A stretch of DNA of 52,155 bases. Origin: a virus. Made by a program: the position numbers and the translations under genes. Positions 1 to 52,155 of this stretch are shown in pieces (position 1 is the stretch's first letter; each line of letters starts with the position of its first letter). Location of the stretch: positions 1 to 52,155 of IMG/VR virus record IMGVR_UViG_3300043411_001021. The stretch is one strand, 5' to 3'. The notes under the pieces were generated by a model that did not search any database, was not told the DNA's origin, and saw only the letters and a list, made by a program, of their open reading frames with translations.

Positions 1-6
1 TATCTA

Positions 7-26
7 AGGAGAGTAACTAGATGGAC
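7..26 (+). repeat. Repeated stop/SD/start cassette, copy 1
   Basis: Twenty bases here are identical to 457-476, and a close variant lies at 1838-1855. Each copy contains a Shine-Dalgarno, an in-frame TAG for the upstream gene and the ATG of the next gene followed by GGA. It is the junction element of the left-edge operon. Confidence 0.7.
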
Positions 27-173
27 GAAAACCAGTTAAACCAAGTGGGGCAACATTTGAGTGATGGCGTACCACACCAACATGGTACTCATTGGGTATG
101 TGCAGAACAGCTAGAAAAATACGGTAGTGACGCACGATGTTGTGAATGTACCGACCACGAATGCGAGGACTAG
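21..173 (+). CDS. Small hypothetical protein, His/Cys-rich (50 aa)
   Basis: A short reading frame opens with ATG directly after a stop codon and a good Shine-Dalgarno (GGAGAG). It ends with TAG immediately before the next ATG at 174. The C-terminal part has C-C-x-x-C and later His and Cys residues that could bind a metal, but no family is recognised. The upstream 20 bases are repeated almost exactly before the methyltransferase start at 471, which supports this start. Function unknown. Confidence 0.6.
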   Translation: MDENQLNQVGQHLSDGVPHQHGTHWVCAEQLEKYGSDARCCECTDHECED

Positions 174-263
174 ATGAAAATTATAGATTACATATTCTTT
201 ATAGGCTTAATATGGTTTATATGGCCTGACATTAAACAGCGATGGAAAACAAGAAAGAAGTAA
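174..263 (+). CDS. Tiny putative membrane protein (29 aa)
   Basis: The ATG follows directly on the TAG of the preceding gene and the frame stops directly before the ATG at 264, so three genes are joined head to tail. It is mostly one hydrophobic segment (about residues 3-18, rich in Ile, Phe and Trp) followed by a very basic tail (RWKTRKK), as expected for a single-span membrane peptide with the tail in the cytoplasm. Too short for family assignment. Confidence 0.45.
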   Translation: MKIIDYIFFIGLIWFIWPDIKQRWKTRKK

Positions 264-470
264 ATGATGAATGAACTAACGGAACCAGCAAATAGAACAC
301 TTAAACTAATCAAAAACTTATGGTCTAATGGACCTGGGTACATCGGTTGCTGCCCCGAAGATGGGACAATCTTGTTAGGTAAATCAGGTGATAGTGAATG
401 GGTGGAGATACCTAAACATATTGCTGATCTATTTAGTTTTGACGTTGAGGTATCCGAGGAGAGTAACTAG
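264..470 (+). CDS. Hypothetical protein (68 aa)
   Basis: The start is ATG-ATG immediately after the previous stop, and the end is TAG immediately before the methyltransferase ATG. The protein is acidic at its C-terminus and soluble-looking, with a Gly-rich middle (WSNGPGYIGCC). The last codons also carry the ribosome-binding site of the next gene. No family recognised. Confidence 0.65.
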   Translation: MMNELTEPANRTLKLIKNLWSNGPGYIGCCPEDGTILLGKSGDSEWVEIPKHIADLFSFDVEVSEESN

Positions 471-476
471 ATGGAC
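457..476 (+). repeat. Repeated stop/SD/start cassette, copy 2
   Basis: Identical over 20 bases to 7-26. It ends the 68-aa gene and starts the methyltransferase. Confidence 0.7.
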
Positions 477-1694
477 AAAACAAAATTATTGTTAGGCGAT
501 TCGTTAGAAACACTCAAAACACTAGACGCAAACTCGATAGACGCTATGGTAACTGACCCTCCAGCAGGAATTAGTTTCATGGGTAAAACATGGGATTCAC
601 ATAAAGGTGGTCGTAAAGAATGGATAGCTTGGCTTTGTGAAGTTATGGAAGAAGCGTTACGTGTTTTGAAACCTGGTGCTTATGGGTTAGTGTGGGCTTT
701 GCCGAGGACTTCTCATTGGACTGGTATGGCTTTGGAAGATGCAGGTTTTGAGGTCAGAGATTGTGTGTATCATCTGTTCGGTTCAGGCTTCCCTAAATCA
801 TTAAACGTCGGGAAAGCTGTGGATAAGTTGCAAGGCAACGAACGCGCTGTTGCTCCTCCGAAACAATTTGCGGATGGCACAACACAAAGGGCTACCGCTA
901 GGGCGGGGATTTATAGTGAGGAAAAAGGCCAAGCGGAAAACACGGTTGGCACAGGCGTTTGGGAGGGTTATGGTACAGCATTGAAACCTGCTGTGGAGTG
1001 TTGGTGGCTAGTCCGTAAACCTTTAGCTGAATCTACTGTTGCTAAGAACGTTTTGGAGTACGGTACAGGCGCACTCAACATAGAGGCGAGTCGAGTAGAC
1101 GGACAACCACGGAGAACACACGGAGATAAGAACTGGTCTAGCAAAGGAGATAGTAACCATGAAATCTTTTCAGGTTTTGGAGATCGCTATGAAGCACCGA
1201 TGCCCGCTGGTCGTTGGCCTTCTCATCTTATCCATGATGGGTCAGACGTAATCGTAGAACAATTCCCTAACGATAGCGCAAGGTTTTTTTATTGTGCTAA
1301 ATCGTCGAAAGTGGAACGTAACGCTGGGCTAGACGGATTTGAAGAAAAAGCAAGAATAGATTATGGCGGTTCCCATAGTGAACAGGGTTTGATAAATAAT
1401 AATCGTAATCCTGAAAATCGAAAACCTACAAAAAATAATCATCCGACTGTGAAAGCTCAAGCGTTGATGCGTTATCTATGTAAACTTATAGCTCCACCAG
1501 GTACACCTATTATTCTTGACCCGTTTATGGGTTCTGGTAGTACAGGTGTCGCATGTAAAGCTTTAGGATATGATTTTGTTGGTATAGAACTCGACGCAGA
1601 ATATCTAGAGATAGCTAAAGCACGTATCGACCATGCGAAACCTTTAGAGGTTGTGGAACAGTTAGATATTTTGAAACAACAGGACAGTGACTAG
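471..1694 (+). CDS. DNA methyltransferase, N6-adenine/N4-cytosine type
   Basis: This 407-residue protein has the two hallmarks of an amino-methylating DNA methyltransferase in beta-class order. Motif IV is TDPPAG (D29-P30-P31) near the N-terminus, and the AdoMet-binding motif DPFMGSGSTG is near residue 350. Between them lies a long target-recognition region. It would transfer a methyl group from AdoMet to adenine N6 or cytosine N4 in a specific DNA site. No restriction partner is next to it, so it most likely modifies phage DNA against host restriction (inference). The residue after DPP is Ala rather than the more usual Tyr, Phe or Trp, which may affect base specificity or activity. Confidence 0.93.
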   Translation: MDKTKLLLGDSLETLKTLDANSIDAMVTDPPAGISFMGKTWDSHKGGRKEWIAWLCEVMEEALRVLKPGAYGLVWALPRTSHWTGMALEDAGFEVRDCVYHLFGSGFPKSLNVGKAVDKLQGNERAVAPPKQFADGTTQRATARAGIYSEEKGQAENTVGTGVWEGYGTALKPAVECWWLVRKPLAESTVAKNVLEYGTGALNIEASRVDGQPRRTHGDKNWSSKGDSNHEIFSGFGDRYEAPMPAGRWPSHLIHDGSDVIVEQFPNDSARFFYCAKSSKVERNAGLDGFEEKARIDYGGSHSEQGLINNNRNPENRKPTKNNHPTVKAQALMRYLCKLIAPPGTPIILDPFMGSGSTGVACKALGYDFVGIELDAEYLEIAKARIDHAKPLEVVEQLDILKQQDSD

Positions 1695-1850
1695 ATGAAC
1701 CGTAAATCTATAGATATAGCAATACTATTGCTCATGTATGGGCTTTATATTGCAGGGCTAGTAGCTTCCGAGAGTCTATATCAGACAATATTGTTGATTT
1801 TCGTTGCTTCAATCTGGTTGGAACTATCGGACAAACAGAGGAGTAACTAG
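1695..1850 (+). CDS. Putative membrane protein (51 aa)
   Basis: The ATG abuts the methyltransferase TAG and the stop abuts the next ATG. Two hydrophobic stretches (about residues 8-24 and 30-43) with a short polar turn suggest a two-span inner-membrane protein. Its last codons (QRSN-stop) provide the SD/stop cassette of the next gene. No family recognised. Confidence 0.6.
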   Translation: MNRKSIDIAILLLMYGLYIAGLVASESLYQTILLIFVASIWLELSDKQRSN

Positions 1851-2051
1851 ATGGAACAGTCGATAACATTGCAACAGTGGGAAGATCTAAACCTTCTAGT
1901 TTTTAGCCTGGTTACTGGTAAGAAAAATATAGAACCGGATCCAAAACTTGGAGCTATTAACGCTAGTGATTTTTGTAACGCTATAGACGTAGGTAAAGCG
2001 TGTGTAGATTTGCTGAAAGTTTTGAATCTTAAAATAAAAAGCGTAGATTAA
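1851..2051 (+). CDS. Hypothetical protein (66 aa)
   Basis: It starts with ATG directly after GAGGAGTAACTAG, the same start cassette as the genes at 21 and 471. It is a helical-looking soluble protein with a basic C-terminus and no recognisable domain. It is the last gene of the left-edge operon. A promoter for the next gene follows within 60 bases. Confidence 0.6.
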   Translation: MEQSITLQQWEDLNLLVFSLVTGKKNIEPDPKLGAINASDFCNAIDVGKACVDLLKVLNLKIKSVD

Positions 2052-2101
2052 AAATTGGATAATAGTAGCAGAAAAACATTTTCCGAAGTTTACCTTTCTA
2101 T

Positions 2102-2130
2102 TTGCTATGTAAATACTTTTAATATATAAT
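2102..2130 (+). promoter_or_regulatory. Sigma70-like promoter for the HTH gene
   Basis: The -35 is TTGCTA (2102-2107), the spacer is 17 bases, and the -10 is a perfect TATAAT (2125-2130). Predicted +1 is about 2137, 23 bases before the ATG at 2160. It lies in the first real gap after the left-edge operon. Confidence 0.75.
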
Positions 2131-2159
2131 TAAAATTAAAAAAGAAAACGGAACAACAA

Positions 2160-2495
2160 ATGACACAGAAAACATATTTAAGTAGTGACCTAGAAGACAT
2201 ATTAGATATATCATATCGACAACTAAATCTTTGGTCTAGTAGTGGTATTATACCTAATCAAACTGATATTGGACCTGGTAACAGGCGTAAGTTTACACTA
2301 AGCGATATAATCATAGCTTGGATAGCAAAACAAATGTTTGCTATTGGTTTTCGATCTAATATAGTTAGATTAGTTGTTAAAAACCCTCCCAGTTTCCCAA
2401 TACCTGAAAATAATATTACATACAGCATTGATAACATTACCTTTAATTTAGACTGTAGTGATTTACACCAAAGACTGACACATATATCATGGTAA
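2160..2495 (+). CDS. MerR-type helix-turn-helix DNA-binding protein
   Basis: The N-terminal 70 residues read as a winged MerR-like HTH: a 'LDISYRQLNLWSSSGIIP' recognition-helix region, then a polar wing with RRKFTLSDI. About 40 hydrophobic and acidic residues follow. At 111 aa it is close to a bare MerR domain with no effector domain, so it probably acts as a phage transcription regulator or a DNA-architectural protein. It has its own promoter and overlaps the start of the next gene by 7 bases, so the two are probably co-translated. Its targets cannot be read from the sequence. Confidence 0.75.
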   Translation: MTQKTYLSSDLEDILDISYRQLNLWSSSGIIPNQTDIGPGNRRKFTLSDIIIAWIAKQMFAIGFRSNIVRLVVKNPPSFPIPENNITYSIDNITFNLDCSDLHQRLTHISW

Positions 2496-2830
2496 GCGGT
2501 GATGCACAATATCAACGACAACGCGCACATCAAAAAAGACAAGAACAGGCGCAAGAACTAATAAAGTGTCTAGAGTGTGATCTCGAATTTATTAGGGTAG
2601 GGTCACACGTTGTACAAGTGCATGGGTATTCTAATACGGCACAATATAGAAAAGCTCACGGCTTAATGGCTAGGGAGACTTCTACAACAGAGCACAAAGA
2701 GAGGATGAGATCTTTAAACACATCATCAAAGAATCTAGAGGCTGGAAAACATAACAGGTACCACATAGGTGGCAACCACGGCAAAAACTTAACTGAATTT
2801 TGGAATAATAGGCGTAGAAACAAAATTTAA
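2489..2830 (+). CDS. MucR/Ros-like zinc-finger protein
   Basis: Residues about 27-60 hold C-x2-C followed by HVVQVHG, then YRKAHGL. This matches the zinc-finger core of the MucR/Ros family (C-x2-C ... H-x4-H, then a YR..hGL segment). The N-terminus is a very polar Gln/Arg-rich helix and the C-terminus is basic with His and Asn, both suited to DNA contact. In phages such domains occur in small regulators and as fusions to nucleases. No nuclease motif is visible here. It overlaps the HTH gene, and the pair may form an early regulatory unit (inference). Confidence 0.65.
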   Translation: MVSGDAQYQRQRAHQKRQEQAQELIKCLECDLEFIRVGSHVVQVHGYSNTAQYRKAHGLMARETSTTEHKERMRSLNTSSKNLEAGKHNRYHIGGNHGKNLTEFWNNRRRNKI

Positions 2831-2836
2831 TTTGAC

Positions 2837-2865
2837 TTGCTAATTGAGATAGTTCCTATTAGTAT
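2837..2865 (+). promoter_or_regulatory. Promoter of the RNA-repair operon
   Basis: The -35 is TTGCTA (2837-2842), the spacer is 17 bases, and the -10 is TAGTAT (2860-2865). An overlapping TTGACT starts at 2832. The same TTGACTTGC string recurs in the promoter at 26561. Predicted +1 is about 2872, just ahead of the ligase ATG at 2887. Confidence 0.7.
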
Positions 2866-2886
2866 TTAAAATAAAAAGAAGTACTC

Positions 2887-3939
2887 ATGATAGACATAAA
2901 TTTATACAATAAATACGTAGAAGATAAGTTAGTCACAAGACGCGAACATAACAACGGTGATTTACTAATTTGGAACTACACCCCCCGCACACAATTCTCT
3001 CGTGCTTGGGATGACGTGACAATGATGTGTCGAGGGTTAATTACTAATAGAGAAGGTGAAATCATTGCTCGACCTTTTAAGAAGTTTTTTAATTATGGAG
3101 AAGTGGGCGATAACATTCCCGAAGGTGGATTTTCAGTCACAGAGAAGTTAGATGGTTCTCTTTTTATATTAGCAAAACATAACAACGAGTACATCACAGC
3201 TACACGAGGGTCTTTTTATTCAGACCAAGCAAAAAAGGGTAGAGAGATTCTAGATAGATACGTACAAGAATATGGTAATTTATATTTAGAAGGTATCACA
3301 TATTTATTTGAAGTAATTTATCGTGAAAATAGAATTGTCGTAGATTACGGAGATGATGAGAAGTTAATATTAATTGCAGCAATCAACACTGAAACTGGTG
3401 AAGAGTTAGATATTAAAACTTGTCCACACCCTGATCGCGTTACATATCACGGGGATATGGAAACTTTTGAACATCTTATTGCTAATGCGGGGGCGGAAAG
3501 TAACCGTGAGGGGTTCGTTATCCGTTATTCAGATGGCACACGTCTTAAATTAAAGTTTGATGAGTATTGCAGACTACATAAAATCATAACAGGAGTTAAT
3601 AAGCACCGGATTTGGGAGATTTTAAAGGCTGAGGATAGTTTAGATGAGTTACTGGAACTTGTCCCAGATGAATTTTATAATTGGGTGAAAGAAACAGTAA
3701 ATTACTTTAAAAAAGAACACTATATGTTAAAACAGGAAGCACGCTCAGTATATGTATGTGTACAGGATCTCCCAACACGTAAAGAACAAGCACAAGAGAT
3801 CTTTAAAACAATACACATACCTGTGATACGTTCGTGTGTATTCCTACTTTTAGATAAACGTGATAACGAAGTTGACACAGCTATTTGGAAAGCATTAGAA
3901 CCTCACGGTGATGAAAGACCTTTTAAGGAGGAAGTATGA
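2887..3939 (+). CDS. rnlA: RNA ligase, T4 Rnl1 type
   Basis: This 350-residue ATP-dependent RNA ligase joins 3'-OH and 5'-phosphate RNA ends through an enzyme-AMP intermediate. The nucleotidyltransferase motifs are in order. Motif I is EKLDGS with the adenylated lysine at K87, a YLFEVIY segment fits motif IIIa, motif IV is EGFVIRY, and motif V is LKLKFDEY. An Rnl1-like N-terminal segment (ARPFKKFFNYGE) precedes motif I. In T4 this enzyme works with Pnkp to reseal tRNA cut by the host anticodon nuclease PrrC. The same partner is encoded two genes downstream, so tRNA repair is the likely job. It overlaps the next gene by 4 bases (ATGA). Confidence 0.93.
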   Translation: MIDINLYNKYVEDKLVTRREHNNGDLLIWNYTPRTQFSRAWDDVTMMCRGLITNREGEIIARPFKKFFNYGEVGDNIPEGGFSVTEKLDGSLFILAKHNNEYITATRGSFYSDQAKKGREILDRYVQEYGNLYLEGITYLFEVIYRENRIVVDYGDDEKLILIAAINTETGEELDIKTCPHPDRVTYHGDMETFEHLIANAGAESNREGFVIRYSDGTRLKLKFDEYCRLHKIITGVNKHRIWEILKAEDSLDELLELVPDEFYNWVKETVNYFKKEHYMLKQEARSVYVCVQDLPTRKEQAQEIFKTIHIPVIRSCVFLLLDKRDNEVDTAIWKALEPHGDERPFKEEV

Positions 3940-4289
3940 AAATTTTAGATCAAATTTCGGAATTATTTTCTTTAAAGATTAAAGAAATTGCAAAGCGTTC
4001 GGATGAAAGACATCTTGGTGATGGTTTTAATTTAGAAAGATTAGATCGTATCTTACAAAGAATTTATCTACATGATCGAATGAGTGATGGAGATTTTAAA
4101 GAGCTTCAGATGCTTGGGTTTCTTAAAGGTGCGCGTATAAAAGCAAAACCTTTTGAGGTAGGGCAGAAGGTGAAGTATTTTGATATAAACACTACTGTAA
4201 CAGGGGTTAAATATGTTCCTGAATTAAAGTGTTGGCACGTACAAAGTGTAGTAAATAGTAATTGGATACATGAGAGGTTTTACAAATGA
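3936..4289 (+). CDS. Hypothetical protein in RNA-repair operon (117 aa)
   Basis: It is coupled to the ligase by an ATGA overlap and to the next gene by another. The N-terminal 60 residues are charged and helical (repeated Lys/Arg and Glu/Asp). The C-terminal half has a beta-type pattern (KPFEVGQKVKYFDINTTVTGVK) like a small SH3-style barrel. No family recognised. Tight coupling suggests expression, and perhaps action, with the repair enzymes. Confidence 0.7.
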   Translation: MKILDQISELFSLKIKEIAKRSDERHLGDGFNLERLDRILQRIYLHDRMSDGDFKELQMLGFLKGARIKAKPFEVGQKVKYFDINTTVTGVKYVPELKCWHVQSVVNSNWIHERFYK

Positions 4290-4540
4290 TAATAGACTAT
4301 GTAGATTTCACACACATAGATACACCTTTTACGAGGAGACGTGAGTTAGATGTGGGAGATGTTTTTATCAATCAAGGACAATGTAAAGCGTGTGGTTGGG
4401 TCATAAGATCTAAAAACAGACATAACTATGTGACCTGTAATTGCGGAGAATGTAGTATAGATGGTGGAAGTTGGTATGTAAAATATAGTGGACCTTTGGG
4501 GTTACACACCGTTTATTATAATGATATAGAGGAAAAATAA
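4286..4540 (+). CDS. Small zinc-ribbon-like protein (84 aa)
   Basis: CKACGW near residue 34 and CNCGEC near residue 52 supply paired cysteines in a zinc-ribbon arrangement. The rest is short beta-like segments ending in an acidic tail. It overlaps its upstream neighbour by 4 bases, and its stop shares one base with the next ATG (TAATG). It may be a nucleic-acid-binding accessory in the repair operon (inference). Confidence 0.65.
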   Translation: MIIDYVDFTHIDTPFTRRRELDVGDVFINQGQCKACGWVIRSKNRHNYVTCNCGECSIDGGSWYVKYSGPLGLHTVYYNDIEEK

Positions 4541-5400
4541 TGACAGGTAAATTAGTGATGATGCGTGGGCTGCCTGGTAGTGGAAAAAGTACTTATGCAA
4601 AGGAACTTGTAGGAAAAGGATTTGTTCGGATATGTAAAGATGACCTTCGTTCTATGATGAGCAACGGAGTCTGGAACGGTAAACGTGAGAAACGTGTAGT
4701 TCGTGTTCGTGATTTTATTATTCGTGACGTTTTGGAATCGGGCGGAAATGTTGTTGTAGATGACACTAATTATAATTGGGAAGATCATTTACGCGGGTTG
4801 GCTTCGGAGTACAGCGCTAAGTTTGAAGTGATAGATGTTGACACAGATGTTGACACATGTATTAAGCGTGATCTTGCGCGTGAAAACTCTGTTGGAGCTT
4901 CTGTTATTTGGAGGATGTATTACGAACACGTTTCTCCTCCTGAGAAATATGTCGCTCCAGAAGGATCAATGGAGGTTATATTATGTGATTTAGATGGAAC
5001 TCTAGCACTCATGAATGATGAGAATAATTCTCGTTCCCCTTATGATTGGGAGCGTGTAGGAGAAGATGCTGTTTGTCCTGCAGTTAGTTATATAGTACAC
5101 CAAATACAATCTGGTTATGAGTCTCGACCCGTGATACTTGTTAGTGGACGTGATGAAGTTTGTCGTAGTGAGACAGAAGCTTGGTTGGAAAAACATGATA
5201 TAGAATATAAAGCTTTGTTTATGCGTCCTGCTGGTGATAAGCGAAAAGACACAATTGTGAAGCGAGAAATATTTGACCGAGAGATTCGTGATAAGTATGC
5301 TGTGTTATTTGTCTTGGATGATAGAATTTCCGTGTGCCGTCAATGGTACGGAATGGGATTGCCTTTGCTTCGTGTTGGCGATCCGGATGCGGATTTCTAG
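4540..5400 (+). CDS. pseT: Polynucleotide 5'-kinase/3'-phosphatase, T4 PseT type
   Basis: This 286-aa two-domain end-healing enzyme is close to the 301 aa of T4 Pnkp. The N-terminal P-loop kinase has GLPGSGKST (G10-T18) and DDT at about 74-76. The C-terminal HAD phosphatase has the DxDGT motif (D150-L-D152-G-T), SGRDE, and a late VLDDR acid pair. It removes 2',3'-cyclic or 3'-phosphate and phosphorylates 5'-OH ends, making RNA breaks ready for the ligase encoded just upstream. The order kinase then phosphatase is the same as in T4. The two enzymes together form a complete heal-and-seal RNA repair pair. Confidence 0.94.
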   Translation: MTGKLVMMRGLPGSGKSTYAKELVGKGFVRICKDDLRSMMSNGVWNGKREKRVVRVRDFIIRDVLESGGNVVVDDTNYNWEDHLRGLASEYSAKFEVIDVDTDVDTCIKRDLARENSVGASVIWRMYYEHVSPPEKYVAPEGSMEVILCDLDGTLALMNDENNSRSPYDWERVGEDAVCPAVSYIVHQIQSGYESRPVILVSGRDEVCRSETEAWLEKHDIEYKALFMRPAGDKRKDTIVKREIFDREIRDKYAVLFVLDDRISVCRQWYGMGLPLLRVGDPDADF

Positions 5401-5409
5401 GAGGTTAAT

Positions 5410-5676
5410 ATGAAAGATTGTTGTGCAAAAATGTATCTTCACATTAAAGAATGTGAGTTTGGTTATAAGGGTGATGATAATATAGTTTTTACTGATGTTG
5501 TTATTAATTCTTTGAGAGAAAAGGGCTACGTCGATGGGAAGATTTTAGATAAAGTCTTAGATCGTGTTGCTTGGTTAGAACGAGAGTATTTTAAAGCTGG
5601 ATTTTTGCGTAAAGAGTTACAGGACAAAAATAATGCTTTGGTATCATCTTTGAAGCAACTTGCAGGTGATGTGTAA
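5410..5676 (+). CDS. Hypothetical protein in RNA-repair operon (88 aa)
   Basis: It starts with ATG after a TAGGAGG Shine-Dalgarno and ends in TAATG overlapping the next start by one base. It has two Cys near the N-terminus (CCAKMY) and a largely helical, charged remainder. It lies between the kinase-phosphatase and the RlaP-like gene. No family recognised. Confidence 0.7.
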   Translation: MKDCCAKMYLHIKECEFGYKGDDNIVFTDVVINSLREKGYVDGKILDKVLDRVAWLEREYFKAGFLRKELQDKNNALVSSLKQLAGDV

Positions 5677-6428
5677 TGGCGTTTGCTCCTCGTGAGATGG
5701 TTCCTGGTATTGACTTTGTATATGGTGCATTGTCTCCTTCTGAAACCCCCCTCGTTGTTGGTCTTGTTGGGTCTGTGGCGTATGGGTTGGATGTATCGGA
5801 TTCGGATAAGGATTATTTGGGTGTGCATTATGTGGATGTTACTCGGCTGTATGGCTTTGGTGCTGTAGATTTGTTAAAGACGTCACGTGTACGTGGTGGT
5901 CCAGACTTTTGCTCACATGAGATACATAAGTTTTTGACATTAGCATTAGGGTGTAATCCAACTGTTATTGAACTTTTGTTTTTAGATGATTATGAGTATG
6001 TGTCTTCGGATTTTTTAGAGTTGATAGAGATGCGTTCGGCTTTTCTTTCAACTAAAAAAGTGCGTAATGCTTATGGTGGCTATGTTTTAGGGCAAGCTAA
6101 AAGACTTAAGTCGCGTGTAGATTCTGGGTTAGAAGGTTTTGATCCCGATTTAAAAAAGAGAACAAAGAAACATGCAAGGCATTGTTTCAGATTGCTATTT
6201 CAGTGTGAAGCTTTGTTAAGAACCGGAGAAGTTGTTATTGATGTTTCGGATATTCGAGAAGAAATTTTCGAAGCTGGGGAAATATGTGTTCGAGATGAGA
6301 GTGCGTTTTTTGATTTGATTGTTGAAAAGGTGCGAAGTTTAGATTCTGTGGAAAGCGTGTTACCGCTGTATGCGGATCGTGACAGGATTGAAGATTGGTT
6401 AATTGAATTTAGGAGAAATCATGCGTAA
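5676..6428 (+). CDS. RlaP-like nucleotidyltransferase (Pol beta superfamily)
   Basis: Near the N-terminus the protein reads LVGSVAYGLDVSDSDKDYLGV, which is the G-S-x3-G ... D-x-D active site of the DNA polymerase beta superfamily (G32-S33, with D44 and D46 the likely metal ligands). The spacing and the helical region that follows match the YcgL/RlaP family (PF10127), described as RNA-repair-associated nucleotidyltransferases. Length is 250 aa, as expected. It is in one operon with an RNA ligase and an end-healing enzyme, so it probably adds nucleotides to damaged RNA ends before sealing (inference). A more general nucleotidyltransferase role cannot be excluded. Confidence 0.8.
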   Translation: MAFAPREMVPGIDFVYGALSPSETPLVVGLVGSVAYGLDVSDSDKDYLGVHYVDVTRLYGFGAVDLLKTSRVRGGPDFCSHEIHKFLTLALGCNPTVIELLFLDDYEYVSSDFLELIEMRSAFLSTKKVRNAYGGYVLGQAKRLKSRVDSGLEGFDPDLKKRTKKHARHCFRLLFQCEALLRTGEVVIDVSDIREEIFEAGEICVRDESAFFDLIVEKVRSLDSVESVLPLYADRDRIEDWLIEFRRNHA

Positions 6429-6705
6429 ATATAATTGGGGCATAATGTTTGATGATTGGAAATTAAGCTATGACTATGCCTTATATAGCGGTGACAAGAA
6501 AGTTGGGATAACTTCTAATTATGAGTCTTATAAATCATACTTTTATTGTAATGATGCAGCAAATGCGTATCGTTTTCTAGCTTTACTAGATCGTAAAGCT
6601 GTTAAGAGCTTTAGTAGATATGTTGATAAACGTAGAAAATCTGAGACAGAATTTAAGCGTAAAAAGGCAGAGAAAACACTAAGTGAACTGGGTGTTATCA
6701 AATGA
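6421..6705 (+). CDS. Hypothetical protein (94 aa)
   Basis: I place the start at ATG 6421 because AGGAG lies 5 bases upstream. An in-frame TTG at 6403 has no such site. It is a basic, aromatic-rich protein with a Lys/Arg-rich helical C-terminus (KRRKSETEFKRKKAEK), so RNA or DNA binding is plausible. It overlaps the RlaP-like gene by 8 bases and the next gene by 4. No family recognised. Confidence 0.65.
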   Translation: MRKYNWGIMFDDWKLSYDYALYSGDKKVGITSNYESYKSYFYCNDAANAYRFLALLDRKAVKSFSRYVDKRRKSETEFKRKKAEKTLSELGVIK

Positions 6706-6887
6706 GGACATGTTACGGAGGAAGTCTGCGATTTAATGTAGATGGGATGATATGTTGTGCGAATTGTGGTGAAATTGTTCTTAGAAAAGCAGGTGACCAA
6801 TATGATGAAAATGGTCTTAAACATTGGTTTATGTTTAATGTAGATGGTCAGTTATGTTTAAAAGAATGTCCTTTTTGTGATTGTTAA
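6702..6887 (+). CDS. Cys-rich zinc-ribbon-like peptide (61 aa)
   Basis: It contains CCANCGE near residue 18 and CPFCDC at the very end, a C-x2-C ... C-x2-C ribbon. An internal near-repeat FNVDG occurs twice (residues about 11 and 45), each ahead of a Cys pair, suggesting two small matching lobes. It is the last gene of the operon, followed by the inverted repeat at 6902-6950. Function unknown. Confidence 0.6.
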   Translation: MRTCYGGSLRFNVDGMICCANCGEIVLRKAGDQYDENGLKHWFMFNVDGQLCLKECPFCDC

Positions 6888-6901
6888 AAAATTCTAGCTT
6901 A

Positions 6902-6950
6902 AGATGTGTAAATCATAGGGGTGGAACCCTTATTTAAAATTTACACATCT
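6902..6950. terminator. Large inverted repeat, probable bidirectional terminator
   Basis: A perfect 12-base inverted repeat (6902-6913 against 6939-6950) encloses a second short stem AGGG/CCCT (6917-6920 against 6927-6930). It lies exactly between the 3' ends of the rightward repair operon and the leftward PRPP gene. The stems are AT-rich and lack a long terminal U run, so the terminator role is inferred from position. Confidence 0.6.
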
Positions 6951-6954
6951 ATCA

Positions 6955-7779
6955 CTAGTTAACATCCGACGAGGGATCGGAATCTTCGTGGGTAAGTTCA
7001 GACTCATACAAAGCATAAATAATTATATCGCTATTATCAACCTCAGAAGGTTGTATAAATGAATTTGTAGTTGCTATATTTGAGAAGTGTTTATATAACT
7101 CTTGAGTACCTTCTGAAAATATACCGTGAGATACGTAAAGGGATACTCTTTCCTTTACTACATCTAGTATTTTTGCAATATTTATTACAGTTTCTCCAGT
7201 ATCACAAATATCATCTACAACAATAAAATTAGTATTAGGTTTTAATTGATAGCCTTCAGGATCTAATAGTGGTAGAGGATTACTTGCAAATTTAACACAT
7301 GGGATATACCCTGCGAATACTGATGGATTATTTAATTTAAAAAAATTAGTATAGCGCTCAGTAGCAACGAGTACCGGTTTATTAGTACTTTTTAGATTTT
7401 CTACATAATGAATTATATTATTAAAAAGGTCTTGTTCTCGCACATGTAATTCTAAAAACTTTGTTTGATCTATTAGTGTTTGAATACTCGAAGAGTGCGG
7501 ATCATACGTGACAATAGTAGCAGGAGATTTTCTTTGGGCATCTAATGCGTTTATGTATGTTGAAAGATCACTTTTAGGTGGGTGATCCGCTCTCGCATAC
7601 GGAAAATAGGGTAAGTGAATGACAGGGTGTCTACGGATTGCTTGTAAGGATGTAATAGCTCCATCTGAATCACGCACTCTAATAATTGGGTAGTCTTCGC
7701 CATATTCGTCAGGATTAAGGCTAACCGCTCCGTCTGGATATAGTGTTGGCAATCCTGTGTATGTGTAAATAGACTCCAT
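6955..7779 (-). CDS. prs: PRPP synthetase-like phosphoribosyltransferase
   Basis: The protein has the ribose-phosphate pyrophosphokinase layout. LPYFPYARAD (about 56-65) corresponds to the Prs flexible-loop motif. TYDPHSSSIQ (about 91-100) matches the D-x-H catalytic/metal segment. VVDDICDTGET (187-197) is the PRPP-binding loop. It would make PRPP from ribose 5-phosphate and ATP for nucleotide or NAD synthesis. At 274 aa it is somewhat short against bacterial Prs (about 310). Phage Prs is often paired with NadV, but no NadV is in this window. It has its own leftward promoter. Confidence 0.82.
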   Translation of the reverse strand: MESIYTYTGLPTLYPDGAVSLNPDEYGEDYPIIRVRDSDGAITSLQAIRRHPVIHLPYFPYARADHPPKSDLSTYINALDAQRKSPATIVTYDPHSSSIQTLIDQTKFLELHVREQDLFNNIIHYVENLKSTNKPVLVATERYTNFFKLNNPSVFAGYIPCVKFASNPLPLLDPEGYQLKPNTNFIVVDDICDTGETVINIAKILDVVKERVSLYVSHGIFSEGTQELYKHFSNIATTNSFIQPSEVDNSDIIIYALYESELTHEDSDPSSDVN

Positions 7780-7819
7780 AATTATTTCTAATTATAAATT
7801 AAAATAATATAAAGTGCAA

Positions 7820-7849
7820 ATTATATGCTTTTAGCTATTATTACAACAA
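7820..7849 (-). promoter_or_regulatory. Leftward promoter of the PRPP gene
   Basis: Read on the minus strand: TTGTTG, an 18-base spacer, and a perfect TATAAT (7825-7820). Predicted +1 is about 7813, 34 bases before the ATG. Confidence 0.6.
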
Positions 7850-7978
7850 TTAAGATAACTGCTAAGACGTAAAATAAGTTCACACACCTAGTGCAGCACT
7901 GATGATACAACATTGTGATAAATTATCCTTTTTATACCGCTATACAAATAAATTAATTTAATTTAATTTAAGGTGAGC

Positions 7979-8007
7979 TTGACGATGGGCTTAAATAGAT
8001 GTATCAT
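7979..8007 (+). promoter_or_regulatory. Rightward promoter of the Sak4-like operon
   Basis: TTGACG (7979-7984), a 17-base spacer and TATCAT (8002-8007). Predicted +1 is about 8014. The 7780-8029 gap is otherwise AT-rich, with short ATTTA repeats around 7951-7970 and no gene seen. Confidence 0.75.
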
Positions 8008-8029
8008 TAAATACTAAATTAAAAGAAAG

Positions 8030-8803
8030 ATGGGGGATATGTCAGATAGAAAAATTTGTGCTCTTTTTTATGGTAGAGCAAAAACAGGAAAAACTACGTT
8101 AGTAGATACAGCACCAGGCCCCCGTTTAATTTTAGATGCTGAAATGGGATCAGACTTTTTAACATCTGAACAAGTTATTTGGGATATTGAAAGTGGTGCA
8201 GAGTGCCCTACAGATTTAGATGAAGATACTACAGTTGTTATCTATGTTCACGAATACACCACTTTAAGTAAAGTATATGACTTCCTAGACACTGGTAAGC
8301 ATCCATTTAAAACAGTCATTATTGACTCTGTAACAGAGATCCAGCAGAGATGTTTAGATGATAAAGTTGGAACAGCAGCTATAAGGATACAGGATTGGGG
8401 AGAAATTAAACGTCAAATGAGTTTAAATATTCGTAATTTTAGGGATCTAAAAGCACACCCAACAAAGGCAGTTAATGTGCTTTTTGTTGCTACTTTAGAA
8501 GAAGTAAATAACCCTGATGGAAGCGTTAGATTAATTCCATACATGCAAGGTAGTGTTTCAAAAGAGCTTCCTTATGTAGTTGATGTAGTGGGACTTCTAT
8601 ATATTGACCGAGAAGATAATAAAACTCGTAAACTTTATGTTGGCACTAGATCCGACACAGACACTGGTGATAGAACTGGATATCTTTCTGAAGAAATTTC
8701 CAGTCCAGATGTGTTTGAAATTCTCAATACCATAGAAGCTGGAGCAATAAAAGCTAAAGCGGAACGTAAAGAAAAACGAGCTAAACTCTTAGCTAATAAA
8801 TAA
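8030..8803 (+). CDS. Sak4-like RecA-fold ATPase (recombination)
   Basis: Walker A is GRAKTGKTT (about 15-23), an acidic 'ILDAEMGS' segment follows, and TVIIDSVTEI is the Walker B strand. This is the pattern of the phage AAA_24/Sak4 group of shortened RecA-like proteins, which act in single-strand annealing recombination. Length (257 aa) fits. The next gene is a DUF669-like candidate single-strand binding protein, the usual partner. A second possible start is ATG 8039, which has GGGGGAT just upstream. The basic, charged C-terminal tail is typical. Confidence 0.82.
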   Translation: MGDMSDRKICALFYGRAKTGKTTLVDTAPGPRLILDAEMGSDFLTSEQVIWDIESGAECPTDLDEDTTVVIYVHEYTTLSKVYDFLDTGKHPFKTVIIDSVTEIQQRCLDDKVGTAAIRIQDWGEIKRQMSLNIRNFRDLKAHPTKAVNVLFVATLEEVNNPDGSVRLIPYMQGSVSKELPYVVDVVGLLYIDREDNKTRKLYVGTRSDTDTGDRTGYLSEEISSPDVFEILNTIEAGAIKAKAERKEKRAKLLANK

Positions 8804-8830
8804 TAAAATAAAGAAAAGGAAGAGGAAAAA

Positions 8831-9298
8831 ATGGCAAACATCTCATTTGCGGATATCTTGACAGAAAGCGATATTAAACTCGCAGAAGAACAAGTTGAAT
8901 TTAAACTACTAGATGCTGGCGAATACGAATGTGAAATCGTAAAAGCAGAAATTGGTATGTCAAAAGCGGGAAATACTAAAATTACTTTAACATTAGAATT
9001 AGAGGGTAGTAACCGAAAATTGTGGTACATTTTAAACTTTTCTGATAACGAGAAGAGTCGTGCAATGACTATGCGAACATTAAAAGGTATTGGACTAGAT
9101 GCTAAAGATCTAATTGCTTCTAAAGCAGATCCAGAAGCTGTTTTTGTCGGTAAAAGAGTAAAAGCTACGGTTGAACAAAGTACTTATGAGGGTAAAACTC
9201 GCAACAATGTTAAGTGGATAAACCCTATTAGCGGTGTTGACTACACAACAGACCTGGTAGCAGCTCCTAGTACGACACCGCCAGCTTCGCCCTTTTAA
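8831..9298 (+). CDS. DUF669-like protein, probable ssDNA-binding partner
   Basis: The pattern DAGEYECEIVKAEIGMSKAGNTKITLTLEL, then a W-Y ... NF segment and KGIGLDA, resembles phage DUF669 proteins, which sit beside Sak4-like ATPases. These are OB-fold-like candidates for single-strand DNA binding. The C-terminus is Pro/Ser/Thr-rich and ends in SPF, like the flexible tail and terminal aromatic of SSB proteins. A good SD (GGAAGAGG) precedes the ATG. Role inferred from family and neighbour. Confidence 0.75.
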   Translation: MANISFADILTESDIKLAEEQVEFKLLDAGEYECEIVKAEIGMSKAGNTKITLTLELEGSNRKLWYILNFSDNEKSRAMTMRTLKGIGLDAKDLIASKADPEAVFVGKRVKATVEQSTYEGKTRNNVKWINPISGVDYTTDLVAAPSTTPPASPF

Positions 9299-9313
9299 TT
9301 TTAAATTAAAAAA

Positions 9314-9634
9314 ATGACAGAAGAATATATAGAATCTAGTGCCATATATCTAATTAGCGATGCAAGAATGGAACTTGTTGATTTGTATGTGGGGGACGCT
9401 ACAAAACCATATAATTACATGGAAATGGCACTAGAGTATTCATATGTAGATAATGAGGGTGAGACAATGACTTGCCCTCTTCCTCCTCTATGCATGGACT
9501 TAGATATGTTAATTGAGATGAGCGCTTTAATCTCTAGAGCAATGGTGCGCCTAGAGGATGCTAATCCTATTGATATCGTAGGTTGGGCTGAGAATGATAT
9601 AGAGCCTGGTGCGCATGGCCAAGACGATGATTGA
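9314..9634 (+). CDS. Hypothetical acidic protein (106 aa)
   Basis: A strongly acidic, soluble protein ending in DIEPGAHGQDDD. It follows the DUF669-like gene by 15 bases in the same operon and overlaps the next gene. No domain recognised. Its charge makes a DNA-mimic role conceivable, but nothing specific supports it. Confidence 0.6.
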   Translation: MTEEYIESSAIYLISDARMELVDLYVGDATKPYNYMEMALEYSYVDNEGETMTCPLPPLCMDLDMLIEMSALISRAMVRLEDANPIDIVGWAENDIEPGAHGQDDD

Positions 9635-9902
9635 TAACACTTTTATTGAAAATAGATTAAAATATGTACTACGAAATACTTGGAGAGCGTACATCCCGTT
9701 TACTAATATATACTTAAATGTTACTAAAGAAGATAAAGATTTATTTTCTATAGAAGTATTTTTCTATATAGGCGATGTAAAATACAATCATGGATACACA
9801 GTGAGTGGGAGAGAAGTTAGAACTTTCAAACAAGAGTATTGGAAAAACTTAGCAGACCAATTAGTTGTTGGTGTGATGAAACGCGCAGGATTCACACTTT
9901 AA
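9615..9902 (+). CDS. Hypothetical protein (95 aa)
   Basis: Several starts are possible: GTG 9609, ATG 9615 and ATG 9627. None has a clear SD, so translation probably depends on coupling with the preceding gene, which it overlaps. The protein mixes basic and aromatic residues with beta-strand periodicity (NIYLNVTKEDKDLFSIEVFFY). It converges with the leftward dNMP kinase gene, sharing 11 bases at the 3' ends. No family recognised. Confidence 0.55.
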   Translation: MAKTMIDNTFIENRLKYVLRNTWRAYIPFTNIYLNVTKEDKDLFSIEVFFYIGDVKYNHGYTVSGREVRTFKQEYWKNLADQLVVGVMKRAGFTL

Positions 9903-10449
9903 TTATCTTTTTAAAAATCTTAGTAGGGTCAGAACCATCCTCATTTTTATACGAAGTTATTCTAGGACGATAATAAACATTGTCAGTCAATTTTATTTGT
10001 AAATGGTCTAACTCGGACTGATGCATATTTGCCGGAGAGATGCCTGTACGTGTTATATGTATAATTTGATTCTTCTCATTACCGTTTAATATCCATTGAA
10101 TTTCATTCATATATCGAACATCTGTAATTATAAAGTATTGCTGTTCCGTGCTCTCATCTGAAAAAATTAATTCCTGCATTGCCTCTATAAAAACTGTTGG
10201 TGCAATATGATACCTCAAGAGAGAGCCTACGCTTTGATATGCCTCACGTACCTCCATATTGCTCTTGTCTGTAGACAAGTCTGGGTAAAGCTTGTGTGTG
10301 AGGTCTTTAAGGGGCTGTGCAAACGATACTTGAGGAGCTAGTATGTCATGCTTTTCTCGTAAGTATTTTTGTAGTTGGTCCGCCACATAATTCTTACCTG
10401 CTTTTGCAAACCCACACATTCCATATATTATTGGATCTTTTTCTTTCAT
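9892..10449 (-). CDS. Deoxynucleoside monophosphate kinase (T4 gp1-like)
   Basis: A P-loop kinase of 185 aa. The N-terminal MCGFAKAGKNYVADQL is the nucleotide-binding loop. DVRYMNEIQWI downstream fits the LID/base-recognition region of the phage dNMP kinase family. It would phosphorylate dNMPs to dNDPs for phage DNA synthesis. The GK is followed by Asn rather than Ser or Thr, a change also seen in this family. It is the last gene of the leftward replication operon and overlaps its upstream neighbour by 4 bases. Confidence 0.8.
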   Translation of the reverse strand: MKEKDPIIYGMCGFAKAGKNYVADQLQKYLREKHDILAPQVSFAQPLKDLTHKLYPDLSTDKSNMEVREAYQSVGSLLRYHIAPTVFIEAMQELIFSDESTEQQYFIITDVRYMNEIQWILNGNEKNQIIHITRTGISPANMHQSELDHLQIKLTDNVYYRPRITSYKNEDGSDPTKIFKKIIKV

Positions 10450-10670
10450 ATAGTATCCTCATCAATTATGATAATGGATTCTTCCTCATCTAACGTGATA
10501 TCTTTTAGATAGCGCAATAATAATTTACCTTGCTCATAGACTTTATTATTTATGTCAGATAAATCAGAGGCATCTTCTACAAATAATCCCCCGGAATCAT
10601 TCACTGCTTGCCAGTAAATCTTCTCCGCAATCTCGCATATTCTAATTTCTTGTGAATCATTAAAGTCCAT
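10446..10670 (-). CDS. Hypothetical acidic protein (74 aa)
   Basis: A small, strongly acidic protein ending in LDEEESIIIIDEDTI. It overlaps the nuclease gene upstream by 11 bases and the kinase downstream by 4, so it is clearly in the operon. Predicted helical. No family recognised. Confidence 0.6.
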   Translation of the reverse strand: MDFNDSQEIRICEIAEKIYWQAVNDSGGLFVEDASDLSDINNKVYEQGKLLLRYLKDITLDEEESIIIIDEDTI

Positions 10671-11574
10671 CCGTACCCCCTACGTATCTGGCGTTAACAT
10701 CATGTTTTGTATAGTTTCCTTTTAAGTAACCTTCTATGTCAGAACCATCATCACAAAGACCACATGCCTGTAAGAATGGACACTTCCAAGTACAATCTAC
10801 AGTAACATGAGGATATGCTGTACTATATGGATCATAACCATCGTCTAATTTATTTTTTAATTTTAAAATATCATTTGCAATAACACGAAGTCTTTTAGCG
10901 TAGTTATCGGTCTCTAACTCAGTGTGTCTAACAAATTCTCGTTGTATAATATTTGCAGCTCTAGTTGTTTTTACTTTTTTAAAAATATTCAACATTGCGC
11001 CAGATAGTCGGTCTTCATTGTTTTCTCTGTACAAAAGCATATAACCTAGTAGTTGTCCGTCTAGATGTGCAACTTGAATTGCTTGTGTTGGACTCTTATA
11101 AGTTTTATGGTCAACTACAAGTCGTGAACCATCACTTTCTCGCTCAACGACAGCATCCATTTTACCTCTAAAGATAATACCTTCATCTAATTGCATTGAG
11201 TATTCAGCCTCAGCAGCTACGTAATTTAGACCATAGTCAAGTCCTTCTTTTTCAACTTTATCCATGTAATAATCTACAAGAAAAAAACTACTTTTCCTAT
11301 CATCAGCATACTTTGCCATATCTCCGCCAGCACTAGCAACTAACGGCTCTTCTTTAGCATATATTGTTCTTATAGCTTCGCGTGGATTAACTCTCGCAGA
11401 TTCATCAGGAATGTACCAGCCCTCTAATGCTTCATGTATACGTGTACCATATGTTAAAGGCGTTGTCTGTTCTGAACCATCATCTTTTTTCTTTAATCCA
11501 AGATAATATGAGAAATACCAACGCCTAGGGCAGTCGAGGTATGTATTAATTTCACTGTTTGATAGATAAAGCAC
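10660..11574 (-). CDS. PD-(D/E)XK nuclease, Cas4/RecB-like
   Basis: The start [24 protein letters not shown] is the classic opening of the PDDEXK_1/RecB-type nuclease domain. [11 protein letters not shown] carries the catalytic D ... K pair. A Cys in the opening motif (C15) and three Cys in [11 protein letters not shown] near the C-terminus form the 4Fe-4S cluster set of Cas4/AddB-like enzymes. At 304 aa it is a stand-alone exonuclease. With the Sak4-like ATPase it probably provides end resection for recombination-dependent replication (inference). Its start codon lies inside the 3' end of the HNH gene. Confidence 0.85.
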
Positions 11575-12136
11575 GTTTCTCCTTAGCAGCTAAATAAGCC
11601 TTTGAAGCTTCCTCAGCCGTTTTAAAATTACCCAATGTTATAAGTTTTTTATTAATAGTAATACGCGCAACAAAACTATTTTCAGATGTTTGTCTCACAC
11701 CTGTAAATCCTGCTTTATTTGGAGGATATGTCTTATTTATAGATTGTTCTTCATTTGTTGCCCACCTGCAATTTTCAGGACAATAATCCCCATCGTTATC
11801 AATACGATCTAAACTTCTATTTTTAGGTATTGGCCCCATATCTTCTAAAAAATTAGGGAATCCTTTATCACCTAACCATCTATCGCATACTTTAATTCCA
11901 CGTCCACCATAACGGTAGTAATATTGTTGATTTTCATTTTTACATCTACTGACCATGGAATGCCATATATTATACGTATGTCTTTCATTTAAAAATGATC
12001 TATTTATTTTCATAATATTAGGATCACCATGTATATGATACCTTTGGTAATGCTTATTACAAAAACCCTTACAGTGTTTTTTAGACACACAACCTTCTAC
12101 AGAGCAGAAGTTATTTGATAGGAATATTTCTTCCAT
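11552..12136 (-). CDS. HNH homing-type endonuclease with AP2 domain
   Basis: The 194-aa protein has an N-terminal Cys/His knuckle ([15 protein letters not shown]), then [11 protein letters not shown] ... [11 protein letters not shown], then LDRIDND ... CPENCRWAT, which is the HNH nuclease core. Last is a C-terminal AP2-like DNA-binding segment (GFTGVRQ ... [23 protein letters not shown]). It cuts DNA at a recognition site and promotes its own spread. It sits between two operon genes with overlaps at both ends (23 and 26 bases), so it is inserted without breaking transcription. Confidence 0.88.
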
Positions 12137-12446
12137 ATTTTTCCTCTACCTGGCTCTTGTTCTTATGTATTTCGAGATAAGCTCTTTTTAATACGTTTTC
12201 AAAACTATGAAAATATGGCATTGATACACAATCTGTAAAGTATCTTTCACAAACATATCCATCTAACGAATATATAAAAAATGCAGGACCGCTTAGGAAT
12301 AAACCAATAATGTGTTTATCGTCTTTTGTGCCCCAAGTACCATTAATTCCGTCATATTGCTGGATGGAAATTTCTTTACAAACAAAATCTTCTAACTCAT
12401 ACTTATAAACCCAAGATGTATCTTGTTTACGTTTAAAGATCCCCAT
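12111..12446 (-). CDS. Hypothetical protein (111 aa)
   Basis: The start MGIFKRKQD suggests a cytoplasmic basic N-terminus. The rest is aromatic-rich with alternating strands ([23 protein letters not shown]). It follows the helicase by 37 bases and overlaps the HNH gene. No family recognised. Confidence 0.6.
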
Positions 12447-12483
12447 CGTATAACTTTACTTTATTTTAAATAAAAAAGCAAAC

Positions 12484-14139
12484 TTATTCAGTTATCCACC
12501 TGTATAACTCTTTTTGAGATTTTAATAGATTACTTAAATGTTCATCTCGATCATCTAATGCTTTGATAATTTTTTCTTCCATAGTATTCTCAGAGACTAG
12601 GTTAATTATATTAACACGATCTCCAACACTACCAATTCTGTGCACGCGATCACTAACTTGTGAGTATAGGACATTGCTCCAGGGTAGTTGAATAAACACT
12701 AAAGTGCTTGCAGCAGTTAGCGTTATACCCTCTGATCCAGCACTAGTCATTAATAATATATTTGCACGACCTTCTTGAAATGCTTGTATGTTATATTCTC
12801 GTTCTTGTGTACTTTGATCTCCAGTTATTAGTACAACTTTATAATCTAATTTTCTCAGTTTATCTGCACAAAGATTAATTAGTTTTTTACTTGAAGCAAA
12901 ACCAACAAAGGGTTGTCCACCCATCTCTTCTGCTAGTTCAATTACAGCATCTATTTTACAAGATGGTGTGCGTAATATAACTTCATCGTCTATAACCTCT
13001 AAAGTAGCTGCAGCTGCTTGTGACAACCTTGCAGACGCTGTTAGTGGTGAAGTGGCAATGATATATTCACCCTCATCTGTCTTAATGATCATATCATCTA
13101 GCATGGCTTTGTACTGTTTCAATTGTTTACCAGCTAATGGTATGTAGCGTGTACTATAAGTTTTAGGAGGTAAATCTGGTAGTACATCTTCTTTTACAAC
13201 AAAGTCTAAGTATAAGTCTACAATCTCATCAAATAATTCTCGCCTGTGTGGTTTTATGCCTACAATATCTAGACCTCCCCAAAACGAGATTGATGTTTGA
13301 CAAAACATATCAATGAATTTAGATTTAGAAGTCCATATAGAAGGTTCAAAATAGTTAAGTAAACTCCAGAAATCAGCTGGGGTGTCTCTAATTGGTGTGG
13401 CAGATAACGCCCAACGATATTTGATACTTTCACTACGAGCTAATTCTTTAACACATCGCGTACCTTTAGCCTTGGCATTAATAATTCTTTGACACTCATC
13501 TACAATTATGACTTTAAAATTCTTCTCATTTAGAGCACTGTTTTTACGATCTACAGGTAGTGACCCATAACGACCTACGTAAGATAGTGAAGCAAGTGAT
13601 TCATAGTTTATAATATAAACATCAGCGTCTAGTGATAAATCTTTTTTGCGTTTAGAAGCAGTTCCTTCAAGAGCTATAACATTTAAATGTGGTGCCCACT
13701 TCTCGAACTCATTCTTCCAAGTTCTTTTTAAAGTATTAGGACAAACTACAAGCGCTGGGAACGAATCTACTTCACAGAGAGAGCGGATTGCAGTGGCAGT
13801 TTTTCCTGTACCTGCTGGATAAGCGAGGATGGCATTTTCCGCATTGATGAGCCAATTTGATCCTCGTATTTGGTGTTGTAAAAATCTTCCGGAAATAGTG
13901 TTAGTTGCTCTATCTTTACGGTTTTTGTGTTCATTTATTCCCCATTGTCTAATACCTTCTGAGTAATCAAGTTTACCACCACAAAGAGCCTTTAACTGTA
14001 AGACCATAGCTAAACTTTTCTCAGAAATGAAACTATCTCCCGACCTGCGTAAACCTCCGACGAGACTTAAAAGATCTGCTTCACGAGGTGTATATTTTAT
14101 TAAAAACTCAGAGCCATCCTCTGTTAAATCTAGATACAT
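12484..14139 (-). CDS. SNF2-family DNA helicase/translocase
   Basis: A 551-aa superfamily 2 ATPase. Walker A is AYPAGTGKTATA, Walker B is VDECQ (DEAH-box position), motif III is LSATPI, and the C-terminal domain has FQEGRANILLMTSAGSEGITL and QVSDRVHRIG (motif VI). It couples ATP hydrolysis to movement on DNA. In phage replication operons such proteins serve in fork remodelling or recombination. It lies between nuclease and resolvase genes. The small ORF upstream ends immediately before its ATG. Confidence 0.9.
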   Translation of the reverse strand: MYLDLTEDGSEFLIKYTPREADLLSLVGGLRRSGDSFISEKSLAMVLQLKALCGGKLDYSEGIRQWGINEHKNRKDRATNTISGRFLQHQIRGSNWLINAENAILAYPAGTGKTATAIRSLCEVDSFPALVVCPNTLKRTWKNEFEKWAPHLNVIALEGTASKRKKDLSLDADVYIINYESLASLSYVGRYGSLPVDRKNSALNEKNFKVIIVDECQRIINAKAKGTRCVKELARSESIKYRWALSATPIRDTPADFWSLLNYFEPSIWTSKSKFIDMFCQTSISFWGGLDIVGIKPHRRELFDEIVDLYLDFVVKEDVLPDLPPKTYSTRYIPLAGKQLKQYKAMLDDMIIKTDEGEYIIATSPLTASARLSQAAAATLEVIDDEVILRTPSCKIDAVIELAEEMGGQPFVGFASSKKLINLCADKLRKLDYKVVLITGDQSTQEREYNIQAFQEGRANILLMTSAGSEGITLTAASTLVFIQLPWSNVLYSQVSDRVHRIGSVGDRVNIINLVSENTMEEKIIKALDDRDEHLSNLLKSQKELYRWITE

Positions 14140-14292
14140 TTAACTAGTAAACCCAGTTCTATATATTTTATCATTTTCTTTCTTTTTAAATGAAAAACTT
14201 TCTACTTCTTCACCTGTAGCTGTTTTTATGTATTTTATTTCATACTCACCTAAACCAAGATCAGGCATGTCTTTTTTGATGTCTTTTTCCAT
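14140..14292 (-). CDS. Small hypothetical protein (50 aa)
   Basis: It starts with ATG at 14292 after AAAAGGGAAAAAAT (an SD), and its stop directly abuts the helicase ATG. The protein is charged and helical (repeated Lys and Glu) with a MPDLGLGEYEIKY beta-like centre. It fills an otherwise empty 165-base gap in a tightly packed operon, which supports it being real. Confidence 0.55.
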   Translation of the reverse strand: MEKDIKKDMPDLGLGEYEIKYIKTATGEEVESFSFKKKENDKIYRTGFTS

Positions 14293-14304
14293 ATTTTTTC
14301 CCTT

Positions 14305-14595
14305 TTATTCACTTAATTCTTTACAAACATAACGATAGTATTCCCAGATATTACGATTACGAGGATGTGGTCCTGCTGATAGTATACCTTCTTGTGGGTC
14401 AATCCAAAATTCACCATCACCTAGTAAGAGCAGTTCTTCCATCATATTGAGAAATTTTAAATTAAAATTTTCTTTACATTGTATAGAAAGATCGTACCAA
14501 CAACTTACTTCATTTTCTTCATATTTAACATTAGGAAAATACTTCTCAATAATATCTTCTTCAAATTCGTGGAATCTATACTTAATGTAGCTCAT
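14305..14595 (-). CDS. Hypothetical acidic protein (96 aa)
   Basis: Acidic and aromatic-rich (FHEFEEDIIEKYF, WIDPQEG, WEYYRYV). It is separated by 3 bases from the resolvase gene upstream and by 12 bases from the next gene. No family recognised. Its position suggests a replication accessory. Confidence 0.6.
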   Translation of the reverse strand: MSYIKYRFHEFEEDIIEKYFPNVKYEENEVSCWYDLSIQCKENFNLKFLNMMEELLLLGDGEFWIDPQEGILSAGPHPRNRNIWEYYRYVCKELSE

Positions 14596-14598
14596 TTT

Positions 14599-15042
14599 TT
14601 ATTTTAAAATCTCTTTCGGATAATTTTTAAAATAATATAATATTGCGTGTCTCGCGGAATCTTTTGCGTGACCTTCTCCTGGAAACCAACAACCATATTC
14701 TTTTAATTTTTTATTATCTACAAAATTCTTTGCTTCTGATGGTGATTGTAATACAAATTCAATTCCTTGTCTAGTGCAAAGATAATCACAAACTCCAATT
14801 ATTCTAAGTGACCAAGCAAGCCCAACACTTTTCTTTGCAGTTTGTCCTGTGATAAAAAAGTTTTCACAAACAAGTACAGAATATTTACCAGTCATCACAA
14901 GTTCTTCTAATTTAAAATAAATTTCAGGATAATCAATTTCCATTCCAACAAAATTACCAGGAGAACCTATAGTAACTCCACTTTTTCGGCCTGGGTCACA
15001 TGCTATTATTTCCACGACAAATCCAATCTGAGTATAGGTCAT
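14599..15042 (-). CDS. RuvC-like Holliday junction resolvase
   Basis: An RNase H-fold nuclease of about 147 aa. ACDPGRKSG supplies the first catalytic Asp, VCENF the Glu, and GHAKDSARHAILYY the C-terminal Asp/His region. This matches phage RuvC-like resolvases, which cut branched DNA before packaging. ATG 15042 overlaps the upstream gene by 47 bases. An alternative GTG at 15015 with GGA upstream would remove the first nine residues and keep the whole fold, and may be the true start. Confidence 0.78.
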   Translation of the reverse strand: MTYTQIGFVVEIIACDPGRKSGVTIGSPGNFVGMEIDYPEIYFKLEELVMTGKYSVLVCENFFITGQTAKKSVGLAWSLRIIGVCDYLCTRQGIEFVLQSPSEAKNFVDNKKLKEYGCWFPGEGHAKDSARHAILYYFKNYPKEILK

Positions 15043-15352
15043 TATCTAATAAGAAGTTACAGAATGATTGAAGCGAACTCGTATCTCGCAATTTTTCTCT
15101 AGTACTTTGTTGTAATGCTCTTTTAGGTTTTTCAATAGCTTCTAGCTCGATACATTCTTTTAACATATCTAAAGCTTCTTTTTCATCTATAAATAAATGT
15201 ATTTCAGTTACAAAAGGTGTGCACCTTCCTTGTCCGTAAAAAGCGTATTCCCAAACACATAGACGACTGTCATACACTGCTTGTTTTATGATTCGTTTTT
15301 CACATTTACGACCATCAACATAAAAAACTTCTTGTCCAAGACTATATTTCAT
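14996..15352 (-). CDS. Hypothetical protein (118 aa)
   Basis: The N-terminus MKYSLGQEVFYVDGRKCEKRIIKQAVYDSRLCVWEYAFYG looks like a small beta-barrel. The C-terminal half is helical and charged. The N-terminus resembles the C-terminal half of the 117-aa protein at 3936-4289 (FEVGQKVKYFDINTTVTGVKYV ... CWHVQ) in layout, suggesting a shared small fold. It overlaps the HNH gene upstream and the resolvase downstream. Confidence 0.6.
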   Translation of the reverse strand: MKYSLGQEVFYVDGRKCEKRIIKQAVYDSRLCVWEYAFYGQGRCTPFVTEIHLFIDEKEALDMLKECIELEAIEKPKRALQQSTREKLRDTSSLQSFCNFLLDNDLYSDWICRGNNSM

Positions 15353-16118
15353 TTGTTGAATCTCCGTTCACATAATAACCTAAGTATTTTAACTCAGCTT
15401 CTTTTCGAGCAGTTACTGCGTCTTCATAAGTGTGGTATGTTTTGTGTAAAACTTCTTTTTTATTAATTTGTAATCTAGCTACCCATCGACCTTTCCCGCG
15501 ACAAGATGATTTATCCCAATACACTCCAGGTGTTTTATTATTATCTCTTCTATTAACAGCTTGCTCATTTTTTGTTGCCCACCTGCAATTAGCTTCCCAA
15601 CCCTCAGCAATACACTCAGAACAATGTCCACAACTATAATTCATATCATTATCTATACGATCTATAGAGTATTTAGAAGACGGTCTTTCTCCCATGTCAT
15701 TTTTCCAATTTGGAAATCCTTCAAGACCCAACCAATACTGACAAACTTTTATACCTCGTCCTCCCCAATTATCATAATTTGGGTTTGAGATACTATAGCA
15801 TCTTGACTTCATACATTTATAAGTCATATAAAGAGGATCTTTTTTTCTACCTTCATTCATGGCTATTTGCATAAAGTGAGGATCTCCAGATCTTTTCCAT
15901 CTACGATAGTGTATGCTACAAAAACCTTTTGGGAAAGACACTATACCTTTTCCGTTTGTTACACCACCATGTTTACAATTTTCTATAGAACATTGAGTAG
16001 GTGGTATATAATTTAATGAATCAATCTCACCACTTTTTCTTTTCTCTCGGTAATGTTTTTTACAATAGCCTTGCGCTACATGTTTTTCACTACACTTAGG
16101 TATTTCACAAATTCTCAT
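15342..16118 (-). CDS. HNH homing-type endonuclease with AP2 domain, second copy
   Basis: At 258 aa it is a longer relative of the enzyme at 11552-12136. It has two N-terminal Cys/His knuckles (CEIPKCSEKHVAQGYC; CSIENCKHGG ... GFCSIHY), YMTYKCMKSRC ... [16 protein letters not shown] ... CRWATKNEQ, and an AP2-like C-terminus (GRWVARLQINKKEVLHKTYHTYEDA). An extra Cys cluster (CGHCSEC) is inserted in the nuclease core. It lies directly after the DNA polymerase gene (one-base overlap), a usual landing place for homing enzymes. Confidence 0.88.
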   Translation of the reverse strand: MRICEIPKCSEKHVAQGYCKKHYREKRKSGEIDSLNYIPPTQCSIENCKHGGVTNGKGIVSFPKGFCSIHYRRWKRSGDPHFMQIAMNEGRKKDPLYMTYKCMKSRCYSISNPNYDNWGGRGIKVCQYWLGLEGFPNWKNDMGERPSSKYSIDRIDNDMNYSCGHCSECIAEGWEANCRWATKNEQAVNRRDNNKTPGVYWDKSSCRGKGRWVARLQINKKEVLHKTYHTYEDAVTARKEAELKYLGYYVNGDSTNEI

Positions 16119-17887
16119 TATTTACTATCCGCCCAATTATCAGCAAGCGTACCTGCTTCCACAGTTAATGGTACAGCGTATGTGTCACGATCAGTCATAA
16201 TTTCCATCATAGCATTTTGTATTTCAACTGCATCTTCTTTTGGAAGAGACATGACCAGCTCGTCGTGAATTGGTAAGTGTACGTATTTCATATAACCTGC
16301 AGCTTGTAACCGAATCATAGTTCTCTTTAACTCCTCTGCCGCTGTACCCTGAACCACGTGATTCCCCAGCTTAAATTCAGATCCTTGGTCTACAACAAAC
16401 TTTCGCCCCGATCTTAAACGTAACCAGGCCTCTCCATCACGAGTATAATTATCTTCCGCAGTTTTTATAATTTTCTTTGTAAACTTTCCAATCATTGGAA
16501 AAGTTTCCTCATAGGTATCATAAACAAGTTTGGCTTCATCGTAAGTAATTTTTGCAGTCTCACTAAATTTCTTAATTCCAGCTCCGTACACGCGTGAGAA
16601 TGACGCGTTCTTACCTATAGTCCTCTGTTCTTTTGTTATGCTTTCTGTATTGTAAATCCTCTTAGCTAAGTAACTATGTAAATCTACACCATCTTTAAAA
16701 AGATTTATCATTGTTGTGTCACCAGAAAGTGAAGCTACTATTCTTAATTCAATGGCCGAAAAGTCGATTGATTGAAATAAGCAGCCTTCATCTGGGATAA
16801 ATGCTCTTCTAACAATATCTCCTCTACTTAAAGTTTGTAATGCAGGTGCGACAATCGAACTTCTACCTGTGACTGCCTTACATGTATTAATACTTGCGTG
16901 AATTCTTCCCTCTCTACTTTGCTCAATGAAGTTTAAAAAATAAGTATTACTTAGTTTAACTGCTTTCTTATAATTATAAATAGTATTAATCAAAGGATGT
17001 GCATCTTTGAATCTTTCAATTGTTTCAATGTCAAAAGATAAGTTTCCTCCGGCAGTTCTTTTATCTAAAGGAACACCGTCTCTAACTAATATTTTTGTAA
17101 TTTGTTGTGCTGAACCAGGACTAACACCATACTCATTAAAAACATATTCTTTAACTTCGCTAGAATATTTTGTTAATTCATCATATTTTTGATTGCAATA
17201 ATCCAAATCAACACGAATACCCTTTAACTCCATATCAATAGCAATCATTAAAGTAGCCATTTCTAACTCATAAACTTCTTCATAACCTTCACTAACAACT
17301 CTAGGTGCATAGATTTCATATAACATCGCAGTTGCAATTGTATCTAAAATTCCGTAAAACCAATAAGCTTCAAATTCAATAGGTACTGTACCCCAAGTCC
17401 ATTTATTTTTCTTCATTGCTTCGTCTAGAGCTTTTTGTCCCACTACCATTCTAGGATCTACATGTTTAGCAATAAGAGGTTTTAAACCATGACTATGTAC
17501 ATCATGATTCATCAACCTACTCATTATCATTGTGTCATGTATTCGTTCTCTAGGAAGTCGCATACCAAGATTACGCTCTAAGAATTTAATATCAAAAGCA
17601 GCATTGTGAAAAACATAATCACCTTCATAAGTATTAAATACCTCGTGTACTATGCCTGACCATTTATCCCACTCAAAAGCAAAGCCAGCTTGAGTGTCCC
17701 CGAATTGCACTAGTCGTAATTTATCAGAAATAAAAGAAAGACCACTAGTCTCAGTATCAACAGCAAGAATTAATCTATCCTTACTTAACCATGTGAAGAA
17801 ATTTTGTAAGTCTGAATAACTTTCAACTAATGTAGTTTTTAAATCTGGTATTACATTAGTCAATGTGGTTTTTGTGGAAGATGTCAT
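16118..17887 (-). CDS. polA: DNA polymerase, family A, with 3'-5' exonuclease
   Basis: From ATG 17887 it has 589 aa. AAAGGA lies just upstream of this ATG, while the longer frame opens only with TTG. The exonuclease domain shows AVDTETSG (D44/E46), HNAAFDIKFLERN and YFGILDT-like metal motifs. The polymerase domain has motif A SIDFSAIELRIVASLSGD, motif B RTIGKNASFSRVYGAG and motif C LPIHDELVMSLP. There is no 5'-3' exonuclease domain, as usual for phage PolA. At the position equal to E. coli 762 it keeps Phe, as in many strictly lytic phages. This is the replicative polymerase of the phage. Confidence 0.95.
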   Translation of the reverse strand: MTSSTKTTLTNVIPDLKTTLVESYSDLQNFFTWLSKDRLILAVDTETSGLSFISDKLRLVQFGDTQAGFAFEWDKWSGIVHEVFNTYEGDYVFHNAAFDIKFLERNLGMRLPRERIHDTMIMSRLMNHDVHSHGLKPLIAKHVDPRMVVGQKALDEAMKKNKWTWGTVPIEFEAYWFYGILDTIATAMLYEIYAPRVVSEGYEEVYELEMATLMIAIDMELKGIRVDLDYCNQKYDELTKYSSEVKEYVFNEYGVSPGSAQQITKILVRDGVPLDKRTAGGNLSFDIETIERFKDAHPLINTIYNYKKAVKLSNTYFLNFIEQSREGRIHASINTCKAVTGRSSIVAPALQTLSRGDIVRRAFIPDEGCLFQSIDFSAIELRIVASLSGDTTMINLFKDGVDLHSYLAKRIYNTESITKEQRTIGKNASFSRVYGAGIKKFSETAKITYDEAKLVYDTYEETFPMIGKFTKKIIKTAEDNYTRDGEAWLRLRSGRKFVVDQGSEFKLGNHVVQGTAAEELKRTMIRLQAAGYMKYVHLPIHDELVMSLPKEDAVEIQNAMMEIMTDRDTYAVPLTVEAGTLADNWADSK

Positions 17888-18215
17888 AGAGTCCTTTGTC
17901 GTTATCAGCAGCAGCAGCAAGAGCGTCTTCTGCGGTATGTGTTAAGTATATATTTCCTTCTCTGTTTTTAAATTTGAGGGCATCTAAAACACCTGAAGGG
18001 GTGGTTGCTTCAATAATATTTGTTTTCTGTTTTTCAGAAGGTATTTTGGATTTACCATAAATTACGATCACGTATTTACCACCAACTGTGCGATAAATTT
18101 CATATTCAGTCCAACGATCTTGTGATGCACTACGTCTTGAACTTGTTGTTGATAATATATCCCCCTCAAACGTAGTTGAAGATCGTCCTTTAAAAATTTC
18201 GTATTCTTGAGTCAT
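17856..18215 (-). CDS. Hypothetical protein (119 aa), possibly EXLDI-like
   Basis: The region EIFKGRSSTTFEGDILS ... DRWTEYEIYRTVGGKYVIVIYGKS has the pattern of the C-terminal part of actinobacterial 'EXLDI' proteins, a family of unknown function. I hold this only loosely. A helical C-terminus follows. It overlaps the polymerase start by 32 bases, so the two are translationally coupled. Confidence 0.55.
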   Translation of the reverse strand: MTQEYEIFKGRSSTTFEGDILSTTSSRRSASQDRWTEYEIYRTVGGKYVIVIYGKSKIPSEKQKTNIIEATTPSGVLDALKFKNREGNIYLTHTAEDALAAAADNDKGLYDIFHKNHID

Positions 18216-18239
18216 TTTTTCCTATTTCTTATTTTTATT

Positions 18240-19298
18240 TTATTTAAATATTTTACCATCAAAAAACGCTGTACCGTTCTTGAAAGGTATATTTTCTAAA
18301 AAGAACATATCTTTATTAGAATATACCACAGAAATACCTTGTTGCCAGTTCTGATAGTATGTAGATGGGACACCTTCAGCGTTAGTGGAGCTGTGTACCC
18401 CTGGGACAGAGTTATCTACACGTGCTAAAGTACCTGGTGAGTGTGCCATATCCGTCACAGGACCTTTTGCTGTGTGTTTGGTACAATACGATGTCTCAAT
18501 TCTATGTATGTGCCCAAAAATAGTACTGTAGTGGTTCTCTTTGGCTAGTGCAGAGGCTGTTTTACCTGCTGCTTTTACAACATGACCATGTATGCAGGCT
18601 AAATCTTTATTAATCCAATACCAACCCATAGGGTATTGATCAATATGCTCAATACCTAATTCCTTAAATCTTAATAAGTTTTGTATTGAAAACACAGGTG
18701 TTTTTCCATCAGAACCATTATCTGCTACGTGGATACTAGCCGCAGACCCCGCATTGTCCTCTATATAGCGTTTTAAGCGAATGTCATGGTTTCCATTAAT
18801 AAATACCACTTTTTTGCTTAGAGCACTGTAGACGGCCAATTCTTGGTATGTACGGTCTATTGCAGGTTGTACTGTATCTGTAAAGCCTGGCTCTTGTCTG
18901 TATTTACCGTAGGGGGCTAAATCTAAAACATCACCTAAAAATATAGTCTCATCAGGTCTTAGGTACTCACCAATTAAACGAGCTAGACGTAATGCTCCCT
19001 CATCGTGGAATGGTTCTAGCGTTTTTCCAACTTTTCGATAACCAAATTGTGGGTCTGGGAGAATTAAACTTACTTTTAATTTATTTTTCGAGGGTCGGGT
19101 AGCAGGGACCCTGACAGTGACAGGTTGCGCGACACGTACTGTGGGCCACAATTCTCCGTTTTTCTGTCGATATTTCGATTGGGCCTTTGTTTTCTTGCTT
19201 AAAAAGTCTTTTCGACAATCTTCTGTACAATATTTTGAGTTCCATGATCCCTTCTCATATCTAGTTTCGCATTGTCTACATGTACTCTTAACAGTCAT
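18240..19298 (-). CDS. Calcineurin-like metallophosphoesterase with N-terminal zinc knuckle
   Basis: The phosphoesterase domain shows LPDPQFG (D-x-Q variant of D-x-H), FLGDVLDL, INGNHDIRLK, CIHGH and IFGHIHRIE, the five metal-binding blocks in order. The first 30 residues carry CRQCETRYEKGSWNSKYCTEDCR, a C-x2-C ... C-x3-C zinc knuckle that may hold nucleic acid. At 352 aa it is the first gene of the leftward replication operon. In phages such enzymes may hydrolyse phosphodiesters of nucleic acids or nucleotides. The substrate is not readable here. Confidence 0.82.
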   Translation of the reverse strand: MTVKSTCRQCETRYEKGSWNSKYCTEDCRKDFLSKKTKAQSKYRQKNGELWPTVRVAQPVTVRVPATRPSKNKLKVSLILPDPQFGYRKVGKTLEPFHDEGALRLARLIGEYLRPDETIFLGDVLDLAPYGKYRQEPGFTDTVQPAIDRTYQELAVYSALSKKVVFINGNHDIRLKRYIEDNAGSAASIHVADNGSDGKTPVFSIQNLLRFKELGIEHIDQYPMGWYWINKDLACIHGHVVKAAGKTASALAKENHYSTIFGHIHRIETSYCTKHTAKGPVTDMAHSPGTLARVDNSVPGVHSSTNAEGVPSTYYQNWQQGISVVYSNKDMFFLENIPFKNGTAFFDGKIFK

Positions 19299-19329
19299 AT
19301 TTTACATACTCTCGTCTTATTTTAAAATA

Positions 19330-19358
19330 ATATTAGCACAAATGAGCAGGGTAAACAA
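19330..19358 (-). promoter_or_regulatory. Leftward promoter of the replication operon
   Basis: On the minus strand: TTGTTT (19358-19353), a 17-base spacer and TAATAT (19335-19330). Predicted +1 is about 19323, 25 bases before the ATG at 19298. No other convincing leftward promoter was seen before 9892, so it may drive about 9.4 kb. Confidence 0.6.
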
Positions 19359-19475
19359 GTCATTGTGTATACAAATTTTAATTTTACAGCTTAAAGTATG
19401 CTACAGTATATCCTCATATGTTTCTAACATACATAAATTTCGATATTGTTTCGAGGTTTCCCGCATAAATAAATC

Positions 19476-19511
19476 GGCAGGAATCTCTCGTCCCCACGTT
19501 TAATTCCTGCC
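19476..19511 (+). promoter_or_regulatory. Leader hairpin upstream of the Rpf-like gene
   Basis: A perfect 9-base stem (GGCAGGAAT, 19476-19484, against ATTCCTGCC, 19503-19511) with an 18-base loop containing TCTCGTCCCCACG. It is followed by TGCTTTTC and then the GGAGG ribosome-binding site of the gene at 19534. Host rpf genes in Actinobacteria are known to carry c-di-AMP riboswitches. I could not match the conserved blocks of that riboswitch here, so only a structured leader is claimed. Confidence 0.5.
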
Positions 19512-19533
19512 TGCTTTTCTGGAGGATCAGCTA

Positions 19534-20067
19534 ATGAGAATAGTACCACAAAATATACACGTAAGAAGATTTTTGATAGGATTACTTTTAGTAATTTTAG
19601 CTTTTGCATTATTAGAAATTTTCAACATAAGCGCAGACGCTGTAACAAGTAAAAATAACACAAAGACTGAAAGTGGTTTAAGCGTTATGGAGCAGGCTAA
19701 AAAGAAGTTCACACCTCCCACAACAACCACGACCACTACAACCTTACCCCCCACAACCACAACGAAAATAAAACCTTACATAGCACCTACGACAACAAAA
19801 CCTTATGTCGCACCGCCCACATCAGTAGGTGACGAAATATACATGAGACTGTCCGCGTGTGAATCAGGTAACCCTACTTACAACGGACCATCTGGATATG
19901 ATGGCGCATTTCAATTCTCACCAGCAACGTGGAGATCAATGAACACTGGATACGCGTTTGCTTATGAGGCACCGTTTGAAGTTCAACTTGACGCTGCAAA
20001 AAGACTTATTGCTCGTAGTGGTTGGGGTCAGTTCCCGAGTTGCGCTCGACAGTTAGGTATGTTATAG
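19534..20067 (+). CDS. Membrane-anchored Rpf-like transglycosylase
   Basis: The layout is a short basic N-terminus, one membrane span (about 12-31), a Thr/Pro-rich linker (about 60-96) and a C-terminal Rpf-like lysozyme-fold domain. The domain starts RLSACESG, with the likely catalytic Glu110, has YDGAFQFSPATW, and ends GQFPSCARQ, whose Cys probably pairs with C109. Rpf proteins cleave glycan strands of actinobacterial peptidoglycan. Here it would sit on the outside of the membrane, for lysis, wall remodelling or reactivation of dormant hosts. At 177 aa with one catalytic domain it is compact. It is the best host clue in the window. It stands alone, with its own leader hairpin and terminator. 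Confidence 0.85.
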   Translation: MRIVPQNIHVRRFLIGLLLVILAFALLEIFNISADAVTSKNNTKTESGLSVMEQAKKKFTPPTTTTTTTTLPPTTTTKIKPYIAPTTTKPYVAPPTSVGDEIYMRLSACESGNPTYNGPSGYDGAFQFSPATWRSMNTGYAFAYEAPFEVQLDAAKRLIARSGWGQFPSCARQLGML

Positions 20068-20114
20068 TACTTAAATCCGCTTATTGGTTTCCGATAAATG
20101 GTGCGTGACAATGG

Positions 20115-20141
20115 AAAGAACTCCTTCGGGGGTTCTTTTTT
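20115..20141 (+). terminator. Rho-independent terminator after the Rpf-like gene
   Basis: Stem AAAGAACTCC (20115-20124), TTCG tetraloop, GGGGTTCTTT (20129-20138), with one G-T pair, then Ts. An extended -10 promoter begins 2 bases after it. Confidence 0.88.
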
Positions 20142-20142
20142 A

Positions 20143-20151
20143 TGTTATAAT
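20143..20151 (+). promoter_or_regulatory. Extended -10 promoter for the tRNA-Glu unit
   Basis: TGTTATAAT: perfect -10 with the TG extension and no recognisable -35. Predicted +1 is about 20158, giving a transcript that runs through 80 structured bases into tRNA-Glu. Confidence 0.6.
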
Positions 20152-20157
20152 ACACAC

Positions 20158-20236
20158 AGGGGTGGGTCGCTTAGTGAAAGTCTAAGCCATCGGTAATTCA
20201 TTACTGACGTAGCTCAGGATGGAGTGCCCCAAGAAT
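20158..20236 (+). ncRNA. Unidentified structured RNA 5' of tRNA-Glu
   Basis: The segment begins with a G run (about 20160-20163) and ends with CCCC (about 20227-20230). Inside are two clear hairpins: GCTTAG/CTAAGC (6 base pairs, loop of 7) and CGGTAA/TTACTG (loop TTCA). A weaker GCTC/GAGT hairpin follows. The layout is cloverleaf-like but lacks a T-arm consensus and a usable anticodon loop, so it is not a normal tRNA. It could be a tRNA relic, a tRNA-like decoy or a processing leader. Confidence 0.4.
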
Positions 20237-20308
20237 ATCACTATAGGACAATGGTTAGTCCGCTTGGTTTTCATCCAGGAAATCAGAGTTCGATTCTCTG
20301 TAGTGATA
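20237..20308 (+). tRNA. tRNA-Glu (anticodon UUC)
   Basis: A complete 72-base cloverleaf. Acceptor ATCACTA/TAGTGAT, D stem GGAC/GTCC, anticodon stem CTTGG/CCAGG with loop TTTTCAT (anticodon TTC), T arm CAGAG-TTCGATT-CTCTG, discriminator A. No CCA is encoded. Confidence 0.93.
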
Positions 20309-20314
20309 CTAGTG

Positions 20315-20323
20315 TGGTATAAT
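20315..20323 (+). promoter_or_regulatory. Extended -10 promoter between tRNA-Glu and tRNA-Cys
   Basis: TGGTATAAT directly after tRNA-Glu, with no clear -35. Predicted +1 is about 20330. The following 130 bases hold a possible hairpin set (ACGG ... CCGT around 20333-20375, with CTAC/GTAG inside) and then tRNA-Cys and tRNA-Pro. Confidence 0.55.
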
Positions 20324-20458
20324 ATATACCCACGGTGAGAAACCTACGCCTTAAGTAAGTAGTTAGTATTGCCGTACTTTTTAAAAAAGAAAGGCTATAT
20401 CGTGAATACATACTCAAGCCCTTCCATCTGTTGTTACCCCTTGCCCAGTTATTAATAC

Positions 20459-20533
20459 GCACACTTGGTGAAGTGGTAACACAATGATCTGCAAAATCAT
20501 TATGCATCGGTTCGATTCCGATAGTGTGCTCCA
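20459..20533 (+). tRNA. tRNA-Cys (anticodon GCA)
   Basis: Acceptor GCACACT/AGTGTGC, D arm GTG...CAC, anticodon stem ATGAT/ATCAT with loop CTGCAAA (anticodon GCA), T arm ATCGG-TTCGATT-CCGAT, discriminator T, encoded CCA at 20531-20533. The next tRNA starts at the very next base. Confidence 0.95.
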
Positions 20534-20607
20534 CTGGATATAGCTCAATTTGGTAGAGTACTCGGTTTGGAACCGAGGGGTTGTAAGTTCAAATCTTGCT
20601 ATCCAGA
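20534..20607 (+). tRNA. tRNA-Pro (anticodon UGG)
   Basis: Acceptor CTGGATA/TATCCAG, D arm GCTC...GAGT, anticodon stem CTCGG/CCGAG with loop TTTGGAA (anticodon TGG), T arm GTAAG-TTCAAAT-CTTGC, discriminator A. No encoded CCA, unlike the adjoining tRNA-Cys. With a zero-base gap, both ends must be made by processing of one precursor. Confidence 0.94.
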
Positions 20608-20637
20608 CTAAAACTTTCTTTAATATAAAAAATAAAC

Positions 20638-20643
20638 TATACT
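20638..20643 (+). promoter_or_regulatory. -10 element for a leaderless GTG start
   Basis: TATACT ends 6 bases before the GTG at 20650, which therefore falls at the expected +1. No SD is present upstream of this GTG. The -35 region (20615-20620) is poor. Confidence 0.45.
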
Positions 20644-20649
20644 TATTAT

Positions 20650-21339
20650 GTGAATAGTCCTAAAATTGTAGTGTCCACAGGGTGGCGTTTTGAACCTGAA
20701 TATATGTTGGAAGATTGGAAAACCAACACCTCATGGTTCGATGGGCAGATTATTTATGATGATAGAGAGCGTGATTCTGCGGATCGTTGGATAGATGAGT
20801 CATTTTTATATACTGAATTGAGAAGAATGGCTTTAGAGCAAGGTGCGGACTGGATAGCTCATATTTCAATAGATGAACGCCTTGACCTTAATGCAGAAAC
20901 AATAATTCGTGAGAGAATAAATTATTTAAAAAGAACTACTTTACGACTACCTGTAAAAGAACTTTACACACCTACATCATATAGAGACAATAAAGGTTTT
21001 TGGCAACATGAAGAATCTCGGATATATCCATTATTAGAAGATAATGTCTATAGTGATGTACCTTTCCATAACCCAATTGCGCCCTTAAGAGAACATGACC
21101 GTTTCATGCAATTGATGTCTATCCCTGTGAATATTTACCACCAAAAAATGATTGAACCATCTAGCAGAGAGAATCGTGTTAAAATATATAATGAAGTTGA
21201 CCCAACTGCTTCTCTCACAGTGCTAAATGAATATGAGTATTTAACCAACGAAGACAATATTATTTTAAAAGAAATTGAAAAACCATACGGATATATTCCA
21301 CCTTATAGGACATTTAAATACGAGACAGGGACACAATAA
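20650..21339 (+). CDS. Glycosyltransferase-like protein (GT-A type)
   Basis: The 229-aa protein starts PKIVVSTGWRFEPEYMLEDWKTNTSWFDG and has an ADWIAHISIDERLDL segment. This fits phage GT-A-like glycosyltransferases, where an acidic motif binds the metal and nucleotide sugar. It lacks a full canonical DxD, so the activity is uncertain. It heads the glycan cassette of 20650-24084. A short gene at 22024 repeats the pattern of its N-terminus. The GTG start looks leaderless. Confidence 0.65.
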   Translation: MNSPKIVVSTGWRFEPEYMLEDWKTNTSWFDGQIIYDDRERDSADRWIDESFLYTELRRMALEQGADWIAHISIDERLDLNAETIIRERINYLKRTTLRLPVKELYTPTSYRDNKGFWQHEESRIYPLLEDNVYSDVPFHNPIAPLREHDRFMQLMSIPVNIYHQKMIEPSSRENRVKIYNEVDPTASLTVLNEYEYLTNEDNIILKEIEKPYGYIPPYRTFKYETGTQ

Positions 21340-21340
21340 A

Positions 21341-22027
21341 TTGAAAGATTTAAACGATCAAATTTCAAACTACACAGACTTTAACTCATGGCTTATTAAA
21401 AAACGATATGAGCATCTCTCTAGATATTTTAGAGGAGATACTTGCTTAGAAATGGGATGTGCAGATGGTTCTGGTACTGTTATCTTAAATAATTATTTTA
21501 AAGATTTAACAACAGTAGATGGAAGCTCTACTGCAATATATGAAGTTGGTAAACTGCTTCCTAAGATTAAAAGACATTTCTCAAGTTATGAAACAATGAA
21601 ATTTAACACTAAGTTTGACACAATTGTTCTGGCGCATGTGTTAGAACATGTTGATAACCCACAAACTGTCTTAAAAAAAGCTAAAGAACATCTTGCACCT
21701 GGTGGAGTTTTAATTGTCGATGTTCCTAATGCAGATAGTCTACATAGACAGGCTGGTGTTGAACTACATTTATTAGATCGTATAACAGATTTAAATGAAA
21801 CAGATATCTCAATAGGACATAAACGAGTTTATACGCAACACACTTTTTATGATGAGCTTCGTGAATTGAACATGATTATCTCTACCTTCGGGGGTATGTT
21901 TATAAAAGTAGTTTCAAATAAACAAACTGAAGAATTATTTAGTGAAGAACAACTAGATGCTTTTTTTCAAGTAGGTGTTAATAATCCACACGTAGCTGCT
22001 GAAATCTACGGAGTCTTAGAAAAATGA
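21341..22027 (+). CDS. SAM-dependent methyltransferase (class I)
   Basis: YFRGDTCLEMGCADGSGTVIL is motif I (the AdoMet-binding Gly loop), TTVDGSSTAI the acidic strand, and FDTIVLAHVLEHVDNP ... LAPGGVLIVDVPN the post-I region of the class I Rossmann fold. I take the TTG at 21341, which follows the upstream stop by one base. The longer frame from 21275 would overlap the upstream gene by 65 bases. It gives 228 aa after the start. In this setting it probably methylates a sugar or a small glycan intermediate (inference). Confidence 0.8.
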   Translation: MKDLNDQISNYTDFNSWLIKKRYEHLSRYFRGDTCLEMGCADGSGTVILNNYFKDLTTVDGSSTAIYEVGKLLPKIKRHFSSYETMKFNTKFDTIVLAHVLEHVDNPQTVLKKAKEHLAPGGVLIVDVPNADSLHRQAGVELHLLDRITDLNETDISIGHKRVYTQHTFYDELRELNMIISTFGGMFIKVVSNKQTEELFSEEQLDAFFQVGVNNPHVAAEIYGVLEK

Positions 22028-22212
22028 AAATAGTCGCAGCATTTTCTAAAAGATACGAACCAGAATATCTTGTTGATGAACTTCGAGAAAATTTAGCGTG
22101 GTGTGATGATATTATTGTTCGTAATCCATCACTTGACTGGATACCAGTAGGTGCAGACTATTATATAAATTCTTTAGAAGAACTCCCAGAACTATTAGAA
22201 AGTATAAAATGA
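22024..22212 (+). CDS. Truncated paralogue of the glycosyltransferase-like protein
   Basis: Only 62 aa. Its first 35 residues (KIVAAFSKRYEPEYLVDELRENLAWCDD ...) follow the same pattern as the N-terminus of the protein at 20650 (KIVVSTGWRFEPEYMLEDWKTNTSWFDG), with identical R-[FY]-E-P-E-Y. The remainder is short and different. It overlaps both neighbours by 4 bases (ATGA at each end), so it is translated in the cassette. It may be a remnant of a duplicated transferase or a small partner protein. Confidence 0.65.
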   Translation: MKIVAAFSKRYEPEYLVDELRENLAWCDDIIVRNPSLDWIPVGADYYINSLEELPELLESIK

Positions 22213-23273
22213 TACCAATACATCGTTGCGTAGTTTCAGACTACTCAAAAAAATTAGTAAACGAAGTTTTAGATTCCGGAAATCTTGTACAAGGTAAAAT
22301 GGTAAAGCGTTTTGAAGAAGAGTTTGCGGAGATTAGTGGGGCAAAATATGCAGCAGCGACATCTAACGGAACAACTTCTTTAGAAATGATGATGCGTGCA
22401 GATGGTGTTGATGAGGATTATGTTGTATTTACAAATCCACTATCTTTTGCAGCAACACCTCGTGCAATTAGACATGTTGGGGCTACTCCAATTTTTATTG
22501 ATGTAGAGTATGAAACAGGAAATATTGACCAAGTAAAATTACATCAAGAAAATGATAGTCTGAGGTCTCATTCAAAAACTAGCACACTAGTTGTAGATTT
22601 ACACGGGGTACAAGATCCATTAGTTACAAATAATATTCCAATATATAGAGATGCATCACAAGCACACGAATCTAAGTTAGACACTGATAGTGTTGCAGCT
22701 TCATATTCTTTTCACGCTTCAAAAAACATAACCGCTGGTGAAGGCGGTATGGTTGTATCTAATGATTTTAATTTGATAGAAGATATAAAATTACTTAGAA
22801 ATCATGGTATGAACTCATACGGTACCTTTAAATCTATAGATGGTTATAATGCACGTATGACTGACTTACAAGCAGCAATAGGTATAGGAAGTTTACGAAA
22901 TCTTTCAGAAATTAATGCAATACGTACTGATAATGCTCGGTATTATGATCAATCATTTTCCGGTATTGATAGCTTGAAGCTACCTGTGACACAGTATATT
23001 TATCACCATTATTGTTTAAGATCTCCATTTGCAGACCAAATAATAACCATACTTAGATATGAAGGCATCGACACGCGAAAGTATTACTCTAAACCTCTCA
23101 CAGAATTGCCAGAATATGAAGGTTACGAATTATCTAATCGTGCCACGTTTCCTAATGCTTATATGGTGTGTGAAGAATCATTCTGTATTCCAGTACATCA
23201 ACACTTGACAAAACAAGAAAAAGATTACATAGTAAAAAAGGTTATACAAGCAGTGGAGCATGTGAATGGATAA
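22209..23273 (+). CDS. DegT/DnrJ/EryC1-type sugar aminotransferase
   Basis: A PLP enzyme of 354 aa, a little shorter than the usual 360-390. ATSNGTTSLEM is the phosphate-binding segment. IYRDASQAHES contains the ring-stacking Asp/His region. SYSFHASKNITAGEGGM carries the PLP lysine (K172). NHGMNSYGTF ... YNARMTDLQAAIGIGSL is the family hallmark after it. It moves an amino group onto a keto-sugar nucleotide. The adjacent oxidoreductase could supply the keto sugar. Confidence 0.9.
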   Translation: MIPIHRCVVSDYSKKLVNEVLDSGNLVQGKMVKRFEEEFAEISGAKYAAATSNGTTSLEMMMRADGVDEDYVVFTNPLSFAATPRAIRHVGATPIFIDVEYETGNIDQVKLHQENDSLRSHSKTSTLVVDLHGVQDPLVTNNIPIYRDASQAHESKLDTDSVAASYSFHASKNITAGEGGMVVSNDFNLIEDIKLLRNHGMNSYGTFKSIDGYNARMTDLQAAIGIGSLRNLSEINAIRTDNARYYDQSFSGIDSLKLPVTQYIYHHYCLRSPFADQIITILRYEGIDTRKYYSKPLTELPEYEGYELSNRATFPNAYMVCEESFCIPVHQHLTKQEKDYIVKKVIQAVEHVNG

Positions 23274-24084
23274 TAATAATATATGGGTTATAGGTGCGTC
23301 AGGCTCGATGGGATCAAAGCATTTAGCTAAACTTGAAAAAAGGACTGATGGTGTCAAAGCATGGGGCTGGGATATTGCAAATAAAGGCGGAGCAAGTAGT
23401 TATAAAGATTTAATTCATACAAAAATTAATAACTTCATAATAGTAACACCCTCAAATACACACTATGAAATAGCTAAGTATTATATTGAGCATGGAAAAA
23501 ACCTATTGATTGAAAAACCAATTTCTTTAAATTACAAAGAAGCACAAACGCTTTACAGGCTTAGTCGCGAATATAATACTGTTTTAATGACTGGGCACAA
23601 TTACGGGTTCAACCCTGATTTTAGACGAGCTTTACCTGAACTGTATCACGCAAAAACTTTAGTGTTTGGTATGCATTTACCACATGATAATATTGTAGAG
23701 AATGTAGTGTTTGACCTGGGAATACATCAATTTGAACTAGCTTTTAAGTTAGGTCAAAGAGAGTTTGATCGAGATTTTAAACTGAAAGAAGTACGTATAA
23801 AACCAGGAACACAAAATGTCTACGTACATGCCCAAATAGGATCTAAAAATTGTCATTTTAATATGAGTTATAGAGGAGGTAATGACCATAGAACGCTACA
23901 CTATGACCATACAGGTGAAGTAGATTTCCACGATGCAGACGGTAAATCCCCCGACGCAATGGAAAACCTTCATAATGCTTTTATCAAGGCTTGCGAAGTA
24001 GGAATTTGGCAGTCTCACTATTCGGAAAACGCAGTTGCTGCTGTGCAGTTAGCTGAGATGGTTCAAAATAAACTTTTTAGATAA
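23266..24084 (+). CDS. Gfo/Idh/MocA-family oxidoreductase
   Basis: The N-terminal Rossmann fold opens WVIGASGSMGSKHLAKL and continues to FIIVTPSNTHYEIAKYYIEHGKNLLIEKPISL, whose EKP is the family signature. GHNYGFNP follows. At 272 aa it is shorter than typical members (about 330), mostly in the C-terminal domain. With the aminotransferase it probably converts a sugar nucleotide to an amino sugar (oxidation, then transamination). It overlaps the aminotransferase by 8 bases. Confidence 0.85.
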   Translation: MDNNNIWVIGASGSMGSKHLAKLEKRTDGVKAWGWDIANKGGASSYKDLIHTKINNFIIVTPSNTHYEIAKYYIEHGKNLLIEKPISLNYKEAQTLYRLSREYNTVLMTGHNYGFNPDFRRALPELYHAKTLVFGMHLPHDNIVENVVFDLGIHQFELAFKLGQREFDRDFKLKEVRIKPGTQNVYVHAQIGSKNCHFNMSYRGGNDHRTLHYDHTGEVDFHDADGKSPDAMENLHNAFIKACEVGIWQSHYSENAVAAVQLAEMVQNKLFR

Positions 24085-24110
24085 AAATAAACAGAAAGAA
24101 GAATAATAAC

Positions 24111-24431
24111 ATGGCAATAGAAAACAACTTCATCAAAGATGAATTAGACAACCCAGCAGGCGGAACATCAAAAGATATTGGTGTTGATATAAGTTGGCAA
24201 AATGGTCCAATAGCTGGTCCAGATGATAGAAACGGTGCTTTTGTAATTGATGTAATTCAAATTGCAATTGACCGCATTAACTTTTACAATGAAAGCCAAT
24301 TTCGATGCAGAGAAAACTCTCTAGCAGTAACTAAGTTAGAAGAAGCTATACATTGGTTAGAGTCTCGTAGAGGTCGAAGAGCTGGTGAAGGAATATTAGG
24401 TACACACAAAGTAGATAAAACTGAAGGATAA
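24111..24431 (+). CDS. Acb2/Tad1-type cyclic-nucleotide sponge candidate
   Basis: The C-terminal half contains FRCRENSLAVTKLEEAIHWLESR (R67-E68-N69-S70 ... T74-K75-L76-E77-E78 ... W82). This is the signature of the Acb2/Tad1 hairpin domain, which binds cyclic oligonucleotides (CBASS) or gcADPR (Thoeris) and so silences these defences. A preceding helix (VIDVIQIAIDRINFYNES) fits the other arm of the hairpin. The C-terminal GEGILGTHKV is also seen in phage members I know. Which ligand it binds cannot be told from sequence. It stands alone downstream of the glycan cassette. Length 106 aa. Confidence 0.75.
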   Translation: MAIENNFIKDELDNPAGGTSKDIGVDISWQNGPIAGPDDRNGAFVIDVIQIAIDRINFYNESQFRCRENSLAVTKLEEAIHWLESRRGRRAGEGILGTHKVDKTEG

Positions 24432-24432
24432 G

Positions 24433-24461
24433 TTGACAAGAACTAATCTTTATGTTAAATT
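24433..24461 (+). promoter_or_regulatory. Strong promoter of a short transcript
   Basis: TTGACA (24433-24438), a 17-base spacer ending in TGT, and TAAATT (24456-24461). Predicted +1 is about 24468. The transcript meets a strong terminator about 50 bases later without any ORF. Confidence 0.8.
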
Positions 24462-24467
24462 AAAAAA

Positions 24468-24525
24468 ATCTTAAGTCGGGCTTATATGGCTTAGGGGAAT
24501 TAAACAGGGGGGAACCCCTGTTTTT
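24468..24525 (+). ncRNA. Predicted small RNA (about 58 nt)
   Basis: Bounded by the promoter at 24433 and the terminator at 24502-24526. Before the terminator stem it can form TAAGTC/GGCTTA (6 base pairs, about 24473-24478 and 24488-24493, loop of about 9-10). No ATG-led frame fits inside it. It may act as a regulator, a decoy or an attenuated leader for the gene at 24541. Confidence 0.5.
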
Positions 24526-24526
24526 T
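24502..24526 (+). terminator. Rho-independent terminator of the small RNA
   Basis: A perfect 9-base stem AAACAGGGG/CCCCTGTTT (24502-24510, 24515-24523) with a GGAA tetraloop and a T run to 24527. The next promoter starts inside the T run. Confidence 0.93.
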
Positions 24527-24535
24527 TGTTATAAT
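24527..24535 (+). promoter_or_regulatory. Extended -10 promoter for a leaderless gene
   Basis: TGTTATAAT immediately after the terminator. The ATG at 24541 lies at the expected +1. Confidence 0.65.
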
Positions 24536-24540
24536 AAGGT

Positions 24541-24720
24541 ATGACTTCTAAAAAACGTTTTAAAAAAGCCGATTCACATAGGCGAAAATGGGATTGGGAG
24601 TACATTCTCACAGATATTAAACAAAAACGAGATAAGCATCTAGGCAGACTTCGTAAAAGTGAAAAGCTTAAATTAAAAAACAATCCAGAAAAAGATTTAT
24701 ACTCTAAAAAAGATTTATGA
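24541..24720 (+). CDS. Small very basic protein (59 aa)
   Basis: About a third of the residues are Lys or Arg (start TSKKRFKKADSHRRKWDWEY; later KLKLKNN), so nucleic-acid binding is plausible. The ATG lies 5 bases after a perfect extended -10 element and has no room for an SD, so the mRNA should be leaderless. No family recognised. It ends convergent with a degraded-looking leftward frame. Confidence 0.6.
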   Translation: MTSKKRFKKADSHRRKWDWEYILTDIKQKRDKHLGRLRKSEKLKLKNNPEKDLYSKKDL

Positions 24721-24857
24721 TTTACTTTTAAAACCAGGCCAGAGGTAAAAGCGATACATTCCAACGACGGTTGGTCGTAACAGATATTCAGAGTATTGAC
24801 CTAGGTAGTTGATATATTCGGACTGTTCCTCTGGACCACCTGTTTTTAATGATGTGA
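24715..24857 (-). pseudogene. Possible leftward gene remnant
   Basis: The frame from about 24857 to 24715 reads like real coding sequence (SLKTGGPEEQSEYINYLGQ ... LRPTVVGMYRFYLWPGF). It has no usable start: the only in-frame ATG (24912) lies inside the neighbouring rightward gene and reads poorly up to here. It may be a 3' remnant of a lost gene, or a gene with a non-standard start. Otherwise the 24721-24888 gap holds only the promoter at 24854. Confidence 0.25.
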
Positions 24858-24882
24858 CTTTATTTAAAATAAATGATAAACT
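24854..24882 (+). promoter_or_regulatory. Promoter for the leaderless GroES operon
   Basis: GTGACT (24854-24859), a 17-base spacer ending TGA, and TAAACT (24877-24882). The GTG start at 24889 falls exactly at the predicted +1. Confidence 0.6.
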
Positions 24883-24888
24883 ATATAT

Positions 24889-25155
24889 GTGACATATGAA
24901 GAGTTTGAACAAAAGGCCCTAGATTTAGGATTTGAAATTGAAAAAGAAGATGATAGTAATATCACATATTTCTTAATAGATGATGTAGGAGTCTCACATT
25001 TCAATGACATATATTCCCCAGTAAATTTTGCATTTTTTAGATACTGGTCAGATGATATATTATGTGATAGACTCAGATTAGAAGTATTAAATAGAAGAGA
25101 CTCTTCTATTGCTTTAGATTATTTAGAATTATTATCAACGTTAGAAAGGAAATAA
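24889..25155 (+). CDS. Hypothetical protein upstream of GroES (88 aa)
   Basis: The GTG start lies at the predicted transcription start with no SD. The protein is acidic and aromatic (EKEDDSNITYFLIDDVG, FAFFRYWSDD) with a helical C-terminus. It is 2 bases from groES, so the two are one operon. No family recognised. Confidence 0.6.
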   Translation: MTYEEFEQKALDLGFEIEKEDDSNITYFLIDDVGVSHFNDIYSPVNFAFFRYWSDDILCDRLRLEVLNRRDSSIALDYLELLSTLERK

Positions 25156-25157
25156 AT

Positions 25158-25430
25158 ATGTTTAACCCAGTTGGAGAGAGAATACTTGTAAGAGATATTG
25201 AGGACGATGAGAGACAAACATCTACTGGGATATATATAGCGGGTAATGAAGAACACAGCGCTCCTAAGAAGGCAGAAGTGATAGGTATTGGAAATACTAA
25301 AGAGCGAGATTTAGGTATTACTATTGGAGATATTGTTATGTTTCCAAGATACTCAGGAACGGACGTTACAATTGAGGGTGAAGATCTTATCCTCGTAGAT
25401 TATGATAACGTATTAGTAAAAGTTATTTAA
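25158..25430 (+). CDS. groES: GroES-like co-chaperonin
   Basis: At 90 aa this is the standard Cpn10 length. The N-terminal NPVGERILVRDIE is the GroES strand. RQTSTGIYIAG is the region before the mobile loop that contacts GroEL. AEVIGIG and GDIVMFPRYSGTDVTIEGEDLILVDYDNVLVKV are the conserved barrel strands and C-terminus. AAAGGA precedes the ATG. It would cap the host GroEL and may retune it for a phage protein such as the capsid, as T4 gp31 does. No groEL is in the window. Confidence 0.92.
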   Translation: MFNPVGERILVRDIEDDERQTSTGIYIAGNEEHSAPKKAEVIGIGNTKERDLGITIGDIVMFPRYSGTDVTIEGEDLILVDYDNVLVKVI

Positions 25431-25750
25431 ATTTTACCGCTAAGTATATCTATTTTATGCTCTAAGTTTTCAACTAAAGAAGTTAACTCTGAAATTTTAG
25501 TAGATTGCTTGATATTTTCAATCTGAAATTCACGAGACATTCTTAATCTCTCTGCATGACATTCCTCGATTTCCATACGGTAATTTTTTAGGTGCGCTTC
25601 AAGATCCGATATTGTCACAACCTGGTCATTAGCACGACGTGTATATATAAGGTCTGTTGAACGATTAAATTTCCAAAAAAGATACAGTAAAGTAACAGTA
25701 ACACCTAAGCCAGATCCTGCTGATAAGTATCCACCAATATCAGGACCCAC
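25427..25750 (-). CDS. Single-span membrane protein with coiled coil
   Basis: I place the start at GTG 25750, which has GGAG 8 bases upstream and overlaps the upstream gene by 11 bases. ATG 25792 would overlap by 53. One membrane span (GLGVTVTLLYLFWKF) is followed by about 75 charged residues with heptad-like spacing (EAHLKNYRMEIEE ... ISELTSLVENLEHKIDIL), predicted as a coiled coil. Such a layout fits spanin-like or membrane-remodelling proteins, but nothing ties it to lysis. Its stop codon region is shared with the convergent groES end. Confidence 0.55.
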   Translation of the reverse strand: MGPDIGGYLSAGSGLGVTVTLLYLFWKFNRSTDLIYTRRANDQVVTISDLEAHLKNYRMEIEECHAERLRMSREFQIENIKQSTKISELTSLVENLEHKIDILSGKI

Positions 25751-26171
25751 GATACTTACTCCGCACCATACTATATATGTATGGGGTTTCAATAAAAGCT
25801 ATTGTCAAAAAAACTAATGCAGTTATTCCGTTATTTAAAACTCTTGCTACAGGGAAGTATGCATTTGCAGGAGGTGAAAACATTGAGGGAACAATCGCTG
25901 AAATAAATCTACCAAAAGCTATAGATGCCCCAATTTTACGTAGTGCAGGGTATCGCCACAACCACACAGAAGCTATAGATAAGATACCAACAGCATTGGC
26001 TGTCCAACGATAATAATTCTCTAAGACTGTGTTATCAAACACCGGGGGTACAAAAAAACCGCTATTAAAGAAAAATAAAGCCATGTAAATAGGCCAAAAT
26101 TTAACTGCATTTGTTACAGCTTTATTTAATTTAAGTGTATAAAGGGTACGACGTTCCACTGTTTCTGTCAT
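25740..26171 (-). CDS. Multi-span membrane protein (143 aa)
   Basis: Four hydrophobic segments are visible: WPIYMALFFFNSGFF, ANAVGILSIASVWLW, FGRFISAIVPSMF and GITALVFLTIAF. It has a cytoplasmic-type charged N-terminus and a basic C-terminus. It could be a holin-like or superinfection-exclusion protein. No family recognised. It is encoded just upstream of the coiled-coil membrane protein, which probably shares its mRNA. Confidence 0.6.
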   Translation of the reverse strand: MTETVERRTLYTLKLNKAVTNAVKFWPIYMALFFFNSGFFVPPVFDNTVLENYYRWTANAVGILSIASVWLWRYPALRKIGASIAFGRFISAIVPSMFSPPANAYFPVARVLNNGITALVFLTIAFIETPYIYSMVRSKYRGS

Positions 26172-26208
26172 ATCTTTATAGTATATATGGTAATTGAGTG
26201 TATTTAAC

Positions 26209-26502
26209 CTATATCACACTTATAATATTACTGATTATATTATCTGCTGACGTATTACCTATAAACCTTTTAACCTCTGTATCATCTTGCATGATAATTA
26301 TTGTAGGTATACTTAGGATTCCGAATTTAGAATTTAGATCTTTATTTTCATCTACATTGATTTTATAAAAATTGATATCAGGTAACACTCTAGAAGCTTC
26401 CTCTAAAGCGGGTACAACAGTTTTACAAGGCCCACACCAAGGTGCCCAAAAATCAAGTATATATATACCTTCTAAATTATCAACATTACTAATTTCTTGC
26501 AT
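26209..26502 (-). CDS. trx: Thioredoxin
   Basis: 97 aa with DFWAPWCGPCKTVVPALEE (redox cysteines C23 and C26), IPTIII (cis-Pro strand) and FIGNTS near the C-terminus: a complete minimal thioredoxin. It reduces disulphides and may supply reducing power to a ribonucleotide reductase not seen here, or assist the phage polymerase as host thioredoxin does in T7. A perfect extended -10 lies so close that the ATG is at the predicted +1. Confidence 0.92.
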   Translation of the reverse strand: MQEISNVDNLEGIYILDFWAPWCGPCKTVVPALEEASRVLPDINFYKINVDENKDLNSKFGILSIPTIIIMQDDTEVKRFIGNTSADNIISNIISVI

Positions 26503-26507
26503 CCCAT

Positions 26508-26516
26508 ATTATATCA
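26508..26516 (-). promoter_or_regulatory. Extended -10 promoter for leaderless thioredoxin
   Basis: On the minus strand TGATATAAT (26516-26508), 5 bases before the ATG at 26502. No SD is present, which supports a leaderless message. Confidence 0.65.
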
Positions 26517-26560
26517 TAATTTAGAAGGTATATACATAAATAAATTATTTGTATATATTA

Positions 26561-26594
26561 TTGACTTGCATTTTATTTAATTTTATGTTAATTT
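26561..26594 (+). promoter_or_regulatory. Overlapping promoters for the HTH gene at 26601
   Basis: TTGACT (26561-26566) is 17 bases from TATGTT (26584-26589). TTGCAT (26566-26571) is 17 bases from TAATTT (26589-26594). The second places +1 exactly at the ATG 26601. The TTGACTTGC string is shared with the promoter at 2832. Confidence 0.6.
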
Positions 26595-26600
26595 TTATAT

Positions 26601-26888
26601 ATGATAAAAACATACACATATACAAAAAAGCAAGCGTCCGAGCTACTAAATATTAGTCCTGCAAAAGTTGACGTACTAGCTAAGAAAGGCATCCTAACCA
26701 GAGTACGTAAAAATACTAATAATGATAGATCAGCATGGCTTTATAGTGCTGAGGAGCTTGGGATGATGCTTGCGAACAACAAAAAAGATGAAGAAGTGGT
26801 AGTCCCTGCTCCAACAGTGAGTAACGTTTCTGAAATCAGACCTGCCACATCAAAAGCTAAAAACCCATTTTGGAAATTTTGGAAATAA
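26601..26888 (+). CDS. Small MerR/excisionase-like HTH protein
   Basis: The first 60 residues read YTKKQASELLNISPAKVDVLAKKGILTRVRKN ... AWLYSAEELGMML, a MerR/excisionase-type winged HTH. A low-complexity Glu/Val/Pro linker and a terminal NPFWKFWK follow. No integrase is present, so it is more likely a transcription regulator than an excisionase. The aromatic-basic tail could contact membrane, DNA or polymerase. The start appears leaderless. Confidence 0.7.
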   Translation: MIKTYTYTKKQASELLNISPAKVDVLAKKGILTRVRKNTNNDRSAWLYSAEELGMMLANNKKDEEVVVPAPTVSNVSEIRPATSKAKNPFWKFWK

Positions 26889-26892
26889 AAGC

Positions 26893-26921
26893 TTGCAATA
26901 ACTTTCTTTTAATGTTATTAT
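26893..26921 (+). promoter_or_regulatory. Promoter of a second short transcript
   Basis: TTGCAA (26893-26898), a 17-base spacer ending TGT, and TATTAT (26916-26921). Predicted +1 is about 26928. Confidence 0.75.
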
Positions 26922-26927
26922 ATAAAT

Positions 26928-27000
26928 AAGAAGCGGTTATGAAAGTCATTCATTCCATTTCTGTGTTGTAGGAGCTGATAGAAATATTAGCTCCTTTTTT
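26928..27000 (+). ncRNA. Predicted small RNA or attenuator leader (about 73 nt)
   Basis: Runs from a good promoter to a strong terminator. It contains a 10-codon frame from ATG 26940 to TAG 26969-26971, whose stop overlaps the first base of the terminator stem. That is the geometry of a translated attenuator leader. Without translation it is simply a short structured RNA. Confidence 0.5.
26971..27000 (+). terminator. Rho-independent terminator with GAAA tetraloop
   Basis: A 10-base-pair stem GGAGCTGATA/TATTAGCTCC (one G-T pair) with a GAAA loop, followed by six Ts (26995-27000). Confidence 0.94.
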
Positions 27001-27021
27001 AATTCTAAATTTAAGGAACGC

Positions 27022-27093
27022 ATGTATTTTTTTACATCCCCTCACACCATTTTCGATTTTAGTAGCTCACGCAAATGGGCAAGACGCTACTAG
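27022..27093 (+). CDS. Possible 23-aa peptide
   Basis: AAGGA lies 4 bases before ATG 27022. The peptide is aromatic then basic (FDFSSSRKWARRY). A second small frame (ATG 27075 to 27143) overlaps it. The 27001-27182 stretch otherwise holds only the SD of the next gene (AAAGGAGATATCAA). Either frame may be chance. Confidence 0.25.
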   Translation: MYFFTSPHTIFDFSSSRKWARRY

Positions 27094-27182
27094 CGGTGCG
27101 CAAATACAAGTACCACCCAACGATGTTGAATCTTATCAAATAATTACGACTACGCTAACCACACTTCTAAAGGAGATATCAA

Positions 27183-27401
27183 ATGACAATTGAAAATAAG
27201 AACGACAATATCCCACACATAAACTTACATGTACGAGGGAGTAGCCGATTTATCTGCGTGAATTATAATGGGGTGTCAGATACCTTTCTTGTAGATGAGT
27301 TAAAGTTTCTAACAGATGGGACTTACTATATCAATAACGCGATCAACAAACTCACAGCCACAGTTATAAAAAGATATGATGATGGTAAAGAAAACAACTA
27401 A
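27183..27401 (+). CDS. Hypothetical protein (72 aa)
   Basis: A near-perfect SD (AAAGGAG) precedes the ATG. The protein is small and beta-rich (HINLHVRGSSRFICVNYNGVSDTFLV) with a charged C-terminus. No family recognised. Confidence 0.65.
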   Translation: MTIENKNDNIPHINLHVRGSSRFICVNYNGVSDTFLVDELKFLTDGTYYINNAINKLTATVIKRYDDGKENN

Positions 27402-27480
27402 AGAATACTTACGTAAATTACGGGAAGATAAGAAAAACCAAGAGAATAAGGGAAAGAAGAACAGTGCAACCACTAGATAA
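27376..27480 (+). CDS. Possible small basic protein (34 aa)
   Basis: It opens with three ATG codons in a row inside the end of the previous gene and closes inside the start of the next. The product is very rich in Lys, Arg, Glu and Gln (TKEYLRKLREDKKNQENKGKK), like a single charged helix. No SD is clear, so coupling would be needed. Confidence 0.35.
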   Translation: MMMVKKTTKEYLRKLREDKKNQENKGKKNSATTR

Positions 27481-27769
27481 TATTATTGAATACGCAACTA
27501 ATAATAAATATGCTTTTACAGTAAAAACTAGGAAGGATGATCGTACCATATACCCTGTAGTAGCTGTTCTCATCAATCCTCTACAATCCCAAGTATTATT
27601 TTACTCACAGCTCTGGGCACGTGGGGGTACTTTGATGTTGGAGGAGCAGTTAAAGATAGGTGTAAAGCGTGCTATTTCGAGAGAGCTGAAGCATTTATCT
27701 AAATTTAAAAATACAGACTATATCCACTATATAATAACTGAGATGCAAAGTGAGTTAGTGTCATGCTAG
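27464..27769 (+). CDS. Hypothetical protein (101 aa)
   Basis: GTG start after a purine-rich stretch (GGGAAAGAAGAA). It alternates strand-like segments (YAFTVKTRKDDRTIYPVVAVLINP) with a basic helix (KIGVKRAISRELKHLSKF). It overlaps the next gene by 7 bases. No family recognised. Confidence 0.6.
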   Translation: MQPLDNIIEYATNNKYAFTVKTRKDDRTIYPVVAVLINPLQSQVLFYSQLWARGGTLMLEEQLKIGVKRAISRELKHLSKFKNTDYIHYIITEMQSELVSC

Positions 27770-28083
27770 AAAATGTTGTACAGCAATTTCACGATTTTAC
27801 AGATTTAAACGAATATACAAATAATCAGGTCGGATTCATCCAGAAAGAAAATGAAGACGTGTGGTACTTTGCACGTAAAGAGGTATCACCTACACTCATA
27901 CTTATTCTTAATCTAGTTATACATAAAGACGACTCGTACTCAATTGTGCTTGAGAATTATATAAAAAAGCAAGATGTTGGGTGGGAATCACACTCTATGA
28001 GACTAAATACCCCAAATAACGTATCTAAAAAGTTTGTTCTTAAAGATTTAATTTTAAAATGGAACCATAAATTAACCATTTAA
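27763..28083 (+). CDS. Hypothetical protein (106 aa)
   Basis: Begins inside the previous gene. It is beta-rich with aromatic residues (EDVWYFARKEVSPTLILILNLVIHKDDSYSIVLENY) and ends basic. It resembles the 95-aa protein at 9615 in general layout but I cannot show homology. It is the last gene before the strong promoter at 28123. Confidence 0.6.
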   Translation: MLENVVQQFHDFTDLNEYTNNQVGFIQKENEDVWYFARKEVSPTLILILNLVIHKDDSYSIVLENYIKKQDVGWESHSMRLNTPNNVSKKFVLKDLILKWNHKLTI

Positions 28084-28122
28084 GGTGTTCTACCAGGTAT
28101 TTTATAAAATAATTTTTTGTTC

Positions 28123-28151
28123 TTGACATTGAATTTTCCTTATTGTATGAT
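28123..28151 (+). promoter_or_regulatory. Near-consensus promoter of the exported-protein operon
   Basis: TTGACA (28123-28128), a 17-base spacer and TATGAT (28146-28151). Predicted +1 is about 28158. It is one of the two perfect TTGACA -35 elements in the window. Confidence 0.85.
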
Positions 28152-28204
28152 ATGAATAACACACAAGAAATGTGTGCCAACATAGAAAAGGACAAAGGAC
28201 AACA

Positions 28205-28600
28205 ATGAACGAAGATAAAGAAAAACTACGACTAGATCGTAATCTAATTAAAAAAGAAAAAAAGCCTAGTAAATTTAAAAAGTTTGCAGGTAGTAGTGTG
28301 ATTAATTACATGTTACTGGGGGCGATACTTGTAGCAGTTACCTATGCATTTGGATACCACCAAGGCTCTAAATTACCTGAACCAACACCTGCTAATTCTA
28401 TTTGTAGAAAATTTGCTACAGAAGTGCCACTTTACTATAAAGCACAAACTGGAGCTATCTTTGGGGAAAAACCACCAACAGGTAGTTTAAATAAAGAACA
28501 ATTAGATGCTTTAGCTAAAGACTGCGATGAAAACATTAATGTTTATACCTATATCAACCCTACCGAAACAGTTCCGACAACTAAGGTGGTGAAGAAATAA
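28205..28600 (+). CDS. Single-span membrane protein with external domain (131 aa)
   Basis: I place the start at ATG 28205, since AAAGGA lies 5 bases upstream. The N-terminus is highly charged (Lys and Glu), one span follows (about YMLLGAILVAVTYAFGY), then a roughly 80-residue domain expected outside with two Cys (CRKFATEVP; CDENI) that may pair. It ends in a Thr/Pro-rich then KK tail. Type II topology. It may alter the envelope or block superinfection (inference). Its stop shares one base with the next ATG. Confidence 0.65.
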   Translation: MNEDKEKLRLDRNLIKKEKKPSKFKKFAGSSVINYMLLGAILVAVTYAFGYHQGSKLPEPTPANSICRKFATEVPLYYKAQTGAIFGEKPPTGSLNKEQLDALAKDCDENINVYTYINPTETVPTTKVVKK

Positions 28601-28698
28601 TGCGCGTTTTAAAAAGAGACCATAAATTCACCGACGGATGGTTACCTATCGCAGTAGCCTCAATAACATTTTGTTACTTCCTGTCAAAGTTAGGGTAG
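28600..28698 (+). CDS. Tiny membrane peptide (32 aa)
   Basis: ATG overlaps the previous stop (TAATG). A basic N-terminus (RVLKRDHKF) precedes one hydrophobic segment (WLPIAVASITFCYFLSKLG). It ends 2 bases before the ATG of the transglycosylase-like gene, so it is probably translated with it. It could be a small pinholin-like or helper peptide. Confidence 0.5.
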   Translation: MRVLKRDHKFTDGWLPIAVASITFCYFLSKLG

Positions 28699-28700
28699 TG

Positions 28701-29315
28701 ATGTTTACTAAATTATTATATATAGGAACTGTTGGTTTATTCTCTGTTTTGGGATTTAACATCTCTGGATCAGACACACAACCTTCCATGTTAAGTAGTC
28801 CTGCACAAGCTGCTCCAACGGAAGATACAATAGAAACAATCCCAGCTGTAGTAGAAACATCTTTTCATAGAGGATTTACAAACTTACAAGCTCAACCTTG
28901 TCGTAATGACCACACTCGTGAGTATTACGAGAGTGATCTAATAAGTAAAGATGAAACAGCACATGTACTTATATCAATAGGTGCTACTACTGGACAAGCG
29001 GATATTCTAAGTGCTATTGCACGAGCTGAGTCCGCAAATCAAAATAATTGTTTTGGCGATGATTCGTCCGAGTATTATGGTAAACCTACAAATAATGGAA
29101 AACATTGGGGTCCATCGTATGGAAATTTTCAAATAAGAACAATATTAGAGGAATCTAATACAGGTACTTGTAGGGATATTGAACGGTTACGACTCAACCT
29201 TGTTGAGCAGTCTAAATGTGCCATGGAACTATCAAATGGTGGAACTAAATTTTCACCTACTTGGTCAACATACACTAATGGAAAATATAAAAAATGGCTA
29301 GGGAAAACCTGGTAA
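28701..29315 (+). CDS. Secreted lysozyme-fold transglycosylase-like protein
   Basis: From ATG 28701 the 204-aa protein starts with a signal-type segment (FTKLLYIGTVGLFSVLGF) and a possible cleavage after AQA. A mature domain follows with ADILSAIARAESANQNN (likely catalytic Glu), then WGPSYGNFQIRT, the layout of SLT/lysozyme-like folds. Four Cys may pair outside the cell. It is the second of three muralytic genes in the window. It could open the wall for release or act at infection. The catalytic assignment rests on pattern only. Confidence 0.7.
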   Translation: MFTKLLYIGTVGLFSVLGFNISGSDTQPSMLSSPAQAAPTEDTIETIPAVVETSFHRGFTNLQAQPCRNDHTREYYESDLISKDETAHVLISIGATTGQADILSAIARAESANQNNCFGDDSSEYYGKPTNNGKHWGPSYGNFQIRTILEESNTGTCRDIERLRLNLVEQSKCAMELSNGGTKFSPTWSTYTNGKYKKWLGKTW

Positions 29316-29325
29316 GAAGGAAAAA

Positions 29326-29718
29326 ATGAAAAAATACATAACAAGACAGAACATAGTAAGAGTTGTATTATTATTATTAGCAATAGTAATAATATCCACT
29401 CTATCAGTACAGAAAAGCAATGCTAATGAGCAGGCTAATAAATCAAAAGAAGAAGTTGAAAGTGTTCGTAGATCAGTGAGCGCTAAAGATTCACGTATAA
29501 GCGATTGTGTCGAAGTTATGGACGCATCTATTGCGGCAAATGCTTACTACATACTTTCAGACATGACACTAAGAGAGGCTCTACTAAAAGCAATTAATGG
29601 TGATGTTAGCACTTTAACTGCGGATATTAGAACAGCTAATGGCCATAGAGACACAGCGCAGATAGAATCAGATAAATACACTCTATCACAAGTTAATATG
29701 TGTAGAGATGGTAAATAG
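29326..29718 (+). CDS. Exported or membrane-anchored helical protein (130 aa)
   Basis: GAAGGA precedes the ATG. A basic start (KKYITRQN), a membrane span (IVRVVLLLLAIVIISTL) and a helical periplasm-side domain follow. It has a coiled-coil stretch (ANEQANKSKEEVESVRRSVSAKDSRI) and two Cys. The layout resembles an i-spanin, but the host is probably Gram-positive and has no outer membrane, so that role is doubtful. It is the last gene of the operon, followed by a terminator. Confidence 0.6.
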   Translation: MKKYITRQNIVRVVLLLLAIVIISTLSVQKSNANEQANKSKEEVESVRRSVSAKDSRISDCVEVMDASIAANAYYILSDMTLREALLKAINGDVSTLTADIRTANGHRDTAQIESDKYTLSQVNMCRDGK

Positions 29719-29829
29719 CTACTGACAGCTTTCGCAGCTCTCTGGATTCTCTAGGGAGCAAGCTGTTTTTTCATCTACAATGATTTCTTCCTCATCAGCA
29801 AAAAATGCTTCTAGATCATCGTTACCCAT
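29719..29829 (-). CDS. Small acidic Cys-tailed protein (36 aa)
   Basis: Starts by overlapping the holin stop (ATGGGTAA). The first half is very acidic (DDLEAFFADEEEIIVDE). The end, CSLENPESCESC, is a compact Cys cluster. The Cys tail looks selected, but the region doubles as the terminator of the opposing operon, so coding is not certain. Confidence 0.5.
   Translation of the reverse strand: MGNDDLEAFFADEEEIIVDEKTACSLENPESCESCQ
29725..29771 (+). terminator. Terminator of the exported-protein operon
   Basis: Outer stem ACAGCT (29725-29730)/AGCTGT (29761-29766) with an inner stem GCTCTCT/AGGGAGC (29737-29743, 29753-29759), then six Ts from 29766. It overlaps the leftward 36-aa frame. Confidence 0.8.
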
Positions 29830-30082
29830 TTATTTTAAAACCAATATTCTTAAGACGATCTAAGATAGAAGGTTTTCCTTCTAATTTATTAATATTCAAT
29901 GTCTGTACTCTAACATTCTTTATGAATGATAATACAGCAGCAGCTCCGCCAATTACTACAACTTTTAATGTAGAAATATCTGTGTAATTAAACCCAGATG
30001 CAATTAATAACGCAATACCAGCTTGCCAGAATGTGCTTAAAGCACGCTTTCCAATTTCTTGCCAATTATAAACTTTAATCAT
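29822..30082 (-). CDS. Phage holin, two-span (r1t-like)
   Basis: 86 aa with two hydrophobic segments (about ALSTFWQAGIALLIASGF and TLKVVVIGGAAAVLSFI), a short loop with Thr-Asp, and a basic C-terminal tail. That is the layout of r1t-type holins common in actinophages. It lies next to the amidase endolysin gene and in the same direction. It would make the membrane lesion that lets the endolysin out. Confidence 0.75.
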   Translation of the reverse strand: MIKVYNWQEIGKRALSTFWQAGIALLIASGFNYTDISTLKVVVIGGAAAVLSFIKNVRVQTLNINKLEGKPSILDRLKNIGFKING

Positions 30083-30245
30083 TTACTTTAACTCCTTTTA
30101 AAACTTTTTTCTTTACAGGCGGTCTATTAATAATATTATCTAAATACCATTTATTATATTCTTCTTCGGTTTTTTCAGTAGCATCTTTTGGCATATCAGT
30201 TTCACATGTGCCCCAGTGATTAGGTGTTAATGAATAATAAATCAT
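30075..30245 (-). CDS. Hypothetical protein (56 aa)
   Basis: The ATG at 30245 shares one base with the stop of the upstream gene (TAATG), so I prefer it to the longer frame from 30290. The first residues (MIYYSLTPNHWGTCETD) are aromatic and the rest is charged, ending VKKKVLKGVKVND. It overlaps the holin start by 8 bases. No family recognised. Confidence 0.6.
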   Translation of the reverse strand: MIYYSLTPNHWGTCETDMPKDATEKTEEEYNKWYLDNIINRPPVKKKVLKGVKVND

Positions 30246-30916
30246 TAAACGACCTCGGCAATAAAAGCAGCAAGTACTTGTACAGAGCAAGCTGCTGAGT
30301 AATAAGTAGGTTGTAATCCAGGACCTGTATACCAGTATTGCCTGGCCTGAAAGGTATAAGTTGAGCCAATAGGTACTTCTATAAAATTAGTTATAGACTT
30401 ACCCTGTTGAAAAGTCATATTACCTTCATCATACGTAGAAGCTTTATCCGTATCTGATACAGTATAACTTCCGTTTACACCTGTTTGCATATGTACAGTA
30501 TTAGAACTACCATTACCGTTATCACCATAGAGTTGATAGTCCCAGCTAAAAGAATATCTAACGACAGCGACCATAGGATATATAGTCGAAGGGTTTGAAA
30601 AAGATAAATTAGAAGTCGTAGCATAAGGACCATAGGACCCGTTAGGAGCTGCTGGTTGATTTATAGTAACTGCACCAGTGACCGCACCAGTAGCTGCGCG
30701 TCTCTGCGGATTAACTTTTGAACCAAGTTCACCAGCAGTTGTCATAAACAATCCGTTGTTTTTAGGAGCAGCAGCGATACCTGTTGTATTACCAGCTATC
30801 ACTAATTTTAAACCATTAACACCACAAGTAGTACCACCTAGTGGATCACTTACAATTGTCATATTACCGGAACCTTCATCCCAACCAATACAATTTCCTA
30901 CACAATAACCGGACAT
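30245..30916 (-). CDS. Virion/tail-associated protein (223 aa)
   Basis: Gly-, Ser-, Thr- and Asn-rich with beta periodicity (TGAVTGAVTINQPAAPNGSYGPYATTSNLSF; YSFSWDYQLYGDNGNGSS), typical of tail-tip or fibre-tip proteins. Two Cys-bearing turns open it (CVGNCIGW). It abuts the endolysin stop. The function is inferred from composition and position at the end of the fibre genes. Confidence 0.55.
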   Translation of the reverse strand: MSGYCVGNCIGWDEGSGNMTIVSDPLGGTTCGVNGLKLVIAGNTTGIAAAPKNNGLFMTTAGELGSKVNPQRRAATGAVTGAVTINQPAAPNGSYGPYATTSNLSFSNPSTIYPMVAVVRYSFSWDYQLYGDNGNGSSNTVHMQTGVNGSYTVSDTDKASTYDEGNMTFQQGKSITNFIEVPIGSTYTFQARQYWYTGPGLQPTYYSAACSVQVLAAFIAEVV

Positions 30917-31918
30917 TTATCCCCCAAAAATCGCTGACCAAGTAATTTTACCAACTACTCCGTCAATTGTAAGATGCTTAAATTGTTGAAAATCTCTAAT
31001 AGCTTGTTCTGTTTTACCACCAAAATCTCCATCAACAGCAATATTCATACCACCATCTTTAAGTTTTTGTTGAACTAATTTAACAATGTCTCCTCTAGAT
31101 CCTTTTTTCAATAGTCCAGGATAATTAGGAATAGCTGTAGGTGTTGGCGCTGGTGCGCTAGGTGTAGAATCTCTAAATAATGTATTCCAAGTATTTTTAC
31201 CCACAATACCATCTTTGGTGAGTCCTTTTAACTCCTGAAAAGCTTTAACTGTATTTTCAGTTTCTACTCCAAAATCTCCATCCGCTTTAATACCGAGTTT
31301 GACCTGTAACTGTATTACATAGCCTCCCTTTGCTCCTCGCTTTAAAAGCATAGGATATGCAGGATAATCTTTAACAGGCGCTACAGGAGCACTAGGAACG
31401 ACTACAACAGGCGCTGGTTGATCTCCAGTGATATATTCTTTAGCATTTGCGTAAATACTAGCAATTTGAGCTTTTAAGTTAGTTCCACAACAAGCTGTCG
31501 CATAAACTTCACTATGACTACGTAGTGTAAATGTTGGAGTCACGTTACCTTGTTCTACAAAAGATTCAATAACACGAGCAATTGACTCTAATGCTTCTGG
31601 TGTAGGTATTTCCCCAACATAATTACCAATTAAGGCAATTCCTAAACTTACAGCATTTTGACCTTTAGTATGTGCACCAAGAGCTGGTACTGATCCTTTA
31701 TAACGACCTTGTAATACATCACCATTTGGATGTACCATAATTGTGTAAGGGACATCAATATAAGAACTATAACTGGTCACACGACGTGCATCTGCACTTG
31801 AATCATCTGTTACTGATGTAACAGTGTGGTGTAAGTAAATTGTACTTACAGGTAAATTCATAGATTGGAGTTGAGCCAAAGGTGCTCTCGCTCCCCAAGT
31901 TTCTTTATCTTTATACAT
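30917..31918 (-). CDS. Endolysin: N-acetylmuramoyl-L-alanine amidase with two PG-binding repeats
   Basis: I start it at ATG 31918, which has AAGGA 4 bases upstream. The N-terminal amidase_2/PGRP domain has TWGAR, IYLHHTVT (zinc His), and LRSHSEVYATACCG (second His and Cys zinc ligands). Two PG_binding_1 modules follow, each with an LLK(R/K)G...G start and DGDFG ... TVKAFQELKGLTKDGIVGKNTW-type core. They are joined by Pro/Ala-rich linkers. It cuts the amide between muramic acid and the stem peptide. 333 aa. An extended -10 lies 31 bases upstream. The holin is three genes downstream. Confidence 0.93.
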   Translation of the reverse strand: MYKDKETWGARAPLAQLQSMNLPVSTIYLHHTVTSVTDDSSADARRVTSYSSYIDVPYTIMVHPNGDVLQGRYKGSVPALGAHTKGQNAVSLGIALIGNYVGEIPTPEALESIARVIESFVEQGNVTPTFTLRSHSEVYATACCGTNLKAQIASIYANAKEYITGDQPAPVVVVPSAPVAPVKDYPAYPMLLKRGAKGGYVIQLQVKLGIKADGDFGVETENTVKAFQELKGLTKDGIVGKNTWNTLFRDSTPSAPAPTPTAIPNYPGLLKKGSRGDIVKLVQQKLKDGGMNIAVDGDFGGKTEQAIRDFQQFKHLTIDGVVGKITWSAIFGG

Positions 31919-31948
31919 AAAATCCTTCATTTTGAGAGTTATGTACCA

Positions 31949-31957
31949 TTTTACCAC
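31949..31957 (-). promoter_or_regulatory. Late extended -10 promoter, endolysin
   Basis: TGGTAAAAT on the minus strand, 31 bases upstream of the ATG at 31918. Confidence 0.55.
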
Positions 31958-31997
31958 TTTTTAAGATGTTATGGGTGTTAATTAGGATTGTTTTTAT

Positions 31998-34259
31998 TTA
32001 ATTATAAATAAGTATGGATGATGAGTTATAGTAACAATTTTTACCAGAATCATTTATTGTCCAAGAATTGTCAGTTATTATACTTGTACGTGCAGCTTCA
32101 CTTGTGCAGTATACACTTCTACCAGCATCAAATGTAACAGATGGTTGTAAAGTTAATGCACTCCAACCAGTAAGTGTTGCGTCATAGTTAGCTCTAGATA
32201 ATCCAGCTGCTGGATCTCCTTCTGCAGTCACCCCTCCAAACATACTACTCATATCCGTTACATTACTAACATCCCAATTATCTAATGGTTGATCAAATAC
32301 CAAACAATTTGAGAATAGATAAGACATATTTGTTATATTACTAACATCCCAATTATCTAATGGTTGATCAAATGATTTTGCATAAGTGAATGTAAGATCC
32401 ATATTTAATAGACTACTAGTATCCCAACTATTTAATGGTTGATTAAATAGTAATGCATAAAGAAACATACTACTCATATCCGTTACATTACTAACATCCC
32501 AATTATCTAATGGTTGATTGAATGTAAATGTAAATGTAAACATACTACTCATATCCGTTACATTACTAGTATCCCAACTATTTAATGGTTGGTTAAAGCC
32601 AAACGCCTGTTCAAACATATGTGACATGTCAGTTACATTACTAGTATTCCAACTATCTATGGATTGGTTAAGTGATCTAGCATCTGTGAACATGTATGAC
32701 ATATCTGTTACGTTCGATAAGTCCGGTTGATCTTGCGCAATTATAGATAAATTTCTACACCCATTAAATGCCCCATGCATAGATGTCCACGCAATATCCC
32801 CCCAATTATATATTGCTACTACTTTAAGGGCATCTTTATAAAATGTCTCACCGTCAAAAAATATTCTAGGGAAATCTCCAGTTATTTTTATAACATAGTA
32901 ACCACTATAAGTATAGAAATGTGTAGCATCACCTGTTACGGATGTACTCGTATTACCATCCCCCCAATCAACATCATAATCATATCCAGTACCTGTTGTT
33001 GGAATCGTAAATTGCATTGCTAAAGAGTCCGCAGGGACAGTTGTTTTTACCAGCATTACAAATTCGTCTGGGGTAAAAGTAACATTCTCAAAAGGTTTAA
33101 TATACTCAACTACAGCCCATAAAGAAGATACTTCAATATAACTCTCCTCTTCATCAGGATTAGAAACTGAAACACCTATAAATAAAGTATCCTTTAAAGC
33201 AATATTGGTTACAGGTGCAGATGTCACACCTAACGACATACGTGTGTGTGCAAAATTAGTATACCCGTTATAACTATCACCATTAGTTGTCCAATCATCA
33301 TTGTTTATGTTAAAGAAGGGGGGGCCTGTATAAGAAATTGGCCCCATAGCTACTCCCACTGCTGGGTAGTATGTGGGTGGAATTTCTATATTGGACCTCC
33401 AACGCACAGACACTTGTCCGTATGTTAATATACTTAAAGTATCTAATTCCATATTATCTAATTTAAAAAATTCAGCAGATCCAGATAATGTAGCTGCTAT
33501 ATATGTATTATCATCGGGAGGATTATTATTTAGTAGCATAAAAGTAGAATCATTTATTGGAGCCCTATCAGGGCCAACAACAAATCTATTAGCATTACCT
33601 AGAAATGTATAATCACTAAAAGATGTAGGAAATAAATATTCAACAATACCTTCACCAGGATACCCACCATCAACACCATCAACATACGTACCCTCATTAA
33701 TAGCTAAATCATCAAAATACCACACGCCATTAACTTGAGCTTCATTATTTAAATTACCACCAACAATGTAATAAGTACAGGTAGAGCTTAGACTACGAGT
33801 AGAGCTAGTAGCAATTACGACCCCATCGACCATTAACTCGACGGTATCAGATCCAGCACCTACCTTATTAACATGTAATTCAATACGATACCATATATCA
33901 CTAGATAATATAGTTGTGCCAGAGATTTGACCATCTTCGTCATATAGCTTTAAAACTCCAGTATTGTCAATTGTTGCGTACGCTAGGTCTGCATTAACGC
34001 TTATAAACCTATTCTCAGCAGAAGGGAATGTCCCAAAGTTAACGTAACTACGAAAATACATAGTATCTGCAACAAGTGATGAAGGTAAAACACTCTTGAA
34101 CCCTTGTAAGACACCAGATTCAAGTGATGATATTTTACCAGAGTATTTCCCAGATCTTACTGTTATCGGGGATATTGAAGCATTACTATAAACATTTGTG
34201 AATTCAACACCATCGTCTGTTGTATTTATTTCAAATCCGAAGGTTTGAACTCTAGACAT
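31998..34259 (-). CDS. Tail adhesin: LamG-like domain plus BspA-type repeats
   Basis: The 753-aa protein starts with a concanavalin/LamG-like domain (about 20-190, ending WYFDDLAINEG). A second beta-rich region follows, then a PKD-like piece (DYDVDWGDGNTST ... HFYTYSGYYVIKITGD, about 430-460). Last come tandem 25-residue BspA/DUF285 repeats of the form FNQPLDNWDVSNVTDMSSMF (about 500-690). Such repeats fold into leucine-rich-repeat-like surface binders. It probably recognises the host surface at the end of the fibre. The repeats are nearly identical at DNA level. Confidence 0.8.
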   Translation of the reverse strand: MSRVQTFGFEINTTDDGVEFTNVYSNASISPITVRSGKYSGKISSLESGVLQGFKSVLPSSLVADTMYFRSYVNFGTFPSAENRFISVNADLAYATIDNTGVLKLYDEDGQISGTTILSSDIWYRIELHVNKVGAGSDTVELMVDGVVIATSSTRSLSSTCTYYIVGGNLNNEAQVNGVWYFDDLAINEGTYVDGVDGGYPGEGIVEYLFPTSFSDYTFLGNANRFVVGPDRAPINDSTFMLLNNNPPDDNTYIAATLSGSAEFFKLDNMELDTLSILTYGQVSVRWRSNIEIPPTYYPAVGVAMGPISYTGPPFFNINNDDWTTNGDSYNGYTNFAHTRMSLGVTSAPVTNIALKDTLFIGVSVSNPDEEESYIEVSSLWAVVEYIKPFENVTFTPDEFVMLVKTTVPADSLAMQFTIPTTGTGYDYDVDWGDGNTSTSVTGDATHFYTYSGYYVIKITGDFPRIFFDGETFYKDALKVVAIYNWGDIAWTSMHGAFNGCRNLSIIAQDQPDLSNVTDMSYMFTDARSLNQSIDSWNTSNVTDMSHMFEQAFGFNQPLNSWDTSNVTDMSSMFTFTFTFNQPLDNWDVSNVTDMSSMFLYALLFNQPLNSWDTSSLLNMDLTFTYAKSFDQPLDNWDVSNITNMSYLFSNCLVFDQPLDNWDVSNVTDMSSMFGGVTAEGDPAAGLSRANYDATLTGWSALTLQPSVTFDAGRSVYCTSEAARTSIITDNSWTINDSGKNCYYNSSSILIYN
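32239..32713 (-). repeat. Tandem 75-bp repeats encoding the BspA-type domain
   Basis: At least six units of about 75 bases share the core CCCAATTATCTAATGGTTG (or the variant with CAACTATTTAATGG). Units starting near 32239, 32465 and 32539 are the closest. The near-identity favours slippage or recombination that changes repeat number. Confidence 0.8.
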
Positions 34260-35878
34260 TAGTACCCTCTAGTAATAGAAATTATGTACCATTTTGTTTC
34301 CGCAGCATTATAAATTGCACCCAAAAAATCTCGTTTATTAGGTGCTGTACTTAATACAGCACTAGTGATATCAGATCCAAACACAAATTGACCACCATAA
34401 GTTATCACCCTAGCACCGACATTATCTTGTATAAGTTCCCATACAATTTTTTGACCATCGGTCGGATTAGTTGGGTTTCCAAGAATCCTATTACCGCCAA
34501 GAATAACCCTAAAATGATTACTTAAAGAAGCATCAGTAACAACGGTACTCGCATCAGATAATACTAAGGGTGTAGATACAAAAGCTTGCGACGCCCTTAT
34601 GATACCCGTACCTTTAGCATCTAGTGTAAGTGATACATTCGTATCCCCACCAGTTGCAGCAATAGTAGGAGATCCAGCAGTTGCAGCATTTGTGACTGTA
34701 ACTTCATTGACAGCGGAAGCTATTGAGCCAAATTTGACGGTTTCATTCGAATTAGTGTCTAATAAAGCAGTTGTGATTTTTACAGATGCAGGTAGTGATA
34801 GAGTTGGATTACCAGAAACACCGTCACCATTTACTATACTAATTTGGGTAGCATCCCCCGATGTTAAAGTACGGCCAACAAAAGTATCAGCAGCTGTTTG
34901 AGTTAATACACCATTTGTATTATAACCAGCTAATGATGTTAATGTTGGATCCAATGCAATGGCAATTTTCTTCCAGATTGTGCCGTTATAAAAAATTAAA
35001 TCATTTATTGCATATGTTATTGACCCAGATCCTAAATCTTGTGTGCCAGCTGTAGCTAGTAAATATAAATCACCAGTTGAACCAGTACCATCTATTAATG
35101 TAGGTGTATTAGTAGTTGCGTCCCAAGTACCTTGATACTGCATAGCTTTTTCAGTTAGCTGTGCAGCTGGAAGTTTACCCCCAGAATCTAGACCAGCATA
35201 TCCACTATTTGCACCTTTATTAGCTAAATCCTCTTTTAAAGCAAGTGCATCATATACAACATCTTGAGACGGGGCAATACCAGTTATACCTGTTGTAATA
35301 GACTCTGCTACTAAACCTAGGTCAACACCATATTGAGCAGGTGTCCTAACAACCCAAGATCCAGATTTTCTCTGTATTATATCATCATTACTTGGTGATA
35401 ATGATCCAATAGAAGTTAGACCAGCTGAGTAAGCTTGTACATCGGATCCAATAGATACACCAATAGTAGTCCTAACATCAGATGTTGATGCGTCATCTAA
35501 GATTGAACGACCAGTAGCAGTACATGTTATTTCTTCAACATCACCAGCACCTGCAGTTGAACGACCTAGTAATTTATTTGTAGCGGTTACATTCTGCATT
35601 TTAGCATAAGTTACTACATCATTATCAATAGTAAGTACAGTACCTGTACCTGATACAGTTATATCACCCTTGTCACCGTCAGTAAGCCCACCGCCACCGC
35701 CACCAACTGATGCAACGCTAATACCAGCAGCACTAATAGTTACCGCAGTAGGTGAAGCAGGGTCTATCCTGAGTTCTCCTTGATATCCATTAGTACTATC
35801 ACCATTACCTGTTATTATTAAGCTATCCGAGTCCTCGAATAGACATGTACATGATGATCCACATCCACAACGTGCCAT
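34259..35878 (-). CDS. Tail fibre protein (539 aa)
   Basis: A Cys-rich N-terminus (ARCGCGSSCTC) is followed by typical fibre sequence: DGDKGDITVSGTGT, TNKLLGRSTAGAGDVEEI, LTSLAGYNTNGVLTQTAADTFVGRTL. The C-terminal half is a beta-rich tip ending in a KWYIISITRGY strand. It abuts the adhesin gene (one-base overlap). It is separated from the upstream fibre by 81 bases holding a promoter and SD (AAAAGGA). Confidence 0.85.
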   Translation of the reverse strand: MARCGCGSSCTCLFEDSDSLIITGNGDSTNGYQGELRIDPASPTAVTISAAGISVASVGGGGGGLTDGDKGDITVSGTGTVLTIDNDVVTYAKMQNVTATNKLLGRSTAGAGDVEEITCTATGRSILDDASTSDVRTTIGVSIGSDVQAYSAGLTSIGSLSPSNDDIIQRKSGSWVVRTPAQYGVDLGLVAESITTGITGIAPSQDVVYDALALKEDLANKGANSGYAGLDSGGKLPAAQLTEKAMQYQGTWDATTNTPTLIDGTGSTGDLYLLATAGTQDLGSGSITYAINDLIFYNGTIWKKIAIALDPTLTSLAGYNTNGVLTQTAADTFVGRTLTSGDATQISIVNGDGVSGNPTLSLPASVKITTALLDTNSNETVKFGSIASAVNEVTVTNAATAGSPTIAATGGDTNVSLTLDAKGTGIIRASQAFVSTPLVLSDASTVVTDASLSNHFRVILGGNRILGNPTNPTDGQKIVWELIQDNVGARVITYGGQFVFGSDITSAVLSTAPNKRDFLGAIYNAAETKWYIISITRGY

Positions 35879-35899
35879 AAAAATTTTCCTTTTACTACA

Positions 35900-35908
35900 A
35901 TTTTACCA
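35900..35908 (-). promoter_or_regulatory. Late extended -10 promoter, tail fibre
   Basis: TGGTAAAAT on the minus strand, 22 bases upstream of the ATG at 35878. Confidence 0.55.
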
Positions 35909-35959
35909 TTTAATACGGTTCAAAAGAGTTCCTAGTGTTATTTTTTGTATTTTAAAATA

Positions 35960-37690
35960 TTAATTGTGTCCTAAAACTATTAACTCTGAGCCAATAGCAA
36001 AATTTCCAGTACCACCTGTATTAGTTAGTGTGATGGTAGTAATTTGGTTTGCAGTATTATCCCAATTAGACCAAATTTTAATTGGTGTAGGTACATTATT
36101 ACCATTTAAAGACCAAGTTCCATCCAATGTCATTTGTTTGTTAGATGTTTGAAAATTTAAAATAGTCCCTGTGATCATGAAACTATTAGTGTTATATGGT
36201 GTGCCACTATCAATTGGAATACTTGTTTGTCCTGCAACTGCTGTATTATATAAAGCTGCACCCGAACCTGTTAAAACAAAATAATTATTACCGTAATTTG
36301 CTCCCGTATCACTATTAAAAGTGATATTTGTATTAATTGTTTTACCAACACCACCTGTTGCTGTTACGCCTACAATGATATATAGATATTTACGTGCAGC
36401 AAATGAAGCAACAGAGATAGTATTTCCAGCACTACCTAAAGTTGTACGTCCTAACTCTTCCCACCAAGGGGTAGCCCATGTACCGTCACCTCTCCAAAAT
36501 GTACTAGAAGATGCCGAAGTACCAGAATTAAGATTCGTAACAGGTAAATTACCACTCACATGAGTAGCTAATCCAATTTTTCCATAGCTAGGAGCAGCAC
36601 CAACTCCGCCAGAGATTACTGCATTACCAGTAGCAACATCTGCTAATTTACCAACAGTTGAGGTTGTTGGGGCATATAAAATATCACCAACTGCATAACT
36701 ACTAAGACCAGTACCACCATCAGTCGCAGCAACGTCAGCACCACCTGGGGCATAGTAGTCTGTACCAGCGTTTGCAATAGATAAGACACCAGAAGTAAGT
36801 TTTGCTAGACCTGATCCAGTAGCTCTTTTAATGAGTTTACCTGTCGTTGAGCTAAACAAGGCGATTTCACTATCTACCGATGAAGATGGTCCTACAACAT
36901 CACCGGAACCAGCAGATATAATTGCAGCATCAATTGCATCTATAACCGCTGCAGTAGTTGGTAAGGATGTGTCATTATCAGAAGATGCTGTACCTTCTGC
37001 AGCAGTGACTATTGCACTACCCGCAAAATCTTCTACCTCGAGGTTAGTAATAGAGTTTCCAGTATCGTTAGCATCTATAGCCTTATTAGTAAAAGTATTT
37101 GTACTATCACTTGTAGCATTTGTAGCATCATATGCCATAACATCTGTGCCAATAGTAAGACCTAAATTTGTTCGAGCATCTACTACATCTGAGGCTCCTG
37201 TTCCACCATCTTCAATAGGTACGTCCGTTCCATCCGCACGATATACTAATTTACCCTCAACTGAGATGTTCCCAGCATCTGTGCGAGTTATCGTTGTGTC
37301 AGATGCATGTCCAATATTTAAAGCATTAAATTCTGGGCTATTTGCTACACCTAAATTTAAATCTGATCTAGTAACATTATGAGGGTTTCCTAAAGCTATT
37401 TGAGAGTGTGTATATGCAGTTTTTCCTCTGTCACCTCGGTATGCTGTAGTTGAAGTTTCACCTAATGTTAAGGCACCACCTTCCCCATCAGATAGTACAA
37501 TATCTGCACCAGATTTCCCAATTGTAATTGTTCGACCGTCCATATGAGTAAATATGAAATCACCGTCAGTATTTTCTTGTATTTGCCATGATCTAGCAGA
37601 TACTCTATTACCTATTTCTAAGGATCTAATGCGGTCTTCTAATTTTTTTATATACTCTTGTATTGTCTGGTTACTATCTCTAATACTCAT
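35960..37690 (-). CDS. Tail fibre protein with N-terminal coiled coil (576 aa)
   Basis: The N-terminus ([22 protein letters not shown]) is a short coiled coil, as in trimeric fibres. Fibre-type repeats follow ([57 protein letters not shown]). A C-terminal beta domain of about 165 residues is the probable tip. It starts directly at the stop of the minor tail gene (one-base overlap). Confidence 0.86.
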
Positions 37691-38811
37691 TAGTTACCTG
37701 CTCCCAATGTACCAACAGGTATCAAACCTAATTCTACATTTTCGTTGTTCTCAACAGTTACAGATACCCTCTTCAATCTCAATTCAAATTCAAGTAATTT
37801 ACATAAATAATTAACTGACATTTTTACAGTTGCGCCTGGTATTAATTTCTCAATATTCACAGGAGCGTCTGCTGTTAAAATTGCAGCACTCGTATCTGAA
37901 GTAGCATTATCTACTTTAATTTTCTTCTTCTTATTTGGATTTGATAAATAAATTGGTGGTTTTTTAAACATATCCCAACGTGTTTTAGCAGCTTGTAAAG
38001 CTGAGTTGTAATCTTTAATATCATTCTCCGACCATACAGCGTCAACTAAACCAAATTGACCACTTGGTATTTCATAGTTAGCAGTAGCTGCATCACTGTC
38101 TCCCTTTACAATGGTGTTTGTAGCCATAATGTCACCTTGTATCGATAGATCATATCCACCAGCAAAATGATCACTTCTAAGAGTTGCTATTGGAGTTGCA
38201 TTTGGTACAGTGTAGCCACCAGCAAAAAGTTTACGTAAATGTACTGTCCAATCAATTCCTGTATCAGCTAGTTCTCTTAAAATATCTCCATAATATTTAT
38301 AATCATTAACTTTTACTTCACGATCTCCTAATATATTTGATTGATTTATTTGATATAACATATGGAAATCATCAAGAGCTATAGCATCCTCAATAAGTGT
38401 TTGAAAAATTGTTGAAAGATCAGTTTGTGTCCACAAATGATTAACCCTAGATACTCTATGATTTAACCACCAAGAAAGATCACTTGCTTGTATTGTAACA
38501 AGATCATCTGAATAAGTCATACGTGTTATTGGACCAACCCAAACAGGTTGCTCATTCCTATAAATAACAAGTTCATCAGCTATAGGTGTCACATCTTCTA
38601 AAATTGCACAGCATTGTTCAGACCCTAAACCTGTTGTTGGTACAACACAAGATGCTGTTGATGTGTCATCTAAAATTCTTTCCCAGAATATACGAGTAGT
38701 TGTTAATTCACCAATATTTCCAGCAGTTATCCTACCGTCATCAGATTGTTTTGGTTTGTGTTGGACTTGTACTCTATAAGAGCCATTACCTAATGTATCT
38801 GACCCAGCCAT
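37690..38811 (-). CDS. Minor tail protein, ReqiPepy6 Gp37-like
   Basis: [53 protein letters not shown] and YHRV-like [12 protein letters not shown] segments match the actinophage Gp37-like minor tail family, a baseplate/tail-hub type component. Length 373 aa. It lies in the usual place between the distal tail protein and the fibres. Confidence 0.78.
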
Positions 38812-40448
38812 TATATTCTTCGCTCCCAGATGTCAACTACTATAGATGTTTTATTATTTATAAATGCGGGATGTGCTAACGAACGTAAAATTATAGGTGT
38901 GCATGATATATCAATCCATGAAAATAATGTACCGTCTGAAGAATAAACATATTTATCTCCCGATTGAGTGTTAAATCCACATTTTAAAGTTATTTGTCTG
39001 TTTAACCCGTCAATTGTTAAAACACTATTTGCAGGTAAATACGGAATACTTAAACCACCACAAGTATCTTGACAATCCCAATAATCCTCATCACCTTCTG
39101 GGTACACATCTAAATATTTAGGATTTTCTAAAACTTCTAGAATTAAATTTCTTAAAATATCTGTACCAGTAGTAATTTTTATAATCGTAGTTGCGTCAAC
39201 CCAATCTGAACCATTATCGGCAATAGAAGTTAATTTTTTTACGGCAAAAGGTGGTCTACACGCACAATCTGTTTCTATGAGAGACTCAAAAATACTATCA
39301 TAAACAGGATCTTCACAACCTGTGTATTTTTCACTATTTTGAACAAGTATTCTACAAGTAGTAGGTACGCCTAATTCTAAATCAAAATCTGCTGTATATG
39401 TATAATCTTCTCGTAGTACAATATAACATGTATTACTTAAATTAGGGGTGCCGTCAATAGTGTAGTAATAATCTTGTGATGGAAAACTACCTGTACGTGG
39501 GAACCAACCTCCAATAGCTGACCAGGTACCAACCCTATCGATTTGATTCCATTGTGTAGGACTTGTATTTGGTTGGTTACCTGTAGTATCTACAATAGCT
39601 CTGTACATGAACCCGTCATAATAAACTTCAGCACCTACACTAAATGGAACACCAATATACCAATTATTAGCTGGAGCAGTTGCACTAATTGACAAACTTA
39701 ATTCTGGTAAAGCATCTTTTGCACATGGGGCAGTATCATCAGCTGGGCAAGGACTACACCACTGGGGTGCACAACTATCTTCTGCATCATTATAAGTTAC
39801 AGATACTGTACTTAATTTTTTAGTAAACATATATGGAATCTCTGAAAAGAAAGACCAAGTAACTTCTCGAACTAAACAACCACAACTTTCGATTGGTTTT
39901 ACATACCTAGGTGGGTTTAATACACCAGTACGTTTAAACGTAAGAAGACCATCATCATCTGTCTCACTTTCAGATGGACAACATGATCTTATTATTAATT
40001 CATCTTCTGGACAACCATTACAATCAGCAGCACCTAATAGCGCTTGATTCAACCAACGTATACCAAAATCCATACCACGACAAGTAGTGGCATACATGAC
40101 CCCACGTACAGCCATCTCCCTACCGTTATACTTAAGACGGGCCAAAGATCCACCAATTGCATTATTTACGGCACTAGAACGAAGAAAAGGAGGACCGTCT
40201 AGTCCTGTGACCTCATGCACATAAAGTCCCATAAACTCATAAGATGCAGGAACATCTTCATCATGCCAAGGAGCCGGATCTTCTTCTATATCTATATAAT
40301 CTGCAGGGCAAGAATAATCATTTATTATTTGTGGAAAACACCCACCAACATCCGCTGGTCTATCCTCACATCTAAGATTTTGGTTTACACGGCTCCATGA
40401 GGATATTTCATTACCCCCAAAACACATCCACCCGTTAAATTCTGCCAT
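38811..40448 (-). CDS. Minor (distal) tail protein (545 aa)
   Basis: Directly downstream of the tape measure, the usual position of the distal tail protein. It opens with FNGWMCFGGNEISSWSRV, has a DIT-like core (LARLKYNGREMAVRGVMYATTCRGMDFGIRWLNQALLGA), and carries an inserted carbohydrate-module-like segment (YIGVPFSVGAEVYYDGFMYRAIVDTTGNQPNTSPTQW, like a chitin-binding type 3 fold). It is unusually Cys-rich for a phage protein. Confidence 0.75.
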   Translation of the reverse strand: MAEFNGWMCFGGNEISSWSRVNQNLRCEDRPADVGGCFPQIINDYSCPADYIDIEEDPAPWHDEDVPASYEFMGLYVHEVTGLDGPPFLRSSAVNNAIGGSLARLKYNGREMAVRGVMYATTCRGMDFGIRWLNQALLGAADCNGCPEDELIIRSCCPSESETDDDGLLTFKRTGVLNPPRYVKPIESCGCLVREVTWSFFSEIPYMFTKKLSTVSVTYNDAEDSCAPQWCSPCPADDTAPCAKDALPELSLSISATAPANNWYIGVPFSVGAEVYYDGFMYRAIVDTTGNQPNTSPTQWNQIDRVGTWSAIGGWFPRTGSFPSQDYYYTIDGTPNLSNTCYIVLREDYTYTADFDLELGVPTTCRILVQNSEKYTGCEDPVYDSIFESLIETDCACRPPFAVKKLTSIADNGSDWVDATTIIKITTGTDILRNLILEVLENPKYLDVYPEGDEDYWDCQDTCGGLSIPYLPANSVLTIDGLNRQITLKCGFNTQSGDKYVYSSDGTLFSWIDISCTPIILRSLAHPAFINNKTSIVVDIWERRI

Positions 40449-43400
40449 TATCTTCTAATTCCTTCAGTAAGTCGTGATGCCAAGAACATAGCTGTCGCTT
40501 CTGGGTCTTGTGAGTTAATATCACGAGCATCTACATTTATATTGTTCGTGTTGTAAACTTGATTTGAGCTACTGGTATAATTACTATTACCAGCATTTCG
40601 CATAGCTAGGTCATAAAGACCAGATTGTTTCATCAATTGTAGGGCACGAGACGGCCTAGTTAGAGGTATAACTGCCTCACTACCTGCTTCACCAATTATT
40701 GCGTTTGTTGCTCGGTGCACAAGCCCACCATCCGCATATAAGCGTATATTACCTGTACGTCTACCTGTTACTGTCCCATCACTTATAATGAAACTTGACG
40801 CTCCTGTAATTTTTGATAAATTCAAAGAACCTGCCAAGGCCGGATTTATGGCCTCTAGAGCAGCTTTAAAAGCAGCTTGACCAGCTGGAGTAAGAGTTGG
40901 GAATATATTTTTAATCTGATCAGATGTCATCACTGCCGTCACAGCGTTAAATGTGGGTTGATCTAACCAAGGGATAACTTTAGCCAATTGGTCGGCACTC
41001 ATTAGAGTGACTGATCGTTCAAGTGCGGCTGGATCTAGATCCGTAAATATTTTATTAAAACTCTGGTCAGGTATAAGCGCAAGACTAGCTTGTAAAGCAT
41101 TGTCGTCCATGTTTGATATTATTTTTATAAAAGTTTCTTGAGGAACCGTCTCTAAAGCTATTGCAGCTTGTTCTGGTTTCATTTGTGGTACTAAGGCTAT
41201 TAATCGTTCTTCTGGCAGTAGAGAAAGCTCTCTCTTAAACTCTTCTGGGTCTAATTTAGGGAATACTTTTAGTAATCGGGCATCTGTTGATTTAGCTAGT
41301 GTTCTTTTTAAATCTTCATCGTTTAGCTGTGGTAAAATATCTATGAATTTTTTAAGTGGTATCTTATAAATGGCTTTTTGTAAGTCTTCATCACTCATTT
41401 TTGGAATTAGAGTCACAATTTCATCTGCTGTGAGTGTGTTATTATATATAAGATCAACTACAACTTTTGGGTTGAGATCATATAAACTACTAAGGAACGC
41501 TTTACGTTGTTCAGCATCCATCTCAGGGAGTACCTTTAACTTAATAGCATTTGCGTCGTATCCAAGCTCATTTATTGAAGTAGCAATTTGTGTTGGGTCT
41601 ATACCAATTAAAATATTAAGTTTTTTATTATCGTTCTTTGATTTCTTAAACTCAGAATCTAGTACTGAAGCTAAGTCCGTATTGGAAGCACTGCCTGCAG
41701 CACCACCATCTACACCGAATTTAACACTGAAACGGAGGGGGAAATTATCTTGAGAACCAGGTTCACCAAATTGGCGGAAAAATTCTTTATAAAAAGCTTC
41801 AGCTTGGACAGGTGTCTTACCTTCAACTAATAATTTTGCTTGGGCTACATAATTAGTAGCCTCTCCACTTTGTACTCTTAATCTAGAAATCAATATTGGA
41901 TTATTGTTCAACTCATTAAGAGACTCTCCATATAGCTTATTAACTTTAGCTATCTCTTCTTGATACTTAACTGAGTTTATAACACCAGATTTAAAGTCTG
42001 CATTTATTTTGGCTTGTTGATTGAATATATCATTTGACATTGATCTGAAATCAGCTAAGTTAGCAGCACCTTTCACACTGTTTGGGTTAAATGCCGTATT
42101 ATAATTCTTTTTATCTATCACCTGATCCTTTAAATTACCAGCCGCAGTTGTAGCTTCCTCAGTGCTAAACCCTACAATCACATTGGCTTTCACATCCTTA
42201 AAAGCTTTCTCAAATTCTTTACGCACAGAATCTATTTCTATACTCTCCAAAAACACCTTTTGTTGTTCAGGCGTCATTTTCAAATCTGTCATTTTCTTAA
42301 CAGCTTCTTTTATTTGCTTAGGGTCAATTATCCCACCATTTTCAGTAGCTAATTTATTCATAAATGTAGCAAAGTCTTCTGGTATAGATAAATTACCAAA
42401 ATTCTGTCTAATCTGTGCAACTTGCGTATCAGACATTCCAATCTTTTTTGCCAACGCATCAAACTCATTATTAGTTTTAGTCATTAAATCAAATGCACTA
42501 GCAATACTTTGGTTAGTGTTTCCTATAAGAGTGCTTTCTGTCTCTGTCAACCCCAACAAAGGACTTGCAACTTTCATACCGGCATCTGTGTAACCAAAAT
42601 TAGTATTAGTTAAGTTTTGTCCTTTAAACCCTGCAAAAGCAGTACTGCTTATTGCTATATTCTCTTTAGTATTAGCCTCACCAAGTTGTTTAAAGTAGTC
42701 CCCAGAAGCTTTAATAGCGTCAGTACGTCCTTTAGCTGCTGCCTGGTACGTCGTCATGTTTTCTTTTAGAACTTTACCATTTGCAAGTTCTTGTTTATTT
42801 AAATCAGCTGCTTCTTTTTTAGCATCTTTAAGACCAGTCGCGTATGCGGCAACCGCTTCACGAGTTTTATCAAGTTTACCTTTAAATTGAAAATTTTCAC
42901 CACTATTAAAAAAGGTATCGTATCCAAGTGAACTTGCTATCCCTGAGTTATCCCAATCTTTACCAACTTTTATACCTTTACTTTTAGCAATTTTTAATAG
43001 GGCCTCTCTCATACCCTTATCGTTTATTCCAAGACCTCGCCCAAACTTTGTTGGGTCAATTCCTGCATTAGCCATATCTGTGAGAAGTTTTTTACCCTCA
43101 GTTTGGACTTTATCAGATGCGTTCCTAGGTCCTTTTACTTGTTTTTCAAATAGATCTTTCCCAATATTTAATGTTTTAGTTAAGGCATCCTTATTGACTG
43201 ATGCAATTTTATCCATATCTTCCTTTTTAGAAGATAAAGATAAGTTAACATAGTCAGAAGGTGATAGGTTATTAGCAACTAAACTATTTGTAAATCCTTT
43301 TCTAGAATTATCATTGCCATTCATTTTATTGTTTAAATCAGCTACAAGGGCTTCAAAACCACTTTGTCTAGCTTCAGAGCTTGTGGCTGTCATAAACGAC

Positions 43401-46006
43401 ACAGCAGCAGCTTTAGTTTCGTCTATTTTACCTTTTAGTTCTGCAGCTTTTTGAGCTGAGTTAGCAAGATGTGCTGTGAATAAACTTATTCCGACACCAA
43501 TACCTAATGATGCAGCTATACCGCCAACAGAGGATAATAATCCTCCCATTTTTGATGCAGGCTGTAGTCCAGATGCCATTGCGACATTAGCTTTACTTGA
43601 GTTTTTGGCGTAATTGGACATGCCATTAGATGCATTATTAGTTGCAGAAGATACTGAATCGGTGTTTATCTTGGCATTTTTCATACCTACGTTATATTTA
43701 GTTTGTACATCTTGTGCTTGCGCAATAGCTAATTTGCCTTGGTACATTCCTTGAGTCCAAGCAGCTTGTAACCTTGTACCCCTAGAGACTTCTGTGTGTA
43801 TTCCTGCAAAACCTTTCTCTAATCCAGGTAAATCTCTACTTAATTTTTTGTTTCCATTAATTGAATTAAGCACTGTTGCTTGGTTTTCTTTGAGAGCTAC
43901 ATTAGTTTCTAATAATCCCTTACGATCAAAAAAATTAGTAAGATGTCTAGCATTTTTTGAAGTAATTGCGCCAGATGCCTTTAGCTGTTCTAGAAGACCT
44001 TTTAATGATTGGGTTGTACCTTCTATGGCAGGTTTTCCAACACCAATACCAACTAAGGTAGTTCCAATCTGTTTTAAACTTGTAAATGTTCCTGTAGCAG
44101 ATAATGCCATCAGTGTTTTTTGGAATTGATTTATCATTGGAACAACTTTTGTAAGTGTCACAAAGAAAACTAATAGCCCTGTATCAAAATCTTTTAACAT
44201 TGAAATAAAAGCTAATAATGGTGAGCCAGTTAATTTAAAAATCGAAAATGCTGCTAGTAATTGTGCAGGTAGTTCCCCTAATGTGCCAATTATTGGTTGT
44301 AATATTTTTAAGAATCCTGCAAGAATATCGGTCGCCATTGCTCCAAAACTGCCAATAGCTGTAAAGCCTTCAACAATATGTTTTACAGTGTTAATAAATA
44401 ACGCAGATACACTATCCAGGTTTATTGCATTTAAAAAGTTATGGAACGCTTCTCCTAATATAGTTAACGAGCCGCGAAGTTGTGTAAATGACGGACCAAC
44501 TGTCTCAACTAACTTGCGAAAAGCTACTGCTATATCATCTGCAGATTCTCGAATGAATTTAAATGGTACTGATAGAATATTCTCAACACCGTGTGCAACC
44601 CCAAAAAGTGAAGTTAAGAATGTGTCAGTTGTTGACCCCATACCTTTAAAGGCGTTAGTGAAAGCATCTCGTACCGTTAGTACGGTTGTGAAAAACTCAT
44701 GTCCAAATTCGCGTATTGCACCAAGTACAGTATTGTTTATGACATCGTTAATTGCCATAAATCCATCTGCGAATAGACCTAATAGTACTGTACCACCTCT
44801 AAAAGCTGGCTCTAATGCTTCAAAAACATTTGTGTAAAACACTGAAAAGGCAACAGATAGTTTACCTAGTGATTGGCCAATATTAAATATATAAGGCTGG
44901 TTCTCAATCATCAGCTTACCGAGACGGTCGAACTGCTTAAAGGACTCTAATAGACCATCTGAAGCACCTGCTAATAAATACTTATACGTTGATATGTTAC
45001 CTTGTACAAACTTACCAAAGAGACTATCAAAATCTCTAAGCGCTCTTTGTCCTAGATCAACACCTGTGATCATAATGTCGCCAATACCTTCACTAGCTGT
45101 TGTGAATACAGCACGTAAGCTCTCAGATGAGTCCACAGCAGCGTTTGCAAAGATATCTAAGGCTTCACCCATACCATTAAAAGAGGATCGTTCAAAGATG
45201 TCTTTTACTGTAGATAAGGCACCGGACATGGTGCGTAATTGTCGCTCAGATGCGCCAGCCGCTCCTGGTATTTCACGTAAACCTTTTAATATACCCTCAA
45301 TAGCAATATCAGATGTGATATTACCTTTTCGCATTTCTGCGTAAAATTTAGCCATGCTGCCAGGGAGGGAGTCGCCATACATATATGTGGCAACCTGTCC
45401 AGCTACGTTAAAACCATTTAAGTTGTTTGTAAATTGACGAATTTCTTCACCAGTTAGTTTACCTTTACCAATTGTCTGAGATAGGGCAAGGGAAAAACCA
45501 TCAATATTTTCTGTAGATGCACCCAGTGCAGAACCACCGTCAGCTAAAGTTCTTAAGATCTCTATAGATCTATCAGAGGCTTTACCAATATCATCTCCAC
45601 CAAGTTTAAAAGCTGCTACGAAGCGTTGAAAGTTTTTAGCGAGTGCTCCACCTTCAAAAGGTGTGACTTCTGCTAATTGAAAAACCCTATCAAATTGTTT
45701 TTTACCTTCTGCAACTCCACCAAAAAGACCCTCAAAGGATTTTTGTATAACTTGTAGTTGACTTGCAGAATGTATTGCTAGACCACCTACTAATGAAAAT
45801 GAGGTGGCACTAGCTGTTACAAGTAATTTAGAAGCAGTTCCAATACTTCCTTTTAATTTATCAAAAAACCCATCACTTTGCTTCTCTAATTGGAGAAGGT
45901 TAGTAGCCATAGCCTGACGAAGACCAGGGCCGAAACCAGATATTTCAGGTTGAATACGGACAAATGCCGACGCAATTACGTTACCCTGCGACGCTCCGAT
46001 TGCCAT
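40448..46006 (-). CDS. Tape measure protein (1852 aa)
   Basis: It has the length, position and composition of a siphovirus tape measure. The N-terminal region carries TLADGGSALGASTENIDGFSLALSQTIGKGKLTGEEIRQF, the conserved tape-measure domain. Long helical parts and several hydrophobic stretches follow (around residues 370-650). The C-terminal part (about 1485-1721) is a solenoid of roughly nine 24-residue repeats of the form L-x-x-hh-P-x-L-D-x4-L-x3-L. It ends with a GGLVHRATNAIIGEAGSEAVIPL segment typical of tape-measure C-termini. It sets tail length and is ejected with DNA. Confidence 0.95.
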   Translation of the reverse strand: MAIGASQGNVIASAFVRIQPEISGFGPGLRQAMATNLLQLEKQSDGFFDKLKGSIGTASKLLVTASATSFSLVGGLAIHSASQLQVIQKSFEGLFGGVAEGKKQFDRVFQLAEVTPFEGGALAKNFQRFVAAFKLGGDDIGKASDRSIEILRTLADGGSALGASTENIDGFSLALSQTIGKGKLTGEEIRQFTNNLNGFNVAGQVATYMYGDSLPGSMAKFYAEMRKGNITSDIAIEGILKGLREIPGAAGASERQLRTMSGALSTVKDIFERSSFNGMGEALDIFANAAVDSSESLRAVFTTASEGIGDIMITGVDLGQRALRDFDSLFGKFVQGNISTYKYLLAGASDGLLESFKQFDRLGKLMIENQPYIFNIGQSLGKLSVAFSVFYTNVFEALEPAFRGGTVLLGLFADGFMAINDVINNTVLGAIREFGHEFFTTVLTVRDAFTNAFKGMGSTTDTFLTSLFGVAHGVENILSVPFKFIRESADDIAVAFRKLVETVGPSFTQLRGSLTILGEAFHNFLNAINLDSVSALFINTVKHIVEGFTAIGSFGAMATDILAGFLKILQPIIGTLGELPAQLLAAFSIFKLTGSPLLAFISMLKDFDTGLLVFFVTLTKVVPMINQFQKTLMALSATGTFTSLKQIGTTLVGIGVGKPAIEGTTQSLKGLLEQLKASGAITSKNARHLTNFFDRKGLLETNVALKENQATVLNSINGNKKLSRDLPGLEKGFAGIHTEVSRGTRLQAAWTQGMYQGKLAIAQAQDVQTKYNVGMKNAKINTDSVSSATNNASNGMSNYAKNSSKANVAMASGLQPASKMGGLLSSVGGIAASLGIGVGISLFTAHLANSAQKAAELKGKIDETKAAAVSFMTATSSEARQSGFEALVADLNNKMNGNDNSRKGFTNSLVANNLSPSDYVNLSLSSKKEDMDKIASVNKDALTKTLNIGKDLFEKQVKGPRNASDKVQTEGKKLLTDMANAGIDPTKFGRGLGINDKGMREALLKIAKSKGIKVGKDWDNSGIASSLGYDTFFNSGENFQFKGKLDKTREAVAAYATGLKDAKKEAADLNKQELANGKVLKENMTTYQAAAKGRTDAIKASGDYFKQLGEANTKENIAISSTAFAGFKGQNLTNTNFGYTDAGMKVASPLLGLTETESTLIGNTNQSIASAFDLMTKTNNEFDALAKKIGMSDTQVAQIRQNFGNLSIPEDFATFMNKLATENGGIIDPKQIKEAVKKMTDLKMTPEQQKVFLESIEIDSVRKEFEKAFKDVKANVIVGFSTEEATTAAGNLKDQVIDKKNYNTAFNPNSVKGAANLADFRSMSNDIFNQQAKINADFKSGVINSVKYQEEIAKVNKLYGESLNELNNNPILISRLRVQSGEATNYVAQAKLLVEGKTPVQAEAFYKEFFRQFGEPGSQDNFPLRFSVKFGVDGGAAGSASNTDLASVLDSEFKKSKNDNKKLNILIGIDPTQIATSINELGYDANAIKLKVLPEMDAEQRKAFLSSLYDLNPKVVVDLIYNNTLTADEIVTLIPKMSDEDLQKAIYKIPLKKFIDILPQLNDEDLKRTLAKSTDARLLKVFPKLDPEEFKRELSLLPEERLIALVPQMKPEQAAIALETVPQETFIKIISNMDDNALQASLALIPDQSFNKIFTDLDPAALERSVTLMSADQLAKVIPWLDQPTFNAVTAVMTSDQIKNIFPTLTPAGQAAFKAALEAINPALAGSLNLSKITGASSFIISDGTVTGRRTGNIRLYADGGLVHRATNAIIGEAGSEAVIPLTRPSRALQLMKQSGLYDLAMRNAGNSNYTSSSNQVYNTNNINVDARDINSQDPEATAMFLASRLTEGIRR
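40844..41548 (-). repeat. 24-residue tandem repeats in the tape measure
   Basis: Each unit reads like LLKVFPKLDPEEFKRELSLLP or LIALVPQMKPEQAAIALETVP, with a proline at position 6, an Asp-Pro or Asp turn, and regular leucines. Units are diverged in DNA, so the repeat is old and kept at protein level. The pattern resembles the helical N-domain of MgtE-type proteins. Confidence 0.75.
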
Positions 46007-46283
46007 TACTCTGTTCCTTAAATTCTGCGAGTTCTGCTAATAGTTCAGGTGTTAGCCCTCTATTTTGCTCCTCTATAGGTTTTTGGGCATCCGCCCACTG
46101 ATCGAAGTCCCTGTATGAGATTTGTCCTTTAAATAGTTCACGTAATTTCGTCGAATGTTCACCTTCACTATTGTCAACGACACTAAAAGCCACAAGGTTT
46201 AACGCTTGTCTAAGTGGTGTATTGAGAAGATCTTTCCCAGCCAACCATGCTTTTGTTTCGTAGTAATCCCAGTCAGAAGTCAA
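45981..46283 (-). CDS. Tail assembly chaperone, distal part (frameshift product)
   Basis: This frame overlaps the tape-measure start by 26 bases and lies in the -1 frame relative to the 108-aa ORF upstream. The frame stays open beyond its first possible start (TTG 46283) back to about 46332, reading FEVLIILYDLLTSDWDYY. That arrangement is the usual G/GT tail-chaperone pair, where the second part is made only as a fusion by ribosome slippage. It binds the tape measure during tail assembly. Confidence 0.8.
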   Translation of the reverse strand: MTSDWDYYETKAWLAGKDLLNTPLRQALNLVAFSVVDNSEGEHSTKLRELFKGQISYRDFDQWADAQKPIEEQNRGLTPELLAELAEFKEQSNGNRSVAG

Positions 46284-46300
46284 TAAATCATAAAGAATTA

Positions 46301-46627
46301 TTAAGACTTCGAAGGTTCTTTTGAGAACTCCTCACCCAACCATTTCACGATATCTTCTAATATCGACATTGGTAGTGTGTTTCCAGATTCGTATAAAACT
46401 TTATGTAATTTATCTTTATCTTCTTTAGATTCAACAACAGAGTCAAGAAACTTATAATAAAATAAAAAATCTCCCTCAGTAGTGCTGTCCATAAATTCTG
46501 CGTAAGTACCCGTTGCGATAAATGGAACACATTTAAATGATTCTCCACCTAATCGAAATGTAGGGCCTTCACCTTTTTCTTCTCTAATTGCTGCAACTTT
46601 TTGATCAAAGTCTTTTATTTCTGACAT
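46301..46627 (-). CDS. Tail assembly chaperone, proximal part
   Basis: At 108 aa it lies between tail genes and the tape measure. It contains EGPTFRLGGESFKCVPFIATGTYAEFMDS, as in actinophage G-type chaperones (a beta-rich start and an acidic helical end). It ends shortly after a possible slippery site, from which the -1 frame leads into the 45981-46283 frame. It is made alone as the main product. Confidence 0.82.
   Translation of the reverse strand: MSEIKDFDQKVAAIREEKGEGPTFRLGGESFKCVPFIATGTYAEFMDSTTEGDFLFYYKFLDSVVESKEDKDKLHKVLYESGNTLPMSILEDIVKWLGEEFSKEPSKS
46318..46324 (-). promoter_or_regulatory. Candidate -1 ribosomal frameshift site
   Basis: Reading TCA-AAA-G in the zero frame (minus strand). 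The lysine codon AAA can slip back one base and still pair with AAA. In the -1 frame the last upstream stop (TGA) is only 15 bases before this site, and the zero-frame stop lies at 46301-46303. Slippage must therefore happen in this window of about 30 bases, and this is its only run of four identical bases. Confidence 0.6.
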
Positions 46628-46635
46628 TTTTTCCT

Positions 46636-47154
46636 TTAGTAATCTAAGAAGCTATAAGGTTTACTTATAGCTTTGTAAACGGATCTACCAGCTACTCTGG
46701 AAGTCGCTCTACCTAATGTGTCCGTAATCGCATCTTTTAACATATGTCCTGGTAAAATCCCTCGGCCCCAACCTGTTTTCGAAGTTCCAAATTCATGAAA
46801 CTCAAAAATAGGGGATGAAGACCCAACTCGTATTTCTGGAGCACCTCCAGTAATCCTGTCTTTTACAACAAAACTATTAGCTAGTTTCCCTGTTTTGTAT
46901 CTTCCAGCCCCGCCAGAAAAACCTTTTATACCTCTAACACCTTTACCTCCAAGTAGTCCAGAACTATCTTTCCTATTTTTTTTATTGTATGGGGCTGCTT
47001 GATTGTTTCGCGCAGTCATGGTGTTCTCTTTAGCTTGTTTAGCTACTCGGTTACCTTCTTTTTTCATAGTTGGTACTAGTTTGTTACCTCTAGAACGACC
47101 TTGAAGAATATCATCTTGTACTCTCTTATCAATCTTAAAGTTAACAAATGCCAT
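46636..47154 (-). CDS. HK97 gp10-like head-tail/tail completion protein
   Basis: The 172-aa basic protein has the family pattern AKQAKENTMTARNNQAAPY ... RYKTGKLANSF ... FEFHEFGTSKTG ... ILPGHMLKDAI. The E-F-G-T followed by P-x-H-M/x-L is the HK97 gp10 signature. These proteins join the head-tail interface or end the tail. It lies between the 82-aa gene and the chaperone gene. In many phages it precedes the major tail protein, so the order here is rearranged. Confidence 0.8.
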   Translation of the reverse strand: MAFVNFKIDKRVQDDILQGRSRGNKLVPTMKKEGNRVAKQAKENTMTARNNQAAPYNKKNRKDSSGLLGGKGVRGIKGFSGGAGRYKTGKLANSFVVKDRITGGAPEIRVGSSSPIFEFHEFGTSKTGWGRGILPGHMLKDAITDTLGRATSRVAGRSVYKAISKPYSFLDY

Positions 47155-47155
47155 A

Positions 47156-47404
47156 TTAGTCTAGTTTATCAGATTTTAGAGGGGTTGAGGTGTTCTTATC
47201 CTTATTAGTATCTAATAATACTGTTTTGGTATGTTCAACTTTATTTTTTTTCGTTCCTTTTTCTTTTTGAATTTTTGGCTTATCCTCTAAAGGCACTAAA
47301 AATCCATTTGTGAAGAATGATTCTGGTAGGTCATTGTTTTCAGGTATTTCGACAATTTCCCCAGGTATGAACCCCAAAAAATTTACTGTTGCTTTATATT
47401 TCAT
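47156..47404 (-). CDS. Hypothetical small structural-operon protein (82 aa)
   Basis: The first 45 residues (MKYKATVNFLGFIPGEIVEIPENN ... LVPLED) are a compact beta pattern. The rest is a Lys/Thr-rich disordered tail. One base separates it from the gp10-like gene. It is similar in style to small connector accessories (a KTIKxL-type domain plus tail) but no family is certain. Confidence 0.6.
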   Translation of the reverse strand: MKYKATVNFLGFIPGEIVEIPENNDLPESFFTNGFLVPLEDKPKIQKEKGTKKNKVEHTKTVLLDTNKDKNTSTPLKSDKLD

Positions 47405-47419
47405 TATTTCTCCTATATA

Positions 47420-47908
47420 TTATGTGAGTTCTAGTGCCATTGATATATCCCAGCCAGCACATTGGCCTAGTTCTTCAACTACTTGTGCATAAGGGGGTGT
47501 GCTAAATGTACATTCCCATGAAGGTATAAAATTACCTGCTTTTCTTGCACATAAAATAGCGTTAATAATTCGACAAGCATTTTGTGAAGATTTTTTGGCG
47601 TATGTGTTAATTTCAGTGCCACTTGGAGGGCTGCCATCAGATTTAAGAGGAGGTGTACATTCACGTAAAGCTATTACTATTTCAATTGTGTAGACATAGA
47701 CACCGAAGTCTCGATTCTCGTCAATACCAAAAGATGGGGTTATCCCCGATGTGTATGCGACTAGTAATCCGCAACAATCTTCCGCAGGTGGTTCTAGTGC
47801 CACATAAGAATCATAAGATTGTAATTCTTTATTTGTAAATGCGCTACGAGCTACATTAAGCACCGCATTACAAGCGTCATATGGTGCATCAGGATGTAAA
47901 TTACTCAT
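47420..47908 (-). CDS. Tail terminator-like protein (162 aa)
   Basis: I use ATG 47908 (start MSNLHPDAPYDACNAVLNVARSAF); the longer GTG frame covers the promoter and hairpin. CCGLLVAYTSGI, GVYVYTIEIVIALRECTPP and the Asn/Ala-rich helix fit the actinophage tail-terminator/head-tail adaptor group. The call rests mainly on position between tail and gp10-like genes and on length. Confidence 0.55.
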   Translation of the reverse strand: MSNLHPDAPYDACNAVLNVARSAFTNKELQSYDSYVALEPPAEDCCGLLVAYTSGITPSFGIDENRDFGVYVYTIEIVIALRECTPPLKSDGSPPSGTEINTYAKKSSQNACRIINAILCARKAGNFIPSWECTFSTPPYAQVVEELGQCAGWDISMALELT

Positions 47909-47916
47909 TATATACA

Positions 47917-47925
47917 ATAATACCA
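47917..47925 (-). promoter_or_regulatory. Late extended -10 promoter within hairpin
   Basis: TGGTATTAT on the minus strand, ending 8 bases before the ATG at 47908, which is thus close to leaderless. It lies in the 3' arm of the hairpin at 47919-47946. Confidence 0.45.
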
Positions 47926-47946
47926 CAAACTGAAGCTTGTGGTATT
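47919..47946 (-). terminator. Hairpin after the major tail protein gene
   Basis: AATACCACAA pairs perfectly with TTGTGGTATT (10 base pairs, with a further C-G pair inside a one-base mismatch and a TGAA-type loop). It follows the major tail protein gene. There is no long U run, so it may be a partial terminator or an mRNA-stabilising end. Confidence 0.6.
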
Positions 47947-47980
47947 ACCGAATTTTATATTTTTTATTTTAATTATATAT

Positions 47981-48676
47981 TTAGCTACTTGATGGTGCTG
48001 GTACTGTCACATATCCACAAGAAGTTGAAGGAGGGCCACTAACGTCACCAAAGATGTGTCTAGGTGAAGTTGGATCTAATGGTCCAGAAACTGGGTAGTC
48101 ATTGAAAGGTCCTACAGATGTTATAGCAGGGTTAGCAAATCCATATCCAGAAAGCTTAACACTGTGTATATCATTACCATACTCTGTATCATCTCTTGTA
48201 AGGAATACTCTTGGAAGTACAGTTCTAAACCAGCCAAAGCCAGCTCCTGCAGTTACTTCACAGTCACTTGAACCGTTAATAGTTTTTTCCCAAACTTCAA
48301 GGTATGCGCCATAACCTCTAGCAGCATTGATACCTGGATCAGAAATACCTACAACAGTAGGTGAAGATTCGTTATCAAGGATTAATGCGCCATCAGTTAA
48401 AAGCTCTAAAGCTTCGAAGTCGTAGCCTGTCATTTCAAGAGTTACATTAAGGTTCTTTGTACGATCACTGTCGCGCAAATAATGAGCTATGTCTCCACAG
48501 CCATTCTTTAATTGATATTCTTGACCTGACTCTTTTTCAGTGGTCACATTGAGTGACATGAGGCCAGAAGATGCGAAACCGCCAGTGACACCTGGAACGA
48601 CTTTACAGTCAGCTCCCAGACGTGCTGCTCGGATTACACAAAGCTTGAACGGTGCATAGCATGCATATTGTGACAT
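47981..48676 (-). CDS. Major tail protein
   Basis: 231 aa, Gly- and Thr-rich with beta periodicity. Segments ALNVTTEKESGQEYQLKNGCGD-like and TKNLNVTLEMTGYDFEALELLTDG are typical of the siphovirus tail-tube protein in actinophages, with VEVWEKT-type strands further on. A strong SD (TAGGAG) precedes the ATG, two extended -10 elements lie upstream, and a strong hairpin follows. That is the arrangement expected for one of the most abundant virion proteins. Confidence 0.82.
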   Translation of the reverse strand: MSQYACYAPFKLCVIRAARLGADCKVVPGVTGGFASSGLMSLNVTTEKESGQEYQLKNGCGDIAHYLRDSDRTKNLNVTLEMTGYDFEALELLTDGALILDNESSPTVVGISDPGINAARGYGAYLEVWEKTINGSSDCEVTAGAGFGWFRTVLPRVFLTRDDTEYGNDIHSVKLSGYGFANPAITSVGPFNDYPVSGPLDPTSPRHIFGDVSGPPSTSCGYVTVPAPSSS

Positions 48677-48704
48677 TAAAAACTCCTAAAATGATATTTG
48701 TACT

Positions 48705-48735
48705 ACTTTACCATCATTTAAGGCGATTTATACCA
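48705..48735 (-). promoter_or_regulatory. Two late extended -10 elements, major tail protein
   Basis: On the minus strand TGGTATAAA (48735-48727) and TGGTAAAGT (48713-48705), 50 and 28 bases upstream of the ATG at 48676. Confidence 0.55.
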
Positions 48736-48741
48736 TTTCTG

Positions 48742-48876
48742 CTATTTTTTCTTTGTTTCATCCTTAGATACTTTTTTTGTAGCGTCTTCAGCTACTTTTT
48801 TATCCTGTTTTTCAGTATTTTCCATACCTTCTGTGTTACCAATGTGGTAACCGTTTTCATCTAATAAATCTGCCAT
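48742..48876 (-). CDS. Small charged protein (44 aa)
   Basis: ATG overlaps the connector stop by one base (TAATG). The N-terminus ADLLDENGYHIGNTEG is a short strand-turn, and the rest is almost all Lys, Glu, Asp and Thr (KVAEDATKKVSKDETKKK). It is similar in style to the Lys-rich tail of the 82-aa protein at 47156. It is probably a short structural accessory. Confidence 0.6.
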   Translation of the reverse strand: MADLLDENGYHIGNTEGMENTEKQDKKVAEDATKKVSKDETKKK

Positions 48877-49613
48877 TAAGTATTTTTCCTTCTCACTTTG
48901 GCAGTCTTTCCTGGTTGTATTACGAAAGACTGTATTCTTGTTTTAGTTGGGTTGTATGTTTGGATAAATGTATCTACAACACTTATCCCTATAAAGTCTT
49001 TTGTCAGTATGTCATAATCCCTAATAGTTAATGAAGTACCCCGTCGTGTGATATGTGTCACACGATCTGAGATTCCACACTCTTTTTTCATCATACCGTC
49101 TAGTATTTCAGAGGCCATGTGCTTTACAGCTTCTTTGCCAGCATCTGGGGGAGTAATTCCATACTTAAAAGTGATGACAACTTCTTGAAAATCTTGCCCA
49201 CTTTGGGTTGGCCATCTACCATCTAATTTTTCTATATATCGGTACTCATTTATTTGAAAATTTGGTGTTGATATAAAGGCATCATTTATGTCTCTAGCAG
49301 GTAATTGTTCTACACCATCAAACTTAATACTTCTTAAATCTGTAATAGGCCAATAACCAATAGATATTTCATTTTCAGAACCACAACGATCAGCTTGTAC
49401 AGTGTTGGTGCAATTTTCTTTACACACAGTTACTGTCTGTTCACGTATCCCACGAAATTGTCTTCCTGATAGTATGTACAGTGTGTTTGATGCAATATTT
49501 AAAGCGTAAGCAATGTCAGTGGTAGATATGTTCTCGTCCTCACCACCATAACAATTCAAAAATTCATCTACAGTTACCCACGGAGAATGTAGTCCTGGAT
49601 TATATTCTCCCAT
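48876..49613 (-). CDS. Head-tail connector protein
   Basis: The start WVTVDEFLNCYGGEDENISTTDIAYALNIASNTLYILSGRQFRG is the pattern of actinophage head-tail connectors (adaptor, HK97 gp6-like). Four Cys lie in the middle (CKENCTNTVQADRCG), and a basic C-terminus follows. Length 245 aa. Located just upstream of the major tail protein as expected. An extended -10 lies 32 bases upstream. Confidence 0.78.
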   Translation of the reverse strand: MGEYNPGLHSPWVTVDEFLNCYGGEDENISTTDIAYALNIASNTLYILSGRQFRGIREQTVTVCKENCTNTVQADRCGSENEISIGYWPITDLRSIKFDGVEQLPARDINDAFISTPNFQINEYRYIEKLDGRWPTQSGQDFQEVVITFKYGITPPDAGKEAVKHMASEILDGMMKKECGISDRVTHITRRGTSLTIRDYDILTKDFIGISVVDTFIQTYNPTKTRIQSFVIQPGKTAKVRRKNT

Positions 49614-49644
49614 TTAAGCTCCCATAAAATTTATTAATGGTTTA

Positions 49645-49653
49645 ATTGTACCA
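49645..49653 (-). promoter_or_regulatory. Late extended -10 promoter, connector
   Basis: TGGTACAAT on the minus strand, 32 bases upstream of the ATG at 49613. It lies just ahead of the connector-major tail unit, after the glycosyltransferase gene. Confidence 0.6.
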
Positions 49654-49658
49654 TAATT

Positions 49659-50360
49659 CTACTCATAATGGCTTTTGTCTGGAAACAAATCCTTAAGATG
49701 TTGCAGTAAAAAACCCGTAGGGCCTACACCAGCAGACGATGTATATCGTTTACCTTTAATCCAACTTAACCTATTTTGATATGTGTCACGCACTTTTACG
49801 TCATTCATGTGTTGACCACCAATACTATAATAATTTCCATAGTAGGACCTCACATTAAATATAGGAGCTTGTATTGCGTGGCTATCATTTAACTCTAGTA
49901 AGTAGCGAAGTTTTTCTTTATTAAATATCATAGGTATATGCAATTCATAAGAATACTTCCTGTCAATCCCTAACGAATCTAAGCATCTAGCAGTGTCCTC
50001 AAGACCCTCAACATATAACTTACTTCCCTGCTCTCTATAAAAATCAATTAAAATAGATAGGTCCCCCCTGTGTTGAGGATACACCTCGTCAATTTCTCGC
50101 ATGATGTAATTGTCATCATCCATATACATAAAATCTTCGGATATCTCATTATTTTTTGATGCATAGTACATATTTCTAGTAATATTTTGAAATTTATTAA
50201 ATGTGCGTTGCATGCGCTCAATATGAATAACATTCTTTACCCATTTTGGTTTGTGCCCAACAATGTAAACATTGTCGTGCTTTATATTTTTTAAAGATCT
50301 TAAAGAATAACGAAGGGCCTCATTATTATCACCTTCACGTACAACATAAACTATATCCAT
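49659..50360 (-). CDS. GT-A glycosyltransferase-like protein with own promoter
   Basis: 233 aa. MDIVYVVREGDNNEALRYSLRSLKNI is the opening strand and nucleotide-binding helix of GT-A-fold transferases. FMYMDDDNYI supplies the D-x-D metal motif. GGQHMNDVKVRD and TSSAGVGPTGFLLQH follow. It resembles the Stealth-type transferases used by phages and capsule systems. It stands in the middle of virion genes yet has its own extended -10 five bases from its expected leader. It may glycosylate a virion protein. Confidence 0.72.
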   Translation of the reverse strand: MDIVYVVREGDNNEALRYSLRSLKNIKHDNVYIVGHKPKWVKNVIHIERMQRTFNKFQNITRNMYYASKNNEISEDFMYMDDDNYIMREIDEVYPQHRGDLSILIDFYREQGSKLYVEGLEDTARCLDSLGIDRKYSYELHIPMIFNKEKLRYLLELNDSHAIQAPIFNVRSYYGNYYSIGGQHMNDVKVRDTYQNRLSWIKGKRYTSSAGVGPTGFLLQHLKDLFPDKSHYE

Positions 50361-50371
50361 AATATGTGTAT

Positions 50372-50380
50372 ATTATATCA
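50372..50380 (-). promoter_or_regulatory. Extended -10 promoter of the glycosyltransferase gene
   Basis: TGATATAAT on the minus strand (50380-50372); predicted +1 is about 50365, 5 bases before the ATG. No SD fits, so the message is nearly leaderless. Confidence 0.6.
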
Positions 50381-50399
50381 TATACTGAAAGTTTTTATT

Positions 50400-50681
50400 T
50401 CACCATGTCGAAATACTCACCCTTTTCCATACATTACTATTTACGCAAACATAAATATAGTTTGTATCGTATGCCACCTGACCTTTGATACCAGTATCAG
50501 TAGCACTGCTAGGCGTTCGATTAGTAATGATTGGCACGAACTTAGTGCCGTTATGGATATAGACCTCGCCTGTGTCAGTAGCGTAAAGTGGTTCACCAGT
50601 CGCTCCGCTGTTGTGCTCAATATTCGCAGCCACCCCTCTAAAGAACCTGATTCGATAGTCTGAGCGATTTAACTTACTCAT
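50400..50681 (-). CDS. Small fibre/decoration protein (93 aa)
   Basis: IRFFRGVAANIEHNSGATGEPLYATDTGEVYIHNGTKFVPI is the short 'head' repeat seen at the N-termini of phage fibres and decoration proteins. The C-terminus ends in strands (YIYVCVNSNVWKRVSI). It overlaps the beta-helix gene by 4 bases (ATGA). G+C content is visibly higher than in the flanking genes. Confidence 0.7.
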   Translation of the reverse strand: MSKLNRSDYRIRFFRGVAANIEHNSGATGEPLYATDTGEVYIHNGTKFVPIITNRTPSSATDTGIKGQVAYDTNYIYVCVNSNVWKRVSISTW

Positions 50682-51541
50682 AGGATTTGACCTGCCTCAA
50701 TCAGCGGGCTCATTGGTCTCAGATTGAAGTTCGCAGTATTAACGTCAACAAATAACGGGTCGACGGTCAAATTATTTATACCGCTCGGCAAGCTGTCAAC
50801 TAGATACGCGTCGTTGTTTTCATATATCGGCGCTATTGCTGGCGTGTTAAACAGCGTCGCTACTCCTGAGCCATTGTAAAAGATATTGTTTTTAATGGTG
50901 CAGTTCGTTCCTCCCATTCCGCCTAATATTGACTTAACGGCGCTGTTTCCGTAAGCGGGCGCTTTCGTATGAAACAAATTGTTTACTAGTGTGACGTTGC
51001 CAGATTGGATGTTGATAAATGATGATGTCTCGGTCGTCAAATACTGTTCTATATTAAAGAATTTGCAGCGGTCTAGAATAAAAGTACCGCCGCTTTTTTC
51101 GTATATCGAGTAGTTACTTGCTACAATTCCGCCTCGCGCGAAACCTGGTCTTGCTTTGATTGCGCTATCTCTTACTACTACTTTTGTTAGTGTTAATATA
51201 ATTCCGTTAGCATATTGTCCAAATACATTGTCCGTGTTGAAGCTTCCCCTAAAGTTGCGGTATTCGATATTTTCAAAAGTCATATCAGCTGTTATTGGTT
51301 GGCTACTCCCTGTATTATGGCAATCGAAAATAGCCGTTGACTGAGCCTCACAGGTTACAGTAATATTTTTGTTAAACTGTGTATATCCGTTAGTATAATC
51401 ATAAGTACCATTCTTGCAAAAAACAGTGTCGCCAGCTGTCGCTGCCGTAATGGCTTTAGTCAATGTAAGATATGGCGCGCCTGTTGTGCCTGTTCCCGTT
51501 GTGTCGTTTCCCGTTGGTGCTATGTATATAGTACTTGCCAT
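50678..51541 (-). CDS. Right-handed parallel beta-helix protein (virion decoration)
   Basis: The start IYIAPTGNDTTGTGTTGAPYLTLTKAITAATAGDTVFCKNGTY is the classic N-cap of right-handed beta-helix (DUF1565/pectate-lyase-like) proteins. Coil repeats follow (VTCEAQSTAIFDCHN; TFENIEYRNF; LTKVVVRDSAI; VTLVNNLFHT; CTIKNNIFYNG; ENNDAYLV; DPLFVDVNTANFNLRPMSPLIEAG). Proteins of this fold bind or cut polysaccharides in fibres and spikes. No catalytic residues are identifiable. Length 287 aa. Confidence 0.82.
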   Translation of the reverse strand: MASTIYIAPTGNDTTGTGTTGAPYLTLTKAITAATAGDTVFCKNGTYDYTNGYTQFNKNITVTCEAQSTAIFDCHNTGSSQPITADMTFENIEYRNFRGSFNTDNVFGQYANGIILTLTKVVVRDSAIKARPGFARGGIVASNYSIYEKSGGTFILDRCKFFNIEQYLTTETSSFINIQSGNVTLVNNLFHTKAPAYGNSAVKSILGGMGGTNCTIKNNIFYNGSGVATLFNTPAIAPIYENNDAYLVDSLPSGINNLTVDPLFVDVNTANFNLRPMSPLIEAGQIL

Positions 51542-51542
51542 T

Positions 51543-51722
51543 TTATTCCCCGATATTTTCTAAGGCTGTTTGCAACTCTGATATTTTCGATTCTAGTTTT
51601 TCAATCTCTAGGTTTATTTGAAACCTCTCTATTTTTTTGTTATCTGCTTCGCTCAATTCTATAGCTCGTAACTGTTCCAAGTTGTTTTCGCTGATTTCAA
51701 TGGTTATTTCTTGCTGTGACAT
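51543..51722 (-). CDS. Small coiled-coil protein (59 aa)
   Basis: AAGGAAATT precedes ATG 51722, and the stop is one base from the next ATG. The protein is acidic and almost wholly helical, with a heptad pattern (LEIEKLESKISELQTALENI). It could trimerise next to the beta-helix protein or serve as an assembly chaperone. Confidence 0.6.
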   Translation of the reverse strand: MSQQEITIEISENNLEQLRAIELSEADNKKIERFQINLEIEKLESKISELQTALENIGE

Positions 51723-51744
51723 AATTTCCTTCTTCCTTATTTAA

Positions 51745-52155
51745 TTAAAAAGTTCCGCCATCTAGCTCTAGCTTGGCTGCTAGTGGACCAATAGACATCG
51801 CATATTGTTGCACCAATGGATTGCCGCTAGCATCAGTCAGTAATGAGTTGCCGATGGTGGCATACATCTGTGTATTCTTCTGCGTGTGGGTAAGTGCTGG
51901 CAACGCATCAAATGCAATAAACTCATGCCAGGCTTCATTATAGTATATTTGTGCTTTTACTGGTGAGCTAGAATGGTCAATTCGTATCCCTCCATCTTCA
52001 GTTCTAGATGAACCTTCCAATACTAGGTTGGCAATATTGTTGTCAGTAATAGAATTGTCGTTATAGCCTAGCTTATCGTTGTTCCGCATTGGTCCGATGT
52101 CTGGATTAGCTGATGTCTCAGATAGTGGCAAGCTGGCTTTATTCCAGTTAGTACC
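51745..52155 (-). CDS. Virion fibre/structural protein, 3' part (partial)
   Basis: The frame is open to the window edge, so the gene continues to the right. The visible end has 136 residues: NPDIGPMRNNDKLGYNDNSITDNNIANLVLEGSSRTEDGGIRI, then KAQIYYNEAWHEFIAFDALPAL and a C-terminal AMSIGPLAAKLELDGGTF. The Asn/Asp/Gly-rich, beta-type composition suits a fibre or decoration protein. A TTG at 52129-52131 is in frame but is probably just an internal Leu. Confidence 0.65.
   Translation of the reverse strand, partial: GTNWNKASLPLSETSANPDIGPMRNNDKLGYNDNSITDNNIANLVLEGSSRTEDGGIRIDHSSSPVKAQIYYNEAWHEFIAFDALPALTHTQKNTQMYATIGNSLLTDASGNPLVQQYAMSIGPLAAKLELDGGTF

Follow-up and report, generated by a model that had tools for sequence, protein, structure and literature searches.

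A compact Tad1 homologue, probably a nucleotide-messenger sponge, in an actinophage-like genome

Tad1 (Thoeris anti-defence 1) and Acb2 are phage proteins that, according to the literature, have a two-helix hairpin and the sponge principle in common. Published descriptions give Tad1 an N-terminal sheet of four strands followed by two helices, whereas Acb2 has a short N-terminal helix ahead of its two helices (PMC12043709). The oligomeric state, ligands and anti-defence effect of Tad1 have been described (PMC12043709, PMC12657218, PMC13282480), and the Tad1 of phage phiKZ (gp184; PDB 8y6v), a 230-aa protein with a long N-terminal extension, is packaged and injected and blocks both CBASS and Thoeris (PMC10449902, PMC13282480).

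Here we describe a gene in a 52,155-nucleotide stretch of viral DNA (IMG/VR record IMGVR_UViG_3300043411_001021; the window) whose product is a Tad1 homologue and not an Acb2 protein: clearly a newcomer to a known family, and no new kind of system. The ORF is intact and free of frameshifts, with ribosome-binding-like purines 5′ of its start; it runs from an ATG at 24111 to a stop at 24431 on the + strand and encodes 106 aa (MAIENNFIKDELDNPAGGTSKDIGVDISWQNGPIAGPDDRNGAFVIDVIQIAIDRINFYNESQFRCRENSLAVTKLEEAIHWLESRRGRRAGEGILGTHKVDKTEG). Its parts are as follows:

24111–24431, + strand: the tad1-like gene, encoding a compact Tad1 homologue of 106 aa (PDB sequence match; fold match with TMq 0.72 to 8smd; Vibrio and Bacillus phage Tad1 homologues).
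24120–24197, + strand: reduced N-terminal β-sheet, residues 4–29 (strands 4–9, 15–22 and 25–29), with the clade motif D-E-x-x-NPAGG (AlphaFold2 secondary structure, alignments).
24195–24236, + strand: WQNGP...RNG loop, residues 29–42, with the family-invariant Q30, G32 and G42 (kept in 60/60 short and 12/12 long homologues).
24243–24386, + strand: antiparallel helical hairpin, residues 45–60 and 67–92, with the putative ligand-pocket residues Y59, N69, R86 and R90 (AlphaFold2 model, conservation).
24387–24410, + strand: C-terminal tail EGILGTHK, residues 93–100, corresponding to the tail that flanks the pocket in Tad1 (alignment with Tad1 chains; role of the tail from PMC12043709).

Sequence searches with the window protein consistently retrieved Tad1. 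In phmmer searches of the PDB, the top six distinct sequences were all Tad1, from two species, with E-values from 4e-10 to 2e-7 (CmTad1, E 4.4e-10, over residues 27–100 of the window protein; cbTad1, E 1e-7), followed by phiKZ gp184 (E 0.004). A profile of 20 relatives recovered CmTad1 at 1.7e-21, cbTad1 at 1e-17 and, through the shared C-terminal Tad1 domain, phiKZ gp184 at 1e-12. Acb2 chains were found neither among the PDB sequence matches at E≤10 nor among the profile matches at E≤1. Against phages, tblastn gave 39 matching records, including the validated Tad1 of SBSphiJ7 (38% identity, E 6e-13) and a homologue from Vibrio phage 1.244 (42% identity, E 2e-19). A relative (L022) is 57% identical to the window protein and 50% identical to the SBSphiJ7 Tad1. 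The protein also matches PHROG 2428, a family of unknown function (E 1.9e-18), whereas PADLOC gave no match.

The earlier note, made from the letters alone, had called the product an Acb2/Tad1-type sponge on the strength of the signature RENSLAVTKLEEAIHW, which is indeed present at residues 67–82. This family call was right and can be narrowed: no Acb2 chain is matched by sequence or fold, the N-terminus forms β-strands rather than a helix, and the Tad1 motifs Q30xG, N41G42 and R86...R90...G97T are present. By itself the SLAITKLEEAIHWLE motif cannot tell Tad1 from other hairpin proteins: a separate hairpin-only protein on another contig (L007:4893–5090) carries the motif without the Tad1 sheet, and it matches neither Tad1 nor Acb2 in the PDB.

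A search with the Pfam hairpin profile, Acb2_Tad1_hairpin (PF24729), had been proposed as a check, with a missing hit and a fold lacking the antiparallel hairpin as grounds for abandoning the idea. PF24729 is the best Pfam match of the window protein (E 1.2e-4), covering model positions 29–52, the second half of the hairpin, and the structural prediction contains the two helices, so these grounds do not apply; nevertheless, the 22.6-bit score lies below the 27-bit gathering cut-off. This cut-off is a poor criterion of membership because clear Tad1 homologues fall short of it too: SBSphiJ7 Tad1 scores 34 bits, but that of phage Mater reaches 16.9 bits and that of Vibrio phage 1.244 has no match.

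An AlphaFold2 monomer prediction with 20 natural sequences as input (mean pLDDT 84, pTM 0.72) placed three strands at residues 4–9, 15–22 and 25–29 ahead of antiparallel helices at 45–60 and 67–92. In Foldseek searches of the PDB with this model, ranks 1–20 were all Tad1 chains, matched over the full length with probability 1.00 and TMq up to about 0.72; after these the E-value jumps from 1e-3 to 0.8 (next match 7b7n), and no Acb2 was present among the significant matches. In BFVD, the top fold match (TMq 0.87) came from Vibrio phage VP-1, a protein labelled ‘Acb2/Tad1 hairpin domain’. Given the published plans, with a sheet and two helices in Tad1 and a short N-terminal helix in Acb2, the window protein follows the Tad1 plan, though its sheet is smaller. 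That it might instead be a hairpin-only CBASS sponge of the Acb2 type with an unrelated N-terminal extension could be argued from PF24729, which covers the hairpin of both families; however, Acb2 lacks an N-terminal sheet, its chains are absent from the sequence, profile and significant fold matches alike, and the N-terminal strands and QxGP...NG segment align with Tad1, where Acb2 has its short helix (PMC12043709). We reject the Acb2 assignment and hold it to be exceedingly improbable.

Relative to its closest described counterparts, the window protein is best viewed as a shortened Tad1. With the Tad1 of Bacillus phages SBSphiJ7 and SPG24 it shares the family, the hairpin and the invariant residues (38% identity over residues 17–106 for SBSphiJ7), but the SBSphiJ7 protein has 142 aa and a longer N-terminal sheet. 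Hence the ‘longer N-terminus’ of the earlier note holds in comparison with Acb2, but the segment is about 35 residues shorter than in SBSphiJ7 Tad1 and represents the Tad1 β-sheet in reduced form. Likewise, cbTad1 (7uav, 7uaw, 8smd) and CmTad1 (8kbb–8kbd) match with TMq mostly 0.61–0.72 at probability 1.00 and with the pocket residues in register, whereas the window protein lacks roughly their first 20–30 residues and has tyrosine for phenylalanine at the aromatic pocket position. Closer in size are uncharacterised homologues from Vibrio phages 1.244.A, BX-1 and VP-1, which are similarly compact (98–103 aa from the matching start), have an N-terminal GG motif and are 40–42% identical; in their second helix, however, the RENxxAxTKLEEA sequence is no longer present (AANAKAIHHLRIGL in BX-1).

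Querying IMG/VR with clade alignments as well as with the window protein and a relative from a phage yielded about 60 distinct short homologues, mostly of 103–111 aa, in unrelated environmental phages. The N-terminal segment that most of them share takes the form D-x-x-GNPAGG-x-x-x-G-x-G-[IL]-x-[IV]-x-WQNGPLGRG. Homologue alignments with the window protein begin at its residues 4–10, and several homologues have an in-frame stop 2–20 codons upstream of the match, which supports the assigned ATG and indicates that the short N-terminus is no annotation artefact. The contigs bearing short homologues range from 38% to 71% GC, and at 59 homologue loci no neighbor family was widespread, save ORFs that overlap tad1 (terminase-like at 5 loci); we thus rejected conserved partner genes, and tad1 appears to be transferred on its own. 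A quick family tree clusters the short and the long forms strongly but is weak in its deep branches, with 39 of the 72 inner branches unsupported; it is too poorly resolved to establish a single origin for the short form. The window protein itself sits on a long terminal branch and pairs with one relative (L048; SH-aLRT 91). Two Tad1 queries matched 39 and 105 phage records, none of them from an actinophage; in bacterial genomes the window protein as query found no relatives, whereas the clade alignment recovered five MAG contigs. In the literature searched, no short-clade member with biochemical characterisation turned up, and structures with cyclic ligands come from cbTad1 and CmTad1 and not from this clade.

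Residue conservation, counted over 60 short and 12 long homologues, delineates a core that the window protein retains. Q30, G32, G42, A72, R86 and R90 are invariant in the entire set, R55 and F64 in all 60 short homologues, and N69 is kept in 59/60 of the short and 70/72 of the combined set; position 59 is aromatic in 59/60 short homologues (tyrosine in 58) and phenylalanine in 9 of the 12 long forms. In the cbTad1 chain 7uav, the residues aligned to Y59, N69, R86 and R90 are F, N, R and R at chain positions 83, 93, 110 and 114, which fits the gcADPR contacts that we take to be F82, N92, R109 and R113 if the construct carries one leading residue. By this register and that presumed contact list, the gcADPR pocket would be kept in the window protein as Y59, N69, R86 and R90.

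At other positions the protein departs from its short relatives: R87 (threonine in 58/60), E93 (arginine in 46/60), L96 (glutamate in 58/60) and I51 (alanine in 53/60). Of these, three fall within the end of helix 2 or the C-terminal tail, the tail being a segment that borders the ligand pocket in Tad1 (PMC12043709). The change at L96 need not matter on its own because cbTad1, solved with gcADPR, also has leucine there; nonetheless, as the pocket-rim positions R87, E93 and L96 are changed (T, R and E in the relatives), the ligand range may differ. One could thus envisage a Tad1 fold whose reduced sheet and altered rim shift it to another ligand, mainly cyclic trinucleotides, another TIR product or decoy nucleotides. 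The distinct N-terminus common to the 60 short homologues, the four departures, the long terminal branch and the known differences in dinucleotide range between Tad1 members (PMC12043709) all favor such a shift, but the core positions Y59, N69, R86 and R90, matched to the presumed cbTad1 contacts, are unchanged or conservatively changed, and we consider it unlikely, if worth keeping in mind. The long branch and the several departures from near-invariant positions might also be taken as marks of a decayed, non-functional relic; this is very improbable in view of the intact, frameshift-free ORF, the purines upstream of it and the retention of every fully invariant family residue.

Homology extends along almost the whole protein, the fold comprises the sheet and the hairpin, and the family-invariant residues are kept. 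By analogy with characterised Tad1, we propose, with a probability of roughly 0.85, that the protein is a compact Tad1 sponge, a small and putatively oligomeric protein that would hold the nucleotide messengers of Thoeris and CBASS without degrading them. It would bind host second messengers, namely gcADPR from Thoeris and cyclic tri- and dinucleotides from CBASS, and retain them uncleaved; with the messengers sequestered, the effectors would stay inactive and the infected cell would not be killed before phage release. The assembly may be a hexamer (a trimer of dimers) with six pockets for gcADPR or cyclic dinucleotides and two sites for cyclic trinucleotides, as in characterised Tad1. The earlier note had held the ligand to be not predictable, which is apt as regards the details; by homology, its likeliest ligands are gcADPR and cyclic trinucleotides. 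Against the sponge reading we count the sub-cut-off PF24729 score, the long branch and the tail that is off consensus at R87, E93 and L96. It is rather improbable that the short clade (~106 aa, with the D-x-x-GNPAGG N-terminus) has an assembly or ligand range unlike that of the studied Tad1, for instance one directed at an undescribed actinobacterial TIR or CD-NTase signal.

The genomic context points to an accessory gene of an actinophage-like virus. The DNA polymerase and SNF2-type helicase of the window are nearest to those of phages of Micrococcus, Microbacterium, Arthrobacter and Gordonia, supporting the previous assignment to actinophages; GC content is 33–39% over most of the window, the polymerase found no close relative of this phage in IMG/VR, and a structural gene at 48 kb had no match among phages. 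The tad1 gene is the last of a + strand sugar cassette, starting 26 bases past the preceding stop; directly upstream, at 20650–24084, this cassette encodes a SAM methyltransferase, a DegT/DnrJ/EryC1 aminotransferase (best NCBIfam match PseC-like) and a Gfo/Idh/MocA oxidoreductase. Downstream are small ORFs without matches, GroES (0.7 kb away) and thioredoxin. With such neighbors we rejected a local counter-defence island, and the ‘counter-defence stretch’ formerly seen here lacks local support.

The structural block occupies 30–52 kb on the − strand, with tad1 outside it in the + strand accessory segment behind the sugar genes. This bears on whether the protein could be primarily a virion component, with the Tad1 fold serving packaging or injection, or the sponge being carried in the particle. 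The injected phiKZ gp184 (PMC10449902), whose chain 8y6v_I is among the PDB matches, and homologues annotated as structural proteins in Lactococcus phage 1706 and Bacillus phages CM1 and P59 lend this some color; yet jumbo-phage members such as Phabio have a long N-terminal extension that the window protein does not share, and packaging in the manner of gp184 is unsupported given the position of the gene. We therefore regard a virion role as quite improbable.

Immediately past the tad1 stop, at 24433–24531 (+), lies a promoter-like site with an extended −10 (TTGACA-17-TAAATT, preceded by TG) and a predicted transcript of ~60 nt with two hairpins and a strong terminator at its end (fold z-score −3.95); it had no Rfam match and no exact copy in IMG/VR. 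The ‘strong-promoter small RNA’ formerly noted beside tad1 is hence plausible as a promoter-terminator unit, but nothing was found that links it to tad1. Between two + strand genes, 24715–24912 (−) encodes a 65-aa ORF with a protein-like C-terminal half (GGPEEQSEYINYLGQYSEYLLRPTVVGMYRFYLWPGF) and no Pfam match. Farther away, 18–21 kb from tad1, an RNA-repair set at 2887–6428 (+) comprises a T4 Rnl1-like RNA ligase (PF09511), a PNKP-type polynucleotide kinase/phosphatase (PF25109) and an RlaP-family nucleotidyltransferase (PF10127), likely an answer to tRNA-cleaving defences; genes for tRNA-Glu, -Cys and -Pro are located at 20237–20608. Separately, the product of 6955–7779 (−), 274 aa long, is phosphoribosyltransferase-like (PF00156, sub-threshold) and resembles a divergent phage PRPP synthetase. 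A NAMPT-like partner, which one would expect for the NAD-restoring pathway known from phages, was not noticed among the window ORFs listed.

The locus brings Tad1 to an actinophage-like genome, a group absent from both sets of Tad1-matching phage records. It also points to a compact version of the sponge that environmental phages exchange often and as a single gene; the Thoeris and CBASS systems of the hosts concerned have received little study. This minimal form offers a handy way to test what part of the Tad1 sheet is required for assembly and ligand capture.
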